A DNA stretch of 64,000 nucleotides, taken from Rhodothermales bacterium. Lineage in GTDB: Bacteria; Bacteroidota; Rhodothermia; Rhodothermales; UBA10348. The stretch spans positions 62,001 through 126,000 of the forward strand of contig JAEPNP010000005.1 in NCBI GenBank assembly GCA_017643395.1, read 5' to 3'. A program made the position numbers and the translations under genes. The notes under the pieces are model-generated. The model made no database searches. It saw only the letters and a program-made list of their open reading frames with translations, and was not told the origin of the DNA. This document shows, piece after piece, positions 1-64,000 of this stretch. Each line of letters starts with the position of its first letter. Within the stretch, counting starts at the first letter, position 1.

Positions 1-624
1 GTCGCCGATGATGTTCATCACTTCGGCAACGTTCTGAGTCGGCCGTCGCTTGTCGATCAGGGCCAGATCCGAGCGCATGCGCTTGGCGTGGGCTCTTGCC
101 ATCTTGATGCCACCCACATCGGGTGCCACCACGACCAGATTCGACAGGTCCAGCTTTTTCAGGTAGCTGATGAACACCGCGGATCCATACAGATGATCCA
201 CTGGAACGTCGAAGAAACCCTGAATCTGAGAGGCGTGCAGATCCATGGTCAGCACCCGGTCTACCCCCGCCGTCGTCAGCAGATTCGCAACCAACTTGGC
301 CGCGATCGACACCCTGGGCTGATCCTTGCGCTCCTGTCGGGCGTATCCGAAGTACGGAATGACCGCAGTGATGCGCGCCGCGGAGGCCCTCTTGGCCGCA
401 TCGATCAGCAGCAGCAGCTCCAACAGGTTGTCGGCGTTCGGCTGCGTGGACTGAATCAGGAAAACGTCACACCCGCGGATCGACTCCTCGTAGTGCACAT
501 AGATCTCTCCGTCGGAGAAATTCTTGATCTCCACCGTGCCCAGATCCTGGCCGAACGAACGGGCGATGGACTGGGCCAGCGCCGGATTGGACCGGCCGGC
601 AAATATGCTGATAGGATTCGTCAT
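1..624 (-). CDS. prs: Ribose-phosphate pyrophosphokinase, 3' part beyond window
   Basis: PRPP synthase makes phosphoribosyl pyrophosphate from ribose 5-phosphate and ATP in the cytoplasm, feeding nucleotide, His and Trp synthesis. The first 208 codons are present; family members are about 310 residues, so the left window edge removes the C-terminal third. Readable landmarks are FSDGEIYVHYEESIRG (about residues 36-51), YARQERK (94-100), MDLHASQIQGFF (127-138) and the VVVAPDVGG segment (164-172). The ATG is at 624-622 and no in-frame start lies further upstream before the tRNA. It lies 28 bp downstream of tRNA-Gln on the same strand, so the two could be co-transcribed. Confidence 0.96.
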   Translation of the reverse strand, partial: MTNPISIFAGRSNPALAQSIARSFGQDLGTVEIKNFSDGEIYVHYEESIRGCDVFLIQSTQPNADNLLELLLLIDAAKRASAARITAVIPYFGYARQERKDQPRVSIAAKLVANLLTTAGVDRVLTMDLHASQIQGFFDVPVDHLYGSAVFISYLKKLDLSNLVVVAPDVGGIKMARAHAKRMRSDLALIDKRRPTQNVAEVMNIIGD

Positions 625-652
625 CTGCGGTGGGTCGCAGGGGTGGGGTAAG

Positions 653-723
653 TTGCCCGAGAAGGACTCGAACCTTCACCGACGGCTCCAAAGGCCGCTG
701 TCCTGCCATTAGACGATCGGGCA
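653..723 (-). tRNA. tRNA-Gln (anticodon TTG)
   Basis: The reverse complement folds as a tRNA. The acceptor arms are TGCCCGA and TCGGGCA with discriminator A at 653. The anticodon stem is GCGGC/GCCGT around loop CTTTGGA, giving anticodon TTG (Gln, codon CAA). The T-arm contains GGTTCGAGTCC. No CCA is encoded. It precedes prs on the same strand. Confidence 0.93.
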
Positions 724-731
724 AAGGCTGG

Positions 732-763
732 CTAAGTTAGTCCGCCCTACCCGGGATTATCAA
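732..763 (-). promoter_or_regulatory. Possible Bacteroidota-type promoter for tRNA-Gln/prs
   Basis: On the minus strand, GTTG (-33-like, 761-763 side) is followed 21 bp later by TAACTTAG (732-739), close to the Bacteroidota -7 consensus TAnnTTTG. The predicted start falls a few bases before the tRNA 5' end at 723. This is motif matching by eye only. Confidence 0.4.
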
Positions 764-882
764 CGCACGCGTCAGCCTTCACGCGGAATGGACGGGCGAT
801 GGGGTTGCGGGGCCCGCGGCGGGCCGCGGCGGTGGCGTATGCGAGCTGTCGCGCCGGCGTGCCGGGGAGCCGGCCCGCGGAG

Positions 883-954
883 GCAGTGCCGGCCGCGTGG
901 CAGTGCCGGCCCGGGGCGGCAGTGCCGGCCGCGTGGCAGTGCCGGCCCGGGGCG
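883..954. repeat. Tandem repeat, 2 x 36 bp
   Basis: Two identical 36-bp units start at 883 and 919. Each is itself made of two similar half-units beginning GCAGTGCCGGCC. It forms part of the GC-rich shell around the 129-bp elements. Confidence 0.85.
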
Positions 955-1036
955 GCGACCTGTCGCCCCGCACCACCGGCCCCGGGGCTGTGCTAGCCCG
1001 TGGCACCGCCGGCCCCGGGGCGCCCCGCCGGCAGAC

Positions 1037-1165
1037 GTGGAAAACCGACGCCACTTCCCACGTATCAGCTGGCGGCGCGGGACCAGGCGTGGAATAGTGG
1101 CACGGGTTTACACCTAAACCCCCTCGAAAAACGGCCAAACATGTAAAGAGGGGGGCGTTTTCCAT
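1037..1165 (+). repeat. 129-bp triple-dyad element, copy A1
   Basis: Three 25-bp imperfect dyads lie at 1037-1061, 1089-1113 and 1141-1165, each separated by exactly 27 bp. The outer ends are GTGGAAAAC and GTTTTCCAT. Compared with copy A2 it has a few substitutions. Orientation is assigned by the internal TTTACAC (1107-1113) and TGTAA (1142-1146) boxes. Function is unknown. Confidence 0.8.
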
Positions 1166-1265
1166 GATCGGGCCCTGCGCCGGCGGGATTCACGGCAGCT
1201 GGTTCGGCGACGCCGCCACGCCCCGGGCCCCGCGGCGGCGGCCCCGGGGCGCCCCGCCGGCAGAC

Positions 1266-1394
1266 GTGGAAAACCGACGCCACTTCCCACGTATCAGCTG
1301 GCGGCGCGGGACCAGGCGTGGAAAAGTGGTACGGGTTTACACCTCCACCCCCTCGGAAAACGGCCAAACATGTAAAGAGGGGGGCGTTTTCCAC
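1266..1394 (+). repeat. 129-bp triple-dyad element, copy A2
   Basis: The dyads lie at 1266-1290, 1318-1342 and 1370-1394 with 27-bp spacers. The outer ends GTGGAAAAC and GTTTTCCAC are a perfect 9-bp inverted repeat. Ungapped comparison by hand with the copy at 23940-24068 gives about 81 of 129 identical positions and no length difference. Function is unknown. Confidence 0.82.
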
Positions 1395-1547
1395 GATCGG
1401 GCCCCGCGGCGGCGGGATTCACGGCAGCTGGTTCGGCGACGCCGCCACGCCCCGGGCCCCGCGGCGGCGAGATTCACGGCAACTGGCTCCGCGACGCCCC
1501 CCAGCGCCACGAACCCAAGCACCGCCACACCCACCAAAGCGCGACCT

Positions 1548-2717
1548 TCACTCCCGCCCGTACTTCCTCAGCACCTCCCGCACGGCGTCGATATCGATCG
1601 CCTCCACCGTTCCGCGGTGCCCGGTCACCGTAGTCGCCTTGAACAACGCGTTCAGAATCGCCTCCTCCGCCGACTCTACGGCAGCCTGAAAGAGTGGGCT
1701 CATGCGGTCATTCGGCAGCATCGCCATTGCAGCCAGACCCGCGCGGCGCTCCGGCGTGCGACGCACCGATTCCGCCGTAGAAAAGGCCACTGCGTAGTCG
1801 CCGCTGCCGTTTGTTGCCGGGCTGCCTGTCCTGGCGATGGCCATTAACGCGCGCCGCGCCAGACGCTCCAGATTCCGGTCCGACAGCGGAGCATCAGTCG
1901 CCACCACGAGAATCACCGAGCCGTCCGCATCTCCGTTGTCCACCACGCTGCGCAAATAGTATTGCCCGAGCTCCTCACCGACAGGGACCCCATCGACCGA
2001 GAGAATGCCTCCATAGTTGGTTTGCGCGAGCACGCCGACGGTATAGCCACCCAGTCGCTCCGGCATCACGCGGGAGCTCGTCCCAATGCCCCCCTTCCAG
2101 CCGAAGCTGATGGTGCCTGTGCCGGCCCCGACTGAGCCCTCTTCCACCGGTCCGCTTTCGGCCGTGTCTATCGCCAACCCCACGTGCGCCGGAGTCACGA
2201 CGCGGGCCCGAATGTGGTTCAGGAATCCGTCATTGGTCTCCCCGACGACGGCATTCACACTACGCGCGCCCTCGTTGCCCGCCTGACGCAGCGTCCACTC
2301 CACGGCTCCGGCTGCGCCCTCCGGCACGGACAGCGTGTTGGTGAGAACGATGGGCGTCTCAATCTCCCCGAGCTCGACGATCTGGGTAGAGCCCGCGAAC
2401 TTGCCGAATGCATTGTGCGCTACGAAGCCCGCCGGCACCTTGTCTGCATACACGTTGCCGCCGTGTGGGCGGATGGCGGTCACACCGGTCCGCACCGAGT
2501 CTCCCTGCATCAAGGTGACGTGGCCAACAAGCACCCCATCCACGTCAGTAATGGCGTTCCAGAGCCCCGGAGCCAGCACCCCTGGGGCGACTCCGAGATC
2601 GCGCGCCCGCGGCCGCTCCTCGGCCGCCGAACGGGACCCGTTTTCCCACGAAACCGTTACCTGAGCCTGCGCGCACAGGGCTGTCGAGAGCAGGCAAGTC
2701 AGCACTAGTATTCTCAT
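1548..2717 (-). CDS. P1 family peptidase (DmpA-type aminopeptidase), secreted
   Basis: This 389-residue protein belongs to the DmpA/peptidase-family-S58 group, N-terminal-nucleophile aminopeptidases that cleave themselves to expose a serine. A signal peptide occupies about residues 1-18 (ending AQA). The family motifs ITDVDGVLVGH, VGAGTGT and the self-cleavage site DGSVILVVATDAPL are present, predicting cleavage between G266 and S267. The substrate is not predictable and is likely short peptides or D-amino-acid amides in the periplasm. The ATG at 2717-2715 gives a clean signal peptide. It is divergent from the racemase gene, with a 56-bp shared upstream region. Confidence 0.92.
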   Translation of the reverse strand: MRILVLTCLLSTALCAQAQVTVSWENGSRSAAEERPRARDLGVAPGVLAPGLWNAITDVDGVLVGHVTLMQGDSVRTGVTAIRPHGGNVYADKVPAGFVAHNAFGKFAGSTQIVELGEIETPIVLTNTLSVPEGAAGAVEWTLRQAGNEGARSVNAVVGETNDGFLNHIRARVVTPAHVGLAIDTAESGPVEEGSVGAGTGTISFGWKGGIGTSSRVMPERLGGYTVGVLAQTNYGGILSVDGVPVGEELGQYYLRSVVDNGDADGSVILVVATDAPLSDRNLERLARRALMAIARTGSPATNGSGDYAVAFSTAESVRRTPERRAGLAAMAMLPNDRMSPLFQAAVESAEEAILNALFKATTVTGHRGTVEAIDIDAVREVLRKYGRE

Positions 2718-2773
2718 CGGATCCGGCTGGTCGAATGGAGTGGCGCGCCTAATATGAGGTTTGAGTTAGAGAA

Positions 2774-3532
2774 GTGAAGAAACCCACGATTGGAATAATT
2801 GGAGGCATGGGTCCCCACGCGGGCATCCACCTGGCCACCTGTATTGTGGACCAGACCATCGCCCAGGGGGACTTTGATCACCTGAGCGTCGTGCTTGTCT
2901 CGCGTCCCGGCGAAATTCCGGACCGCAGCGCATTCCTGGCGAACGCCTCGGAGGCCAGCCCGAGCGGGCCCATCCTCTCCGTCGCACAGCAACTGCGCGA
3001 TGTGGGGGCCTCGCTGGTAGGCATGCCCTGCAATACCGCGCATGCTCCGCCGATTCTTTCTGGCGTGCTTGCAGGGCTGGACCCGGACATCACGTTTTTG
3101 CACCTGATTGAGGAGACGGCCCGTTTCTGCGGCGAGGCCGCACCAGGTGCTACCCGGATCGGCGTGCTTGCGACAACCGGCACGTATGCGACGGGCCTCT
3201 ATCAGGATGCCCTGTCGCAAGCAGGGCTCACGGCCATCATTCCCGACCCGGCCATCCAGCGCGACGTCGTGCAGAAAGCCCTGTACGATCGGGAGTTCGG
3301 CATCAAGAGTCAGAGCAACCCGGTCACCGAGGACGCCATCGAACTGCTGGCGCACGCGACCGAGCACCTGATTGAAGGTGGCGCCCAGGCAGTGATTCTT
3401 GGTTGCACGGAGATCCCGCTGGCCATCCAGACACGCACGTTCGCAGGCCTCCCGGTTGTCGACTCCACGATCGCGCTGGCCCGGGCCCTGATTCGTGAGT
3501 CGGACCCTGCCCGCCTCAAACCCTGGACCTGA
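2774..3532 (+). CDS. Aspartate/glutamate racemase family protein
   Basis: This 252-residue cytoplasmic racemase is cofactor-independent and uses two cysteines. The N-terminal IGIIGGMGP motif (about residues 6-14), first cysteine motif MPCNTAH and second LGCTEIPL are all present, as in aspartate racemases of the RacX/YgeA group. Substrate specificity (Asp, Glu or broad) cannot be read from sequence. The start is GTG at 2774; the only upstream ATG is quickly closed by a stop. The stop codon is one base before the RNase R start, so the two genes are likely co-transcribed. Confidence 0.9.
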   Translation: MKKPTIGIIGGMGPHAGIHLATCIVDQTIAQGDFDHLSVVLVSRPGEIPDRSAFLANASEASPSGPILSVAQQLRDVGASLVGMPCNTAHAPPILSGVLAGLDPDITFLHLIEETARFCGEAAPGATRIGVLATTGTYATGLYQDALSQAGLTAIIPDPAIQRDVVQKALYDREFGIKSQSNPVTEDAIELLAHATEHLIEGGAQAVILGCTEIPLAIQTRTFAGLPVVDSTIALARALIRESDPARLKPWT

Positions 3533-3533
3533 A

Positions 3534-5669
3534 ATGGCGAGGCAGAAGGACGAGCGGCCCACGTGGTCGCGCCCGTACATGGAAAAGCGCATCCTGAAGC
3601 TGCTGCGCAACCACGGGGACCGGGCATTCCGGGCAAAAGAGATCACGAAGCGGCTGGACATCATTGAGCGAGCCGATTTCCTGCAGGCTCGAGACCTGTT
3701 GGAGGAGCTGGCAGACTCAGGCAAAGTGGCCCGGCTAAAGGGCAACCGATTCGGATTCCGGCCGCCGGCCAACATCCGCGCCGGCACGGTGCGTGTGCAC
3801 CCGGACGGGTTCGGCTTCGTTACGGACGACGACGGCGAGGAGTACTTCGTCAAGGGCCGCCGCATGGGCACCGCGCTCGACGGCGACCGGGTGGAGATCG
3901 GCCTTGGGGCACCTGCACGGGACGGTCGCAAGCGTGAGGCAGAGGTGATCCAGGTGCTCGAGCGGGGGCGCAAGACGGCTGTCGGCACGTTTCACCGACA
4001 TGGCCATTTTGGCGTCGTCGCTCCCGACGACAAACGCATGACCCGCGACATCTACGTGGCGCGAGAGGACTGGGGCGGCGCCAACGAAGGCGACAAGGTC
4101 CTGGTGACCATCGACCGCTTTGAGAATCCGAAGAGTGTGCCCGAGGGACGCATCGTTAACGTCATTGGATCGGCTAACGATGCGGCCACGCGCGTGCTGG
4201 CGCTCGCCATGAGTGTTGGCATCGACGCCGACTTTTCGGAGCAGGCGCTCGAAGAAGCACGGGCGGCCCGCCTCGAAATCACGGACGCCGACCTCCGCGA
4301 GAGAGAAGACTTCCGCGGCGAGAACGTGTTCACGATCGACCCGGTGGATGCCAAGGATTTCGACGACGCCCTGCACATCCGCGAATTGCAAGGCGGCCGG
4401 GTCGAAGTCGGCGTGCACATCGCCGATGTCGGCCACTTCGTGCCGGAAGGAAGCGCACTCGACAAGGACGCCTACGCACGCGGCACCTCCACCTACCTGG
4501 TGGACCGCGTCATTCCCATGCTGCCGGAGCGCCTGTCCGGCAACCTCTGCTCGCTGCGTCCGAACGAAGACCGCCTTACCTACTCCTGCGTTTTCGAGCT
4601 TGATGAGACGGCACAGATCCTGGACTATCGCATCACGCCGAGCGTCATCCACTCCAAGGCGCGCCTCACCTACGAGCAGGCGCAGGCTGTGATCACGGGA
4701 GAGGACAGCGAGGCCCCATCGCCCGTCAAGGACGCCATCCTGAGGCTGTGGGCCCTGGCCGAGCACCTGATCCGGGAGCGGTTCAAGGACGGCTCAATCG
4801 ACTTCGATCTACCCGAGGTACGCGTGGTCCTCGACGAAGCAGGCACGGTCACCGACATCGTGCGCAAGGACCGGCTGCCGGCGCATCGGCTGATCGAGGA
4901 GTTCATGCTGCTGGCCAACAAGACCGTGGCGCGCCACGTCTCGAAACAGAGGCCGCGGCGGGAATTTGTCTACCGCACGCACGATCACCCCGACAAGGAG
5001 AAGATCCAGCAACTGGTGGGCTACGTGCGAGGCTTCGGCTACCAGGTGCGCAGCGAGGACGGCACCATTGAGCCCGCGGAGCTCAACCGGCTGATCCGGG
5101 AAGCCCGCGGCAAACCCGAGGAGCCGGTCATCCAGACGGCCGCTTTACGGGCGATGGCCAAGGCGCGCTACTCACCGGACGACTCCGGGCACTACGGACT
5201 GGGCTTTCGACACTACTCCCATTTCACGAGCCCGATCAGGCGCTATCCGGACCTCATCGCCCATCGGGAGTTGCGGAAAATGCGCGCAGGAAGGCCGGGA
5301 CCTGACTACGGCGCTCTGAAGGCGCAGTGCGATCACCTGTCGGAGCGCGAGCGGGTGGCCGATGAGGCCCAGCGCGAGTCCGTGAAGCTGAAACAGGTTG
5401 AGTACATGCAGCAGCATCTTGGAGACCGGTTCACCGGCGTCATCTCCGGCGTGACGCGATTTGGCATTTTCGTGGAGCTCGACGCCATTTTGGTCGAGGG
5501 TCTGGTTCATGTTCGCGACCTGGCGGACGATTACTATGAGTACGACGAACCGGCATTCATGCTGGTGGGTCGGACCTCAGGGCGCCGGTTCAAACTGGGC
5601 GATCCCGTAACAGTGACGGTTGCCGCCGCCAATACGGAGACGCGCGAGATTGATTTCGTGCTGGTCTGA
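3534..5669 (+). CDS. rnr: Ribonuclease R (3'-5' exoribonuclease)
   Basis: RNase R degrades structured RNA processively from the 3' end. The 711-residue protein has an N-terminal winged-helix segment (about 15-75), cold-shock-like domains (about 80-215), the RNB catalytic domain and a C-terminal S1 domain (from about 627, FTGVISGVTRFGIFVELD). The metal-binding acidic cluster IDPVDAKDFDDAL gives D269, D275, D277 and D278. I chose the ATG at 3534, right after the racemase stop, instead of the GTG at 3495 inside that gene. The lysine-rich basic tail found in E. coli RNase R is missing; the protein ends soon after the S1 domain. Confidence 0.95.
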   Translation: MARQKDERPTWSRPYMEKRILKLLRNHGDRAFRAKEITKRLDIIERADFLQARDLLEELADSGKVARLKGNRFGFRPPANIRAGTVRVHPDGFGFVTDDDGEEYFVKGRRMGTALDGDRVEIGLGAPARDGRKREAEVIQVLERGRKTAVGTFHRHGHFGVVAPDDKRMTRDIYVAREDWGGANEGDKVLVTIDRFENPKSVPEGRIVNVIGSANDAATRVLALAMSVGIDADFSEQALEEARAARLEITDADLREREDFRGENVFTIDPVDAKDFDDALHIRELQGGRVEVGVHIADVGHFVPEGSALDKDAYARGTSTYLVDRVIPMLPERLSGNLCSLRPNEDRLTYSCVFELDETAQILDYRITPSVIHSKARLTYEQAQAVITGEDSEAPSPVKDAILRLWALAEHLIRERFKDGSIDFDLPEVRVVLDEAGTVTDIVRKDRLPAHRLIEEFMLLANKTVARHVSKQRPRREFVYRTHDHPDKEKIQQLVGYVRGFGYQVRSEDGTIEPAELNRLIREARGKPEEPVIQTAALRAMAKARYSPDDSGHYGLGFRHYSHFTSPIRRYPDLIAHRELRKMRAGRPGPDYGALKAQCDHLSERERVADEAQRESVKLKQVEYMQQHLGDRFTGVISGVTRFGIFVELDAILVEGLVHVRDLADDYYEYDEPAFMLVGRTSGRRFKLGDPVTVTVAAANTETREIDFVLV

Positions 5670-5690
5670 GGCCGTCCTGCCGCGGCCCTT

Positions 5691-7202
5691 ATGCACCGAA
5701 AACCAGGCGTTTTGAGACTTCTGTTGCTGCTTGTGCGGCAGCAGCTCCGCTTCCGGCTGCGCAGCTTCAAGGTGCGCGGCAACATGGCGTCGACGCTGGT
5801 TTTGGGGTTCTTCGGAGCGTACATCGCCTTCACTCTGTTTACGCTGGGAGCGTTCCTGCCGGTGTTTACCGAGCAAATGGCACCCGGCACGCCTGCGCGG
5901 GCTCTGGTGGACCGGCACGCGCTCTCCACGCTGATCGGACTGTTCTTCCTGCGCTTCCTGCTGCAGAAGACGCCGAAGGTGCACGTGGAGTCCTACCTGC
6001 ATCTGCCGGTACCACGCAACCTGCTCGTGGCGTTCTTCAGCGGCTCCACGGTGTTCTCAGTGCATAACGTGTTCCCGCTGCTGTTTGCAGTGCCATTTGC
6101 CGTGCGGTTTCTGGCGCCCGTTGATGGCGTTTGGGGAGCGGTTCAGTGGACCGGGGCGATCGTGACGCTGCTGCTGGTTTCGAATTTTGCCAACATCTAC
6201 GTGCGCACGCAGCTCAATCGCCGGGAGGGTGTCTTCCTTGCCGCGCTTGGCGTGCTGCTCACGGTCGCGTTGGCGGACGAGTATCTGGGCGCCGGGGTGC
6301 TGGGGCGCGCATCGACCATCCTGTTTACAGAGGTGCATCGCCCTTCCTGGCTATTGGTCACGTCGATGGCCGGCGTGGTTGTTGGATCCGCCATGCTCGC
6401 CTCGGGTGCCCTGCTGGAGGCCTTGCGACGAGAAGATCCGGCCGTCGTGCCGAGTCAGACACCCGGCCGCCTGCATGAGATGGCGGAACGCTGGGACCTC
6501 GCCGGACACCTGATCTGGCTGGAGCTGCGACTCATGTGGCGCAACCGGCGTCCACGCCATTATCTGATTGTCAGCCTGATGTTTTCGACCATCTACCTGG
6601 TGTTTCTGCTGGGCACGCCGGGCGTATTTGACGGGGCGGCCCTGGGCGCGGTCATCGGACTGTTTGCATCCGGCGGATTTGTGCTCAACTATGGACAGCT
6701 GATGTTCTCCTGGGACAGCTCGCACATGGAAGGCCTGATGGCGCGATCGGTGCAGATCCGGGCGATGACTCGCGCCAAGATGATTGTCCTGCAGGCGTCG
6801 TGTTTGCTGCTTTTTGTGGTATCTCTGCCGGTATTCCTTTGGCTGCAGCCCGACCTGATTCCGTTGCATGTGGCGTTTCTGTTCTACAACGCCGGCATCA
6901 CGAGCCAGGTGATTCTTGAACTGGCAACCCGCAATCGTGAGCGCGTCGATCTGGGTCGCTCCGGAGGCTTCTTCAACTACGAAGGGTTCTCGGCAAAACA
7001 CTGGCTCTGGTTCCTGCCGACGGCCATGCCACCTGCGGTCCTCCTGCTAGTGCTGCGCGACTCACCCCAGGTGGCCTGGACGGTCCTGGCCGGGCTCGGA
7101 CTGCTCGGTCTGTTGACGTCCGAATTCTGGACCCGACGCCATGCCGGACGCGTTGAGCGCAGAAAGCACACCATGCTTGCTGGATTCGCAGTGCGCGCAT
7201 GA
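5691..7202 (+). CDS. DUF5687-family ABC transporter permease
   Basis: This 503-residue integral membrane protein has many hydrophobic helices (for example around 33-58, 100-135, 140-165, 180-200 and 290-330). It has the organisation of DUF5687 proteins, Bacteroidota ABC-2-like permeases always paired with an ATPase. The last four bases overlap the start of the ABC ATPase gene (ATGA), which supports one transporter complex. Exporter direction is inferred from the absence of a binding protein; the substrate is unknown. The start is ATG 5691, 21 bp after rnr, so it may read through from rnr. Confidence 0.85.
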   Translation: MHRKPGVLRLLLLLVRQQLRFRLRSFKVRGNMASTLVLGFFGAYIAFTLFTLGAFLPVFTEQMAPGTPARALVDRHALSTLIGLFFLRFLLQKTPKVHVESYLHLPVPRNLLVAFFSGSTVFSVHNVFPLLFAVPFAVRFLAPVDGVWGAVQWTGAIVTLLLVSNFANIYVRTQLNRREGVFLAALGVLLTVALADEYLGAGVLGRASTILFTEVHRPSWLLVTSMAGVVVGSAMLASGALLEALRREDPAVVPSQTPGRLHEMAERWDLAGHLIWLELRLMWRNRRPRHYLIVSLMFSTIYLVFLLGTPGVFDGAALGAVIGLFASGGFVLNYGQLMFSWDSSHMEGLMARSVQIRAMTRAKMIVLQASCLLLFVVSLPVFLWLQPDLIPLHVAFLFYNAGITSQVILELATRNRERVDLGRSGGFFNYEGFSAKHWLWFLPTAMPPAVLLLVLRDSPQVAWTVLAGLGLLGLLTSEFWTRRHAGRVERRKHTMLAGFAVRA

Positions 7203-7891
7203 TCTACGTAGAACAGCTCAGCAAACGCTATGACGGGCGGACCGTGCTCGAAGTGCCTCACTGGCGCGTCGAGCCGGGCGAAATCGTCGGGCTGGTGGGC
7301 TCCAATGGTGCCGGGAAGACCACCTTCCTGCGCCTGCTTCTGGATCTGATCGAGCCCGACACGGGGATGGTCCATATTGACGGGCAGCCCGTCACGAACC
7401 CCCGCTGGAAGTCGTTCACGGGTTCATTCCTGGATCAGCGCTTTCTGATCGACTACCTGTCAAGCGGCGAGTTTCTGGACTTTATCCGGGCGATCTACGG
7501 ACTGAGCCGCGTCGAAGCCGACAAGGCATTGGAACCATTTCGCGCATTTCTGCCCATGAACGGCGATGCCGGCAAGTATCTGCGCGATCTTTCCACCGGC
7601 AATGCCAAGAAGGTGGGCATCACGGCTGCCATGTTTTTTGGCCCGCGCCTGATGGTGCTGGATGAGCCGTTTGCCAATCTCGACCCTCCCTCCCAGCTCA
7701 AGCTGAAGCACCTGCTCAAGAAGGCCCATGAGGAAACGGGGGCGACCATGCTCATCTCGAGCCACGACCTGGTGCATGTCACCGATCTGTGCTCGCGGAT
7801 CACGCTCATCGACAGAGGACGCGTGGTCAAGGACGCGCCCACGAGCGCCCAGACGCTGCACGAGCTGCGCGACTTTTTTGCGGGCACATGA
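7199..7891 (+). CDS. ABC transporter ATP-binding protein
   Basis: This 230-residue ATPase is the partner of the DUF5687 permease. Walker A is GSNGAGKT (about 35-42), the signature is a variant LSTGNAKKV in place of LSGGQ, Walker B is LMVLDEP and the H-loop is SSHDLVH. The unusual signature is common among Bacteroidota DUF5687 partners as far as I know. It overlaps the permease by 4 bp and the next small gene by 4 bp (ATGA), making a tightly coupled three-gene unit. Confidence 0.92.
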   Translation: MIYVEQLSKRYDGRTVLEVPHWRVEPGEIVGLVGSNGAGKTTFLRLLLDLIEPDTGMVHIDGQPVTNPRWKSFTGSFLDQRFLIDYLSSGEFLDFIRAIYGLSRVEADKALEPFRAFLPMNGDAGKYLRDLSTGNAKKVGITAAMFFGPRLMVLDEPFANLDPPSQLKLKHLLKKAHEETGATMLISSHDLVHVTDLCSRITLIDRGRVVKDAPTSAQTLHELRDFFAGT

Positions 7892-8181
7892 TCATTCTGC
7901 AACACCACCCGCCTCAGGACGAGATCCTGGACTTTATCGACCAGTGCATGCAACAGCTGGCCGAGGCCGGGTCCGAAGCCCGGTACGTCGTTATGGGGCC
8001 GGATGCGTTTGCCGTGTTCAGGCAGGCTGTGGCTGCGCGGCTGTCTCGTAAGCCCAAGGACTTCGGGACCTACAACTACCTGCCCGTGGTCGTGGACCCC
8101 TTCAGGGGCGATGCGGTCTGCGTTCTACCCGAGCCTCGCGAGATGAAGGGCGGCGTGCAGGCGTTTGAGATCCCCGGGTAA
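7888..8181 (+). CDS. Conserved-looking small protein of unknown function
   Basis: This 97-residue soluble protein begins MIILQHHPPQDEILDFIDQC and ends near GGVQAFEIPG. I do not recognise the family. There is no signal peptide or membrane helix. The ATG at 7888 overlaps the ATPase stop (ATGA); a longer frame starting at 7789 lies inside the ATPase gene and is rejected. Tight coupling suggests a role linked to the transporter, but nothing in the sequence shows what. It converges on the pseudouridine synthase gene with an 18-bp gap that contains no clear terminator. Confidence 0.7.
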   Translation: MIILQHHPPQDEILDFIDQCMQQLAEAGSEARYVVMGPDAFAVFRQAVAARLSRKPKDFGTYNYLPVVVDPFRGDAVCVLPEPREMKGGVQAFEIPG

Positions 8182-8199
8182 GCCCACCCAGCCCCGGAA

Positions 8200-8871
8200 C
8201 TAGCTCACCAGCCCGCGCGCCCAGTCCGGCCACCGTCGATCCGGAGGGGACGTCCACGCCACAGGCTCCCGACGCACCGGATGCTCCAGCCCCAGCTGGT
8301 ACGCGTGAAGCGCCAGGTTCCGCCCGTCAAATTCCTGTTTTGCGCCGTACCGCAAATCCCCGACCAGCGGAAAACCCCGATGCGCCAACTGCGCGCGGAT
8401 CTGATGGGCTCGGCCGGTTTCCAACTCCACCTCCACGAGGGCCTGCCCGCGCATCGCCCCGAGGAGTCGCCAGGTGAGCACGGCTCGTTTGGCCCCGGTT
8501 CGCCCTGGCTTCACCACCTTGACGCCCCGCTTCTCCTTGAGCAGATGATCCTCTGCCCGGCCTGAGTCCGACGGAAACCCCTCCACCAGCGCCAGATAGC
8601 GCTTCTCCACCCGGCGCGCCTTGAAGGCTTCCGCAAGTCTGCCGGCCGCCTTGGATGTGCGCGCCAGGACCATGAGCCCTGAGGCGGGGCGGTCGAGCCG
8701 GTGCACCAGTCCCACGAACACGTTGCCGGGCTTGTTGAACCGCTCCTTCAGGTAGCCCTTGGCCCAGGACACCACATCCACATCGCCCGTGGAATCCTCC
8801 TGGGACAGCATGCCTGCGGGCTTGACCACCACCAGGAGGTGGTTGTCGAGATGCACGACCTCAGGCGTCAC
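8200..8871 (-). CDS. RluA-family RNA pseudouridine synthase
   Basis: This 223-residue enzyme converts uridine to pseudouridine in rRNA or tRNA. The catalytic motif VHRLDRPASGLMVLAR carries the essential Asp. The ETGRAHQIRAQLAHRG segment and VGDLRYGA near the C-terminus are diagnostic of the RluA family. No S4 domain is present. I prefer GTG 8871-8869, which overlaps the end of the upstream MmcQ-like gene by 11 bp. An earlier start at 8940 would bury 80 bp in that gene and add a non-conserved tail. The exact target uridine cannot be assigned. Confidence 0.9.
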   Translation of the reverse strand: MTPEVVHLDNHLLVVVKPAGMLSQEDSTGDVDVVSWAKGYLKERFNKPGNVFVGLVHRLDRPASGLMVLARTSKAAGRLAEAFKARRVEKRYLALVEGFPSDSGRAEDHLLKEKRGVKVVKPGRTGAKRAVLTWRLLGAMRGQALVEVELETGRAHQIRAQLAHRGFPLVGDLRYGAKQEFDGRNLALHAYQLGLEHPVRREPVAWTSPPDRRWPDWARGLVS

Positions 8872-9256
8872 GCAGCACCTCGATGCGGTCCCGCTCCTTC
8901 CGTGGCAGAGACCCGACGACGAGCTCCCATGAATGAACAATCAACTCGCGAATGAGCGCTCCGGGCACGTCTCCCCGCAGGTCCACGGAGTTCCAGTGCG
9001 TCTTGTTCATGTGGTACCCGGGTCGCACGTTCAGGTACTCTTCGCGCAATTCCACGGCACGCTCGGGATCGCACTTGAGATTGACGTACGGCTCCACCTC
9101 ATCGAGTCCGATAAGCGCGAACATCTTGCCCCCGACCTTGAATACGAGCACGTTGGGCCCAAACGGCGTGCCCTCGGTCACGTCTGGGAGCGAGTGCACG
9201 AATTCGTGGAAGGCGTCGAAGGTCATCGCATTCGGTTTGGGGTGGCCTTGCATCAT
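8861..9256 (-). CDS. MmcQ/YjbR family DNA-binding-like protein
   Basis: This protein of about 131 residues belongs to the MmcQ/YjbR family of small cytoplasmic proteins with a double-wing DNA-binding-like fold and unknown role. Hallmarks are TFDAFHEFVHSLPDVTEG near the start, VLVFKVGGKMFALIGLD, and GYHMNKTHWNSVDL. Start choice is uncertain: ATG 9256, ATG 9226 (MTFDAFHEF, where family similarity begins) or TTG 9274. None has a ribosome binding site. It is divergent from the kinase-like gene at 9307 and overlaps the start of the pseudouridine synthase gene downstream. Confidence 0.8.
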   Translation of the reverse strand: MMQGHPKPNAMTFDAFHEFVHSLPDVTEGTPFGPNVLVFKVGGKMFALIGLDEVEPYVNLKCDPERAVELREEYLNVRPGYHMNKTHWNSVDLRGDVPGALIRELIVHSWELVVGSLPRKERDRIEVLRDA

Positions 9257-9306
9257 ACGGACGAAGTTCAACACACGCCGGAGCCGGCGGGCCTAGTTTT
9301 GCGAGC

Positions 9307-9924
9307 ATGACAACCCGCCTGCCCTATTCAGGAGAACTCGGCCGCAAGGCCCTTCACCTGCTTGCGATGCTCATGCCGCTGGGTATGCTGATCGTGGAGC
9401 GGGTCCCGGCGCTGATCATTCTGGGTTCACTGGCGGTCATGGCGGTGTCGGCGGATCTGGCCCGGGCACGCTGGAGTGGCTTCTCCACTTGGATCGACCG
9501 ATGGTTCGGCTGGATGATGCGGCCGTCGGAGCGGGGAAAGGACCGCAGTCAGGTGCTGAACGGTGCCACCTGGGTGATGGTCACCGCCTTTCTGCTGCTG
9601 GCCGTCTTCCCAGCGGAGTTTGCCGCGCCAGGCATGGTGATCGCCATGATTGCGGACGCCGGCGCCGCGTTGGTGGGGCGCAAGCTCGGACGCCATACCT
9701 GGCCAGGCGGCTCGCGCACGGTGGAGGGCAGCCTGGCGTTCCTTGTGACCGGAGTGATCGCGGCGGCATTTTTCCCCGGCATTCCCTGGGGGCATCGACT
9801 GGCCGCCATCGGCGCGACCGCCATCGCCGAAATCCCTTCCGTACCCATAAACGACAACCTGCTCCTCCCGTTTGTCGGCGCCTCCGTACTATGGATTCTG
9901 GCCGGTACGCCCCCACTCTGGTAA
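9307..9924 (+). CDS. Dolichol/phytol kinase-like (CTP-dependent) membrane protein
   Basis: This 205-residue protein has about six hydrophobic helices and resembles the SEC59/VTE5 polyprenol kinase and phosphatidate cytidylyltransferase-like family. Typical features are the N-terminal ELGRKALHLLAM (conserved RK.xH), IADAGAALVGRKLGRH in the middle and SRTVEGSLAFLVTG further on. It probably phosphorylates a membrane lipid alcohol using CTP; the substrate is inferred only from family. The stop TAA overlaps the following ATG (TAATG), coupling it to the lipase gene. Confidence 0.78.
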   Translation: MTTRLPYSGELGRKALHLLAMLMPLGMLIVERVPALIILGSLAVMAVSADLARARWSGFSTWIDRWFGWMMRPSERGKDRSQVLNGATWVMVTAFLLLAVFPAEFAAPGMVIAMIADAGAALVGRKLGRHTWPGGSRTVEGSLAFLVTGVIAAAFFPGIPWGHRLAAIGATAIAEIPSVPINDNLLLPFVGASVLWILAGTPPLW

Positions 9925-10817
9925 TGTCAGAGCTTAAACCAGTCCCACAGAGCAACCCTGTTTCCGAGTTCGGCAAAGGCGCATTCAGGCGTTTTGCCGC
10001 CCGGGAGGTGTTTCCTCAGCCCGAGGTGATCCGCACCCGGTACCCGCTCGTGCTGATGCATGGATTCGGTCTGATCGCGTCGCTCAGGCGCGGCGGACAC
10101 ATGCACTCGGAGGCGATGCACCTGCGGCGTCATGGCGTGCTGGCGTACGCGCCGAACGTCACGCCCTACCACACGATTCCGTTCCGCGCCGAGCGCTGGG
10201 GGGAACTGGTAGACCGAGTCCTCACGGAGACGGGTGCGGACAAGGTCAACCTCATCGCCCATTCTATGGGAGGTCTGGATGCCCGCTACCTGATTTCACG
10301 ACTTGGCTATCACGACCGCGTAGCCAGCCTTCTCACCATTGCCGCCCCGCATCGTGGCTCCGCGCTGGCTGACATCATTCTCGAGTCTCCCGAACGGGTG
10401 CAGGCCATCATGACGGACGCTGCGCGCTGGGTCAGTGATGCCACGATGGAGGGCATGCCTGCAGACTTCCACCGAGCCGTGTGCGACCTGAGTCCAGGCT
10501 ACGTGACCGAGCAGTTCAACCCGGACGTGCCGGATCGTGCGGATGTGCGGTACTGGTCCTGGTCCGCCGGCGCCGGACGCGGTACGGATGTGTCCATCAA
10601 CCCGGTCCTGGCCCCGCTGAACCTGCTGCTCTACCCGCGACAGGGCGTCAATGACGGGTTTGTCTCGAAGGAAAGCGCCGTTTGGGGCGAGTGCCTGGGT
10701 ACACTGCAGGCCGATCACGCTCAGCAGATCGGCATCGGCCGCTCGCTGGGCAGTAAGTTCGACTCCCTGGGTTTCTTTGTCGATCAAGCCCGCATGCTGG
10801 CCCAGGAGGGTTTCTGA
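9924..10817 (+). CDS. Triacylglycerol lipase-like alpha/beta hydrolase
   Basis: This 297-residue alpha/beta hydrolase has the lipase oxyanion segment PLVLMHGFG (about 41-49) and nucleophile elbow AHSMGG with S114. It resembles the Pseudomonas-type triacylglycerol lipases that act on water-insoluble esters. There is no clear signal peptide, which is odd for a secreted lipase, so it may be intracellular or leave without a Sec signal. The ATG at 9924 overlaps the previous stop; a longer frame from 9489 lies within the kinase-like gene and is rejected. Confidence 0.85.
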   Translation: MSELKPVPQSNPVSEFGKGAFRRFAAREVFPQPEVIRTRYPLVLMHGFGLIASLRRGGHMHSEAMHLRRHGVLAYAPNVTPYHTIPFRAERWGELVDRVLTETGADKVNLIAHSMGGLDARYLISRLGYHDRVASLLTIAAPHRGSALADIILESPERVQAIMTDAARWVSDATMEGMPADFHRAVCDLSPGYVTEQFNPDVPDRADVRYWSWSAGAGRGTDVSINPVLAPLNLLLYPRQGVNDGFVSKESAVWGECLGTLQADHAQQIGIGRSLGSKFDSLGFFVDQARMLAQEGF

Positions 10818-10839
10818 GCGGGCACATCCCCCTCTCGCC

Positions 10840-12558
10840 ATGCGCTTCCTCCCGCTGTTCGCACTGCTCCTCGCCGGTTGTGCTGCCGGCCCGGGTCCCG
10901 ATCTCATCCTGTACAACGGCGACTTCTGGACGGGCAACCCGGATCAGCCGCACGCCACCGCCCTCGCCATTGATGAGGGATCCATTGTCGCGGTAGGCGA
11001 TGACGGTCTGGTGGAGATGGGCGGTTCCGACACTCGGGTGATTGACCTGGGTGGACGGTTCGCCGTGCCTGGGTTCAACGACACGCACGTGCACGCGCAG
11101 TCCGCCGCGCGCTTTCTGGAATTCAACGTCATGCAGGCCGGCAGTCAGGAGGAATTCCAGGAACGGGTCCAGGGCGTGGTCGATGGGCTTGCTGCCGGAG
11201 AGTGGATCCTGGGTGGCTTCTGGGGCGCCTATGACGACTGGGCCTCAGGCAGTGCGGGGGGCGACTCCAGGCAACGATTCACACCGGACATCGCAGCCGT
11301 GGAGACGCTCACGGCAGAGCACCCCATGTTTATCCGCCGCTTTGACAATTCTGAGTTTGCCGCGAATCGAGCCGCCCTGGACGCCGCCGGTATCGATGTC
11401 GAGAATCCTTCGGCACCGGGCGTGACTTTCGAAACCGACGCGAGCGGCCATGCGACAGGAATCATGACCGGATCGGGGGTGCGGGCGTTGTTTGCCGACG
11501 CCGTGCCTGACGGGTTTTCCCTGCAGCGGCGCATGGATCAGACCCGCAACGCGCTGCGGGTAGCCGCCTCATACGGGGTGACCAGTTTCAGCGACATGTC
11601 GGACGATGAGCAGCTCGAAATCTATCGGGCGCTCCGCGAGACCGACGAACTCTCGATGCGGGTTCATTTCCGCTATTTCCTGGGTCGCTGGCAGGAGCTG
11701 GCCGCGCAGGGCATCGAGGTCGGTCACGGCGACGAATGGATCCGGCTCGGTGCCCTCAAGGGCCACATAGACGGCATCATGGGAACGTCCAGCGCCCGGT
11801 TCTTTCAGCCGTACGAAAACCAGCCCGGCAACTACGGGCGGTGGCGTCAGCTCATGGTCGATGAGCAGGGGCAGTTTGTCGAAGGTCAATTCCTGGGGTA
11901 CATGGCGCGAGCGGACTCCGCGAATCTGCAGCTTTCGATCCATGCCATCGGCGATGAGGCCAACAGCCTGCTGATGGACTACCTGGAAGAGTTGAATCGA
12001 TTGAACGGCGATGCGGAGCGCCGCTTCCGGCTGGTGCACGCCCAGGTGATCGATCCGCGGGAGTTCGACCGGCTGGGCCGGCTCGGTGTGATCGCCGAGG
12101 TGCAGCCGTACCACCTGGCCGACGACATGCGCTGGATGGAGGAACGCATCGGCTACGAGCGCTCGAAGGGCGCCTACGCCTTCCGCTCACTGGATGAGGG
12201 TGGCGGCGTGCTGGCGTTCGGCTCGGACTGGCCGGGGACCTCGGCCAGCGAATACCCCATCAACCCCATCTATGGCCTCTACGCTGCGGTCACCCGGCAG
12301 ACCCTGGCCGGCACGCCGGAGGGAGGCTGGTTTCCCGAAGAGAAAATCGACCTGGAGACTGCGCTCCGGGCCTACACATGGGGCGGGGCGTATTCGACCT
12401 TCGAGGAAGACATCAAAGGCACCCTGGAAGAAGGCAAACTGGCCGATGTGGCCGTGCTCAGCGACGACCTGTTTGAGACGTCGGCCGAGGACTGGCTGGA
12501 GACCGATGTCGTGCTGACCGTCGTGGGCGGCAAGGTGGTGCACGACGAGCTGCGGTAG
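10840..12558 (+). CDS. YtcJ-like metal-dependent amidohydrolase, lipoprotein
   Basis: This 572-residue amidohydrolase is anchored as a lipoprotein: signal MRFLPLFALLLAGC with lipobox cysteine at residue 14. The metal-ligand motif is NDTHVHA, with later ligand segments HAIGDEAN and LVHAQVID and the terminal FGSDWPGTS, all as in the YtcJ/NfdA-like imidazolonepropionase-related group. It likely hydrolyses an N-acyl or formamide bond outside the cytoplasmic membrane; the substrate is unknown. I chose ATG 10840 because it gives the lipoprotein signal; an open frame from 10651 overlaps the lipase. Confidence 0.9.
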   Translation: MRFLPLFALLLAGCAAGPGPDLILYNGDFWTGNPDQPHATALAIDEGSIVAVGDDGLVEMGGSDTRVIDLGGRFAVPGFNDTHVHAQSAARFLEFNVMQAGSQEEFQERVQGVVDGLAAGEWILGGFWGAYDDWASGSAGGDSRQRFTPDIAAVETLTAEHPMFIRRFDNSEFAANRAALDAAGIDVENPSAPGVTFETDASGHATGIMTGSGVRALFADAVPDGFSLQRRMDQTRNALRVAASYGVTSFSDMSDDEQLEIYRALRETDELSMRVHFRYFLGRWQELAAQGIEVGHGDEWIRLGALKGHIDGIMGTSSARFFQPYENQPGNYGRWRQLMVDEQGQFVEGQFLGYMARADSANLQLSIHAIGDEANSLLMDYLEELNRLNGDAERRFRLVHAQVIDPREFDRLGRLGVIAEVQPYHLADDMRWMEERIGYERSKGAYAFRSLDEGGGVLAFGSDWPGTSASEYPINPIYGLYAAVTRQTLAGTPEGGWFPEEKIDLETALRAYTWGGAYSTFEEDIKGTLEEGKLADVAVLSDDLFETSAEDWLETDVVLTVVGGKVVHDELR

Positions 12559-12561
12559 CGG

Positions 12562-12905
12562 GGCGGCGGCGTGCGGTCTCAGCGGCGCGGCGGCGCGGCC
12601 CCGGCGGCGCAGTCTCAGCGGCGCGCGGGCTGCCAGGGGCGGAGTCCCAGCGGCGCGGCCCCGGCGGCGGCGCAGTCTCAGCGGCGCTCGGACTGCCGGG
12701 GGCGGAGTCCCAGCGGCGCGGCCCCGGCGGCGCGGCGGCGCAGTCTCAGCGGCGCGCGGGCTGTCGGGGGCGGAGTCCCAGTGGCGCGCGGGGTAGCATC
12801 GTGCGGCGCCGGGCTGCCGGGCGGGCGGAGTCCCAGCGGGATAGCAGCGTGCGGCGCCGGGCTGCCGGGCGGGCGGAGTCCCAGCGGCGCGCCGGACGGA
12901 CAGTC
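12562..12905. repeat. GC-rich minisatellite, left of element B
   Basis: Imperfect units of 63-68 bp carry the marker AGTCTCAGCGGCGC at 12611, 12674 and 12742. A second type of unit, 48 bp, starts GTGCGGCGCCGGGCTGCCGG at 12801 and 12849. A shared sub-motif GGCGGAGTCCCAG recurs in every unit. Confidence 0.85.
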
Positions 12906-12912
12906 AGCGTTA

Positions 12913-13041
12913 GTGGAATCGCACCCCGAGATTACACTACGCTGTGGCTCCGGCAAGGCCCCAAACGGAATGCGGCACCCATTTTACACTTAGGGCTGCC
13001 GTGGGCGGGCTCCCAAGTATAATCGGACCCCGATTTTCCAC
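12913..13041 (+). repeat. 129-bp triple-dyad element, copy B (diverged)
   Basis: The dyads lie at 12913-12937, 12965-12989 and 13017-13041 with 27-bp spacers. The first dyad has half-sites GTGGAATC and GATTACAC, and the third ends TTTTCCAC. The first and third dyads agree at 19 of 25 positions with each other. Overall identity to copies A2 and C is only about 43-46% by hand count, yet the total length and dyad spacing are identical. Function is unknown. Confidence 0.78.
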
Positions 13042-13049
13042 TCGCGCGG

Positions 13050-13310
13050 CCGAGGGCGCGCGGTCCCGTCGGCGCGGCGCGACCAGAGGCCACGGCCCTA
13101 CCCCGCGTTCCCGGAGGCGCGGCCCCGGCGGCGCGGCCCCGGCGGCGCGGCGCGACCAGAGGCACGGCCCTACCCAATGGCCCCGGCGGCGCGGTCCCAG
13201 CGGCAATGGCCTCAGCGGCGCAGCCCCGGCGGCACGTTCCCGGCGGCGCGGCCCCGGCGGCGCAACCGGCGGCGCAGCCCCGGCGGCACGTTCCCGGCAA
13301 CCCGACCACT
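13050..13310. repeat. GC-rich minisatellite, right of element B
   Basis: Duplicated segments include GGCGCGGCGCGACCAGAGGC (about 13073 and 13145) and GCAGCCCCGGCGGCACGTTC (about 13216 and 13272), interspersed with CCCCGGCGGCGCGG units. No gene is seen in it. Confidence 0.75.
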
Positions 13311-13575
13311 CCCCGCCGAGCCCCGACCACATACCCACCAAACCACTCAGGCGCTTCGAGAGAAGGCCGCCCGGAATCGCACCATGAGGCCTATCAGAAA
13401 GGAGACAAGACTGCCGACCCTCGCGAGTACAAGGTGTCGGTGATGGGTTTCTGTCGCCATGGGTTTGGGGGCGGCTGGTGCGTGATAATTGCCGACTCCA
13501 CAGCGCCTACTGTGAGGGTAAAGACGAGTTACGGTGTGGCCACCTGTCCGAGCAATGCCAACATTTTGACAGTCG

Positions 13576-13899
13576 TCACTTCTGCTTCGCCCGGCTAGCC
13601 GAGGCCTCCTGACGCTTCCGGATGACCTCACCGGTCATCTTGATCGCATTCTCGATGGACTCCTTGTCAATCCCCATCGCCTTGCGTGTATAACCATGCT
13701 CCTCAAGGAAGTCGTAGATGATCTTCGCGTCCTTCACCCGGCGCGCTGCGGCTGACCGACTGGCGTTTGAGTAGATGGCCGCGACCTCGATGGCCTGCTC
13801 ATAGGAGTCACCCGTCTGGCGCCGGAATTGATAGTAGGCGTCCGTGCGGATGGCCTTGACCGCCTGGGCCAACAGGCGCGCGAGACCTTCTGTGATCAT
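13576..13899 (-). CDS. Small hypothetical protein, mostly helical
   Basis: This 107-residue charged protein begins MITEGLARLLAQAVKAIRTD and ends in a basic tail (RKRQEASASRAKQK). It has no signal peptide, membrane helix or recognised domain. Codon use looks like that of neighbouring real genes, unlike the repeat-derived frames nearby. It is tandem with, and downstream of, the small lipoprotein gene at 14460-13993, but 93 bp apart. It abuts the repetitive block at its 3' end. No function is suggested. Confidence 0.65.
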   Translation of the reverse strand: MITEGLARLLAQAVKAIRTDAYYQFRRQTGDSYEQAIEVAAIYSNASRSAAARRVKDAKIIYDFLEEHGYTRKAMGIDKESIENAIKMTGEVIRKRQEASASRAKQK

Positions 13900-13992
13900 G
13901 ACTGGAGGGGATTAGGGGAAGATGTTGGAGGTTAGGCCAGCCTGATCCCCGCCCGCAATGAGGAAATCCCCGGGCTATACCCCGGTGTTACC

Positions 13993-14460
13993 CTATTGCA
14001 ACTCCAGGTCGCCGTAAGAAACCAGATTCCCGACCCTGTCCAGGACGAACACGCGGACCAGTCCGGACCTCGCCAGGATGGCCGGCGCAAACTGAAAGAT
14101 GTACCCACCCGGGTCAGATGCATCCCGGATCTCATCCACCAGACTCAGCCTTCCGGTCGAATCCCTGGCCCGCAACACCAGGCCGCCCTGGACCGCATTG
14201 AACTCCAGCACCGAAACCGGCACAGTCACGACACCGGAGGGCACCGGATTCGGGTAGGCAGGATCCACGCGAACCTTGCCGAAGAAGGCCGGGGATGTAC
14301 GCCAGTCGTCGTCGTCCCAGGACTCGACGACGCCGTCCCGATCGGTCCGCGTAATGCCCGCCGGTGGCAGGGCCGCTTCCTCCTCAAATTGGTTGATGGC
14401 CTTCTGGGTGTCGCAGGCCGACAACGACACCAACAGGATGGCAGCCACGAGTGCTCTCAT
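13993..14460 (-). CDS. Small lipoprotein of unknown function
   Basis: This 155-residue protein has a lipoprotein signal MRALVAAILLVSLSAC with the lipobox cysteine at residue 16, then an acidic linker (NQFEEEAALPP) and a beta-rich C-terminal domain ending GNLVSYGDLELQ. The segment VDPAYPNPVPSGVVTVPVSV resembles the start of the FNP-type beta-sandwich seen in Bacteroidota surface proteins, but I cannot name the family. The ATG at 14460 is preferred to 14520 because it starts the signal peptide. It is divergent from the ABC ATPase gene. Confidence 0.75.
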   Translation of the reverse strand: MRALVAAILLVSLSACDTQKAINQFEEEAALPPAGITRTDRDGVVESWDDDDWRTSPAFFGKVRVDPAYPNPVPSGVVTVPVSVLEFNAVQGGLVLRARDSTGRLSLVDEIRDASDPGGYIFQFAPAILARSGLVRVFVLDRVGNLVSYGDLELQ

Positions 14461-14532
14461 GCGGGCAGAACATGAGCGCTGCCCTCCCGTTCCCCGCCGT
14501 GCTGCGGGTTCCGTGCCCACCCAACACGCGCT

Positions 14533-15303
14533 ATGCTCTCCGCCGAACAGGTCACCGTTTCACTCTCCGAACGCCGCATTCTGCACGGCGTGGACCTGGA
14601 CGTGGGTGCCGGAGAATGGGTCGGCATCGTCGGACCCAACGGTGCCGGCAAGACCACGCTGATCCGAGCGCTGGGCGGACTCATTCCTTTCGATGGCCAG
14701 GTGACTCTGGACGGAAGGCCGATTCAGGCCTGGCCGTCCAGGGAGCGTGCCAGGCGCATCGCGCTCGTCTCGCAGACCGTCACCCTGGCGTTTGACTTCA
14801 CGGTCCGGGATTTGGTATTGCTCGGCCGCTCACCCCATCACGGCTGGCTGGAGCCGCTGGGTCGCGCGGATCACGAGCATGCATCGCGGGCACTTGAAAG
14901 TGTGGACCTGGCCGGTTTCGAAGATCGGTCGGTCTTGACGCTGTCCGGAGGTGAACGGAGACGTGCCTTGCTGGCACAGGCGCTGGCGCAGGATGCGCCG
15001 GTGCTGCTCCTGGATGAGCCTACCTCGCATCTTGATGTACAACATCAGTTCGCCTTCATGTCATGCGTGCGCGATCTGGTCGATGCGGGGCGTAGCGTCG
15101 TCGGCGTCTTCCACAATCTGGAACTGGCGGCGCGGTTCTCGGACCGGATCCTTGTCCTGCAGTCCGGAAAGGTCGCCGCTCACGGTCTGCCGGCCGAGGC
15201 GCTTTCTCAGGAAGTCATCAGAACCGTGTTCTCGATGGCGGCCGAAATAAGCGAAGAAGACGGACGACTGCGCATCGATTATCGGGATCGTGTTAAAATA
15301 TGA
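14533..15303 (+). CDS. ABC ATPase, iron-siderophore/heme type
   Basis: This 256-residue ATPase is of the FecE/HmuV class that powers uptake of iron chelates, heme or cobalamin. Walker A is GPNGAGKT (about 33-40), the signature is LSGGERRR, Walker B is VLLLDEP and the TSHLDVQHQ D-loop is characteristic of this class. The cognate permease and binding protein are not adjacent, so it may work with components encoded elsewhere. The nearby PduO-type adenosyltransferase makes cobalamin a reasonable but unproven substrate. Confidence 0.88.
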   Translation: MLSAEQVTVSLSERRILHGVDLDVGAGEWVGIVGPNGAGKTTLIRALGGLIPFDGQVTLDGRPIQAWPSRERARRIALVSQTVTLAFDFTVRDLVLLGRSPHHGWLEPLGRADHEHASRALESVDLAGFEDRSVLTLSGGERRRALLAQALAQDAPVLLLDEPTSHLDVQHQFAFMSCVRDLVDAGRSVVGVFHNLELAARFSDRILVLQSGKVAAHGLPAEALSQEVIRTVFSMAAEISEEDGRLRIDYRDRVKI

Positions 15304-15327
15304 CGACTGTCAAATAAACCGATTTTC

Positions 15328-15341
15328 GGTACGTACCTTTG
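15328..15341 (+). promoter_or_regulatory. Palindrome overlapping a -7-like box before the TetR gene
   Basis: GGTACGTACC (15328-15337) is a perfect 10-bp palindrome and overlaps TACCTTTG (15334-15341), an exact match to the Bacteroidota -7 consensus TAnnTTTG. It lies 26 bp before the TetR start. This arrangement would suit autorepression. No good -33 box is visible. Confidence 0.4.
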
Positions 15342-15366
15342 GATCTGGAATTCGACTGCTACCGCC

Positions 15367-15993
15367 ATGGAAGAGCGGAAACGTCCCCTGATAGCCGGAC
15401 AGCAGCGAGCCGTAGACACCCAGCGCCGTATTGTCGAGGCCGCCACCAGGGCGTTCTCCGAACATGGATTCGAGTCGGCCTCTGTGCGACGGATCGCTGA
15501 GGCCGCGGGGGTTCGACATCAGGTGATTGCCTACCACTTCGGGTCCAAGATGGACCTGTTTTTGGAAGTGCTCGAGGAGGGCTTCAACGCCCTGCGTTTT
15601 CTGGGCGGTGCCTTTGTCTTCGACGACGAATTCGATCCGGTCGAGCAGTTCACGGAGCACCTGCGCACGCTGTTTCGATTCGTGGTGGACCACCCCCAGA
15701 TCATCCGCATCATTCACCAGGAGAACCTGACCGGGGCGGATCGAGTGGCTGCCTTCCTGCCCCGCCTCGAGGAGTTCCGGGACTTCACCCGAGAGTACGC
15801 GCGAGAAGTCCAGCGCCACGGCATCGCCGCCCACGTGCCAGCGGAGAACCTTCACATGATGTTTCTGGCCATCGTGAACCAACTGGTCGTCTCCCCCGTT
15901 TTGGTCGGCATTTCCCAGGAGGACCGATACGCGTTCCTCGACAGCCATGCGGTCGCCGTTACCCAACTCTTTGTCGGGGCCGCTCAGCAGTAG
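15367..15993 (+). CDS. TetR/AcrR family transcriptional regulator
   Basis: This 208-residue repressor has an N-terminal TetR helix-turn-helix (about 20-65: RIVEAATRAFSEHGFESASV, then RRIAEAAGVRHQVIAYHFGSK) and a variable all-helical ligand domain. The C-terminal part resembles the CecR/YbiH-like group. The ligand and targets are unknown. It starts at ATG 15367 after an upstream palindrome that could be its operator. The gap to the PduO-type gene is 7 bp, so both may be one transcript. Confidence 0.9.
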   Translation: MEERKRPLIAGQQRAVDTQRRIVEAATRAFSEHGFESASVRRIAEAAGVRHQVIAYHFGSKMDLFLEVLEEGFNALRFLGGAFVFDDEFDPVEQFTEHLRTLFRFVVDHPQIIRIIHQENLTGADRVAAFLPRLEEFRDFTREYAREVQRHGIAAHVPAENLHMMFLAIVNQLVVSPVLVGISQEDRYAFLDSHAVAVTQLFVGAAQQ

Positions 15994-16000
15994 CGTCCAC

Positions 16001-16540
16001 ATGAAGGTCTATACCCGAACGGGTGACGACGGCACCACGGGTCTCTTTGGCGGCGACCGGGTTCGCAAGGACCACGCACGCATCACCGCCTACGGCACGG
16101 TAGACGAAGCCAATGCCTTCGTCGGCATGGCCCGCGCCGAAGGATCCAAAGACCGTCTCGGCAAGCTCCTCGAACGTATCCAGGCAGAACTCTTCGTGGT
16201 CGGCGCCGACCTGGCGACGCCGTCGAGCGCCCGCCCATCAGTCCCCAGGATTTCCGACGATGAGATCCAGGCGATGGAACGCGACATCGATGCGCTCGAG
16301 GCAGATCTCGATCCGCTGAAGACATTCATCCTGCCCGGAGGCTGCAAACGGGCTGCTGCCCTGCACGCGGCGCGCACGATTGCACGCCGCGCCGAGCGGG
16401 AAGTAGTCGCCGCCATGGAAAGCGAGCCCATCGACGGCCGGGTAGCCGTCTATTTGAACAGGCTCTCCGACTTCCTGTTTGTCGCTGCTCGCTGGGCCAA
16501 CCACAGCGAAGACGTGCCGGACACACCGTGGACCCCGTAG
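16001..16540 (+). CDS. Cob(I)yrinic acid a,c-diamide adenosyltransferase, PduO type
   Basis: This 179-residue enzyme transfers the adenosyl group of ATP to cob(I)alamin to make coenzyme B12. The ATP-binding start KVYTRTGDDGTTGLFGG (2-18), ITAYGTVDEANAFVG, the FILPGG segment and RLSDFLFVAARWAN near the end are all family signatures. The ATG at 16001 starts exactly at the conserved N-terminus; an earlier frame from 15947 overlaps TetR. Its stop overlaps the GTG start of the GDSL/TPR gene by 13 bp. Confidence 0.93.
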   Translation: MKVYTRTGDDGTTGLFGGDRVRKDHARITAYGTVDEANAFVGMARAEGSKDRLGKLLERIQAELFVVGADLATPSSARPSVPRISDDEIQAMERDIDALEADLDPLKTFILPGGCKRAAALHAARTIARRAEREVVAAMESEPIDGRVAVYLNRLSDFLFVAARWANHSEDVPDTPWTP

Positions 16541-18450
16541 CACCCCTTTCCAAGGGCAAGCGGCGCCTCTTCATCGCACTCACGGCGCTGATCCCGCTCC
16601 TGTTTTTCGTCTTGCTGGAGTCCGGTCTGCGGCTCGCCGGGTACGGCGCCTCGTATCCCCTCTTCCAGCCGGTCCCGGGCGTCGAGCAGTTTCGCATCCA
16701 GAACCGCGAAGTGGCCCGGCGCTATTTCGCGCAGCAAGAGCGCGTGCCGGGCAGCATCGGTGATGCCTTCCTGGCGGAGAAAACCCCGGAAACCTGGCGA
16801 CTCTTCGTTCAGGGAGGCTCTTCCGCGGCCGGCTACCCCTACTACTACGGCGGCAGTTTCTCCCGCATGCTGGAGCAGCGACTTCAGCAGACCTACCCCG
16901 ATCGCAGCGTGGAGGTGGTCAACACCGCCATGGCCGCCGTAAACAGCTATACGCTGCTTGATCTGGCGGATGAGATCCGTGCCGAGGGACCGGACGCCGT
17001 GCTCATCTACGCCGGTCACAACGAGTTCTACGGTGCGCTCGGGATAGGCTCGGCGGAATCGTTGGGGCAAAGCCGCACGGTAATTCGCTGGTACCTTCGC
17101 CTGCAGAACTGGCGCACCGTTCAGCTGCTGCGGAGCGTTCTGGGTTCGGCAGCCGGTCTGGTAGTCGAGGCCCCAGACGGTCCACCCGGCGCCACGCTCA
17201 TGGAGCGCATGGTCGGTGAGCAGGAAATTCCCATCGACAGTGATGTCTACGAGGCGGGGATCGCGCAATTCCGGGACAATCTTCGGCGACTGCTGGCGGT
17301 CTATGAGGGCATTCCGGTGTATCTGGCCACGGTGGCCAGCAACGAGCGCGACCACGCGCCCTTCATGTCCGCGCCGGAGCGTGATCCGGAGGCCTGGCGG
17401 GCGCGTCTGGCCGCGGCCGTTTCCCTGCCGGACAGCCTGGCCGCTCCAAGCCTTCGGGCGATGGGTTCTGAGGACGCGGTGGCCGCAGATGTGCATTTCC
17501 TGCTCGGGCGCTCCCTCGACCGCCTGGAACAGTTTGAGGAGGCACGTACTGCCTACCGCACCGCCAAGGACCGGGACCGACTGCGCTTCAGGGCTTCCGA
17601 GGACATCAATGCCGTCATTCGCGAGGAGGCCGCCTCGGCCGGGGCCGTCGTGGTCGACGTGCAGGAAGTGCTCGCGGCCGCATCGCCCGGAGGAGTGATT
17701 GACGGATCGCTGATGCTCGAGCACCTGCACCCCAACGCCGAGGGCTATTTCCTGATGGCGGACGCGTTCTACAACACGATTGTGCGCACGCAGGGTGGCG
17801 GGCGATTTGTGCCACCGGAGACCGCCCGGGACGAGCTGCTGATTACGCCGATTGACTCGCTGTTCGGTCAGTATCGGGTGATGCAGCTGATGGGCAGTTG
17901 GCCGTTCGAAGCACCCGGCACGACGTGGACGGACACCCTTCGGGCCACCACCGCCACGGAAGACATTGCGATTCGCCTCTTTCGCGGGGAGATTTCATGG
18001 TTCGAGGCGACGAATGCGCTGATGAATCTGCAGCGCCAGGAGCAGGATTGGCACGGCGCGCTCCGGACCGCCCTTGCCCAGATCCAGCAGTACCCGTTCC
18101 TGCCCGCGCCGTACGCGGCGGCGGGTGAGATTCTGCTGCGCCAGCGACGCTCTACCGAGGCGCTCGCGTACTTCGATGCTGCCCTCGAATTGGAAGAGTC
18201 GGCTCAAGTCCGGGCTGTGATCGGCGATGTGCATGCTGCCTTGGGCCGGCATGAGCTCGCGCTGGAGGCCTATCTCGTCGCTACGCGACTCGACGCCACG
18301 AACGCGGACTACGTGCTGAAGCTCGGCCGCTCCCATGCGCTCCTGGGCGACACGCTAGCGGCGGCCACGGCGCTGGAGGCCTACCTGAACCGGCAGCCTG
18401 ACGACGAGCGGGTGCAGCGCGTGCTCGCGGCCATCCGGGCCCGGCAGTAG
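16528..18450 (+). CDS. SGNH/GDSL hydrolase-like protein with TPR repeats
   Basis: This 640-residue protein has an N-terminal membrane anchor (about 13-32), an SGNH-type esterase core and a C-terminal TPR region. Core motifs are VQGGSSAAG (nucleophile block, about 90-98), YAGHNEFYG (about 170-178) and LEHLHPNAEGYFLMA with the catalytic His. TPR-like helices fill roughly 500-635. Comparable Rhodothermales proteins are thought to deacylate surface glycans; here the substrate is not known. The start is GTG 16528, overlapping the previous gene. Confidence 0.82.
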   Translation: MDPVAPLSKGKRRLFIALTALIPLLFFVLLESGLRLAGYGASYPLFQPVPGVEQFRIQNREVARRYFAQQERVPGSIGDAFLAEKTPETWRLFVQGGSSAAGYPYYYGGSFSRMLEQRLQQTYPDRSVEVVNTAMAAVNSYTLLDLADEIRAEGPDAVLIYAGHNEFYGALGIGSAESLGQSRTVIRWYLRLQNWRTVQLLRSVLGSAAGLVVEAPDGPPGATLMERMVGEQEIPIDSDVYEAGIAQFRDNLRRLLAVYEGIPVYLATVASNERDHAPFMSAPERDPEAWRARLAAAVSLPDSLAAPSLRAMGSEDAVAADVHFLLGRSLDRLEQFEEARTAYRTAKDRDRLRFRASEDINAVIREEAASAGAVVVDVQEVLAAASPGGVIDGSLMLEHLHPNAEGYFLMADAFYNTIVRTQGGGRFVPPETARDELLITPIDSLFGQYRVMQLMGSWPFEAPGTTWTDTLRATTATEDIAIRLFRGEISWFEATNALMNLQRQEQDWHGALRTALAQIQQYPFLPAPYAAAGEILLRQRRSTEALAYFDAALELEESAQVRAVIGDVHAALGRHELALEAYLVATRLDATNADYVLKLGRSHALLGDTLAAATALEAYLNRQPDDERVQRVLAAIRARQ

Positions 18451-18493
18451 CGTCGCCGCGGCAACACCCCGTCCACCCGTGCGTTTTGGCCTG

Positions 18494-20218
18494 ATGCGGC
18501 TTCCCACCATCATTCTGGCCGTACTCCTGGTGATCCCCGCCTCCGGGCAGTCCCTGCAGTTCGAGGATGCCACCGAGACCTTCGGCATGCGCATCCAGGG
18601 ACGAGGGCACGGCGTGGCCGTGCGGGATTTTGACCGGGACGGATGGCCGGACCTGTACGTCGCGTCGTCCAACGGCAAGAGTGCCCTCTTCCGCAACAAT
18701 CAAGGCGTCTTCGAGGATGTGACCGCAGCGGCAGGTGTGGAAGCAGAGGGCGGATATGCCGCCCCGCTGTGGGCAGACCTGGACAACGACGGCTGGGCAG
18801 ACCTGATTGTCGTGGGCCCAAACGCCGCCAACCGCCTGTTCATGAGCAACGGAGACGGCAGTTTCCGCGACGTCTCGGCAGACTCCGGCCTGGATCTCCA
18901 AGCCCGTGCGGCTTCCGTGGCGGCCGGAGATTTTGACGCCGACGGACTGACCGACCTTTTCCTGGCAGTCGACGACGCGGCGGATCTATTGTATCGCAAT
19001 CTGGGCGATGGGCGCTTTGAAGATGTCTCCCGCCGCGGCGGCATCGCAGGTCCGGAAACGTCAGTAGCCATGCAGGCCGTTTGGTTCGACTACGATCACA
19101 ACGGCAGCCAGGACCTGATTGTGGTGCACGACGGGTTCACCGACAGCCGTCTGCACCGCAACCTGGGTTACCTGCCGCTTGTGGATCAGGGTCGGTCCAC
19201 CGGGTTTTACGATGTGGGCTCCGGCAACAGCATGGGCATCGCCGTTGCGGACGTGGACGGTAACGGGTGGGAAGACATCTATGTGACGCGCATTGGAGAG
19301 GCTGGCCTGTACCTCAACCAGGAAGGAAACGGGTTCGTACTGATTGAAGATGCGCTGGGAGCCTGGCGCAACGGCATGGCCTGGGGCACGGTGTTCGCCG
19401 ACTTCGACAATGACCGCGATCAGGACCTGTTCGTGGTCAACACCACCGGATTCGACGGCACCCGCACGCTGCTCTATGAGAACCGGAATCTCTGGTTCTA
19501 CGATCAGTCGCAGTCCGCCTCTGCCTCCCTGTCGACAGAGACGCAGGGGCTCGCCGCAGCGGACATCGACCTCGACGGAATGGTGGATCTCATCATCCCC
19601 GACCACGACGGCCGCATTCGCGTGCTGCGCGGCACCAGCCCATCGCCCGGAAACTGGTTGAAGATCCAGCTGGAAGGCACCTCCGGGAGCAGGGACGCGA
19701 TCGGTGCGCGGGTGGAAGCGCTGGTGGACGGACAGTGGATCTCACGCTTCGTTTCCGGAGGGGACAGCTTTTGCTCTCAGAGCGAAAACGTGCTGCATTT
19801 TGGCCTGGGTTCGGCAACCCGGGCGGATCAGTTGAGGGTGTATTGGGTGGGCGATGCGCAGGGCGAGCAGTTCGGAGCCCTAGCGGCGGGCAATCACCTC
19901 ATCACCGAAGGCAGCGGTGCGCCGGCCGGGACCGGCGTTGCGCCGGAACTGCCCGTCTCGCAGGACCTGATCGAGGCTTTTCCGAATCCGTTGACGGCCG
20001 ATACCAAGCTCAAGGTCACCCTTTCAAAGCCCGGCTGGGCCCGGATCAGCATCTGGGACGTGCAGGGACGACGGGTGGCTCAGGTGTCCGAACGGGTGCT
20101 GCCGGCTGGAGCGAGCGAAATCGCCTGGCCGGAAAGTCGTTGGGGCACTGGCATTTACTTCGTCAGACTGGAAACAGAATCTGGAGTTGTGACTACTGCG
20201 GCTCTGTCACTGCGCTAG
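18494..20218 (+). CDS. FG-GAP/ASPIC-UnbV repeat protein with T9SS-type sorting domain
   Basis: This exported protein of about 574 residues has a signal peptide MRLPTIILAVLLVIPASGQ. At least seven calcium-binding-type repeats are readable (DFDRDGWPDLYV, DLDNDGWADLIV, DFDADGLTDLFL, DYDHNGSQDLIV, DVDGNGWEDIYV, DFDNDRDQDLFV, DIDLDGMVDLII). An ASPIC/UnbV-like domain follows (GARVEALVDGQWISR), then a C-terminal sorting domain (EAFPNPLTADTKLKVTLSKP ... GIYFVRL). It is likely displayed on the surface by the type IX system. A GTG five codons upstream is possible, but the ATG gives the cleaner signal. Confidence 0.88.
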   Translation: MRLPTIILAVLLVIPASGQSLQFEDATETFGMRIQGRGHGVAVRDFDRDGWPDLYVASSNGKSALFRNNQGVFEDVTAAAGVEAEGGYAAPLWADLDNDGWADLIVVGPNAANRLFMSNGDGSFRDVSADSGLDLQARAASVAAGDFDADGLTDLFLAVDDAADLLYRNLGDGRFEDVSRRGGIAGPETSVAMQAVWFDYDHNGSQDLIVVHDGFTDSRLHRNLGYLPLVDQGRSTGFYDVGSGNSMGIAVADVDGNGWEDIYVTRIGEAGLYLNQEGNGFVLIEDALGAWRNGMAWGTVFADFDNDRDQDLFVVNTTGFDGTRTLLYENRNLWFYDQSQSASASLSTETQGLAAADIDLDGMVDLIIPDHDGRIRVLRGTSPSPGNWLKIQLEGTSGSRDAIGARVEALVDGQWISRFVSGGDSFCSQSENVLHFGLGSATRADQLRVYWVGDAQGEQFGALAAGNHLITEGSGAPAGTGVAPELPVSQDLIEAFPNPLTADTKLKVTLSKPGWARISIWDVQGRRVAQVSERVLPAGASEIAWPESRWGTGIYFVRLETESGVVTTAALSLR

Positions 20219-20271
20219 GTGGCACGCCGCGGAAGCCGCCCCCCATGAATCCTCCGACAACCCCCTGACGC

Positions 20272-21537
20272 ATGCGAGTTCTTGCGCCGCTTTCTTTCGT
20301 CCTGATGGGAGCTGCTCTGGCCTACATCGGCCTGAAGCCCCCGGTGCCCACGCCTCCCGCTCCGAAGGCGGAGACGGTGGTCACTTCTGACCAGTTCGGC
20401 ATCGAAATGGACGCATACGCAGTGGACATCGAGAGCATCGACCGGGGAGACACGTTTTCGGACCTGATGGCGCCCTTCCAGGTCTCCGGAGAGACCATCG
20501 CCAATCTGGTGGAAGCGGCCAAGCCCGTATTCGACGTGCGCAAGCTGCTGCCGGGCAGGGATCTGCATGTCTACACCAGCCCGGACTCACTCCGGGAAGT
20601 GGCCCTCGCCGTCTATGAAGCCAGCGCCACATCGTATGTGGTCTTCGACTTCGGAGACAGTCTGCATGCCCGCGTGGTGGAGCGCGAGGTCCGCACGGCC
20701 ACGCGGTCCGTGTCGGGTCAGATTACGAGTTCGCTGTACGAGACCCTGGAGGACTTGAATGTAGACCCCTTCCTTGCCGTGAGGCTCTCGGAGGTGTACG
20801 CCTGGCAGATCGACTTTGGCCGGCTGCACCAGGGAGACCGGTTCACCGTGGCATACGAGGAGAAATATGTCGAGGACAAGCGGGTAGGCCTTGGACGGGT
20901 ACTCGCCGCCAAGTTCACCCACGGCACCCGCGACTTTGAGGCCTTCCTCTTTGCCAACAACGAAGCCGAGGAGTACTTCGACGGCGACGGCAACAGTTTG
21001 CGAAAAGCCTTCCTGATTGCGCCGGTCGAATACAAGCGTATCAGCTCCCGCTTCTCGGGGCGGCGTTTCCACCCGGTGCAGAAGCGGTACAAGGCTCACC
21101 TCGGCACCGATTATGCGGCCAACTACGGCACGCCGATCCGTGCTACGGGCGATGGCGTCATTACCAAGGCGGAGTACGGCCGGGCCAACGGCCGGTATGT
21201 CAAGATCCGCCACAACGGCACGTACTCCACCCAGTACCTGCATATGCAGAAAATCGCCTCGGGCATGCGTCCGGGCGTGGCCGTGAAGCAGGGGCAGGTG
21301 ATCGGATATGTCGGCTCAAGTGGACTTGCCAACGGCCCGCATGTCTGCTACCGGTTCTGGAAGAACGGCCAGCAGGTAGACCATCTCAGAGAGGATCTGC
21401 CGTCGGTGGATCCGCTGCCTGAGGAGGCGATCGCCGGTTTTGAGATCCATCGGGACCGCTGGCGCGCCCACCTGGCCGCACAGGAGCCCGTGATGCCGCG
21501 GATTGCTGCTGCAAGTCTCGGCCCCGGGACCGACTAG
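20272..21537 (+). CDS. M23 family metallopeptidase (peptidoglycan hydrolase-like)
   Basis: This 421-residue protein has an N-terminal membrane/signal helix (2-21), an OapA/LysM-like middle domain (DRGDTFSDLMAPF) and an M23 domain in the C-terminal third. Zinc-site motifs are HLGTDYAANYGTPI, YLHM and GPHVCYRFWKNGQQVDHL. The last reads HVC where classic M23 enzymes have HxH, so Cys stands where the third zinc ligand is expected; I recall this from other Bacteroidota. It probably cleaves peptide cross-links in the cell wall. It starts at ATG 20272, 53 bp after the FG-GAP gene. Confidence 0.88.
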   Translation: MRVLAPLSFVLMGAALAYIGLKPPVPTPPAPKAETVVTSDQFGIEMDAYAVDIESIDRGDTFSDLMAPFQVSGETIANLVEAAKPVFDVRKLLPGRDLHVYTSPDSLREVALAVYEASATSYVVFDFGDSLHARVVEREVRTATRSVSGQITSSLYETLEDLNVDPFLAVRLSEVYAWQIDFGRLHQGDRFTVAYEEKYVEDKRVGLGRVLAAKFTHGTRDFEAFLFANNEAEEYFDGDGNSLRKAFLIAPVEYKRISSRFSGRRFHPVQKRYKAHLGTDYAANYGTPIRATGDGVITKAEYGRANGRYVKIRHNGTYSTQYLHMQKIASGMRPGVAVKQGQVIGYVGSSGLANGPHVCYRFWKNGQQVDHLREDLPSVDPLPEEAIAGFEIHRDRWRAHLAAQEPVMPRIAAASLGPGTD

Positions 21538-21539
21538 GC

Positions 21540-22268
21540 TCAGTCGGCGCTGTAGGCGGTCAGCGAGTCCGATCCCAGGAAGCGCCCATCCGCATTCGTG
21601 TACCAGTGAATCGTGCGGACGAGTTGCATGCCGTCCGCAGCCAGCGTGCCGTCAAAGGCGATGTACTCTCCGTCATTGGCGGCCTCGTCGTGGTAGAACC
21701 TGCTTCCCACCAACGCAGAGGTCTCCGGGTGGAAATAGAAGTACCAAATGTCGGAGCCTACTGCCGGGTCATAGGTCACCCGCACCTGCCGGACCGGCTG
21801 ACCCATAAAGGTCGTGTCGATCACCCCGGGTTCGACCAGCGCGCCCTCGTCCTGTAGCTTCATCGGCAGGCCGTGCATGAAGGCGTAGTATTCGCGCCAC
21901 CATGCGGGGCCGTCGGGGCATACCAGTCTGTATCGGGCGGCCACTGTCGAGTCCGGGAGCACGCCATTCACCGTAGCGGCGCAGTTCTCCGCGTCGACAT
22001 AGGCTTCGACCACATCCTCTCCACGATCCTGTCGCATTCCGAATGACCGGGCCAGGGGATCCAGTCGCATGCCGGTCTTCCGCATCGACCCGTCGGGGCG
22101 CTTCTCATCCAGATCAAGACGGTGAGCACGCGTGTACCACATCCCGTCCGGATCGTGGAAGTCGATGCTGCGGGCAATGAGCGCCTCGGCATCAGAGAGT
22201 TCGGCCTGAGGCGGGTCGGCGGGCGCGCACGCTGCGACGAGCAGCGTCAACAGGAGCAGATTTCGCAT
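21540..22268 (-). CDS. DUF6503-like lipoprotein
   Basis: This 242-residue lipoprotein has signal MRNLLLLTLLVAAC with the lipobox Cys at residue 14. The body (SIDFHDPDGMWYTRAHRLDL, then PAWWREYYAFMHGLPMKLQD and GSDIWYFYFHPETSALVGSR) matches the pattern of DUF6503 beta-barrel lipoproteins of Bacteroidota, function unknown. I chose ATG 22268 for the signal peptide; an upstream frame to 22349 crosses into the divergent PKS promoter. It ends 2 bp from the M23 gene, converging. Confidence 0.78.
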   Translation of the reverse strand: MRNLLLLTLLVAACAPADPPQAELSDAEALIARSIDFHDPDGMWYTRAHRLDLDEKRPDGSMRKTGMRLDPLARSFGMRQDRGEDVVEAYVDAENCAATVNGVLPDSTVAARYRLVCPDGPAWWREYYAFMHGLPMKLQDEGALVEPGVIDTTFMGQPVRQVRVTYDPAVGSDIWYFYFHPETSALVGSRFYHDEAANDGEYIAFDGTLAADGMQLVRTIHWYTNADGRFLGSDSLTAYSAD

Positions 22269-22323
22269 GGCAATTGGCGGCGGAGTTCCGCAATATCGGC
22301 ACAGCCCGTCACTTGTCGCGCCC

Positions 22324-23460
22324 ATGGCCTTTATCCACAGCATCGCCACCCGCGTTCCGCGCCACGCCTATCCGCAGGAGGAAGTCGGTCAGGTGCTGCG
22401 CGCCGCGCTGGAGCCCGGGGGGCGCGGAGACCGGCTCTCGCAGAAGATCTACCGATCCTCGGGCATCGAAACCCGCCATTCCGTCATCAGCGGATACAAA
22501 CCGGGTACGGGCGATGGGCTCTTTTTCGATACGGATACGGGTCGATTCATGTCCCCGACCACCGGACAGCGCAACGACCTGTATGTGGCGGAGGCCAAGC
22601 CATTGTTTGTGGAGACGGCCAGGGTAGCCTTGGAAGCATCTGGGTTCGCGCCGGAAGAGATCACACACGTGGTGACCGCGTCCTGCACGGGATTTTTTGC
22701 TCCTGGTCCGGACTACTACATCCTGCGGGACCTGGGCTTGCCGCCGTCCACGCAGCGCTACCACGTAGGGTTCATGGGATGCTTTGCGGCATTTCCCAGC
22801 TTGCGCATGGCCGCATCGTTTTGCGCGAACGACCCAAACGCCGTGGTGCTGGTGGTCTGCCTGGAACTGTGCACGCTGCATCTGGAGCCTTCCGAGGTGG
22901 TGGACAACATCATCGCATCGGCCGTCTTTGCCGACGGCGCCGCGGGCGTGGTTGTTTCTTCCCAACCGCCGGCCGGGGTGGCGCTGGACGGTGCACTCGC
23001 GGGACCGCATCGGTGCGAGTCAGGCCTCGAACTCACCGCCTCCTCTACCCGGCTCGCGCCGAACTCCGAGGACGACATGGCCTGGAACATCGGCGACCAC
23101 GGGTTCGACATGGTGCTCTCCACCTATGTGCCCAGGGTGCTTGGCACCGAAATCGGAGGCGTCGTGGACGACATCTTGGGCGATGCGGGGCGCGGCCGCG
23201 AGGACGTCGTTCACTGGTGGGTGCACCCGGGTGGCCGGGCGATTATCGACCATGTCCAGGAGGCGTTGGCGCTGGAAGACATCTCGCTGGAGCCGTCGCG
23301 TGATGTGCTGGCGCGGTACGGCAACATGAGCAGCGCGACGATTCTGTTTGTGATACAGGAGGCGCTCCGGCGCGGGGACATGAGGACCGGTGAGCTTGCT
23401 TACGCAATGGCCTTCGGCCCCGGCCTGACCGTGGAGAGTGCCCTCTTCCGGGGCGTGTAG
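22324..23460 (+). CDS. Type III polyketide synthase (chalcone/stilbene synthase-like)
   Basis: This 378-residue homodimer-type enzyme extends an acyl-CoA with malonyl-CoA and cyclises it, usually to alkylresorcinols or alkylpyrones. The thiolase-fold catalytic triad is visible: C153 in GFMGCFAAFP, H301 in WWVHPGGRAI and N334 in RYGNMSSAT. The ATG at 22324 begins the conserved MAFIHSIATRVP. Its stop overlaps the methyltransferase GTG by one base, and a flavin monooxygenase follows. That layout matches lipid-resorcinol/quinone operons such as Streptomyces srsABC, although srsB is a different methyltransferase family. Confidence 0.94.
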   Translation: MAFIHSIATRVPRHAYPQEEVGQVLRAALEPGGRGDRLSQKIYRSSGIETRHSVISGYKPGTGDGLFFDTDTGRFMSPTTGQRNDLYVAEAKPLFVETARVALEASGFAPEEITHVVTASCTGFFAPGPDYYILRDLGLPPSTQRYHVGFMGCFAAFPSLRMAASFCANDPNAVVLVVCLELCTLHLEPSEVVDNIIASAVFADGAAGVVVSSQPPAGVALDGALAGPHRCESGLELTASSTRLAPNSEDDMAWNIGDHGFDMVLSTYVPRVLGTEIGGVVDDILGDAGRGREDVVHWWVHPGGRAIIDHVQEALALEDISLEPSRDVLARYGNMSSATILFVIQEALRRGDMRTGELAYAMAFGPGLTVESALFRGV

Positions 23461-24557
23461 TGCCGACCCTGATACTCAGGGACCGGCAGCCGGAACTGGT
23501 CGAGCTGATGGATGACCCGGCATGTGACGCTCGCATGCTGGCGCGCACGTACGCCAACTTCCGGGTGGTAAATCGACTTCTTGCAGGTTGGCGTGGTGTG
23601 TTTGCCCGGCACTTCGAAGCGCGCTTGCGTCAGGGACCCGCGACGCTACTCGATGTCGGGTGCGGCGGAGGGGACGTCGCGCGGTACCTGCACGCCCTGG
23701 CGGCGCGGCGGGGGTTCTCCCTTGCAATAACGGGCATTGACCCCGACCCGCGGGCGGTGGCGTTTGCGGTGGGGGGCGCTGCGGGGCACGGGGGTGCGGC
23801 GGGGCTCGGCGGTGCGGCGGGGCTCGGCGGCGGTGCGGGGCGTGGCGGCGCGGCGGGGCGTGGCGGCTCGGCGGGGCTCGGCGGTGCGGCGGGGCTCGGC
23901 GGCGCGGGAGGCGCCCCCCCGGGTCGATCCGACGCAAACATGGAAAAAGGCCATCTCTTTCCACAAGTCAGCTCCGACCGCGAATCCGAAGGTGGAAAAG
24001 TGGGCCCGAATTACACATTCGAAGGCTCCGAAACTGCGGAGACGTATAAAAACAGGGGCGTTTTCTACGATGGGCAGGGCGCGGGGGGCGCGCGAGGAGC
24101 CGACGGCCCGGTAAGCTCCGGCGGCTCGACGGACGCAGACGGCCCGACAGACGCAGGCGACACCCGCGCCACAGCGCCCCCTCCCCCCGCGGCAACCCTC
24201 CAGTTCCGCGCAGCCCACTCGTCAGACCTCGTCCGCGAGGGCCGGCGGTTCGACTTCGTCATCAGCAACCACGTGCTGCACCACCTCGACGCCGAAACGC
24301 GCGAGGTGCTTCTGCAGGATTCCCAGGCGCTGGCGACACACACCGCGGTTCACAACGACATTCGCCGGGACGACTTGGGCTACCTGGGGTTTTCCGTGTT
24401 CGGGCTGGCCTTCCCCGGATCGTTCATTCGAACGGACGGCCTGCGCTCCATTCGTCGGAGCTACACTCCCGCCGAGCTGGCCGCGGTGCTGCCGGCGGGC
24501 TGGCGGGCGGAGCCCGCCTGGCCGTTCCGGCTCCTGGCAGTGTGGCGACATGATTGA
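23460..24557 (+). CDS. SAM-dependent methyltransferase interrupted in frame by a repeat element
   Basis: A class I methyltransferase, probably methylating the product of the adjacent polyketide synthase. Motif I LLDVGCGGGDVARYL is at residues 63-77 and the acidic loop GIDPDP at 92-97. The domain resumes at about 247 with LQFRAAHSSDLVREG and VISNHVLHHLD. Between them lie about 143 foreign residues: eight glycine-rich 6-residue repeats (105-152), a 43-codon segment that is exactly a 129-bp triple-dyad element (161-203), and a low-complexity tail. Without the insert it would be about 222 residues, near the usual size. The frame stays open with no stop. Whether the enzyme still folds is unknown. 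The start is GTG, overlapping the PKS stop. Confidence 0.85.
   Translation: MPTLILRDRQPELVELMDDPACDARMLARTYANFRVVNRLLAGWRGVFARHFEARLRQGPATLLDVGCGGGDVARYLHALAARRGFSLAITGIDPDPRAVAFAVGGAAGHGGAAGLGGAAGLGGGAGRGGAAGRGGSAGLGGAAGLGGAGGAPPGRSDANMEKGHLFPQVSSDRESEGGKVGPNYTFEGSETAETYKNRGVFYDGQGAGGARGADGPVSSGGSTDADGPTDAGDTRATAPPPPAATLQFRAAHSSDLVREGRRFDFVISNHVLHHLDAETREVLLQDSQALATHTAVHNDIRRDDLGYLGFSVFGLAFPGSFIRTDGLRSIRRSYTPAELAAVLPAGWRAEPAWPFRLLAVWRHD
23772..23915 (+). repeat. In-gene minisatellite, 8 x 18 bp
   Basis: Eight 18-bp units encode GGAAGH, GGAAGL, GGAAGL, GGGAGR, GGAAGR, GGSAGL, GGAAGL and GGAGGA. The best-conserved unit is GGCGGTGCGGCGGGGCTC. It lies just before the in-gene 129-bp element. Confidence 0.92.
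23940..24068 (+). repeat. 129-bp triple-dyad element, copy C, inside the methyltransferase gene
   Basis: The dyads lie at 23940-23964, 23992-24016 and 24044-24068 with 27-bp spacers. Ends are ATGGAAAAA and GTTTTCTAC. The first base is a first codon position and 129 is divisible by three, so the host frame is preserved. It is about 63% identical to copy A2 with no indel by hand count. Confidence 0.85.
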
Positions 24558-25665
24558 CGTGGCGATTGTCGGGGGTGGTCCTGTAGGCCTGGACCTGGCG
24601 AACCGCCTGGTCCAGGCCCACAGGACCGTGCGCGTGCTGGAGAAGCGAGCCGCCATCGGCACGCACTCCCGATCCATCGGCATTCATCCGCCCAGCCTGG
24701 AGATGCTGCGCGAGACGGGAGTCACCGACGAGCTGCTGGCGCGCGGCGTGCACATCCGGGAGGGCATCGCCTACGTGTCAGGCCGGGAAGCGGGCCGCAT
24801 CGACATGAGGTTGCTGCCTCCTCCCTTTCCGTTCGTGCTGGCCATCCCGCAGTACGTCACCGAGCAGGTCCTGCAAGACCGGCTGCCTGCCGAGTGCATC
24901 ACGCGCGGCGTGGAGGTGACCGCACTGACCCAGCATCAGGATCGGGTGGTCCTGCAAACTCCTGACGGACCAGTCGCCGCCCGGTTTGTGGTGGGTGCCG
25001 ACGGACAGCATTCGACCGTGCGCACCCTGCTGGGTATCCCGTTCCGTGGAGGCGCCTACCGGGACCGATATCTCATGGGCGACTTCTCGGACACCACGGA
25101 TTTTGGTGAGCGTGCCGCCATCTTCCTGGACCCAGACGGGCTAACCGAGGCTTTTCCCCTACCCGGCAAGATCCGGCGGTGGGTGGTGCGCTTGCAGGAC
25201 CGTGACGACGCAGAAGCCGACGTTCACCGCCTCATCCATCTGGTACGACAGCGCACCGACCACCGACCGGACCCCGCCACCAACACCATGCTGTCCGCCT
25301 TCCGGGTCTACCGCCTGCTCGCTGAGCGGCTGAACCACGGCCGCGTGATCCTGGCCGGAGACGCCGCACACGTAGTCAGCCCCATCGGCGGCCAGGGCAT
25401 GAACGTCGGCTGGCTGGACGGCCGGCACGCCGCCGGAATCCTGCAGCAAGCCCTGGACGGCGCCGACCACCGGCCTTTGTTCGAGGCCTACACCCGCCGT
25501 CGCCGCCGCACCGCGCGGCAAGCCGCGCGGCGCGCCGAGTTCAACATGGCCTTCGGCCGCCCCGGACCGCTGGCGCCCTTCATGCGAGCGGGGGCCAGAG
25601 CGATCCTCTGGCCCCCGCTCGCACGCCTGGCCGTGCAGCGCTTCACCATGCGCGGACTTACTTGA
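24550..25665 (+). CDS. FAD-dependent monooxygenase
   Basis: This 371-residue flavoprotein of the aromatic hydroxylase class has the FAD dinucleotide-binding motif VAIVGGGPVGLDLANRL (4-20), the DG-type motif VGADGQHSTVR and the GDAAHVVSPIGGQGMN motif that binds the FAD ribityl chain. It overlaps the methyltransferase by 8 bp in a three-gene operon with the type III PKS, so it probably hydroxylates the polyketide-derived ring toward a quinone. That role is inferred from context. Its 3' end overlaps the convergent BNR-repeat gene by 8 bp. Confidence 0.92.
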   Translation: MIDVAIVGGGPVGLDLANRLVQAHRTVRVLEKRAAIGTHSRSIGIHPPSLEMLRETGVTDELLARGVHIREGIAYVSGREAGRIDMRLLPPPFPFVLAIPQYVTEQVLQDRLPAECITRGVEVTALTQHQDRVVLQTPDGPVAARFVVGADGQHSTVRTLLGIPFRGGAYRDRYLMGDFSDTTDFGERAAIFLDPDGLTEAFPLPGKIRRWVVRLQDRDDAEADVHRLIHLVRQRTDHRPDPATNTMLSAFRVYRLLAERLNHGRVILAGDAAHVVSPIGGQGMNVGWLDGRHAAGILQQALDGADHRPLFEAYTRRRRRTARQAARRAEFNMAFGRPGPLAPFMRAGARAILWPPLARLAVQRFTMRGLT

Positions 25666-28579
25666 TGCCTTCCGGCCTCGGCTGGGGCTCGCCTGCACCA
25701 CGACCGCCTCGCGGGCTGGTGATCTTCAGCTCGCCGGAAGCCGTCTCGCCGTCCACGTCAATCTGCACCGTGTACGTTCCCGGCGTGAGATACGTGTTGC
25801 CGTCTCCCGCCTCCTCCGGCTCGCCGGGAAGCGCATCGACATCCTGGGCCGTCAGGCCGTAGTCGATGTAGTTGAGGCCGCGCCACATGGGCAGCGTGCC
25901 CTCAAAGACCAGCGCGTCCTCATGCATGACGCGGATCGTCACCAAACCGTCCCGCCCGATCCAGAACGGCAGCTTCACCGACGGCTCGTTCGTACGGCCG
26001 TAGCCGAAGTCGCGCCCCCAGAACGGGCTGTGGCCCACATCGTCCATGTCAAACACGTGCGCGTTCCGGGCCATGAGATCCCCGGTGAGCTGCTGCACCT
26101 CCTGGATGCTGCCGATGTAGATCGAGCGCCCATGCGTGCCGACCACCAGGTCCTTCTCGCGCTGCTGCACTTTCAGGTCATGCACCGGCGAGCCGTGCAG
26201 GCCCTCCATGAAGAGGTGCCACGTGACGCCGCGATCCAACGAGGCATACGCCCCGTGGTCCGTGCCCACATACAGGATATCCTCGTTCTCGGGGTCCTCA
26301 ACGATCACATTGACCGGCTCATCCGGAAGCCCCGCATCAATGCGTCGCCACGTCGCGCCGAAGTCATCCGACGCGTAGACATACGCATCAAAGTGATCCC
26401 AGCGGTAGCCGTTCAGGGTCACGTACACGCGTCCCACTTCGTGATGGGAAGCCTCCACGCGCGACACCCACAGGTTCTGCGGCATATCGTCGGAAATGCG
26501 CTGCCAGGACACGCCGCCGTCGCGCGACACGTGCACCAGCCCATCGTCACTGCCCGTGTACAGTAGTCCAAACCGAAGCGGTGACTCGTCGATCGTCGCC
26601 AGGGTGCCATAGGGCACATCCCCCCGGCGACCGCCAAGCGTCAGGTCGGGGGATATCGCCTCCATCTCCTCGCCCTGCAGCATGGAGCGATGCAGCCGGT
26701 TCGACCCGTAGTAGAGGATGTCCTGGTTGTGCCGGCTCAGATGGATCGGCGTCTGCCAGTTGAAGCGCAGCGGCCGCTCGCCCAGCTCATGACGCGGCCG
26801 GATGCCGGCCCGCGAACTGTTGTCCCCGGTGGGAACGCGCGAGTAGAAACCGAACTGGCTGCCCGTATAGACGATGTCGTTCGTGCGCGTATCGACCTCT
26901 ACCTGCATGCCATCGCCGCCGGCCAGCCGACGGTACGGATACCGCCCGGCACCGACCCAGCCGGTGTTCGCCTGGTAGTTGCTCGGCCCGTACCACACGC
27001 CGTTGTCCTGCAGGCCGCCGTACACGTTGTAGGGTTCGGCGTCATCCACCTGAATGGCATAGAACTGGCCGACCGAGGGCGTATTCAGCTTGGCCCAGTT
27101 CTCGCCATCGTCCCAGGTCATGTTCAGACCGCCGTCGTTGCCGTTGATGATGTGGCCCACACGACGTGGGTTGACCCACATGGCCTGGTGGTCGGCATGC
27201 ACACCCGGGCCGCCGATACTGGTCCAGGAAGCGCCACCGTCCTCGGATTTCAGGAGCGGCACACCCAGCACGTACAGCCGGTCCGGCGTATCGGGCGCCA
27301 CCCGGATTTCGCCGAAGTAGTAGCCATACGAGTTGTACAGGCCGTTCAGGTAGTCCTCATGCGTGCGACTCCAGGTCTGCCCGCCGTCGTCAGAGCGGTA
27401 GACCTCGGCGGCAATCACCGGCGTGTTGAACAGCAGCGAGTTCGCGTCCTCCACGAACTCCACCAGCGCCACCGGCTCGATCTCCCCGTCCCGCACCATC
27501 TGGATCACGCGGTCCGCGGAGTACTGCCGCGGAAAGCGCTCGGCCTGCAGATAATCCGCCACCTGCTCCCTGTCGAGCAAAAGGAAGTCCCGGCTGGACA
27601 TGTTGCGGAGCGCATCGCGCGTCAGTCCCTCTTCCTCTTCTTCCTCGTCCTCGGCCGGGCGCCGATCGTAGTTGTCCAGCAGCGCATACATGATGTCCGG
27701 GTTGTCCCCGTAGACCGCAAGGCCGATGCGCCCCACCAGGTCTCCCTGCGGAAAACCGGACTCGGGCGTCGACAGCAGCGTCCACGTCTCCCCCGCATCG
27801 TCCGTGCGCCAGATGCCGGAGCCCTCGCCGCCCTCGACAAAATTCCAGGCCCGCCGCTCGCGATGCCAGGTGGCGGCGTACATGACGTTCGCATCGGAAG
27901 GATGCTGCACGAGGTCGATCACGCCGGTGTGCTCATCGACCGAGAGCGTATTGCGCCACGTCTGGCCGCCGTCGGTAGTCTTGTACAGTCCGCGGTCGGG
28001 CGATGGGGAATACAGCGGCCCGACGGCCCCGACAAAGACGGTGTTCGGGTCTTCGGGATGGATCAGGATGCGTCCCGTGCGCTGCGTGGCGGCCAGCCCC
28101 ATGTGCTGCCAGGTGCCGCCGCCGTCGTCCGAGCGATAGACCCCATCGCCCGCATAGGAGCTCCGGCTGGAGTTGTTCTCCCCCGTGCCCACCCAGATGA
28201 CGGGCTCGCGATTCGGATAGTCCGTCCAGTCCACGGCGATGTCGCCGATGGTCATCACGCCCTGGTTGTCAAAAACGGGCTCGAAGGAGACGCCGTTGTT
28301 GTCCGTGCGCCAGAGGCCGCCCGAGGCGTAGGCCACAAAGAAATGGGTGGGGTCCTCAACCCACGCGTCGATGTCGGTGACGCGTCCGCTCATGATCGTC
28401 GGCCCCACGTTGCGGAACGGCACGCCCCCTACCACGGACGACATGGCCATCGACTTCCGTTTTTCAACGGACTCCGCGCGCTCCTCGGCGGAGGTGGCAG
28501 GCACGTCTGAGGTCATTTCCTGGGCGATGGCCGGAGAGGCGGCCAGAACGAGCAGGAGTAGTATCGAAGTCAGGCGCAT
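25658..28579 (-). CDS. Large secreted BNR/VPS10-like beta-propeller protein
   Basis: This 973-residue protein has a signal peptide (1-19, ending AIAQ). Asp-box repeats are frequent (SDDGGGTW, TTDGGQTW, TDDAGETW, SDDGGQTW, SEDGGASW, SRDGGVSW, SDDFGATW), giving a sortilin/xyloglucanase-like beta-propeller. Databases usually label such proteins glycosyl hydrolase, but I see no catalytic residues that prove it. An acidic run EDEEEEEEG sits near residue 310. The C-terminus (SGELKITSPRGG...) lacks the sorting domain of other surface proteins here. Confidence 0.85.
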   Translation of the reverse strand: MRLTSILLLLVLAASPAIAQEMTSDVPATSAEERAESVEKRKSMAMSSVVGGVPFRNVGPTIMSGRVTDIDAWVEDPTHFFVAYASGGLWRTDNNGVSFEPVFDNQGVMTIGDIAVDWTDYPNREPVIWVGTGENNSSRSSYAGDGVYRSDDGGGTWQHMGLAATQRTGRILIHPEDPNTVFVGAVGPLYSPSPDRGLYKTTDGGQTWRNTLSVDEHTGVIDLVQHPSDANVMYAATWHRERRAWNFVEGGEGSGIWRTDDAGETWTLLSTPESGFPQGDLVGRIGLAVYGDNPDIMYALLDNYDRRPAEDEEEEEEGLTRDALRNMSSRDFLLLDREQVADYLQAERFPRQYSADRVIQMVRDGEIEPVALVEFVEDANSLLFNTPVIAAEVYRSDDGGQTWSRTHEDYLNGLYNSYGYYFGEIRVAPDTPDRLYVLGVPLLKSEDGGASWTSIGGPGVHADHQAMWVNPRRVGHIINGNDGGLNMTWDDGENWAKLNTPSVGQFYAIQVDDAEPYNVYGGLQDNGVWYGPSNYQANTGWVGAGRYPYRRLAGGDGMQVEVDTRTNDIVYTGSQFGFYSRVPTGDNSSRAGIRPRHELGERPLRFNWQTPIHLSRHNQDILYYGSNRLHRSMLQGEEMEAISPDLTLGGRRGDVPYGTLATIDESPLRFGLLYTGSDDGLVHVSRDGGVSWQRISDDMPQNLWVSRVEASHHEVGRVYVTLNGYRWDHFDAYVYASDDFGATWRRIDAGLPDEPVNVIVEDPENEDILYVGTDHGAYASLDRGVTWHLFMEGLHGSPVHDLKVQQREKDLVVGTHGRSIYIGSIQEVQQLTGDLMARNAHVFDMDDVGHSPFWGRDFGYGRTNEPSVKLPFWIGRDGLVTIRVMHEDALVFEGTLPMWRGLNYIDYGLTAQDVDALPGEPEEAGDGNTYLTPGTYTVQIDVDGETASGELKITSPRGGRGAGEPQPRPEGIK

Positions 28580-28674
28580 GGCGGGGCGGGAGGTTGTTGA
28601 GGGCCGCCAAGTTCGGGGATGGGGTGCGACCGCGCCAGACCGGCGGGCGTCGCCCGCTCCAGTACCGGGCGGCC

Positions 28675-29613
28675 TCAGGCCACCACGGCACGCACCGTAT
28701 CCAGCGCGACGTTTCGCCCGCTCAGGACCACCACCGTCGGCCCCGAGACCTGCACGGCCGGATCCAGACAGGCCGCCACGGCCACCGCCGAACTCGGCTC
28801 AATCACATAGTGATGGTGCTCCAGCATCCATCGCATGCCCATGGCGATGGCCGGCTCGGAAACCTCAATCACCTGCTTCACCCGGTCCCTCAGAGCGGCG
28901 AATCCCGTTTGCCCGATGCCTCCTTCCAGGCCGCCGGCGAGCGTATCGCCCGTTTCCAGACGGGTCACCGCACTTCCCAGCTTCAGAGAGCGTCTGAGCG
29001 CCGGACTTGCGGCCGTCTGGGCTGCTACGAGGCGAGCCGGGGCCTCATCGCACGAAACCATGCCCCCGGACATGCCGCCGCCGCCCACTGGCACGACCAC
29101 GGTTTCGACATCCGGGACCTGACGCCGAATCTCAAGCATCAGCGTGCCGCCGTTGGCGGCGAGGATGCGTTCGTCGTCATAGGCGCTGAGGAACGGGATG
29201 CGTGCGGCCTCGATTTGCCCGAGCGCCCAGAGCTCCGTGTCGTCGAAGCCGTCGAACTCGCTGCGAACGAGCTCCGCGCCGAGGGACTCCAGGTGGGCGG
29301 CCTTTGCAGCATCCACCGATCGGGGCACGTAGATGCGCACCTCGAGACCGAGCATGCGGCCGGCCCAGGCGACGCCGATGCCATGGTTGCCCGCCGAAAC
29401 CGTGGCGACGCGGGTTTGGCCCGCTTCCTTCAGCCGGCTCAGCGCGAACCAGGCGCCTCGGATCTTGAACGAGCCGGTGATCTGCAGGCATTCCAGTTTG
29501 AGGTGGACCGGTACCCCCAGGTGATCCGACAGGGGCTCGCTGTATTCACACGGCGTCTCGCGGATAACCGGTGCGAGCGCAGCTTCGGCCTGGTGCACAA
29601 GGTCCTGGAACAT
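28675..29613 (-). CDS. PLP-dependent threonine/serine dehydratase
   Basis: This 312-residue fold-type II PLP enzyme has the lysine motif GSFKIRGA (K50 forms the Schiff base), SAGNHGIG and the phosphate-binding glycine loop PVGGGGMSGG. Its length and lack of a C-terminal ACT regulatory domain fit a catabolic threonine dehydratase or serine racemase/dehydratase instead of biosynthetic IlvA. It probably gives 2-oxobutyrate or pyruvate plus ammonia. It lies 95 bp upstream of the BNR-protein gene on the same strand; the gap has a GC hairpin (GCGGG/CCCGC) without a T-tract. Confidence 0.88.
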   Translation of the reverse strand: MFQDLVHQAEAALAPVIRETPCEYSEPLSDHLGVPVHLKLECLQITGSFKIRGAWFALSRLKEAGQTRVATVSAGNHGIGVAWAGRMLGLEVRIYVPRSVDAAKAAHLESLGAELVRSEFDGFDDTELWALGQIEAARIPFLSAYDDERILAANGGTLMLEIRRQVPDVETVVVPVGGGGMSGGMVSCDEAPARLVAAQTAASPALRRSLKLGSAVTRLETGDTLAGGLEGGIGQTGFAALRDRVKQVIEVSEPAIAMGMRWMLEHHHYVIEPSSAVAVAACLDPAVQVSGPTVVVLSGRNVALDTVRAVVA

Positions 29614-29645
29614 GCGGCGCCAACGCCGGGGAGCCAGGAGGGGTT

Positions 29646-29761
29646 CAGTGCCAGGTGCGGCGGCTGGTCCGGTGCGGTCGCGACGCGGGCTTCAGTGCCG
29701 GGTGCGGCGGCTGGTCCAGTGCGGTCGCGAGGCGGGCTTCAGTGCCGGGCGCGACGGGCTT
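29646..29761. repeat. 47-bp tandem repeat, 2.5 copies
   Basis: Units start with CAGTGCC at 29646, 29693 and 29740 (the last one truncated at 22 bp). The unit contains GTGCGGCGGCTGGTCC. It fills much of the 201-bp gap between the dehydratase and the HisKA-REC gene. No 129-bp element is present here. Confidence 0.92.
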
Positions 29762-29814
29762 CAATCTCGGGCGCGCGGCCGCGCTGGATGCGGGGCACTA
29801 GCACGACCCGAGCC

Positions 29815-30483
29815 TCACGCGGCGCGGGTCTCCCTGCGTTTTGCGCGTATGATCGCCTCCTGCAGCTCTTCCGTGCGCACGGGCTTGCCCAGGTAGTCGT
29901 CGGCGCCGGCGCGGCCGCAGGCCTCGCGATCCTCCGGAAGCACGGCCGCCGTCAGCGCGACAATCCAGGGCTGCCTCTCCGAGGGGATGTGGGCGCGGAT
30001 GTACCGGGTTGCCTCGAGGCCGTCCATGACGGGCATCTGGATATCCATGAACACCAGGTCGAAGTCGGTCCGTTCAACGGCTTCGCAGGCCTCGCGACCA
30101 TTTCCGGCAGTTTCGACGCTATGGCCGAGCTTCTCCAGCAGGCGCGTAATGACCCTACGATTTATCAGGTTGTCCTCCACGAGGAGGAGGCGGCTGCCCG
30201 CCTGGGTGGCCTCGGCCTCTTCCGGCCGCGCGTCGTCCCAGACCTCCAGGGACCGCGGGCGCACGCTTCGGGGCGAAGCCAGCCGTTCGCTCATCTCCTC
30301 CAGCAAACCCGCGACGGCATCAGTCCCGTTGCGAATCGATTCCAAATACTCGGCCTGCTCCGGGTCGAGCGGGGTAGACGCCAGCAGGCCCGTCACACCG
30401 ACGATGGCGTTCATGGCCGTACGGATCTCGTGGTTGAGCCGATTGAGATCCTGTCGTTGATACTGGTCCGCGTTCTGCGGCAT
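29815..30483 (-). CDS. HisKA-REC protein lacking the ATPase domain
   Basis: This 222-residue protein starts with a histidine-kinase dimerisation segment (RLNHEIRTAMNAIVGVTGLL, with H18 the phosphorylatable His). After a 30-residue linker comes a receiver domain (about 97-215) with LLLVEDN, the phospho-acceptor D147 in VFMDIQMPVMDG, and the conserved Thr and Lys (VALTAA, LGKPV). The HATPase_c domain that normally separates these parts is missing, so it cannot autophosphorylate from ATP. It could act as a phosphorelay or phosphatase partner, or be a deletion product of a hybrid kinase. The frame is intact. Confidence 0.85.
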   Translation of the reverse strand: MPQNADQYQRQDLNRLNHEIRTAMNAIVGVTGLLASTPLDPEQAEYLESIRNGTDAVAGLLEEMSERLASPRSVRPRSLEVWDDARPEEAEATQAGSRLLLVEDNLINRRVITRLLEKLGHSVETAGNGREACEAVERTDFDLVFMDIQMPVMDGLEATRYIRAHIPSERQPWIVALTAAVLPEDREACGRAGADDYLGKPVRTEELQEAIIRAKRRETRAA

Positions 30484-30585
30484 GGAGCGGAAGAATGGTG
30501 CCTAGTGCCTCAGCGTCAGTATCGGCGAGCATCGCGGCGCCGTTAATACAGATTTCCAGTAGTCCTGCCTCGAAATCACGCCCTG

Positions 30586-30602
30586 ATCTGGTGGCACCAG
30601 AT
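30586..30602. promoter_or_regulatory. Perfect 8-1-8 dyad between divergent genes
   Basis: ATCTGGTG-G-CACCAGAT is a perfect inverted repeat in the 182-bp region between the HisKA-REC and aldehyde dehydrogenase genes, 64 bp before the latter. This size and symmetry fit a repressor site. No regulator gene is adjacent. Confidence 0.4.
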
Positions 30603-30665
30603 GCGGTGGGTCGCGTACTATGCGTTTCTGCCCGGTGGCGCCCCGGGCCCATCAGTTGTGTTGTA

Positions 30666-32090
30666 ATGGAAGAGATTCTCTCACCTGCTTTGACCGACGG
30701 CGTCAATCCCCGGCTGATGGACCAGCTGACGACGGGAGCGATGCTACTGCGCGCCGAGGGTGCTTCGGCCCGCATCGACCGCCTTCAGCGTTTGCGCGAG
30801 GCCATCCTGAACCATCGGGAAGCCCTCTACCAGGCGTTCATGGACGATCTGGGCAAGGACCAGGATTCGGTAGACCTCCAGGCACTGCTGCCGATCGGCA
30901 TGGAGCTGGAGCACACGGTCGCGAACGTGCGCAACTGGATTCGCAGCCGCCGCGTGGCGTCGCCGTTGCCATACCGGGGCTCTCGCAGCGAAATCCATGT
31001 GGACCCGAAAGGTGTGGTACTCATCATGGGCGCGTGGAACTATCCGTTGTTGCTGACCCTCGGGCCACTGATCAGCGCGGTCGCGGCCGGGTGCGCGGTG
31101 TGCATCAAGCCTTCGGAACAGGCACCAGCCGTCGCGGCCGTGGTGGAGGACATTGTCGACGCCTGCTTCAACGATGAAGAGGTGCAGGTTGTCCAGGGGG
31201 ACGCGCGTATTGCGCAATCCCTGACGGCGCTGCCGTTCGACCACATTTTCTTTACCGGCAGTACCCGGGTGGGCGCCCTGGTGATGCAGAAGGCCGCCGA
31301 GTCGCTGACGCCGGTGACGCTGGAGCTGGGCGGCAAGTCACCGACCATCGTGGACCAGACCGCGGACCTCAAGCGCGCCGCAGAGCGCATCGTCTGGGGC
31401 AAGTTCACGAACAGCGGACAAACCTGCGTGGCCACGGACTACATCTATGTGCACCACACCCGGCAGGACGCACTGGTGAAGGAGCTTCGCACGCAGATCG
31501 CCAGGCTCTACCCGACCGAAGAGAGCACCGGGCGCATCGTGAACGCCGGGCATCACATGCGCCTGGCCGCGATGACTGCGGACGCGGTGGCACATGGCGC
31601 GAAGATCGTCGAGGGCGGGGGCACCTCCGTGGACGACCTGTGTATCGAGCCGACCATTCTCACGAATGTGGATCCGAACTCGCTCGTGATGCAGGAGGAG
31701 ATCTTCGGCCCCATCCTGCCGGTTCTGCCCTACACCGACCTGTCGGACGCCATCGACGGCATCAATGAGCGGCCCGTTCCCCTGGCGATGTACGTGTTTA
31801 CGGCCCGAGAGGGGGTGGTGCGGCGCCTGCTGAAAGAGACGAGGAGCGGCGGCCTGGTCGTGAACGACACCGTAATCCAATACGGCAACCCCCACCTGCC
31901 CTTCGGCGGCGTCGGTGCCAGCGGCATCGGCCGTGCGCACGGCTACTGGGGCTTCCTGGAGTTCTCCAACGTGCGCAGCGTGCTGCGGCAGCGCCGCGGC
32001 TGGTCGTGGACATCCCTGCTCTACCCCCCGTATACCGGGTGGAAGAAGCCGGCCATCACGTGGCTGCTCAAGAAGTTCGGGATGCGGTAA
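30666..32090 (+). CDS. Aldehyde dehydrogenase (class 3/fatty aldehyde type)
   Basis: This 474-residue NAD(P)-dependent enzyme oxidises aldehydes to acids. The conserved FFTGSTRVG loop, VTLELGGKSP with the general-base Glu, and nucleophile C254 in NSGQTCVA are present. The hydrophobic C-terminal tail (TGWKKPAITWLLKKFG) resembles membrane-associated fatty aldehyde dehydrogenases. I start at ATG 30666; an open frame from 30495 adds a low-complexity leader that covers a likely operator. It converges with the SDR gene. Confidence 0.92.
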   Translation: MEEILSPALTDGVNPRLMDQLTTGAMLLRAEGASARIDRLQRLREAILNHREALYQAFMDDLGKDQDSVDLQALLPIGMELEHTVANVRNWIRSRRVASPLPYRGSRSEIHVDPKGVVLIMGAWNYPLLLTLGPLISAVAAGCAVCIKPSEQAPAVAAVVEDIVDACFNDEEVQVVQGDARIAQSLTALPFDHIFFTGSTRVGALVMQKAAESLTPVTLELGGKSPTIVDQTADLKRAAERIVWGKFTNSGQTCVATDYIYVHHTRQDALVKELRTQIARLYPTEESTGRIVNAGHHMRLAAMTADAVAHGAKIVEGGGTSVDDLCIEPTILTNVDPNSLVMQEEIFGPILPVLPYTDLSDAIDGINERPVPLAMYVFTAREGVVRRLLKETRSGGLVVNDTVIQYGNPHLPFGGVGASGIGRAHGYWGFLEFSNVRSVLRQRRGWSWTSLLYPPYTGWKKPAITWLLKKFGMR

Positions 32091-32121
32091 CGGGCGATGG
32101 GCTCTGCGGCCCACTCAGGGA

Positions 32122-32883
32122 CTACTTCGGCCCCATGCGGATCGCGCCGTCAAGCCGTATCACTTCCCCGTTCAGCATGCGATTCTCCACGATGTGCTGG
32201 GCCAGAAACGCATAGTCCTCCGGCGTGCCAAGTCGCGACGGGAACGGGATCTGGGCAGCCAGCGACTCCTGCACCTCCGCCGGCATGCCGGAGACCATGG
32301 GCGTCAGCATCACTCCGGGCGCAATGGTCACGACGCGGATGCCGAGCCCCGACAGATCACGGGCGATGGGCAGGGTCATGCCGACTACGCCCCCCTTCGA
32401 CGCACTGTAGGCCGCCTGCCCGATCTGACCGTCGTAGGCGGCGATAGAAGCGGTATTGATGATCACGCCGCGCTCGCCGTCCTCGCCTGGCTCGTTGTCC
32501 GCCATCGCAGCTGCGGCGAGACGGATGACGTTGAACGTGCCTACCAGGTTGACCTGAACAATCCGGGCAAAGCTCTCGAGGTCATGGGGTCCCTTGCGCC
32601 CCAGCGTGCGCCGGCCTACCAGGATGCCCGCGCAATTGACCACACCGCTGACCTTGCCGAACGTCTCCCGACATGCCTGCACCGCGGCCTGCGTGCTTTC
32701 TTCGGAGGTCACGTCCGTGTGCACAAAACGGGCACCGATGCGCCGGGCGTGCTCCTCACCGGCTTCCTGGTTGATGTCGGCCACGACCACGTTGGCCCCG
32801 TACTCGCGAAAACGGGCGGCCGTGCCGGCACCCAGACCCGAACCACCGCCGGTCACGATAAATGCGCTTCCCTTGAGATCCAT
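32122..32883 (-). CDS. SDR-family oxidoreductase (3-hydroxyacyl-CoA dehydrogenase type 2-like)
   Basis: This 253-residue classical short-chain dehydrogenase has the cofactor motif TGGGSGLG (11-18), an Asp after beta-2 (VVADIN) that favours NAD, the VNCAG motif, and the catalytic pair in YSASKGG with Ser in [10 protein letters not shown]. The spacing and the sequence [16 protein letters not shown] resemble HSD17B10-like 3-hydroxyacyl-CoA dehydrogenases, suggesting fatty acid or branched-chain oxidation. It is divergent from the copper-protein gene, with 77 bp between the starts. Confidence 0.9.
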
Positions 32884-32960
32884 GGCAACTAGTTTTGTGC
32901 TATCCCGTGCAAGCTAGCGCCGCCAGCCATGAAGCGGCCACGAATAGACTTCCCCCTGTG

Positions 32961-34394
32961 ATGCGCCGACTGTTTCTGCTCCTGGTTCCGACTGTGTTCG
33001 TGTTCGCCGCGTGCGACCCGGGCACCGACCTTGGCGAGGACCCCGAAGAATCGACCTGGGACGTCATCCAGGCCCGGATCCTGCAGCCCAAGTGCGCCGA
33101 GGCCTGCCACGCGGCCGGCACCACGCATGCCGAAGCCTCCGGGCTGGTTCTGACCGCGGATGTGGCCTATGAGCAGCTTGTGGGTGAGCCGCCCACGAAC
33201 TCTGCGGCCCGGAACGCGGGACTGCTGCGTGTGCATTCTTCCCCATCGACAGATCTGTATCAGAGCTATCTCTGGGTCAAGATCAATGCGCCCGAGCAGG
33301 ACCGGCTCTACAAGGACACGCCGGAGTTCGGCTCGCTGATGCCCCTGGGCACCCCACCGCTGACCTATGGTGAGCTCAACTACATCCGGCGCTGGCTACT
33401 GGCCGGAGCACCGAAAGACGGCGTTGTGGCCGACGAGATCGTACTGACGGATACCGCTACGTACCGCCAGCAGCATTACGAGCCGCTGCCGGAGCTGGCG
33501 TTTGAGGAAGGCATCTCGCTGCGGCTGGAGCCCTTTGAGGTCGCGCCGAACTTTGAGCGCGAGTTCTTTGTGCGGGATCCCTACACACTCGATCAGGACC
33601 GGCTGATCAAGCGGTCCACGATGTCGATGCGTCCCGGTTCGCACCATTTCATCGCCTACACATTCTCGGATCGCACTCCGGCGAATCGGCTGCCGCTCAA
33701 GGGGCAAGTGCGCGATCTTCGGCAGCCCAACGGCGCGCTGAACGGCGGCGTGTTTCAGCAGATGCAGTACCACGAGTTCTTTTCGGGCACACAGTGGCCG
33801 CGCATGGACTACCGTTTCCCGGACGGCGTGGCCCTGCATGTGCATGAGGGCACCACGTTCGACATGAACTCGCACTACGTGAACCTGACGTCGGAGCCAG
33901 CCATCGGCGAGGTGCAGGTCAACCTGGAGTTCGCCCAGCCCGGTGAGGTGCAGCACGTGGCCCACGTGCTCAACCTGAACAACACTGAATTCGAGTTGCC
34001 GGCGAGGAAAGTGACCACCGTGTCGCGAACGTTCCGCGCCAACGAGCGGCTGAATGTCTTCACGCTGTTCAGTCATGCGCACAAGCACATGATCGAGTTC
34101 CGCGTCGAGATCTCCGGAGGCGCGCGTGACGGCGAGATGGTATACCTGGCCACCGACTACGAGCACCCCCCGATTCTGGAGATTAGCCCGCCTTTGGTGA
34201 TCGAGGAGGGTCAGGGCCTCCGGCTGGTCACGACCTACAACAACTGGACGGACGAGACCAAGCGCTTCGGATTTCTCTCCACGGATGAGATGATGATCCT
34301 CTTCGGCTACTACTACACGGACGCCGGAAAGGGGTGGGAGCCGGGACCTGGCGGACCGTTTACGCCGGTTTCGGGCATGGCGACTAGCCGGTAG
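32961..34394 (+). CDS. Copper type II monooxygenase-like lipoprotein with CX3CH motif
   Basis: This 477-residue lipoprotein has signal MRRLFLLLVPTVFVFAAC (lipobox Cys18). A short N-terminal domain holds CAEACH (C45-H50), a CX3CH haem-like motif. The rest resembles the C-terminal, copper-binding half of ascorbate-dependent monooxygenases (PHM/DBH): GSHHFIAYT, HVHEGTTFDMNSHYVN and FSHAHKHM supply candidate copper His, with a late Met (DEMMILFGYYY). It may be an extracytoplasmic redox enzyme. The substrate is unknown. ATG 32961 was chosen for the signal peptide; an earlier start at 32895 is less likely. Confidence 0.8.
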   Translation: MRRLFLLLVPTVFVFAACDPGTDLGEDPEESTWDVIQARILQPKCAEACHAAGTTHAEASGLVLTADVAYEQLVGEPPTNSAARNAGLLRVHSSPSTDLYQSYLWVKINAPEQDRLYKDTPEFGSLMPLGTPPLTYGELNYIRRWLLAGAPKDGVVADEIVLTDTATYRQQHYEPLPELAFEEGISLRLEPFEVAPNFEREFFVRDPYTLDQDRLIKRSTMSMRPGSHHFIAYTFSDRTPANRLPLKGQVRDLRQPNGALNGGVFQQMQYHEFFSGTQWPRMDYRFPDGVALHVHEGTTFDMNSHYVNLTSEPAIGEVQVNLEFAQPGEVQHVAHVLNLNNTEFELPARKVTTVSRTFRANERLNVFTLFSHAHKHMIEFRVEISGGARDGEMVYLATDYEHPPILEISPPLVIEEGQGLRLVTTYNNWTDETKRFGFLSTDEMMILFGYYYTDAGKGWEPGPGGPFTPVSGMATSR

Positions 34395-34395
34395 G

Positions 34396-36015
34396 TCAGC
34401 GCACGAGGATCATCGGCCGGGTGAATACCGATCCACCGATGCGGAAGCGGTAGTAGTAGACACCGGGCGTCAGGCCGGCGGCAGCGAACTCGGCGGAATG
34501 CTGCCCGGCATCGTAGGGCCCGTCCGCCAGCGTAGTCACGTGGCGTCCCAGCAGGTCAAAAACGTGCAGTTCCAGGGTGGCGGGCACCGGGAGCTCGAAC
34601 TCGATCCGTGTGCGAGCGGAAAACGGGTTCGGCCGATTTCCGGAGAGCGCCAGGCGCGCATTGTCCGGAATGTCCGGACTGGGGCGTGCCGAGACCGTCG
34701 GTGATGTAATGAAGTCTCGGTTCTCGCGCACGATGTCGGCCACCTCGCGCAGCTTCACGACGGAATCCAACCGGTCGGCGCCTTGTGCCCACAACAGGGC
34801 CACTATCATCTCCTGCTCGTCTCCGGGGTCCATCGTGAAGGGTCCGAAGTACATGAACGCCTCCCGGTGGCCGCCACCGAAGCGCTCGCCGGCGCCGTCC
34901 ATGTTCTCGTTGGACCAGTAGCTGCCGGCGACAGGATCCCCGGGGTACTGGTGCATGCTGCGCCGCTCACCGGGGATTCCGGCGCCTCTTCCAAGCCCAC
35001 CCTCCACCAGCGGCGGGCCTGATGTGTGGAAGCCACGGGCATATCGAAAATGCTCTACGGTGCGCCAGGGCCAGCAGCAGGAATCGTCCAGTGGGTGCCA
35101 CGAGGCCGTCAGGCCGATCTCCTGCCCATCGTCCCCAGTGGGGCCCTGGATCAACATGGCGCCGGTGGCGGGAGGCGGCACGTTCGGATAGGCCCGGTCC
35201 CTGTCGACCATGCTGTAGAAGTACACCATCTGACGCGTGGTGTCTGTCCCTGAGTAGTCCTCGTACGTATCGCCGGACTCACCATCGACAAAGAAACCGA
35301 GGTACACCTGATTCGCGCGCCTGGTGCCGCGGTACGTCACCTGGTACTTCAGGAATGTCTGCTTGTCGAGCACGTCGGCTCGGTCGAAGGCCCAGGCGGA
35401 CACCCGAACCTCGATTCCGAGCGGACGCGTGGGATTGTGACCTCGGCGCTCCTCGGCTCCCTGGTCGTGCATGACCCACCAGAGCATGTGATCGCCGAGC
35501 GCGGCCGGCACGTCATAGCGGGGGTCGAAGGAATCCGGGTTGCCGTCGCCCTCAAGCACGGACGCACCCAGTTCGATGGGCCACTCCACATCTTCATCGT
35601 GCTCAATCTGCCTGCGCGAGACGCTCCACACGCGGTCGAAGCGGTCGCACCGCTCCTGCGTCACGTCCTCAACCGACTCGGGCCACGGCCCCGGCGAGAA
35701 CAGGCTTTCGTATTGCCACGGACTGGTGACCAGGGTATCGCCGCCTACCCTGCCCTGGATGAGCACGGAACTACCCCAGAACGCCTTGACGTCGGAGGAC
35801 GCGGGGATCTGATACCGCGTCAGCCCTCTTGCCCTGGTGTAATGCGTGCCGTCCAGCGCGAAATCGGCCACGAGGTTCGCCGTCTCGAGCGTTCCCCTGG
35901 CGGTGGGCTGCGTGCAACCGCTGCTCTGGGCGAACGCCTGCGCAGGCCCACACAGCCCAATGACCAGTGCACACAGAGCCCATCGGAGAGTGGAGAGTTG
36001 CCCGCGCCACCTCAC
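34396..36015 (-). CDS. Secreted surface protein with T9SS-type sorting domain
   Basis: This 539-residue exported protein has a signal of about residues 8-30 (LRWALCALVIGLCGPAQAFAQ region) and no domain I recognise in the body. It is rich in aromatic residues and contains segments such as QVYLGFFVDGESGDTYEDY. It ends in a clear C-terminal sorting domain: NRPNPFSARTRIEFELPVPA, then LLGRHVTTL and GVYYYRFRIGG. I choose GTG 36015, whose bases overlap the upstream stop as GTGA, instead of a start 90 bp inside the upstream gene. It is translationally coupled to the FG-GAP protein gene. Confidence 0.82.
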   Translation of the reverse strand: MRWRGQLSTLRWALCALVIGLCGPAQAFAQSSGCTQPTARGTLETANLVADFALDGTHYTRARGLTRYQIPASSDVKAFWGSSVLIQGRVGGDTLVTSPWQYESLFSPGPWPESVEDVTQERCDRFDRVWSVSRRQIEHDEDVEWPIELGASVLEGDGNPDSFDPRYDVPAALGDHMLWWVMHDQGAEERRGHNPTRPLGIEVRVSAWAFDRADVLDKQTFLKYQVTYRGTRRANQVYLGFFVDGESGDTYEDYSGTDTTRQMVYFYSMVDRDRAYPNVPPPATGAMLIQGPTGDDGQEIGLTASWHPLDDSCCWPWRTVEHFRYARGFHTSGPPLVEGGLGRGAGIPGERRSMHQYPGDPVAGSYWSNENMDGAGERFGGGHREAFMYFGPFTMDPGDEQEMIVALLWAQGADRLDSVVKLREVADIVRENRDFITSPTVSARPSPDIPDNARLALSGNRPNPFSARTRIEFELPVPATLELHVFDLLGRHVTTLADGPYDAGQHSAEFAAAGLTPGVYYYRFRIGGSVFTRPMILVR

Positions 36016-37655
36016 CGCTTTACCACGACCCGGCTCTGACCGTTGGATTTCAGCACGTACAACCCCGCCGGGGCTCGCGCTCCGGAGAGCAGCGTTCCGT
36101 CCCACGACGGCGGCTGGAACGATGCCACGCGGCGTCCGAGCAGGTCATACACGTCCACCGAAGAGACTGCGTCTACGGTGAGCTTGTTGACGAACGGGTT
36201 CGGCCAGGCCGCCAACATCTCCTCAGCAGGAAGCTCGGCGGATGCGACCGCCGTGGCGTCCGCCGTACCGTAGATGTAGAGCCGCTTCCAGATCGAGACG
36301 ACCAGATTCAACCGGCCGTCACCGTTCACGTCGGCCAGATCCATGTCCATGCGCCGACCCGGACTCGGCATCTGAAGGACCTGCGCGACCGTCCATCCGC
36401 CGGAGCCGTCATTCTCGAGAACCCAGATATGCCCCAGCCGATACATGGACAGAACGGCATCCATGTCGCCGTCGCCATCCAGGTCACCTATTGCTGCCCC
36501 GGTCGGCCACTCGGGCATGTCGATACCTGGCCCCTCCAGAAACCCGTTGGGAGCGATCGAAAGCCCCGTTCGAGATCCGAAAAGTGAGTACGTGCGCTCA
36601 CGACCCCACCCAAAAAGGTCCGCAATCCCGTCCTGATTGAGATCCGCCGGTACTTTCTCCCATGGACTCGGGGTGATTGTGCGGAGGAACGATCCGCGCG
36701 GCTCCCAACCGCTTGCGAACTGCTGCCGAATCGAGGCGCCGGGACTCTGCACGAGTTCGGAGACCCCATCGCCGTCAACATCAAGCGCGTGCAGTGGCAG
36801 CAAGTGGTCTGCCTTGTAGAGCGTATCCACGCGCAGCCCGGCCTGACTCGTACTCAGTGTCATGATGTAGCCCTCACGGGCCGGGTCGGCCATGATCAGC
36901 TCATCCAAGCCATCTCCGTCAAGGTCAAGCGCGTCAAAAAACTCCTGCGCAACCAGGGGCGTCGCGTGTATCTCCCCGCGAACCTGCTGGCCGGGTGCGG
37001 TCAGGAGCTCCAGCGCGGGGCCCCTGTCCCACATGAACAGCGGAATCGGGGTAGTGCCCGCTTCTACCAAAGAGAACGGCGTGTCGGTGGAGCGGAGTAC
37101 GCTCCGAAGCCTGTCCGCAATGATGGCGGCCTCCCCCGATTCCGGCTGAACGATCCATCGACCGGCCCTGTTGGTGATGATCAGGTCCGGTCTGCCGTCC
37201 TGTGTGATTTCGACGATGCGCAGCTCGTCGGTGACCAGACCCGGATCCGCTGCAAACAGCGTCCACTCCGAAATGAGCGAGAACTCCAGGGGGCCCACCC
37301 GCACTGGAGCCTGAAACCGGAATTCCAGCGGATGAGGCTGGGCCTCTGCACCGTGCAGGGCGTACGAGGCAATCGCCACCCGGACGCGCTCTCCCGCCGA
37401 AAACGGCTCTGCGGGACTTAGAACCAGCGTCTCGCCGTCAATTCCGGCATCGAACGCACGGTACCCCGAGTGCCAGCCGATCATGCGGATCCTGTCAGCG
37501 GCCACCGAATCCAGCACGGCGTTGAATGTCAGCCGAACTTCTGAGAAGGCCGTGCCGAGCGGGCCAGGCTCGGTGTGGACGAGGCGCATCTGCGCAGCGG
37601 CGGGAGCCACGGGAGCGGCCACCATGACGAGCACGAACGATACCAGCGTTCTCAT
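36012..37655 (-). CDS. FG-GAP/VCBS-repeat surface protein with T9SS-type sorting domain
   Basis: This 547-residue protein has signal MRTLVSFVLVMVAAPVAPAAA. An Ig-like domain (about 25-135, VRLTFNAVLDSVAADRIRM) is followed by repeats with calcium-loop patterns (DLDGDGLDELIM, DVDGDGVSELVQ, DLNQDGIADLFG, DLDGDGDMDAVL, DVNGDGRLNLVV). The C-terminal sorting domain is LAAWPNPFVNKLTVDAV ... VYDLLGRRV. It probably forms a beta-propeller on the cell surface. ATG 37655 gives the signal peptide; a longer frame to 37910 runs into fcl. It is first in a two-gene operon with the next sorted protein. Confidence 0.88.
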   Translation of the reverse strand: MRTLVSFVLVMVAAPVAPAAAQMRLVHTEPGPLGTAFSEVRLTFNAVLDSVAADRIRMIGWHSGYRAFDAGIDGETLVLSPAEPFSAGERVRVAIASYALHGAEAQPHPLEFRFQAPVRVGPLEFSLISEWTLFAADPGLVTDELRIVEITQDGRPDLIITNRAGRWIVQPESGEAAIIADRLRSVLRSTDTPFSLVEAGTTPIPLFMWDRGPALELLTAPGQQVRGEIHATPLVAQEFFDALDLDGDGLDELIMADPAREGYIMTLSTSQAGLRVDTLYKADHLLPLHALDVDGDGVSELVQSPGASIRQQFASGWEPRGSFLRTITPSPWEKVPADLNQDGIADLFGWGRERTYSLFGSRTGLSIAPNGFLEGPGIDMPEWPTGAAIGDLDGDGDMDAVLSMYRLGHIWVLENDGSGGWTVAQVLQMPSPGRRMDMDLADVNGDGRLNLVVSIWKRLYIYGTADATAVASAELPAEEMLAAWPNPFVNKLTVDAVSSVDVYDLLGRRVASFQPPSWDGTLLSGARAPAGLYVLKSNGQSRVVVKR

Positions 37656-37734
37656 GGCGCCAAAAGTACACCCGCGTCGGCCAGTTTGGCGGCCGTGCCG
37701 GTCTGTTCTGTACGACTGGGCGTGTAGACTGGAG

Positions 37735-38691
37735 CTACGCTTCGTTCTCCAGAAACCAGCGGTACGTGCGCTCCACGCCCTCGCGAAGCCCCACCCGCGC
37801 CTTCCAGCCCAACGCGTGCAGGCGACCGACATGCACGAGCTTGCGCGGCGTGCCGTCCGGCTTCGTGAGATCGTGCTCGATCTCGCCCTCGTAGCCCACC
37901 ACGTCCGCAATCAGCGAAGCCAGCTCGCGGATCTCGATGTCGTCGCCGACACCGATGTTCAGCAATCCGCCCGGCGCTGCGGCGTGCAACTCCTCTTCCG
38001 GCGTGCGCAACACGTGCAGCACGGCAGAGGCCACATCATCCACATAGAGAAACTCCCGGCGTGGCGTGCCGGTGCCCCAGAGCACCACCGGCCCACCGGT
38101 CTCGCGAGCTTCGTGGAACTTGCGGATCAGGGCCGGCAGCACGTGGCTGGTCTTGAGGTCGAAATTGTCGCCGGGGCCGTACAGGTTCGTCGGCATCAGA
38201 CTGACGAAATCTGCACCGTGCTGCTTGCGCAGGGCCTCGCAGTACTTGACACCGGCAATCTTGGCGATGGCGTACCACTCGTTCGTGGGCTCGAGCGGCG
38301 CCGTCAGCAGGTACTCCTCCTTCAGCGGCTGCGGCGCCATCTTCGGGTAAATGCAGGTCGAGCCGAGGAAGACCAGCCTTTTGACACCGGACTCGAAGGC
38401 ACTTCGAATGACGTTGGTCTGGATCGCCAGATTGTCGTACAGGAAGTCCGCCGGGTAGGTGTCGTTGGCCAGGATGCCGCCGACCTTCGCGGCGGCGACC
38501 ACCACGTATTCCGGCATCTCGGCCTCAAAGAAGCGCTGCACCGCATCGGACTGCCGAAGATCCAGTTCGGCAGAGGTCCGGGCGATGACCTCGGAAAAGC
38601 CCTCAGCCTCGAGCGCTCGCTGCACCGCCCCGCCGACGAGACCGCGGTGCCCGGCGACGTATATCCGGGACCCCTTGTCGGTCAGGTTCAT
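37735..38691 (-). CDS. fcl: GDP-L-fucose synthase
   Basis: This 318-residue epimerase/reductase converts GDP-4-keto-6-deoxymannose to GDP-L-fucose for surface polysaccharide. The N-terminal NAD(P) motif is [13 protein letters not shown] (about 11-23). The catalytic Ser is in LGSTCIYP and the Tyr/Lys pair in [29 protein letters not shown] and [20 protein letters not shown] are diagnostic. Its ATG overlaps the end of gmd by 4 bp. It is the last gene of ugd-gmd-fcl. Confidence 0.95.
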
Positions 38692-39737
38692 GCCTTCTCG
38701 GCGCGCGCCTGCGCGAGGTCGTGTTCCACCATTTCGGCGGTCATGGTTTCCAGCGTGTAGGTCGGCTCCCAGCCAAGGATGCGTTTGGCCTTGGAGGCAT
38801 CGCCCACCAGCAGCTCCACCTCTGCCGGACGGTAGTAGCGAGGATCGATGGACACGATCTCCCGCCCGGTGGCCGCGTCATAGCCGCGTTCCTGCTCGCC
38901 TTCGCCGCGAAATTCGATGGTCATGCCCGCGGCCTTGAAAGCCATGAGCACAAAGTCGCGCACCGTTTCCGTCCTGCCGGTGGCCAGCACGAAGTCGTCC
39001 GGCTCCGGCTGCTGGAGCATGCGCCACATGCCTTCCACGTAGTCCTTGGCGTGGCCCCAGTCGCGCTTGGCGTTGAGGTTGCCGAGGTAGAGCTTGTCTT
39101 CGAGACCCTCCGAGATGCGCGCTGCAGCCCGCGTGATTTTGCGGGTCACGAACGTTTCGCCGCGACGCGGGCTCTCATGGTTAAAGAGCACGCCGTTGCA
39201 GGCAAACATGCCGTAGGACTCCCGGTAGTTCACGGTAATCCAGTAGCCGTACAGCTTGGCGGCACCGTAGGGCGAACGCGGGTAGAACGGCGTCGTCTCC
39301 CTCTGCGGTATCTCCTGCACCTTGCCGTACAGCTCCGACGTGGACGCCTGGTAGAACCGCGTCTTGTCGGTGAGGCCCAGGATGCGGATGGCTTCCAGCA
39401 GCCGAAGCACCCCGATGGCGTCCGACTGAGCCGTGTACTCCGGCGTATCGAACGACACCTGCACGTGACTCTGCGCGCCCAGATTGTAGATCTCGTCCGG
39501 CTGCGTCTCCTGTACGATCCGGATCAGGTTCGTCGAGTCCGTCAGGTCCCCGTAGTGCAGGTGGAACTTGACGTCCTGCTCGTGCGGATCCTGATAGAGG
39601 TGATCCACGCGCTGCGTATTGAACTGGCTCGAGCGGCGCTTGATACCATGGACCTCATAGCCCTTCCCGAGCAGCAGTTCGGAGAGGTACGCGCCGTCCT
39701 GCCCGGTGACGCCTGTGATGAGTGCGACTTTGCTCAT
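38688..39737 (-). CDS. gmd: GDP-mannose 4,6-dehydratase
   Basis: This 349-residue extended SDR converts GDP-mannose to GDP-4-keto-6-deoxymannose. The N-terminal [19 protein letters not shown] holds the NADP loop. [18 protein letters not shown], the catalytic Thr/Tyr region [14 protein letters not shown] and [10 protein letters not shown], and the substrate-binding [16 protein letters not shown] are all as expected. It overlaps ugd upstream and fcl downstream by 4 bp each. Together with fcl it supplies GDP-fucose. Confidence 0.96.
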
Positions 39738-41080
39738 GCGGATTCAGCGATCATGTGCGGGCGACCCACCGACAGGTAGTCGAACCCGAGTTCGGCCACA
39801 CGGTGCGGCTTGTACAGATTGCGACCGTCGAATATCACCTTGTTCTTGAGACCGGCGGAGATGCGATCCCAGTCCGGACGACGGAATTCGTGCCACTCGG
39901 TGCAGATGACCAGCGCATCGGCACCCTCAAGGGCATCGTACATGTTGGTGGCGTACTCGATCTGATCGCCGAGTTCGCGTTTTGTATTGGCGATGGCCTC
40001 CGGATCGAACGCGCGGATCGTGGCACCTTTGGCCAGCAGCTTGCGCACGACGGCCAGCGCCGGGCTCTCGCGGATGTCGTCCGTCTTGGCCTTGAAGGCC
40101 AGCCCCCACACCGCAAGGCGTTTGCCGGTCAGATCGTCGCCGAAGCGCTCGGTGATCCAGTTGGGCAGCTTGTCGTGCTGACGGGCATTCACGTTGAGCA
40201 CCGCATTCAGCGTCTCGAAGAAGTAGCCGTTCTGCTCCGACGTGAGTTTGAGTGCCTGCACGTCCTTCGGGAAGCAGGAACCGCCGAATCCGAGCCCGGG
40301 GTAGAGAAACTTGTTGCCTACCCGGCTGTCGAGGCCAATGCCGACGCGAACCTCGTCCACGTTGGCACCCAGATACTCGCACAGGTTCGCCACCTCGTTG
40401 ATGAAGCTGACCTTCATGGCCAGGAAGGAGTTGGCCGCGTACTTGGTCATCTCTGACGAGCGCTCGTCCATGATCAGGATCGGGTTGCCCTGACGCACAA
40501 ACGGCTCGTAGATGGAACGCATGATTTCGGCGGCCCGCTCGCTGGATGTGCCGACCACCACGCGCTCGGGCTTCATGAAGTCGGTGACGGCGACGCCCTC
40601 GCGAAGGAATTCGGGGTTCGAGACCACGTCGAAGTCGTCTCCTGCCGTGAGGCCATGCTTCTCGAGCGCCTCGCGTACCAGATCGGCCGTGCCTACCGGC
40701 ACCGTGGACTTGTTGACGACTACGCGATAGCGCTTGGTGGGCTGGGCGGCCCAGTACTCACCGAGGTCGTCAGCCACCTTGAGCACGTAGCTGAGATCGG
40801 CGGAGCCGTCGGCGCCCGGGGGCGTCGGCAGGGCCAGGAACAGCACGTCCGCGGAGTCCGCGGCATCCGGCAGGCTGGTGGTGAACGTCAGGCGATGCTC
40901 GCGGACCGAGCGCTGCAGGAGACCTTCCAGGCCCGCTTCATAGATGGTGGGTTTCCCCTGGCGAAGCTGGCGGACCTTGGCTTCATCGATGTCAACACAG
41001 GTGACTCGGAAGCCGGTGTCGGCAAAACATGTCCCGGTTACGAGGCCTACGTAACCGGTGCCGACGACGGCGATATGCAT
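39734..41080 (-). CDS. ugd: UDP-glucose 6-dehydrogenase
   Basis: This 448-residue enzyme oxidises UDP-glucose twice to UDP-glucuronate for exopolysaccharide. The NAD motif is [17 protein letters not shown] (about 4-20). The catalytic Cys is in [10 protein letters not shown] and the hinge/central helix region [11 protein letters not shown] is present. The C-terminal UDP-binding domain includes [18 protein letters not shown]. It is the first gene of ugd-gmd-fcl. The 243 bp upstream, shared with divergent queE, contains no clear regulator site. Confidence 0.95.
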
Positions 41081-41323
41081 GGAACTGTTCGGACTTTTTG
41101 TAGGGTCACTACCCCGAGGGGCGGTCGGCGAGCCTATCCCACGACCCGCATGCCAGTACCCGAATTCAGCAAATTAAAGATTGGTTCAGCTTTTCGGGCA
41201 CCGGAGTCAAACTCCACAGACTTTGCACGGGTCTTCGGGAGCGTAATGCCCGGGGTCTTCATTGTAGGCGACTACCTTTAACTGGTCGGGCCACGGCCGG
41301 TCCCGGCCTCCATTCCTGTCTGC

Positions 41324-42010
41324 ATGCCCTACGCCGTCAAAGAGATCTACTACACCCTCCAGGGCGAGGGGGTGCACACCGGTCGGCCGGCAGTGTTTCT
41401 GCGCTTCTCCGGGTGCAATCTGTGGTCGGGACGCGAAGAGGATCGCGAGCACGCCACGTGTCAGTTCTGCGACACGGATTTCTTCGGCACCGACGGTCCT
41501 GGAGGTGGCCGCTACGAGACCGCCTCCTCCCTGGCCGATGCGGTCTCAGCCATTTGGGACCGCCGCGATGCGCCGGAGATGATTCCTGTGGCTGCGCCTG
41601 CCGCGCGCGACCTGCCATGGCCGGCGCGTCCGTTCGTGGTCTGCACAGGCGGCGAACCGCTGCTGCAGCTCGATGCGGATCTGCTCGGTGCTTTCCGGGC
41701 CCGGGGCTTTCATGTGGCCGTGGAAACCAACGGAACGCTGCCGGTCCCCTCGGGCATCGACTGGCTCTGCGTGTCGCCCAAGGCGGGTGCGCCGCTCATG
41801 GTGCGCCGAGGCAACGAGTTGAAACTGGTCTTTCCCCAGGAGGGACTGTCACCGGATCAGTTCGCCGACCTGTCCTTTGACCATTTCTCGCTGCAACCGA
41901 TGGACGGCCCCGAGCGTGAAGCCAACACGCTGGCGGCTGTGGCGTATTGTCTGGCCCACCCCCACTGGCGGCTCAGCCTCCAGACCCACAAACTGATCGG
42001 ACTCCCGTGA
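41324..42010 (+). CDS. queE: 7-carboxy-7-deazaguanine synthase
   Basis: This 228-residue radical-SAM enzyme of the queuosine/deazapurine pathway contracts 6-carboxy-tetrahydropterin to 7-carboxy-7-deazaguanine. The iron-sulfur cluster motif is CX14CX2C (SGCNLWSG ... ATCQFCDTDF), not the classical CX3CX2C; that is a known clade of QueE. FVVCTGGEPLLQLD and VAVETNGTLPVP are the SAM-domain glycine and Glu motifs. The other queuosine genes are not in the window. Its TGA overlaps the GTG of the next gene. Confidence 0.95.
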   Translation: MPYAVKEIYYTLQGEGVHTGRPAVFLRFSGCNLWSGREEDREHATCQFCDTDFFGTDGPGGGRYETASSLADAVSAIWDRRDAPEMIPVAAPAARDLPWPARPFVVCTGGEPLLQLDADLLGAFRARGFHVAVETNGTLPVPSGIDWLCVSPKAGAPLMVRRGNELKLVFPQEGLSPDQFADLSFDHFSLQPMDGPEREANTLAAVAYCLAHPHWRLSLQTHKLIGLP

Positions 42011-43218
42011 GACGACTGCTTCTGCTCCTCGTGGTGGCTCTTGCCGCCTGTGCCCCGGCCTCCGAGCCGGAAACCGTGCGTTTTGCGTCCATCAACATCG
42101 AGGACATCCGCACAGATGACCTGCGCAATCTGGAACATCCGCGCCTCAAGGCCCTGGCCGCCCAGATCCAGGAGTTGAAGCCGGACGTGGTGCTGGTAAA
42201 CGAAATCGCGTACGACATGCCGGGCGCACCCGGATATGTCGACGGAGAGTCCTTCGGCCTGAACGCCGAGCGATTCGCGGCCAACTTCCTGGCACGACCG
42301 CAAGGGCCGACGCTGCAGGGCATCGAATACACGGCGTTCATGGCCCCGTCCAATACGGGTATCAACAGCGGCTTCGACCTGAACCGCAATGGTGAGGCGG
42401 TAACCACCTATCCGGAGCCCCCCTCGGCCGCGGCCGACGGCACACCGGCTTCCCAGACTCCAGGGGGACGGGCATACGGAGACGACTCCTGGGGCTTCGG
42501 CACCTTCCCCGGCCAGTATGCCATGGGCCTCCTGGTCCGCACCGACCGCATCGAACTGCTGGCGGATCAGGCGAGGACGTTCCGCCGCTATCCGTGGGCT
42601 GCTCTTCCCGATGCGCGGCGGCCGGTAGATCCTGCCACCGGGGAGTTCTGGTACCCGGACGAGGTCTGGATGCGCTTCCCCCTGTCGTCCAAGAGCCACT
42701 GGGATGTGCCCGTGCGACTGCCGGACGGGCAGATTGTGCATGTCCTGGCCTCCCACCCCACTCCGGCCGCGTTTGATGGCGACGAGATGCGCAACAAGCT
42801 GCGCAACCATGACGAAATCCGATTCTGGGGCGCCTACATCGATGGGCACGAGCACATGATGGACGATGCGGAGACCCGCGGCGGACTTGCCGCAGACGCC
42901 GAATTCGTCATCATGGGCGACTTGAACGCCGATCCGGACGAGGGCTCATCCGTGGATGATCCCATCGGCACCTGGCTCTTGTCCAATCCGCGCGTGAACG
43001 GCGACTTTGTGCCGGTCGCCGATGAGGCGGGCGTTGCCGCCTATCCGGATCTGGATCCGGACGATACGGCGCGCTGGGGCCTGCGGGTGGACTATGCCCT
43101 GCCCTCGGCGGGCCTTGATGTGGTTGGCGGCGGCGTCTATCGGCCGGCAGCCGACGCGCCGGTAACCAGTGACCACTTCCCCGTCTGGATCGACGTGGCC
43201 CTCAGGGCTGATCAGTAG
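42007..43218 (+). CDS. Endonuclease/exonuclease/phosphatase family lipoprotein
   Basis: This 403-residue lipoprotein starts at a GTG that overlaps the queE stop; signal VRRLLLLLVVALAAC has lipobox Cys15. The fold motifs are VRFASINIEDI near the start, LVNEI (metal-binding Glu), HVLASHPTPAAFDG, MGDLNADP and the terminal TSDHFPVWIDVAL. This is the DNase I/sphingomyelinase-like superfamily. The substrate (nucleic acid, phosphodiester or lipid) cannot be told. A longer frame from 41947 overlaps queE and is rejected. Confidence 0.85.
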   Translation: MRRLLLLLVVALAACAPASEPETVRFASINIEDIRTDDLRNLEHPRLKALAAQIQELKPDVVLVNEIAYDMPGAPGYVDGESFGLNAERFAANFLARPQGPTLQGIEYTAFMAPSNTGINSGFDLNRNGEAVTTYPEPPSAAADGTPASQTPGGRAYGDDSWGFGTFPGQYAMGLLVRTDRIELLADQARTFRRYPWAALPDARRPVDPATGEFWYPDEVWMRFPLSSKSHWDVPVRLPDGQIVHVLASHPTPAAFDGDEMRNKLRNHDEIRFWGAYIDGHEHMMDDAETRGGLAADAEFVIMGDLNADPDEGSSVDDPIGTWLLSNPRVNGDFVPVADEAGVAAYPDLDPDDTARWGLRVDYALPSAGLDVVGGGVYRPAADAPVTSDHFPVWIDVALRADQ

Positions 43219-43640
43219 TGTGGCTGCAGCGTGAGCTGAGGCTGACCGCGCGGCCGCGGGGCTTCCACCTGGTCACGGGCGATGTGGTCGCGGCACTCCC
43301 GGAGCTTTCCGGCGTGCGAGCGGGACTGCTGCATGTGCACATCCTGCACACGTCGGCATCGCTGACGCTGAACGAAAATGCGGACCCGGACGTACGCCAC
43401 GACTTCGAGCAGCACTTCAATCGCATGGTGCCGGAAAATGCGCCCTACTACCGTCACACGCTTGAGGGCCCAGACGACATGCCGGCCCACATCAAGGGCT
43501 CGCTGATGGGATTCGAGCTGACCATTCCCGTCCGGGATGGTCGATTGTGGCTTGGGACGTGGCAAGGTGTGTATTTATGCGAGCACCGGGACCGCGGGGT
43601 ACCGCGCCGGTTGGCTCTCACCCTGTTTGGAGAATCGTGA
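43218..43640 (+). CDS. YjbQ family protein (secondary thiamine-phosphate synthase-like)
   Basis: This 140-residue cytoplasmic protein of the UPF0047/YjbQ family has HILHTSASLTLNENADPDVR, GPDDMPAHIKGSLMG and the C-terminal GTWQGVYLCEHRDRG. Members can replace ThiE weakly and bind metal through conserved His, but the true role is unclear. The start GTG shares one base with the previous stop, and the stop overlaps the next ATG. It is in a chain of coupled genes running from queE to 44548. Confidence 0.92.
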   Translation: MWLQRELRLTARPRGFHLVTGDVVAALPELSGVRAGLLHVHILHTSASLTLNENADPDVRHDFEQHFNRMVPENAPYYRHTLEGPDDMPAHIKGSLMGFELTIPVRDGRLWLGTWQGVYLCEHRDRGVPRRLALTLFGES

Positions 43641-44548
43641 TGCGCTCGCTTGTTGTGTTGGTACTGGCGCTGGCCGCAGCCGGCTGTGGCCCGGCCGCGA
43701 GCGACGAGCAAGGGGTCCGGGAGGTGAATGGGACTCAGTTGTTTGTGCGAGAGATGGGCTCAGGAGCGCCGGTTCTGGTGGTGCACGGCGGCCCGCTCAT
43801 GGAGCACGGCTATTTCCTGCCGCATCTCACCCCGCTTGCTGACGATTTCCGGCTGGTATTCTATGACCAGCGCATGAGCGGACGCACCCCGGTCGACTCG
43901 GTGGGCGGCGTGTCCATGGCGCTGCTGCTCCAGGACATGGATGCGCTCAGGGCAGATGAGGGCGTCGAGCAGATTCACGTCATCGGGCACTCGTGGGGTG
44001 GCCATCTGGCAATGCGCTATGCGATGGCCTATCCGGAACGGCTCAGGTCGTTGGTCTTGTCCAACCCGATGGCCGGGAGCCGGGTGCTGTGGATGGAGGA
44101 AGAGGCTGAGCTCGCGGCGCGGGCGTCCGATGCGGATCGAGCAGAGCGGCAGGCCATCATGGCCACCCCTGCGTTTTCCAGGTTCGATCCGGCGGCGATT
44201 GATCAGCTCATGCGCGTGTCATTCCGGGTGCAGTTTGCCGATACCGCCCGAATGCACGGGCTGAGCATGTATTTCCCGGACGACTATGCCGACCGAAGCA
44301 GCCGATTTGGGGCGCTGTTTGCGGAGATGATGGCGTACGACTTCCACGACGCGCTGGGCTCATTCGAGGCGCCGACGCTGCTCGTCTACGGTGAGGAAGA
44401 GCCGGCGGCGACGATTGGTGGTGTAGCGCTTCTGGAGGCGTTGCCGAATGCGGAAATCGTGCTCGTTCCGGATGCGGGGCACTTCCCGTTCATCGAGCAG
44501 CCGGACGAGTGGCTGGAGGCGGTTGGGGGATTCCTGAAGGTCAGGTGA
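43640..44548 (+). CDS. Alpha/beta hydrolase lipoprotein (proline iminopeptidase-like)
   Basis: This 302-residue lipoprotein has signal MRSLVVLVLALAAAGC (lipobox Cys16). The oxyanion motif HGGP (49-52), nucleophile S118 in GHSWGGH, and catalytic His in DAGHFPFIEQP identify an S33-type hydrolase of the prolyl aminopeptidase group. The usual acid position reads YGEEEPAA, so Glu may replace Asp. The substrate is not predictable. ATG 43640 overlaps the YjbQ stop; an earlier frame from 43547 is internal to that gene. Confidence 0.86.
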   Translation: MRSLVVLVLALAAAGCGPAASDEQGVREVNGTQLFVREMGSGAPVLVVHGGPLMEHGYFLPHLTPLADDFRLVFYDQRMSGRTPVDSVGGVSMALLLQDMDALRADEGVEQIHVIGHSWGGHLAMRYAMAYPERLRSLVLSNPMAGSRVLWMEEEAELAARASDADRAERQAIMATPAFSRFDPAAIDQLMRVSFRVQFADTARMHGLSMYFPDDYADRSSRFGALFAEMMAYDFHDALGSFEAPTLLVYGEEEPAATIGGVALLEALPNAEIVLVPDAGHFPFIEQPDEWLEAVGGFLKVR

Positions 44549-44571
44549 CGTGACCTCTTTATGAGGCGGAG

Positions 44572-44626
44572 TAACAGTGTTTTTGCACATTAACATTATC
44601 AGTGTTATTGTGCACTTGCACTGTTA
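44572..44626. promoter_or_regulatory. 55-bp symmetric operator with nested inverted repeats
   Basis: Outer arms TAACAGTG (44572-44579) and CACTGTTA (44619-44626) are perfect inverses. Inner arms TGCACATTAACA (44584-44595) and TGTTATTGTGCA (44603-44614) match at 11 of 12. The gaps are 4 bp on both sides and 7 bp in the middle, all centred on 44599. The region is strikingly AT-rich and ends 18 bp before the winged-helix gene. Strong candidate for autoregulation by that protein. Confidence 0.75.
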
Positions 44627-44644
44627 ATATTTTCTGCCTGAAGA

Positions 44645-45628
44645 GTGGAAGACCTGCCCAAGAGACTGACTGTGTACTTTGAGGAAGCCCTCGGCGCCTC
44701 CTTGGAGATGCACCCGTGGAGACGGTCGCTGCCACATTTTCTGCGGCACGCCTACGATTATGGCGTGGCCGAAGTGCTTGGCGCCAAACTCCTGTTCGTC
44801 TTCGATGATGCCGACGAAGAGCGCGCTCCGTCAGTCATTCGGAAGCACATAAGTCAGATGAGGGCAAACGAAGAAGGCATCGACGGAGTCGTGTACGTTC
44901 CCCGTCGGGTCTCCGCGTACAACCGCAGCCGGATGGTCAAGCAGGGCCTGCCCTTCGTGGTTCCGGGAAACCAGATGTATCTGCCGACCATCGGCATCGA
45001 CTTTCGAGAGCACTTCAGACGCTCGCGCCCCGAGCCTGCGCGCCTCAGTCCTTCCGCGCAGGTGCTGTTGATTCACATGCTGCTTCATCGGACCGACTCC
45101 CGGATCACTCCCAAGCAAGCTGGAATCACTCTCGGTTACTCTCCGATGACCATGACGCGGGCGTTTGACGAACTTGAGGCAGCCAAACTGGCGATTAGTC
45201 AATCGCATGGAAGAACGCGCCCACTAGGTTTGATTGCCCCCCCGGGAGAGACCTGGCAGTTGGCTCTCTCCTACCTGCGAAGCCCCATCAAGAGGCGGTC
45301 AGTCATACAGCGAAACTCGGCGCTGGATGCTGCCCCTATTGCCGGTTTATCCGCCCTCGCCGAGTACACAATGATGGCTCACCCGCGTCGGCCAACAAGG
45401 GCGTTGAGTCAAGAAGCCTGGCAAAAAGTGCGAGTCAGTCTAGACACAACGTCCATCCCGCAACAGGACCCCGATGCTATTACCATAGAAGTATGGTCTT
45501 ACTCACCGTCGGTGATTTCCCATCGGGAATGCGTGGACCATCTATCCCTGTTCCTGAGCCTCCGGGACAGCGAAGACGAGCGCGTGACCGCCGCTCTGGA
45601 TGAACTCCTGGAGCAAGTAGCATGGTAA
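44645..45628 (+). CDS. Winged-helix protein, putative AbiEi-like antitoxin/regulator
   Basis: This 327-residue protein carries a winged-helix-like segment in the middle (about 135-200: AQVLLIHMLLHRTDSRITPK, QAGITLGYSPMTMTRAFDEL). The N-terminal region (KLLFVFDDADEE) and C-terminal domain are of unknown fold. It overlaps the following nucleotidyltransferase gene by 7 bp and sits just downstream of a large dyad. This arrangement parallels type IV AbiE systems, where AbiEi binds inverted repeats and represses; homology to AbiEi itself is not obvious. Composition is less GC-rich than neighbours, hinting at transfer. The GTG start is uncertain. Confidence 0.7.
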   Translation: MEDLPKRLTVYFEEALGASLEMHPWRRSLPHFLRHAYDYGVAEVLGAKLLFVFDDADEERAPSVIRKHISQMRANEEGIDGVVYVPRRVSAYNRSRMVKQGLPFVVPGNQMYLPTIGIDFREHFRRSRPEPARLSPSAQVLLIHMLLHRTDSRITPKQAGITLGYSPMTMTRAFDELEAAKLAISQSHGRTRPLGLIAPPGETWQLALSYLRSPIKRRSVIQRNSALDAAPIAGLSALAEYTMMAHPRRPTRALSQEAWQKVRVSLDTTSIPQQDPDAITIEVWSYSPSVISHRECVDHLSLFLSLRDSEDERVTAALDELLEQVAW

Positions 45629-46374
45629 GGGGGCTTGACCTCTTTCGAGAGCATTTCCGCCCGTACACCGACCGCTTTGTATTGATTGGCGGAACTGCGT
45701 GCGACATCGAGATGACTGCGGCCGGCCTCGATTTCCGGGCCACCAAAGATCTGGACATCGTCCTGTGGGTGGAAGCGCTGGACGCCACGTTTGTCAGTGC
45801 CTTCTGGGATTTCGTCCGTGCGGGAGAATACCAGCAGAGAGAAAAGTCGAGTGGTGGCAGGCAGTTCTACCGGTTCGTCAAGCCGGTGAAGACAGAGTAT
45901 CCCTTCATGCTGGAGCTTTTTTCTCGGGAGCCCGACTCAATCGACGTCGCCTCCGGGGGCACACTGACCCCTCTGCCCATGGCGGAGGAGGTCTCCAGCC
46001 TGTCGGCAATTCTCATGGACCAGACCTACTACAACTTCGTCCGAGCCGGCCGGATTGAGACGGAAGGACTACCCGTGATCGGCGCATCCCACCTGATCCC
46101 CCTCAAGGCGCGTGCATGGCTGGATTTGAGCGCGCGAAAAGAGGCTGGCGAGCAGGTCGACAGCAAGAGCATCAAGAAACACAAGAACGATGTTTTCCGC
46201 CTGTTCCAGATTGTCCGAAAGTCTGAGCAACCTCCCCCCGAGATCGTCCAGAGCGACATGGCGCAGTTCCTTCGTCGCATGGAGTCCGAAGAGATCAGCC
46301 TGAAGGCCCTGGGGGTTGAGGGCTCGCTGGATGAGATTCTGTCCGGTCTGAAGGACGTCTATCACCTGAGCTAG
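45622..46374 (+). CDS. Nucleotidyltransferase-like protein, putative AbiEii-type toxin
   Basis: This 250-residue protein has a minimal nucleotidyltransferase pattern: FVLIGGTACDIEM (about 19-31) followed by FRATKDLDIVL with D43 and D45 as likely metal ligands. Later conserved-looking segments are LIPLKARAWLDLSARK and SIKKHKNDVFRL. This is the AbiEii/AbiGii-like family, whose toxins modify tRNA with nucleotides. The start overlaps the winged-helix gene, as expected for co-expressed partners. Toxicity is inferred from family and context only. Stops 21 bp before the convergent glgB end. Confidence 0.75.
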   Translation: MVRGLDLFREHFRPYTDRFVLIGGTACDIEMTAAGLDFRATKDLDIVLWVEALDATFVSAFWDFVRAGEYQQREKSSGGRQFYRFVKPVKTEYPFMLELFSREPDSIDVASGGTLTPLPMAEEVSSLSAILMDQTYYNFVRAGRIETEGLPVIGASHLIPLKARAWLDLSARKEAGEQVDSKSIKKHKNDVFRLFQIVRKSEQPPPEIVQSDMAQFLRRMESEEISLKALGVEGSLDEILSGLKDVYHLS

Positions 46375-46395
46375 CCGCGCGGAGCAACGACCGCC

Positions 46396-48402
46396 CTACA
46401 CCTTCTGCCGGAGAATCAGCGCGCCGAGGGGCGGCAGGGTCAACAGGGCGTACGGCTTCTCTGCAGCCACCGGCGCGTCAGACGCCACGGCCGCCTCTTG
46501 TCCAGCGTTCGCATCCTGGACCGCTGCGACCTCCACCGAAGTCGTGCCGTGCACCTTCGAAACCACCACGGTGCCCGGGGACACACCGCTGCCCCCAAAC
46601 CGAACATCGTCCGAGTTCAGCACAAGCTCCCATTCACCCTCGGGCAAATGCACACCGTAGTCCGAACGGGGCATCGGCGTGAAGTTGAGCACGAACGCCA
46701 GTTCAGGCACCGGTCTCTCCTTCTTCTTGCGCTTCTTTTTCCGGCCCTTCTCCGGTTCGGGCTCAGGGGCCGGGGTCCGCGGTTTGCGTCGGTACGACAC
46801 CACACAGCGCTCCCAGTCTGACAGGTCGATCCATTCGAATCCACCTCCCTCCTCGTTGGCCAACGCGGGCTCCGCCTTGTAGAGCGCATTGAGCTCCCGC
46901 AGGAAATCGCGCACCCCGGCGTGTAGGGAATCCTGCGCCAGAAACCAGTCGATTTCGCGGTCGTGACTCCACTCGCGGACTTGTCCGAACTCGGAGCCCA
47001 TGAAGAGCAGCTTCTTGCCGGGGTGCCCCCACATGTGCGCATACATCAGGCGCAGGTTTGCCGCCTGTTGCCAGGAATCCCCGGGCATCTTGTTCCAGAG
47101 CGAGCCCTTCCCGTGCACGACCTCATCGTGCGACAGTGTCAAGGCGTAGTGCTCCGAGTAGGCATAGACCAGCGGGAATGTCAGGCTGTTGAAGTGGTAC
47201 TTCCGATTGATGGGGTCCTGACGCATGAACTCGAGCGTGTCATGCATCCAGCCCATGTTCCATTTGTAGAGGAAGCCGAGCCCGCCATCGTACGTGGGCG
47301 CGGAAACACCGGGCCACGCGGTGGACTCCTCCGCAATCATCATGACTGACGGAAAACGCGAGTACACCTCTTCATTGGTGCGCTTCAGGAAGTCGATGGC
47401 CTCCAGGTTTTCGCGGCCTCCAAATTGATTGGGCGTCCAGTTGTCGCGCGAGTAGTCGCGATACAACATGGAAGCCACGGCGTCGAATCGCAGCCCGTCG
47501 ATGTGGAACTCGTCCAGCCAGTAGCAAGCGTTCGCTATCAGGAAGTTGCGAACGCCCGCCTTGCCGTAGTCGAAGACCAGCGTGCCCCAGTCGGGGTGAT
47601 GACGCATCACCGGATCCCAGTGCTCATACAGCGCGGACCCGTCGAAATAGGCGAGTCCCTGCGGGTCGGTGGCGAAGTGCGCCGGCACCCAGTCCAGAAT
47701 GACTCCAAATCCTCTTTGGTGCAGGTAATCCACCAAATACCGGAAATCGTCGGCCGTGCCGTATCGATAGGTTGGCGCGTAGTACCCCACCACCTGGTAG
47801 CCCCAGGACGGGTAGTACGGGTGCTCCTGCACGGGCATCAGCTCCACATGGGTGAAGCCCATGTCTTCCAGATGGTCCGCCAATGGCTCGGCGACCTCCC
47901 GGTAGGACAGGGAATTACCGTCGGGCCCGCGCTTCCACGAACCCAGGTGCACCTCATAAATCGACACCGGCTCATGCATCGTTTCGGGGCCCCGCCGCGA
48001 GGCCATCCAGGAGGAATCGCCCCACGCGTAGTCACTCGAGGCAATGATGGAGGACATGCCGACCAGGGCGTTGCCATTCGGGGCCGGCGCCTCCAGGGAC
48101 CGGGCGTACGGATCGGTTTTGTCTACGACAAAGTCACCTCGCCGGACCCGGTATTTGTAATGCTGACCGGTCTTTGCGCCGCGGATGTAGCCCTCCCAAA
48201 GTCCCCCGCCTACGGGGTTCAACGGATTCGCCGACGGGTCCCAACCGTTAAAATCCCCGATCACCGCGATCGATTCCGCCGACGGCGCCCAGACAGCAAA
48301 CCAGGTACCGACCCGGTTCGGGTGCGCGCCCAGCTTTCGATAGCAGTCAAAATGAATGCCGCGCTCCCAGCGCGAAATATCCTCACTCGTCAGCCAGGGC
48401 AT
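46396..48402 (-). CDS. glgB: 1,4-alpha-glucan branching enzyme
   Basis: This 668-residue GH13 enzyme forms alpha-1,6 branches in glycogen. An N-terminal CBM48 ([20 protein letters not shown]) precedes the catalytic barrel. [10 protein letters not shown]-like region, nucleophile D307 in [12 protein letters not shown], acid/base E358 in [11 protein letters not shown] and [14 protein letters not shown] are present. The C-terminal domain contains an unusual Lys/Arg-rich insert ([14 protein letters not shown]) and an alanine-rich loop. It is divergent from glgX with a 132-bp intergenic region. Confidence 0.94.
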
Positions 48403-48534
48403 GATGTGTGCTTTGGGACTGGTGTTGTCGGTCGGTCGTGCAAAAACCGCGTCCGCCGGCAGATTTGCAAAACAAAACCGACCGCTTGAGGCAATATCGC
48501 CTCTATATTCGCGCGCGCTTCCAGCACCTCCTGC
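48403..48534. promoter_or_regulatory. Divergent glgB/glgX promoter region
   Basis: This 132-bp region between two divergent starts is less GC-rich than its surroundings. On the plus strand TATATTCG (48504-48511) resembles the -7 box TAnnTTTG, 24 bp before glgX. On the minus strand TTTTGTTTTGC (about 48467-48477) may be a -33 element for glgB. Shared control of both genes is likely but unproven. Confidence 0.35.
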
Positions 48535-50665
<2,131 letters not shown>

Positions 50666-50670
<5 letters not shown>

Positions 50671-50731
50671 TTCCGGCCGTACACGCTGGCCGGTGCGATG
50701 CGCCGGACGCCTAGTTCCGGCCGTACACGCT
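50666..50731. repeat. 22-bp direct repeat at glgX and malQ stops
   Basis: CCTAGTTCCGGCCGTACACG (plus CT) occurs at 50666-50687 and 50710-50731, offset 44 bp. The first copy contains the glgX stop TAG. The second encodes the last residues (YGRN) and stop of malQ on the other strand. It looks like a short tandem duplication between convergent genes. Confidence 0.9.
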
Positions 50732-52228
50732 CGTCAGGGTCTTGATGCGCCGGGTCAGATCGGCCGTGACCGCATCGCCCGGCATGCGCCAGCCCCAGTT
50801 GCCCGCGGCAACGCCCGGCGTATTGAGGCGACCTTCACTGCCGACGCCGAGCACATCCTGCATGGGCGTCACAACCATGGCTGCAACCGACGCCATTAGC
50901 GCTCGGATCGCCCTCCAGTGGACCTCGGTGTCATCCGACACTTCCAGGTATTCGCGGGCATAGGTCAATGCGCGCTGCGTGACCTCAGCATCCTGGGTGC
51001 TCTGCGTATTGGTCCACCAACCGACGAAGGTATCGTTGTCGTGCGTGCCTGTATAGGCGACCAGATCCGTGGAATAGTTGTGCGGCAGGAAGCTGTTGTC
51101 CGGGCCGGCATCGAAGGCAAACTCCAGGATGGCCATGCCGGGGTAGCCGAACCGCTTCATGAGGTTGGTGACTCCGTCCGTAATGACGCCCAGGTTTTCA
51201 GCCACCACGGGCAGCGGTCCGAGGTGCTCGGTCAGCGCGTGAAAGAGTTCGGCACCGGGCCCCCGAACCCATCGGCCGTTGATGGCGGTTGGCTCGGAGG
51301 CCGGGACCTCCCAGAAGGCCTCAAAACCTCGGAAGTGATCCAGGCGCACAAGGTCCACCTGTTCCAGAATGCGGGCCATGCGACGCTTCCACCAGTCGAA
51401 ACCGCTGTGCTCCATGCGGTCCCATCGGTAGATGGGGTTGCCCCAGCGCTGGCCGGTCTCCGAGAAGTAGTCCGGCGGCACGCCGGCCACGACGGTGGCG
51501 TTGCCGTTCTCGTCGAGGTGGAAGAGCTCAGGGCTGGACCAGACATCGGCGGAATCCTGTGCCACGTAGATCGGAAGATCGCCGAAAATGCGGATCTTCC
51601 GCTCGTTGCAGTAGCGTTTGAGGTTGCTCCACTGGCGGTCAAAGAGGAACTGCCAGAACCGGCGCATGTCGATCTGCGCGCGATTTGCCTCAATGAACGC
51701 ACCGATAGCGGCATCTTCACGCATCGCAAGCTCGCGAGGCCACGCAGTCCACTCCACCTGCTCGTGTGCGTCCTTGATCGTGTCAAACAGCGCGTAGGCA
51801 TCCAGCCAGTTCTGATGACGGCGGCAGTAGACCTCGTAATCGCCCCGGGGAATGCGCGATCCTCCTGCGACAAATGCCTCGTAGGCGTTCGTCAGCAGGG
51901 TCTTCTTGAAGGCGATGGCCGCCGCGAAATCGACGTGGCCCTCCGGGAAATCCGGCACATCGGACAGATCCGCCTCGGACAAAAGGCCATCTTCCCGGAG
52001 CAGGTCCGGACTGATCAGGTTCGGGTTGCCGGCAAACGTGGAAGGGCTCGCGTATGGTGATTCGCCGTAGCCGGTAGGAACCACCGGGAGCACCTGCCAG
52101 ATGGTCTGGCCCGCCTCCGCCAGAAAATCTGCAAACCGATAGGCTTCTGCGCCCAGATCACCGATTCCGTACGGACCGGGCAGCGAAGTAATGTGCAGCA
52201 GTAGGCCGCTCTGGCGGGTATCGGTCAT
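50711..52228 (-). CDS. malQ: 4-alpha-glucanotransferase (amylomaltase)
   Basis: This 505-residue GH77 enzyme disproportionates maltodextrins. It begins RQSGLLLHITSLPGPYGIGD, the classic amylomaltase start. The catalytic Asp is in VRLDHFRGFEAFWEVPA, acid/base Glu in PVVAENLGVITDGV, and third Asp in YTGTHDNDTFVGWW. With glgB and glgX it forms a glycogen/maltodextrin cluster: GlgX releases short maltodextrins that MalQ recycles. It converges on glgX with a 40-bp gap that contains a duplication. Confidence 0.96.
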   Translation of the reverse strand: MTDTRQSGLLLHITSLPGPYGIGDLGAEAYRFADFLAEAGQTIWQVLPVVPTGYGESPYASPSTFAGNPNLISPDLLREDGLLSEADLSDVPDFPEGHVDFAAAIAFKKTLLTNAYEAFVAGGSRIPRGDYEVYCRRHQNWLDAYALFDTIKDAHEQVEWTAWPRELAMREDAAIGAFIEANRAQIDMRRFWQFLFDRQWSNLKRYCNERKIRIFGDLPIYVAQDSADVWSSPELFHLDENGNATVVAGVPPDYFSETGQRWGNPIYRWDRMEHSGFDWWKRRMARILEQVDLVRLDHFRGFEAFWEVPASEPTAINGRWVRGPGAELFHALTEHLGPLPVVAENLGVITDGVTNLMKRFGYPGMAILEFAFDAGPDNSFLPHNYSTDLVAYTGTHDNDTFVGWWTNTQSTQDAEVTQRALTYAREYLEVSDDTEVHWRAIRALMASVAAMVVTPMQDVLGVGSEGRLNTPGVAAGNWGWRMPGDAVTADLTRRIKTLTSVYGRN

Positions 52229-52336
52229 GGGCGCAGTTTGCGTTTTGGGGCGCCGAAGTTAGTAAACCGCCGTAACAAGGCGATAAGGCTGACGTACTAT
52301 TCCTCGCTGATCATTGGTGAAAAACGCCTTTTTTGC

Positions 52337-53095
52337 ATGCAGGACGTCCTGAATGTGCTGGACCCCGCCGATTACCGCTTCCTCGTGGGAGTCGTCGAGA
52401 GCAACTTCAACTTCGCTGATGATACGCGGCTGCGACGACTGGTGGATGCCGTTGAGGCCGACGACACGCCTGAGCACCGCGAGGCGTTTTGCACCGCGTT
52501 CGAGGAGCACGTGCGCTATCTGGGCAGTTCCGACATCATGTGGGCGTTCCGGTTTGCAACCGGTCAGGAACCCGGGGCTGCCTTCGGCGAGATCGTCAAC
52601 GACGTGGCGAAGGCGCTGAAAGTCGACAAGCCCAAACTGGGCACGGACAGGGAACGTGTGGAGGAACTGGCTCAGGCCTATGCCACGCAAAAGTTCTCCG
52701 AGCTCAGTCCGGATGAGCAGCAGAAGATGCTGGAGGACCTGGGCGTCGAGCGCGAGAAGGCCCAGGCGTTCATCGCGCGTTCCGGCGCCAAATTCGCGTT
52801 GCCCATCCTGATCGAGACCTTCAACCTCGTGATCGTCGAAGGGCTCATCAAAACGATCATCTTCGGCACGATTGCCAAGATCATCGGCCGCCAGCTGACG
52901 GCGCGACTGTTCTCATTCCTTGTGGGTCGCCTTCCGTGGTGGGTCACGTGGATCGGTCCGGCGGCCTGGACCCTGTCCATCGGTTGGACCGCGCTGGACG
53001 TACAGGGACCGGCGATGCGCAAGACCATCCCCGTAGTGCTGTACCTGGGTGTGGCGTCGATGCGGGAGCGTAGCCGGGCGGCCGCCGAGGCCTAG
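52337..53095 (+). CDS. YaaW-like protein with hydrophobic C-terminal half
   Basis: This 252-residue protein has a charged helical N-terminal half and hydrophobic segments (about 155-180 and 205-235), ending GPAMRKTIPVVLYLGVASMR. That ending and the general layout resemble E. coli YaaW/UPF0174 proteins (RVTIPAVLQIACLR), whose function is unknown. The ATG at 52337 follows an AT-rich stretch; an open frame from 52238 is less likely. It is divergent from malQ. Confidence 0.7.
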   Translation: MQDVLNVLDPADYRFLVGVVESNFNFADDTRLRRLVDAVEADDTPEHREAFCTAFEEHVRYLGSSDIMWAFRFATGQEPGAAFGEIVNDVAKALKVDKPKLGTDRERVEELAQAYATQKFSELSPDEQQKMLEDLGVEREKAQAFIARSGAKFALPILIETFNLVIVEGLIKTIIFGTIAKIIGRQLTARLFSFLVGRLPWWVTWIGPAAWTLSIGWTALDVQGPAMRKTIPVVLYLGVASMRERSRAAAEA

Positions 53096-53192
53096 GCGTT
53101 CGTCCCGCCCGCTCCCTCCGGCGACAGCTGTTGGGCGCCACACGACGACGCCGGGCCGCAGGGTGAGGCCGCGCGTCCGGGCGCCTCAAGAG

Positions 53193-54884
53193 TCAGGACG
53201 GCTCAGGCTGGGTTACAATGTGCTGAAAGCGTGCGTAGGCGCGATCGACCAATTCCTTGGCGGCACCGGCCGGCAGATCGATGCCTTCCGCCGGACGCAT
53301 CGCACTGGCCCCGGCGGCATCGACATAAACGGACGCCAGCCCCAGCCGGCGCTGAAACAACGAGGCGCTGCGATAGAAGACCTGGCTGCGCTCAAGAGGC
53401 AACAACCACGTGTGCTGCCGGACCACCCCCTTGCGGAAGTACAGCCAGCGCTCGTCTTCCCCGTACCCGAGTCCCCGGTACCGCAGCACGGCCCAGACCA
53501 GCGCCAGCGGCAACATCGACAGCAACCACAGTCCGGGTCGCCAGAAATAGCCGATTCCGCCGGCCAATGTCACAATGGCGACGGCATATCGCACAAATCC
53601 GCGGCGAATCGTGAGCCTGGAGACCGGAGACAGTTCGGGCACACGCACGCCCCCCGGATCCGGGTGCGGCAAGCCTTGCTGAAGTCGATTTGCCGCGCGC
53701 ATCACGTCGTCCATTCTGCCGAACGGCACCGCCACCTTGTGCCCCCGCTCCTTGACGTCGAAGCCCATCGTCTGTACCTCAAGCCGGTACCAGCCGAATC
53801 GGCGCATGAGCGGGTTGGTGCGGATAATGAAAGCCTGCACTTTTCGCAGCGGAATCGTGCCGGTGTGACGGGACAGCAGGCCCTGCCGGTGGTGCAGCTT
53901 GTTGCCTTCGGCGTGAAGTACGAATCCGTAATACCGATTCAGATTGACCAGAATGCCGCTCAGCCAGGCAAACAGCACCGCAAGGAAAAGCACCGACAAT
54001 CCGACAATAAAGGGCGATTCCCCCGCTGCCTCAGCCAGCCCCTCGAATCTGCCACCCGCGAACCAGTCGAAAATCGCCTCCGGATCCGGTTCGACGTACT
54101 GGAAAATGGAAAAGAACACCGCGATGTAGAGCATCGAGAAGCGGAAAACGCCGGACAGGATGACCCGGCGCATATCCATCTCAAACACGGGCTCGATCTC
54201 GGGCTGATCGACTGATTCGAAAATCGCGCCCGGGGCTTTCTGCGACCGAGCCGCCGCGCCACCCTCGGCGGAAAACGCACCAGGCCCGGCCGAAACCGCG
54301 CCGAGCTCGGCGGAAACGGCGCCAGGCTCCGCGGACGCCGCGGTGCGCCGGGAGGCGGAGACCGCCCCCCCGGCTGCGGCCGCCTTCTGGAATTGCTGCA
54401 CGGTCTCCCGCACGCGATGGGCCTCCTGCAGGCTGACCACATCCAGGACCCCTTCGGCCGACTGCGATCCGGCCGTAAAGATGCTCACCCTCGCCGTACC
54501 GGTCACACGCTGCAGGATGCCCTGCTCGATCTCGATGTTCTGGACGCGGTCAATCGGGATGTTTCGGCGGGTAACCGTGGTGACGCCGGACCGGATCACG
54601 ATCTCCGCGGGCGAAATGCCGTACCGGAATCGCACGTAGCGAATGATGGTCCAGGGAAAAACCAGCAGGCCGTACATGGCACCGAGCGCCAGGTTGAACC
54701 ACGCCCCCCCATCGTTCGAACGGATCGCCGGCAAGAGGATGAGAATCAGTGCCGGAATTCCCACAAGCACCTTCTGAACGAGGGTCATGGGGTGGAGCCG
54801 GTGCGGGGTCGCGTCCGGCGCCTCCTCGGGAGCACCGGACGCGGATTCCGGCGCAATCCGGTCCTGCGCGGCAGAATCCTCCAT
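53193..54884 (-). CDS. PH-domain (YdbT-like) membrane protein with low-complexity insert
   Basis: This 563-residue membrane protein has bacterial PH domains (bPH_2): NIPIDRVQNIEIEQGILQRV (about 108-127), a second after the helix region (TGTIPLRKVQAFIIRTNPLM) and a third near the end. Membrane helices occur near 36-55, 65-82 and 235-265. Residues about 182-208 are a 7-residue tandem repeat (GAVSAEL, GAVSAGP, GAFSAEG) that looks inserted between domains. YdbS/YdbT pairs of Bacillus protect against amylocyclic antibiotics. It begins one base from the end of the smaller PH gene, in an aquaporin-PH-PH operon. Confidence 0.84.
   Translation of the reverse strand: MEDSAAQDRIAPESASGAPEEAPDATPHRLHPMTLVQKVLVGIPALILILLPAIRSNDGGAWFNLALGAMYGLLVFPWTIIRYVRFRYGISPAEIVIRSGVTTVTRRNIPIDRVQNIEIEQGILQRVTGTARVSIFTAGSQSAEGVLDVVSLQEAHRVRETVQQFQKAAAAGGAVSASRRTAASAEPGAVSAELGAVSAGPGAFSAEGGAAARSQKAPGAIFESVDQPEIEPVFEMDMRRVILSGVFRFSMLYIAVFFSIFQYVEPDPEAIFDWFAGGRFEGLAEAAGESPFIVGLSVLFLAVLFAWLSGILVNLNRYYGFVLHAEGNKLHHRQGLLSRHTGTIPLRKVQAFIIRTNPLMRRFGWYRLEVQTMGFDVKERGHKVAVPFGRMDDVMRAANRLQQGLPHPDPGGVRVPELSPVSRLTIRRGFVRYAVAIVTLAGGIGYFWRPGLWLLSMLPLALVWAVLRYRGLGYGEDERWLYFRKGVVRQHTWLLPLERSQVFYRSASLFQRRLGLASVYVDAAGASAMRPAEGIDLPAGAAKELVDRAYARFQHIVTQPEPS
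54258..54341 (-). repeat. In-gene 21-bp minisatellite
   Basis: About four 21-bp units with core CGGCGGAAAC (plus strand) encode 7-residue repeats in the YdbT-like protein. It is analogous to the 18-bp array in the methyltransferase gene but contains no 129-bp element. Confidence 0.8.
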
Positions 54885-55366
54885 CAGACCGGCTCGTCAG
54901 TTATGTAGAGCTTGATCCGGTCTCGGAGCTGCTGGGCCTCATCGAACTGCAACCCCGGCAGGACCACCTGGCTGGACCGCGTGCCGGCCGTGTGCACGAT
55001 CAGATTGCCCAGTTCATATTCACGTTCGATGATGTCCTGGCTGACGTCCATGTGCTGCACGCGCCTCAGCGGCACAATGGTCGTCACCCGGGTGAGGATG
55101 CCACGCTCCAGAAAGAGCTCCTGGTCATCCAACCGGAATGCCCAGAACCGGTACCGCAGGCGCGGCGTCACGGCCGTGGAGGTGCCGAAGACCACCAGCG
55201 CGGCAATGGACGCCATGCCCAGCGGCAGGAAGGCCTCCTCGTCAAACAGGTTGGATACGTCGTAGGCGGCCGCGATCAGGAAGGCCACGATCCCGGTCAG
55301 GGCCAGCTTGATCCGCCAGACCTTCTGGATGGCGGGATCGAGTTTCCGGAGTTCGTCGATGATCAG
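54884..55366 (-). CDS. PH-domain (YdbS-like) protein, probable CTG start
   Basis: This protein of about 160 residues has two membrane helices (about 16-34 and 40-58) and a bPH_2 domain with TTIVPLRRVQHMDVSQDI, matching YdbS. Family similarity begins at DELRKLDPAIQKVWRI, but no ATG, GTG or TTG lies in frame for about 450 bp upstream. A CTG at 55366-55364 overlaps the aquaporin stop as CTGA, the same geometry as the ATGA/GTGA junctions elsewhere in this window. The alternative GTG at 55288 would remove 26 residues including part of the first helix. It works with the YdbT-like neighbour. Confidence 0.8.
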   Translation of the reverse strand: MIIDELRKLDPAIQKVWRIKLALTGIVAFLIAAAYDVSNLFDEEAFLPLGMASIAALVVFGTSTAVTPRLRYRFWAFRLDDQELFLERGILTRVTTIVPLRRVQHMDVSQDIIEREYELGNLIVHTAGTRSSQVVLPGLQFDEAQQLRDRIKLYITDEPV

Positions 55367-56004
55367 CTGGCTGGCTTGTTCATGAGACCATACACCCAGG
55401 CACCGGCAGCGCCGCCGCCAAACGGGCCGACCAGATACAGCCACACGTCGGCAAGGTGCCCGGCATCGCCCATGATTGCGTCCGTGAGCGCAGGACCCAG
55501 GCCGACGGCCGGGTTGAACGCACCGCCCGAGATATCGCCTACGGCAAATGCGCCCGCGGCGACGGTAAATCCGATGGCCAGGCCGAAGTACGAATTGCCC
55601 GCCGTTTCGTCGGTAGCTGCCACGTTCAGAATGACCAGCACCAGTGCAAAGGTGAACAGGAATTCCGCCACCAGCGCGCCGACCATCTGGCCTTCTGCCG
55701 GCGAGGGCACGATCAACTGCCCGGCAAGGTGCATGGCCACGAAGCTCGCCACCACGGCGGCCAGAATCTGGGCGGCGATGTACTTGATCATGTCGCCCTG
55801 CGTCATCAGCCCCCGCATCCACGCGGCGAGCGATACAGCGGGGTTGTAGTGTGCCCCGGAAATGTGACCGCCCATGTAGACCATCACCATGAGCATGCTG
55901 CCGATGGCGACGGGCGCGAGCAGAGACCCCGATGCAACCGTCAGAATGATGGTCGCCATGAGGAAGAACGTACCGATGAACTCGGTGATCAGCTTGGAAG
56001 TCAT
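55363..56004 (-). CDS. Aquaporin/glycerol-facilitator family channel
   Basis: This 213-residue MIP channel has six predicted helices and both NPA boxes: HYNPAV (54-56) and FNPAVGLGPAL (164-166). In most aquaporins the second box continues NPAR, whose Arg forms the selectivity filter; here it is Val167, so the pore is likely wider and less water-selective. Gly/Ala spacing (GGHISGAHYNPAV) is normal. It is the first gene of an operon with the two PH-domain proteins. It could pass water, glycerol or other small neutral solutes. Confidence 0.9.
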   Translation of the reverse strand: MTSKLITEFIGTFFLMATIILTVASGSLLAPVAIGSMLMVMVYMGGHISGAHYNPAVSLAAWMRGLMTQGDMIKYIAAQILAAVVASFVAMHLAGQLIVPSPAEGQMVGALVAEFLFTFALVLVILNVAATDETAGNSYFGLAIGFTVAAGAFAVGDISGGAFNPAVGLGPALTDAIMGDAGHLADVWLYLVGPFGGGAAGAWVYGLMNKPAS

Positions 56005-56078
56005 GTCAGGGGGAGTTTGGAGGGATACGCAAGCATACGCCCGGTGCAGGGCTGAATGCCAGCCTCTTCGCTGCGTGC

Positions 56079-56585
56079 CTACAGCAGCATGTCCGAGTAG
56101 CTGCGGTCAATCAGGTCTTCGGGTCGGACGGCAAACACGTCCATAAACTCGCGGCACTGGGCCTCAAGACGGTCGGCTCCGATGGAACCATCACGGTCGA
56201 TGGCCTCGATCTCCACGAACCGGCCGAGTCCGACCACGTCATCCAGGTGGATTTTGACGTTTTCGGCGAACCAGATCTCCCGCTCCTTGTCCACGACTAC
56301 GAGCACGTTCAGTCCGGCGCGGAGCACATCGCCCAGACCCGCGTCCGCCGGGACACGCGCCAACGTGACTTCCGAGCGCTTTGGGCCCTCCTGATCCGGC
56401 CGCTCGTAGTGGATCAGAGAGTTTTCGATGGTGCCCTCCCGGAGCTTCATTCTCCCGGTCCGGGCCTGAAAGTAGGTGTCGATTTGCCGGTCCAGACCGA
56501 TCCGTCGTGCCCCTCGCGCGGTCAACGCGGCCCGGAGCGGAGCGTGGTCGGCACAGCGTGCCTTGATTTCGATGTTCAGCGGCAT
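56079..56585 (-). CDS. CYTH-domain protein (class IV adenylate cyclase-like)
   Basis: This 168-residue CYTH protein starts MPLNIEIKARC with the EIK signature (ExExK variant). Further metal/triphosphate-binding motifs are RMKLREGTIE, LIHYERPDQEGPKRSEV and FVEIEAIDRDG. Members act as triphosphatases or class IV adenylate cyclases; the length and the HLDDVVGLGRFVEIE segment resemble CyaB. The ATG at 56585 is chosen at the conserved start; a longer frame to 56654 overlaps the divergent gene. Confidence 0.88.
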   Translation of the reverse strand: MPLNIEIKARCADHAPLRAALTARGARRIGLDRQIDTYFQARTGRMKLREGTIENSLIHYERPDQEGPKRSEVTLARVPADAGLGDVLRAGLNVLVVVDKEREIWFAENVKIHLDDVVGLGRFVEIEAIDRDGSIGADRLEAQCREFMDVFAVRPEDLIDRSYSDMLL

Positions 56586-56682
56586 GGAATTGCGAATTTT
56601 CCGCCGCAATATCGGCCTGGGAACCGGCGGAACCCGCACTGTTGAAGGCGCCATCTCATTCGGTCCTCACGGACCACCCACG

Positions 56683-59600
56683 GTGTTCATCCGAACCCTC
56701 TCGCTTCTCGTCGTGATCGTTCTCGGTCACGCCCTGCCCGGGGTCGCGCCCGGCCAGGTCCGGCCCGATTGGCCCGGAGTCCGTCCACCCGCTTTCACCC
56801 TGCCGACGGATCCCGCCGAGGTGGCGGGCCTTCAGCTGCCGTTTGCCCCCACTGGCGGCACTACACCGCTGGCGGCCGGGAAACACGCGTCGCTGTTTCT
56901 CAAATCCGTGCATATCGCCGGGAGCGGAAACCTGTCCCGCATTGATTCGGCATCGGACGTTGCCGTGTCGGGCGATGTGATCGTGACCGTCGGCGCCGGT
57001 GAAATGCCCGGCACTTCCTTCGACTGGTGGGTCGCGGCCTACAGCCACACGGGCACACCATTGTGGACGCACCGCCACGACGGCACGGCAGAAGCCTATG
57101 ATCTGGCGCTCCTGGTCAGGGCCGTGACCGACGGATTTGTAGTGGCCGGCATCACATCGGATCCCGCCACCCAGCTGGACCTGCTGGTCGTCAAATACGG
57201 GCTCGACGGCACGGTGCGCTGGCAAACCAGGTACGACGGACCGCACCGGGGCTACGACGTGCCCAACGCCATGGCGGTCGATGGGCAGGGCAACACGTAC
57301 ATCACGGGATACTCCCATCGCACTCCCGGGCTGGGCAACAACATCGCCATGCTCACCCTGAAGCTGGACGCGTCCGGCGTGATCGAGTGGGTGATGCGGG
57401 AGGACGCCGAAATCGGGGAAGGCCTGGGCATCGCGGTCTCCCCTGCCGGCACCGTGGCGGTCACCGGGACGCAGGTGAGCCACGACCCCGCCACAGCGAT
57501 CAGCCGACACAATTTTGCCACGTTGGTTTACGATGGGGAGGGCGGCGTGCGCTGGAAAGACCTGCGCAGCGTAGCCAGCCGCAACGAGGCTGTCGGCCAC
57601 GCTGTCGGCTTTCTGCCGGACGGTGGCGTGGTTGCCACCGGCAAGGCTTTCGTGGCGCCAGGGGCCTTCGACACCCGCACGTACGCCTTCGATGCGCAGG
57701 GTCAACTCCGCTGGACGGATCGCTACGGCGGTGCGACCGGCCTGGACGATGTACCGGTCGGTTTGCTGATCGACGACGCCGGCGTCACCATCTGCGGATA
57801 CACGCAGGCAGCGGCTGAGGGCTGGTGGACGCGTCGGCTGGACCCGGCCGGCTCTCTTGTGTGGAGTCTCCCGACCACCAACGCACGACGCCTGGTGGCC
57901 TGCCGCCCTCATGATGCGCAGTCGTTTCTGATGGTCGGCAATGTGGCTGAGCCGGACCCGACGTGGAACACGGTAGTCTCCCTGGTCTCCGCGAACGACG
58001 GCAGCGAGATCTGGAGTCGGACCATCGACCGTGGTGACGACGACCAGGCCTATGGGGTGGCCGCCGTAGACGGTGACGTGCTGGTGGCCGGTCGTACCTG
58101 GGCGGAAGACACCGACTACGACCTGCACATTTACCGCCTGTCGGAGACCGGCTCGACGCGCTGGGAGCGCACACTTGGAGGCCGCGGCGAATCGAATGAT
58201 TTCGCAATGGCGGCCACGTTTGGCCTCGACGGCAGCACATATGTCACCGCGCAAAGTTGGCTGGACTGGCAGTCCGACCTCATGACAACACGATTCGCCC
58301 CTTCCGGTGTGGAGGCGTGGACCGCCCTGTCCCGCCCGCGGGCCGGCAACGAGCCTCGGGACGTAGCGGTCGATGCTCAGGGCCGGGTGCTTACCGCGGG
58401 ATCTACCCACATCAGTCAGGGCTCCGAATCCTGGGCTGTTCCCGTGCTCTCCATGGCCGATGCGCAGGGCAACGAGTCCTGGGTCACGGTGCATGACCCC
58501 GGATTCGCCGGCCGATTGGACGACGTGGAGTGGGGTCCGGACGGGCCGGTGGCCTCCGGCCCGCCGCTGAACCTGTTCGCGTTCGATGAGCAGGGTGCCG
58601 TGCGATGGTATTGGCAGCATCCCGATGCTGTCTGGGGCGGGTGGGAACGGGTGCTGGTTCGCAGCCAGCCGGACGGAACCCACTATCTGATCGGGGCGCT
58701 CAGCACAATGCCGGGAGTTGCCCCCGCCGGCGACCCGGTGATTGTTGGCGTGGACCGCACCGGCCAGGCGGTCTGGAGTCGCCGGATTGACCTCGGCGCG
58801 TTCTTTGTCCAGCCGGCCGCAGCCCAGATCGGGCCGTCGGGCGAACTGGCCGTGGCCTACACGCACGTTCTGCCCGGCGGTCGGCGAACCTGGTGGTTCG
58901 CTGTCATCGAGCGGGACGGCTCGATCCGTTGGCAGGACGGCTTCCGGTCCGAGCAGGGAGAAATTGACGTACCGTCGGACCTGGTAGTTCTGCCGGACGG
59001 ATCTCTCCTCATAGCCGGCGGCACCCTGGACGAACTCTCCGGATCAGACCTGCGCCAGCATGTGGTCCTGAAATACGGTGCGGACGGCGTGCGGTTGTGG
59101 GAATACCGGTCGGGCACGCTGTACAAGGCCGCGGGGCCGGACGGCAATTTTCGCCACGGCCCCCGCATTGCTCCTACCGCGCACGGTGGGGTGTACCTGG
59201 CAGGGCAACTGATGAACCAGCAGCCCCACCTGATCGATCTCGTGCTTCTGAAGCTGGCTCCGGACGGACGGCTTGAATCCGGGGTGAGCTACGACTCGCC
59301 GAACGGGTACTACGACTTTGCCACAGGCATTTCGGTCGATCCGGTCGATCCGAGCACCATCAGACTCGCTGCCTTCCGGGGCTACCGGCAGCCACTGGGA
59401 GACTGGATTCGGGGCGTGGTGAGCACACTGGTTTTCGAGGACGTCGGGGTCGCCCTGGCAACCGAGGTCGGTTTGCCTCAGCAGCCCGAGATCGAAATCT
59501 GGCCACAACCTGCGCACGGCGAGGCATTCCTGCGCTTCAGGCCCGTGCCTGCAGAACGCATGCTTTCGGTGTTCGATGCGCTGGGTCGGCGGATTCACCA

Positions 59601-59712
59601 TGAGCGGATCGCCTCCTACCAGGACACGATCACGCTCGGCGTGCAGGGATTGCCCGCCGGGCTCTACCTGGTCACGCTGGGCGAATCGCGGCGCACGCTG
59701 GTGGTGCTGTAG
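56683..59712 (+). CDS. Large secreted SBBP/PQQ-like propeller protein with T9SS-type sorting domain
   Basis: This protein of about 1009 residues has a signal peptide near the start (FIRTLSLLVVIVLGHALPG). Repeats of the form DLLVVKYGLDGTVRWQTRY, AYSHTGTPLWTHRHDG, VLKYGADGVRLWEYRSG recur through most of the length, giving beta-propellers of the SBBP/PQQ type. The end carries a sorting domain (IEIWPQPAHGEAFLRFRPV, then LGRRIHHERI, GLYLVTLG). No enzymatic motif is visible. GTG 56683 is chosen for the signal peptide; earlier in-frame starts overlap the CYTH gene. Confidence 0.84.
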   Translation: MFIRTLSLLVVIVLGHALPGVAPGQVRPDWPGVRPPAFTLPTDPAEVAGLQLPFAPTGGTTPLAAGKHASLFLKSVHIAGSGNLSRIDSASDVAVSGDVIVTVGAGEMPGTSFDWWVAAYSHTGTPLWTHRHDGTAEAYDLALLVRAVTDGFVVAGITSDPATQLDLLVVKYGLDGTVRWQTRYDGPHRGYDVPNAMAVDGQGNTYITGYSHRTPGLGNNIAMLTLKLDASGVIEWVMREDAEIGEGLGIAVSPAGTVAVTGTQVSHDPATAISRHNFATLVYDGEGGVRWKDLRSVASRNEAVGHAVGFLPDGGVVATGKAFVAPGAFDTRTYAFDAQGQLRWTDRYGGATGLDDVPVGLLIDDAGVTICGYTQAAAEGWWTRRLDPAGSLVWSLPTTNARRLVACRPHDAQSFLMVGNVAEPDPTWNTVVSLVSANDGSEIWSRTIDRGDDDQAYGVAAVDGDVLVAGRTWAEDTDYDLHIYRLSETGSTRWERTLGGRGESNDFAMAATFGLDGSTYVTAQSWLDWQSDLMTTRFAPSGVEAWTALSRPRAGNEPRDVAVDAQGRVLTAGSTHISQGSESWAVPVLSMADAQGNESWVTVHDPGFAGRLDDVEWGPDGPVASGPPLNLFAFDEQGAVRWYWQHPDAVWGGWERVLVRSQPDGTHYLIGALSTMPGVAPAGDPVIVGVDRTGQAVWSRRIDLGAFFVQPAAAQIGPSGELAVAYTHVLPGGRRTWWFAVIERDGSIRWQDGFRSEQGEIDVPSDLVVLPDGSLLIAGGTLDELSGSDLRQHVVLKYGADGVRLWEYRSGTLYKAAGPDGNFRHGPRIAPTAHGGVYLAGQLMNQQPHLIDLVLLKLAPDGRLESGVSYDSPNGYYDFATGISVDPVDPSTIRLAAFRGYRQPLGDWIRGVVSTLVFEDVGVALATEVGLPQQPEIEIWPQPAHGEAFLRFRPVPAERMLSVFDALGRRIHHERIASYQDTITLGVQGLPAGLYLVTLGESRRTLVVL

Positions 59713-59792
59713 CGGACCAGCCGCGGCTGCCGGCCCGGGGCTCGACGCCCCCCGCCGCTGCCGGCCGGGCGGCCCGTCGCGTCAAAGCCGCT

Positions 59793-61061
59793 TTACCCTT
59801 CCAGCTCGCGGTCCAGGACGGCGCGGATGAACTCGGTATTCCGGTAGTTCGACGCCTTGCGACCATTGATGAAGATGGTCGGCGTCTGGCTCACGGTTGA
59901 GTTGAACCCCGCCTCGAGATCCGACACCACGCGGGCGCGGGTAGCCGGATCGGCCTGGCAGGCCCGGAACGCTTCCATGTCAAAACCCATGTCCTCCGCT
60001 GTCGACTCAAACAGCGCCGGGCCGAGCTGGACCTGCTGCCGGAAGAGTTCGTCATGGTACTCCCAGAACGCCGCGTCTCCTTCAGCCTGCGCGCACACCG
60101 CCGCCACGGCGGCCGGCCCGGCCTGCGCGTGCAGCTGACTCTGCATGCGCGGGTTGAAGTTGGCATCGAGCGGGTAATTCATATAGTAAAGGGCCACGTC
60201 TTCCCGGTACTCAAACAGGGCCGTGCGCAGGTGAAATGCGCTTTCCCGGCACGCGGGGCACTGGAAATCGGCGAATTCGACAATCTTGATATCCGCGTCG
60301 GGATTGCCCCACACGGCGGCATTCGGGTCGATAGGCACATCGATCGGCGTCTGCCGAAAATGCCCCGTCAGCGCGAGGTCCACGTCCCAGTTCGGGTCGA
60401 CCACCTGGGCGGACTCGGACTGGCGCTTCATGCCGATCCAGCCGATGCCGAAAACAAGCACGGCCAGCAGGCCCCAGCGCTTGAGGTTGGGCTCAAACTT
60501 GAGCTCGTTTTCGTCCCCCTTGATGCCGGCAATCCAGCCTTTGATAAGTGCGCCCCAGCGGCTCGGGCCGTAGCCGAGGCCCACGGGCAGCGTGAACAGG
60601 AGGCCGATATTCACTGCGTACATGCCGATGCACACCAGGCATACCACGGCCAGCTGCACCAGGTGGTAGCCCTTGAGCACTGAGAACAGCACGGAGCCTA
60701 TCGCCAGAATGAACGACAGCGTGATCCAGCCGGCCGCGTTTCTGCGATCCTTGGCCATCGTGCCCCAAAGCGCGGACAATCCGGCGAATGCGTAGAACAA
60801 GAAGCCCCACCAGGCGACCGGTATTCCCATCAATTCGCCGTACGAGCTTGAATGGGCAAGGTCACAGTTGACGAAGTCGTTGATCGAACAGCCGCTGGCT
60901 TCCACGATGCCGGCCGTCTTGATCTTGAACGACAACTGGGTCGAATAGGCCGCTAATGCCAGCCCAACGGCCGCCAAAATGACCGCGGCCCACAACGGTC
61001 CGTTCTGGAATTCGGGTTGTTCCTGGCGGCCGCTTTTACGGCGGCCCTTGTTCTTGGCCAT
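59793..61061 (-). CDS. Vitamin K epoxide reductase-DsbA thioredoxin fusion
   Basis: This 422-residue membrane protein joins a VKOR domain with a DsbA-like thioredoxin domain to form disulfides in the periplasm. VKOR cysteines are C58 and C66 (GCSINDFVNC) and C141/C144 (CLVC), in four helices (about 22-150). A fifth helix (about 196-210) leads to the thioredoxin part with CPAC (C268, C271) and the cis-Pro loop SQTPTIF. A complete electron path from substrate thiols to quinone can be seen. The end is preceded by a GC-rich gap of 80 bp. Confidence 0.92.
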   Translation of the reverse strand: MAKNKGRRKSGRQEQPEFQNGPLWAAVILAAVGLALAAYSTQLSFKIKTAGIVEASGCSINDFVNCDLAHSSSYGELMGIPVAWWGFLFYAFAGLSALWGTMAKDRRNAAGWITLSFILAIGSVLFSVLKGYHLVQLAVVCLVCIGMYAVNIGLLFTLPVGLGYGPSRWGALIKGWIAGIKGDENELKFEPNLKRWGLLAVLVFGIGWIGMKRQSESAQVVDPNWDVDLALTGHFRQTPIDVPIDPNAAVWGNPDADIKIVEFADFQCPACRESAFHLRTALFEYREDVALYYMNYPLDANFNPRMQSQLHAQAGPAAVAAVCAQAEGDAAFWEYHDELFRQQVQLGPALFESTAEDMGFDMEAFRACQADPATRARVVSDLEAGFNSTVSQTPTIFINGRKASNYRNTEFIRAVLDRELEG

Positions 61062-61063
61062 GT

Positions 61064-61519
61064 TCAGTCTTCTGAAGTGAGGCGGCGACGCATGGCCACC
61101 GCCGAGGAGGGGCAGAGTTTGGCAAACTGATCGGAGGCCAACACGGCCTCCGGCACGTCGGTGCGATCTACGACGTCGTAGCCGAGCCGATCAAAGAAGG
61201 CTTCGGCCGTTTCGGTCAAAAGATAAAGCGCGTCAATCCCGGCCTCGACAGACTCGGCTTCGGCCGCGGTCACCAGGTACTCGCCGAGATGCTGTCCGCG
61301 ACGATCCGGAAGCACGGCAACGCTGCGCAGGAGGCCGTTTTCGCCGTATTTCTCCACGGCCGCACAACCGACCACGCCACTCTCCGGCATGGAGGCCGCC
61401 AGGGAAATCGTGTCTTCGCGTGTGGTATCCAGCGCCATCAGGCGGGATGCCTTCAGCACATCCTGCACGCCGGGGTCCAGGTCCGGGTTGACCTGCTCGA
61501 TGCGGATTATCGCGTTCAT
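61064..61519 (-). CDS. GNAT N-acetyltransferase, ArsN2-like
   Basis: This 151-residue GNAT protein has the acetyl-CoA motif LLRSVAVLPDRRGQHLGEYL and the ending LYLLTETAEAFFDRLGYDVVDR, which together resemble the arsenic-resistance acetyltransferase ArsN2. The C-terminal FAKLCPSSAVAM is also typical. No other ars genes are present in the window, so an arsenic role is only suggested. It stops 2 bp before the VKOR gene start on the same strand, forming a two-gene unit. Confidence 0.82.
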   Translation of the reverse strand: MNAIIRIEQVNPDLDPGVQDVLKASRLMALDTTREDTISLAASMPESGVVGCAAVEKYGENGLLRSVAVLPDRRGQHLGEYLVTAAEAESVEAGIDALYLLTETAEAFFDRLGYDVVDRTDVPEAVLASDQFAKLCPSSAVAMRRRLTSED

Positions 61520-61711
61520 GGCTCGGGGTGCCGGCTGCCTGGGCCCCCGACCGGCTCGCTTGGTGCCGCCCTTGGACCGTCAACCGTCGGTCTGGTGCAA
61601 TGCGCGGCCATACCCGGCCCGCGCATCGCATGTTTCCATCGCGTACCGGTCGCCCGCGACGCACCCAGGCGAATCAAGCGGCCCATCCGTCTGCGCAGGC
61701 TCGGCAGCGGG

Positions 61712-62929
61712 TCATACTCCGATAACAGCCCGGGCACCCTTGACCCGACGATCCGGCTCGGTGGCCGTCCAGGCGAAAATGAGGTTGTTGCCCCACCGCA
61801 CCATGCGCGGATAGCCGCTGGCGCGCGTGGAAGAAGTCGGCTCGACCGTGACCGGATCGCTCATGCGCCCGTCCGGCGCAACCCGGCGCGCCATGATGCC
61901 CGCATCAAAGCCCGCGTCCGCAGACGACGCCTCGATCCAGGACACGATGGCCGTACCGTCGTCAAGCATTTCCACGTCTACCCGACCGATGGGATTTCCC
62001 ACATCCAGACGGACCGGCACGCCGAAAGACGCGCCCTGGTCGTCAGAAAACGCCACTTTGACGGCCGGATCGTCATTTGCAGCCGTGAACCAGGCCAACG
62101 CCACGGAGTCGCTGCGCACCGATAGCGCCGGTCCGTTGACGGGGCAGGCGGCGATATTCCACCCATCCGCCGCCACCGGCTTCGGCTCCTGCCACGCACG
62201 ATTTACCCGGCGCGTCACGTAAATGTCCCTAACCTCTTCCGGGCTACGGTCGCGGTATGCGACGATCAGGTCATCGTCTCCGACCACGGCCATGTCCGTC
62301 GGGCAGCACTCACACGTGCGGGCATCCAGTTCACGTTCTGGCCCGAGTCCTACCGCCATTCGTCGTGTGCGCACGGTCATTTCGTGCACGCCGTCGGCCC
62401 AGTTGCGCCCGTCCAACCATACGGCCTGAAGTTCGTCGCCGATCGGCACCAGGGAGGCAAATCCGTGCTCAGCCGGGGAATTGTCGTCATGCAACCAGAC
62501 GGCGTCGGACCAGCTCTCGCCTCCATCATCCGACTGCGCCGCGCGCACACCATAGGCGTATCTGCCTGTGCCGTTGTACTGCAACCAGTGGGCCCAAACC
62601 CGCTCACCGGATACGGCAATGGACGGCACATCCGCCCAGTTCACGAACAGGCTGTCATCCTCGACAATGGTGCCGATACGACCCCATGCGCCGCCGTCCA
62701 TACGGGCCAGCTTCATGGCCGCACCGCCACGCGTGCGCTCCATCCAGGACAGCATCGCCCCGTCCGGAGTCGCCACGAGAAACGGTTCTCCGCTGACGGT
62801 ATCGGTCGGCACCACCATCTCGTGCACGTCCAGGCGCAGGGTGATGTCACCCTCTGGAAGGCTCGGGATCAGGTCTCCCCCCTGACAGCCCGCAAGGACG
62901 AGGGCGAGCGCCGGCAGTAGATATCTCAT
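61712..62929 (-). CDS. Sialidase-like BNR lipoprotein
   Basis: This 405-residue lipoprotein has signal MRYLLPALALVLAGC (Cys15). Asp-box repeats (SDDGGESW, SDDQGASF) and propeller blades suggest a sialidase/neuraminidase-like fold. A CECCPTD motif (about 207-213) is a small Cys cluster often seen in this exo-alpha-sialidase-like family. The conserved Arg triad of true sialidases is not evident, so activity is uncertain. Its ATG overlaps the upstream aminotransferase stop (ATGA). The 192 bp after it holds nothing recognisable. Confidence 0.85.
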   Translation of the reverse strand: MRYLLPALALVLAGCQGGDLIPSLPEGDITLRLDVHEMVVPTDTVSGEPFLVATPDGAMLSWMERTRGGAAMKLARMDGGAWGRIGTIVEDDSLFVNWADVPSIAVSGERVWAHWLQYNGTGRYAYGVRAAQSDDGGESWSDAVWLHDDNSPAEHGFASLVPIGDELQAVWLDGRNWADGVHEMTVRTRRMAVGLGPERELDARTCECCPTDMAVVGDDDLIVAYRDRSPEEVRDIYVTRRVNRAWQEPKPVAADGWNIAACPVNGPALSVRSDSVALAWFTAANDDPAVKVAFSDDQGASFGVPVRLDVGNPIGRVDVEMLDDGTAIVSWIEASSADAGFDAGIMARRVAPDGRMSDPVTVEPTSSTRASGYPRMVRWGNNLIFAWTATEPDRRVKGARAVIGV

Positions 62930-63993
62930 TGTCCGATCTCCGGCGAGACCGCCACGAGCGCCTGGGCAAACTGGTCCATTTCCGCGCGCGTGCCGATGGA
63001 AATGCGCGCCCAGTCCGTGTAGGGCTGGAATGCCCGCCCTACCCGAATCCCCCGCTCTGCCATGCGACGCTGGAAGCGGGCGATGGGCTCACCGACATGG
63101 ACAAAGACGTAGTTGCCCTGTGACTCCAGACTGGTCATGCCCGCATCTGCCGCAGCCTGATAGACAATTTCCCGTCCGGCGGCATTTTCGCGCCGGCTGA
63201 ATGCCACGAAGTCCGCATCGTTGTAACAGCCCATGGCGGCGGCCACCGACACCGAACTCACCGAGTGCCGGTTCCGGTAGTCCAGCAACCGGCGCACCGT
63301 GGTCGCCCGGCCAATGGCGTAGCCTACGCGCAGGCCTGCCAGCCCGAAGATCTTCGAAAACGTGCGGGACACCACCACGTCCGCCCCCTGCTTCACCAGC
63401 GGCACGCAGCTCTCGTAGCCAGGGTGGTCGACATACTCGTGGTACGCCTCGTCCACGAGCACGGCACATCGCCCGTCCATGCGGCTGATAAACGCGTTCA
63501 GGTCTGCGCTTGGCACGATGCGCCCGGTCGGGTTGTTGGGGTTGCAGATGAAGACCAGCCGGGTGTCGTCCGTCACTGCGCCCTCTACGGCCGTCAAATC
63601 GATTTCCTTGCCCGGGGTAAGCGGTACGCGCTCCACCAGGCCACCCACCGCGTCCGCGTATGCACCGAAGGCTTCATACGTCGGGAAGGGTGCCACAAGA
63701 TGACCGCCCGAAATGCCGAACAGGGTGCCGCAGACGCGCAGCACCTCGTGCGAGCCGGCACCCAGGAAAATCATGTCTTCGGATACACCCTCGGCGGCGG
63801 CAATCTGGGCGATGAGCGCCGGGTAGGACTCACTGGGGTACTTCCACGAAGCGTCCATGGCAGCCATCATGGCCTGCCGGGCGCCGTCGCTGGGACCGAA
63901 CGGATTCTCGTTACTGTGCAGTCGGATCGGATCCGCTGCGGTACCCGCGTGGCGCAGGCTGGTCGGGGCGGTGGCGCGCGCCGCGGAGGGCAT
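62926..63993 (-). CDS. HisC-like PLP aminotransferase, possibly cut at right edge
   Basis: This fold-type I aminotransferase of the histidinol-phosphate/aromatic group has LHSNENPFGPS (about 25-35), NPNNPTG with substrate Asn, LVDEAYHEYV and the PLP Lys in SRTFSKIFGLAGLRVGYA. The last window bases (LAM upstream of this ATG) keep the frame open and MPSAARATAP could be the tail of a Tat-type signal peptide, so the real start may lie outside. If so it would act in the periplasm. Without more sequence I cannot tell whether it serves histidine synthesis. Confidence 0.85.
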   Translation of the reverse strand: MPSAARATAPTSLRHAGTAADPIRLHSNENPFGPSDGARQAMMAAMDASWKYPSESYPALIAQIAAAEGVSEDMIFLGAGSHEVLRVCGTLFGISGGHLVAPFPTYEAFGAYADAVGGLVERVPLTPGKEIDLTAVEGAVTDDTRLVFICNPNNPTGRIVPSADLNAFISRMDGRCAVLVDEAYHEYVDHPGYESCVPLVKQGADVVVSRTFSKIFGLAGLRVGYAIGRATTVRRLLDYRNRHSVSSVSVAAAMGCYNDADFVAFSRRENAAGREIVYQAAADAGMTSLESQGNYVFVHVGEPIARFQRRMAERGIRVGRAFQPYTDWARISIGTRAEMDQFAQALVAVSPEIGQ

Positions 63994-64000
63994 CGCCAGC

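Follow-up and report, generated by a model that had tools for sequence, protein, structure and literature searches.

We analyzed a window of 64,000 nucleotides from the draft genome of a Rhodothermales bacterium (the host, G000). It contains four copies of an array of three palindromes, or dyads, which are listed in Table 1 with the features around them. A sequence-only reading of this DNA had described all four; our dyad scan found each where it had been placed, with a length of exactly 129 bp and the proposed layout of 25-bp dyads, throughout, separated by 27-bp spacers. Under a simple dyad score, the four copies reach 35.5-38.5. The top window position that does not overlap any copy scores 14, and the maximum in five simulated sequences with the window's dinucleotide make-up is 15.5. 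A BLAST-type search with copy 2 convincingly matched only copies 1 and 2, and copy 4 was hit at E = 3.3.

Table 1. Arrays and associated features in the window, numbered from its first nucleotide
Feature	Position	Strand	Description	Scores
Array copy 1	1037..1165		dyads 1037-1061, 1089-1113, 1141-1165	dyad scan 36.5; matrix 69.5
Array copy 2	1266..1394		dyads 1266-1290, 1318-1342, 1370-1394; tandem twin of copy 1	dyad scan 37.0; matrix 68.6
Array copy 3	12913..13041		dyads 12913-12937, 12965-12989, 13017-13041	dyad scan 35.5; matrix 65.3
Array copy 4	23940..24068		dyads 23940-23964, 23992-24016, 24044-24068; open frame runs through	dyad scan 38.5; matrix 70.8
229-bp tandem duplication with copies 1 and 2	1007..1464		direct repeat 1007-1235 / 1236-1464, 96% identical	
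In-frame insertion with copy 4 and GC-rich flanks	23769..24197	+	about residues 104-246 (limits approximate); unmatched in relatives	
tRNA gene	653..723	-	flanks copies 1 and 2 on one side; orthologous gap used as empty-site test	
Peptidase S58 gene	1548-2717		flanks copies 1 and 2 on the side opposite the tRNA gene	

Copies 1 and 2 share 0.95 of their positions. They belong to a single tandem duplication, so the window has three independent copies rather than four. The remaining pairs are 0.43-0.63 identical, which agrees with the earlier estimate of 43-63%. Copy 3 lies in a GC-rich gap (12559-13575, G+C 0.74) between convergent predicted genes. A further correction for this dispersed element is that copy 4 sits within a protein-coding methyltransferase gene and is read in frame. 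That gene is the middle one of three consecutive genes (22267-25665) that match the type III polyketide (chalcone) synthase, methyltransferase, and FAD-binding oxidoreductase families.

The sequence-only reading had proposed a genome-wide search for further copies and a control with shuffled DNA. We built a sequence-only covariance model from the four window copies and searched the window's own genome, which gave at least 195 matches at E up to 10 (150 of 1,864 candidates were scored). For an unbiased sample, we used C1:1-400000 plus the window (464 kb). In this sample, a weight matrix allowing a spacing of 51-53 bp picked out 18 triples; the same matrix found none in three order-3 Markov shuffles per sequence and none at five off-period spacings. 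Neither of the outcomes named beforehand as refuting the element, a lack of further copies or matches of equal quality in shuffled DNA, was seen. A looser chain search of the 464 kb found 20 chains, comprising 16 arrays of the main class, spread over 10 places and all with exactly three dyads, and four chains of a second class. Scaling by proportion, we estimate about 155 main-class arrays in the host genome; the dispersed copies would number on the order of a hundred.

Across all of the loci that we examined, there are 91 distinct arrays at 67 places. Three dyads are present in 82 of these, four in 4, five in 3, and two in 2, in a set that is biased toward three dyads by the search model, which itself has three. 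To compare layouts, we used 63 non-redundant three-dyad arrays with under 70% mutual identity (mean 46%), from which the second-class array L055:288 had been removed by hand. The prevailing layout is 25-27-(24 or 25)-27-25. The outer dyads are 25 bp in 62/63 and 61/63 arrays, and both spacers are 27 bp in 50/63, while the middle dyad takes two lengths, 24 bp (32 arrays) and 25 bp (31). Mainly because of this difference in the middle dyad, the total length varies: it is 128 bp in 30 arrays, 129 bp in 25, 130 bp in 6, and 131 bp and 127 bp in one each. Thus, the statement that no indel has occurred holds inside the window and fails genome-wide, where lengths run from 127 to 131 bp. The broader claim of constrained spacing stands, with a 1-bp tolerance that falls mostly in the middle dyad. 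The period was also said to be close to five helical turns, and 52 bp is 4.95 turns at 10.5 bp per turn.

Host arrays lie in GC-rich islands. Six array-bearing gaps of over 600 bp have a G+C of 0.71-0.74, as compared to 0.57-0.66 in 14 gaps without arrays, and the mean G+C directly beside host arrays is about 0.75. Satellite-like GC-rich tandem repeats with several periods also occur around host arrays, at 12557-13298 and 23775-23907 of the window.

The four second-class chains correspond to three arrays, of 3, 4, and 7 units, with AGGTT..AACCT arms and a period of 51-52 bp. These are L052:12367-12547 (C1:172367), L049:1544-1875 (C1:101544), and L055:288-415 (C1:220288), and the similarity among their units extends over all 52 bp.

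In the main class, each array consists of six half-sites, A-N-[G/A]TG[G/T]AA[T/A], which form the three palindromes at a 52-bp pitch. The dyads are real, and their arms, which had been described as inverted repeats, are half-sites of this form instead of strict inverted repeats. The A that lies two bases ahead of [G/A]TG[G/T]AA[T/A] is present in 62-72% of cases, depending on the column. Conservation extends no more than about 8 bp beyond the outer dyads of host arrays. The half-sites also differ by place in the array: A at position 1 is found in 37/126 outer half-sites and 31/252 others; T at position 4 in 15/126 outer half-sites and 59/252 others; and C at position 3 in 19/126 middle half-sites and 7/252 others. 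These preferences are two-fold symmetric about the middle palindrome, which is 24 or 25 bp.

The centers of the dyads differ with dyad length. A central run of at least four G or C occurs in 61% of the 154 25-bp dyads, as compared to 31% in column shuffles. In the 33 24-bp dyads, there is no clear excess (39% versus 33% in shuffles).

Are the two arms of a dyad matched to each other, as the hairpins of a structured RNA would be? In 22 aligned arrays, 71% of the paired cells are complementary, as compared to 36-50% when the partners are slid by 1-3 columns, but any palindrome would give this result. Against shuffled arrays, both measures fall below the mean: 71.0% of cells pair versus 73.7% in shuffles, with 496 of 500 shuffles reaching the observed value, and the covariation score is 0.118 versus 0.151, with 492 of 500 shuffles reaching it. 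At arm position 4, the arms vary independently: the combinations GA and TC are frequent (38 and 25 of 189 dyads), and TA is infrequent (4). Position 3 departs from this, since its arms pair slightly more than in shuffles (z = 2.6). Because there is no overall covariation between arms, RNA hairpins are unsupported. The inverted arms do fit a structured RNA with three hairpins, but the two-fold symmetry of the preferences does not, and Rfam models match nothing in the window except a tRNA. We consider this option, which the sequence-only reading had raised, to be extremely improbable.

Whole arrays duplicate locally. We compared 16 pairs of local duplicates (from 15 groups) of equal length and 72-99% identity; pairs of unequal length were left out. 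The core arm bases (T2, G3, A5, and A6) differ at just 7 of 384 positions (1.8%), while the spacers differ at 109 of 795 (13.7%; p = 1e-12). The degenerate arm bases differ at 16/288 positions and the centers at 38/528. Because the core differs so much less than the spacers do, the core bases appear to be under selection in place. The -2 base is conserved across loci, so its 12 differences at 64 positions between duplicates are contrary to expectation. The arrays were found with a matrix that favors intact arms, which might bias the comparison of core to spacer. A BLAST search for missed copies returned 11 rows: two for one full-length copy beside L007, four for the second-class array in L049, and five that were partial. 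Few decayed copies thus exist, although a small bias is left.

The units of one array are also related to each other. Spacer similarity is 0.467 inside one array versus 0.352 between arrays, and center similarity is 0.584 versus 0.413. Because both are more alike within arrays than between them, the units of an array probably all derive from a single 52-bp monomer at that place.

To examine the distribution of the element, we used a model from 22 arrays, with strict filters and a single sequence class, so that other classes could be missed. It matched the host, two congeners (G001 and G002), and G010 from another genus; there was no match to the other 56 genomes of one run or to the other 240 genomes from the class in another. 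In G001, G002, and G010, we read the layout directly in the sequence. The arrays in G010 have 2-6 units at 51-52 bp, so three dyads is not universal. In L246:553-837 and L253:692-872, both from G010, six and four units, respectively, with GTTGAAT-like arms repeat at exactly 52 bp. A search for arrays of any class found none in 100-kb samples of G004, G011, and G015, but this is weak evidence, since sampling 200 kb of G010, which is a carrier, likewise turned up nothing. Similar samples of G028, G036, and G032 gave 3, 1, and 1 matches, which were AT-rich or simple repeats and were about as many as at control periods. In 683 kb from 80 loci around homologs of peptidase S58, there was no matrix match, and the two class-free matches were AT-rich. 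A literature search, mainly outside subscription journals, found no title that describes such an element. One lead, PMC3119063, concerns archaeal elements that are unrelated.

At the orthologous sites that we could compare, sister species lack the array. In the gap between the tRNA and peptidase S58 genes, which holds copies 1 and 2, both congeners have short array-free spacers. In G010, the same gap contains three units of another class at a 52-bp period, and after them a single main-class dyad. (This third class, TTGTGCACT..AGTGCACAA, is at L144:494-622, or G010:C47.) The array at C1:9729 is absent from the orthologous spacers of G001, G002, and G010. For copy 4, about residues 104-246 of the methyltransferase are unmatched in all 15 of the same-family genomes that match both halves, and the halves are 15-93 bp apart there; neither G001 nor G002 has a match to this gene. 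In G002, the gene beside copy 3 is present, and the 2.3 kb examined past it has no array; the stretch with copy 3 and its adjoining gene is missing from G001. In the opposite direction, the G001 array L155:5631-5758 has no counterpart in the matching region of G000, but the regions are not collinear there. Four G010 arrays that we examined are in gaps of 286-643 bp. By these comparisons, which cover few sites, array positions turn over between species. The role of the array would then be independent of position, as far as the few testable sites can indicate.

Such turnover bears on the idea that the arrays are operators of one regulon, with each array controlling the adjacent promoter via cooperative binding of a repressor or activator. 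Palindromic operators do have independent half-sites, and pseudopalindromes with G-tracts are known as CsoR operators (PMC3902906). But the orthologous gaps that we tested lack arrays, and copy 4 is inside a gene. Also, among the nine array-bearing intergenic gaps in the 464 kb, the predicted genes are co-directed in four, convergent in three, and divergent in two. We think that a regulon of this kind is quite improbable.

Sites that have an array in the host but none in relatives, as well as the insertion of copy 4 inside a gene and the restriction to two genera, fit a selfish, MITE-like repeat. The array would then be the recognition part of a non-autonomous element that spreads itself and is moved by a recombinase encoded elsewhere. 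In two relatives, arrays do lie within transposon-like repeats. In G001, a unit of ~250-330 bp that ends at an array occurs five times, with 84-97% identity. Its left end is CAGTCTGTCGGACT after CTAG in all four of the left ends seen, and its right end is two or three array units and then, in 4/5 copies, CTAG. A piece within this unit reads like what we take to be the start of an IS1182-type transposase. The G001 loci with the unit are L150, L153, L156, L157, and L158; at L158, a further IS1182-like left end comes right after the array's CTAG. G010 has six copies of a ~300-630-bp element with an array, shortened in some of them, and terminal inverted repeats (16-bp-type) like GGGCGTGTTCACACTC / GAGTGTGAACACGCCC. 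It includes a fragment similar to an hxlR gene. These copies are at L235-L239 and L161, and L240 looks like a source locus without those ends.

The G001 and G010 carrier elements have no relation to one another, which makes the arrays look like passengers in both. In the host, there is no conserved boundary or target duplication around the arrays, and a dead copy would not need to keep its core bases intact in place after local duplication. We also searched for four families of recombinases and transposases. Serine resolvase (PF00239) has no match in any of the four carriers (G000, G001, G002, or G010), whereas three of the eight non-carriers examined have one. The other three families have no match in G000, G002, or G010: Y1 (RAYT) transposase (PF01797), with three matches in G001; IS110-type (PF02371), with two in G001; and IS1182-type (PF05598), with one in G001 that has no array nearby. 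IS110-like (Piv-type) recombinases are associated with the dRS3 target, and a phage-encoded enzyme of this type elsewhere is possible. Tyrosine recombinases and other DDE families lie outside this search, and since these are draft genomes (host completeness is 98.43%), the absences are not absolute. Overall, the suggestion of a small mobile repeat holds for the empty sites and for the repeats in two relatives, but not for the host, which shows neither an element boundary nor any of the four families. We consider a selfish repeat to be unlikely.

The lack of PF00239 in the four carriers also counts against site-specific recombination sites like the res of Tn3. Three dimer-type dyads in about 130 bp are reminiscent of res, which also has three dimer-binding sites, but the equal 52-bp spacing is unlike that of res. 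We view this explanation as very improbable.

Instead, the pattern points to an undescribed protein-binding site that is used across the chromosome. Of the options in the sequence-only reading, the multi-site protein-binding array is the one that these sequences support, given the lack of overall arm covariation, the independent half-sites, the pitch of about five turns, and the conservation of the core in place. We propose that the element is probably, but by no means certainly, a multivalent DNA-binding array whose ligand is a dimeric protein and whose role does not depend on position. On this proposal, three dimers of a single sequence-specific protein would sit on the same face of the DNA and form a complex with two-fold symmetry. 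Runs of G tend toward an A-like geometry, in which each turn takes more base pairs. We suggest that, in 25-bp dyads, the protein reads the central G- or C-run as a slightly unwound helix of A-like form. The run would cost one extra base pair, and its absence would account for dyads that are 1 bp shorter. Function would depend on having arrays and not on where they are, as expected for chromosome organization or for titration of a regulator.

Several observations weigh against a binding array. First, no binding protein was found: we clustered 335 predicted neighbor proteins and identified no recurring candidate. Many of the clusters represent one locus repeated, and the largest spans about six distinct loci. 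Second, repeated elements carry the arrays in two relatives, which fits the selfish explanation. The differences at the -2 base between duplicates, the slight excess of pairing at arm position 3, and the range of 2-6 units in G010 also count against it.

A more specific form of the binding-array proposal is possible rather than probable. The array might be a new type of bacterial chromosome-architecture site, namely a two-fold symmetric anchor for three dimers, present at about one place per 45 kb, whose number is under selection even as its positions turn over. The recognition classes GTGGAAT, AGGTT/GTTGAAT, and TTGTGCACT share the 52-bp pitch, as if paralogous binding proteins share a geometry. 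If the array does anchor a chromosome-wide protein, then it offers a defined bait for a nucleoid or regulatory protein of bacteria that have been little studied. It would also be a natural example of apparent selection on how many sites there are, and not on where they lie.

Among known systems, the REP and BIME elements are high-copy extragenic palindromes that are often clustered and have been proposed to bind proteins; PMC2817692 describes BIME spacers as variable in length and REPs as keeping their complementarity. The host arrays are likewise palindromes in high copy, but they have a fixed pitch, no match to a Y1 transposase in the host, and arms that are not kept by complementary changes. 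Well-known dispersed palindromes of this kind, such as REPs, are ascribed to the action of transposases on hairpins. The present element retains a precise DNA geometry, together with bases that probably contact protein, at places not shared by sister species. For Tn3/gamma-delta, res has three dimer-binding sites in 114 bp (PMC9943657). There is one such res per transposon. The dyad count and length (three in ~114-130 bp) do fit, but no carrier matches a serine resolvase. The end of an IS1182 element would be consistent with the five G001 units that end at an array, but not with the host's lack of PF05598 or with the G001 match, which has no array nearby. As for MITEs, host arrays have no conserved terminal repeats around them, and in G010 an element with such ends contains the array. 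In a cluster of DnaA boxes, the half-sites should match the box, but TTWTNCACA was found in 7/378, TTATCCACA in 0/378, and A as the ninth base in 79/378. A CRISPR array does not fit either: the dyads vary inside one array, and the spacers of one array resemble each other. Each of the REP/BIME, res, IS110-target, IS1182-end, DnaA-box, and RNA explanations fails a feature that we tested.

Two systems come closer. The neisserial dRS3/NIME repeats are based on the 20-bp dRS3 (ATTCCC-N8-GGGAAT), with RS repeats of 30-160 bp between, about 700 copies, and a role as an integrase target (PMC3898611). They resemble our element as an abundant dispersed palindrome with fixed arms, a variable center, and intergenic arrays, but the accessible part of that account gives no fixed three-site 52-bp pitch, and PF02371 has no match in the host. 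In CsoR-type operators, an inverted repeat surrounds a G-tract that is read as A-like DNA, with TAC/GTA arms (TACT/AGTA in RcnR), and these are operators at promoters (PMC3902906). The likeness is the G-tract flanked by inverted repeats, which we see in most of the 25-bp dyad centers; the differences are the arms, which are of the GTGGAAT type here, and the dispersed triple arrays. By analogy, the CsoR-type G-tract palindrome is the nearest mechanical counterpart of a single dyad, and dRS3 the nearest genomic counterpart of the element.
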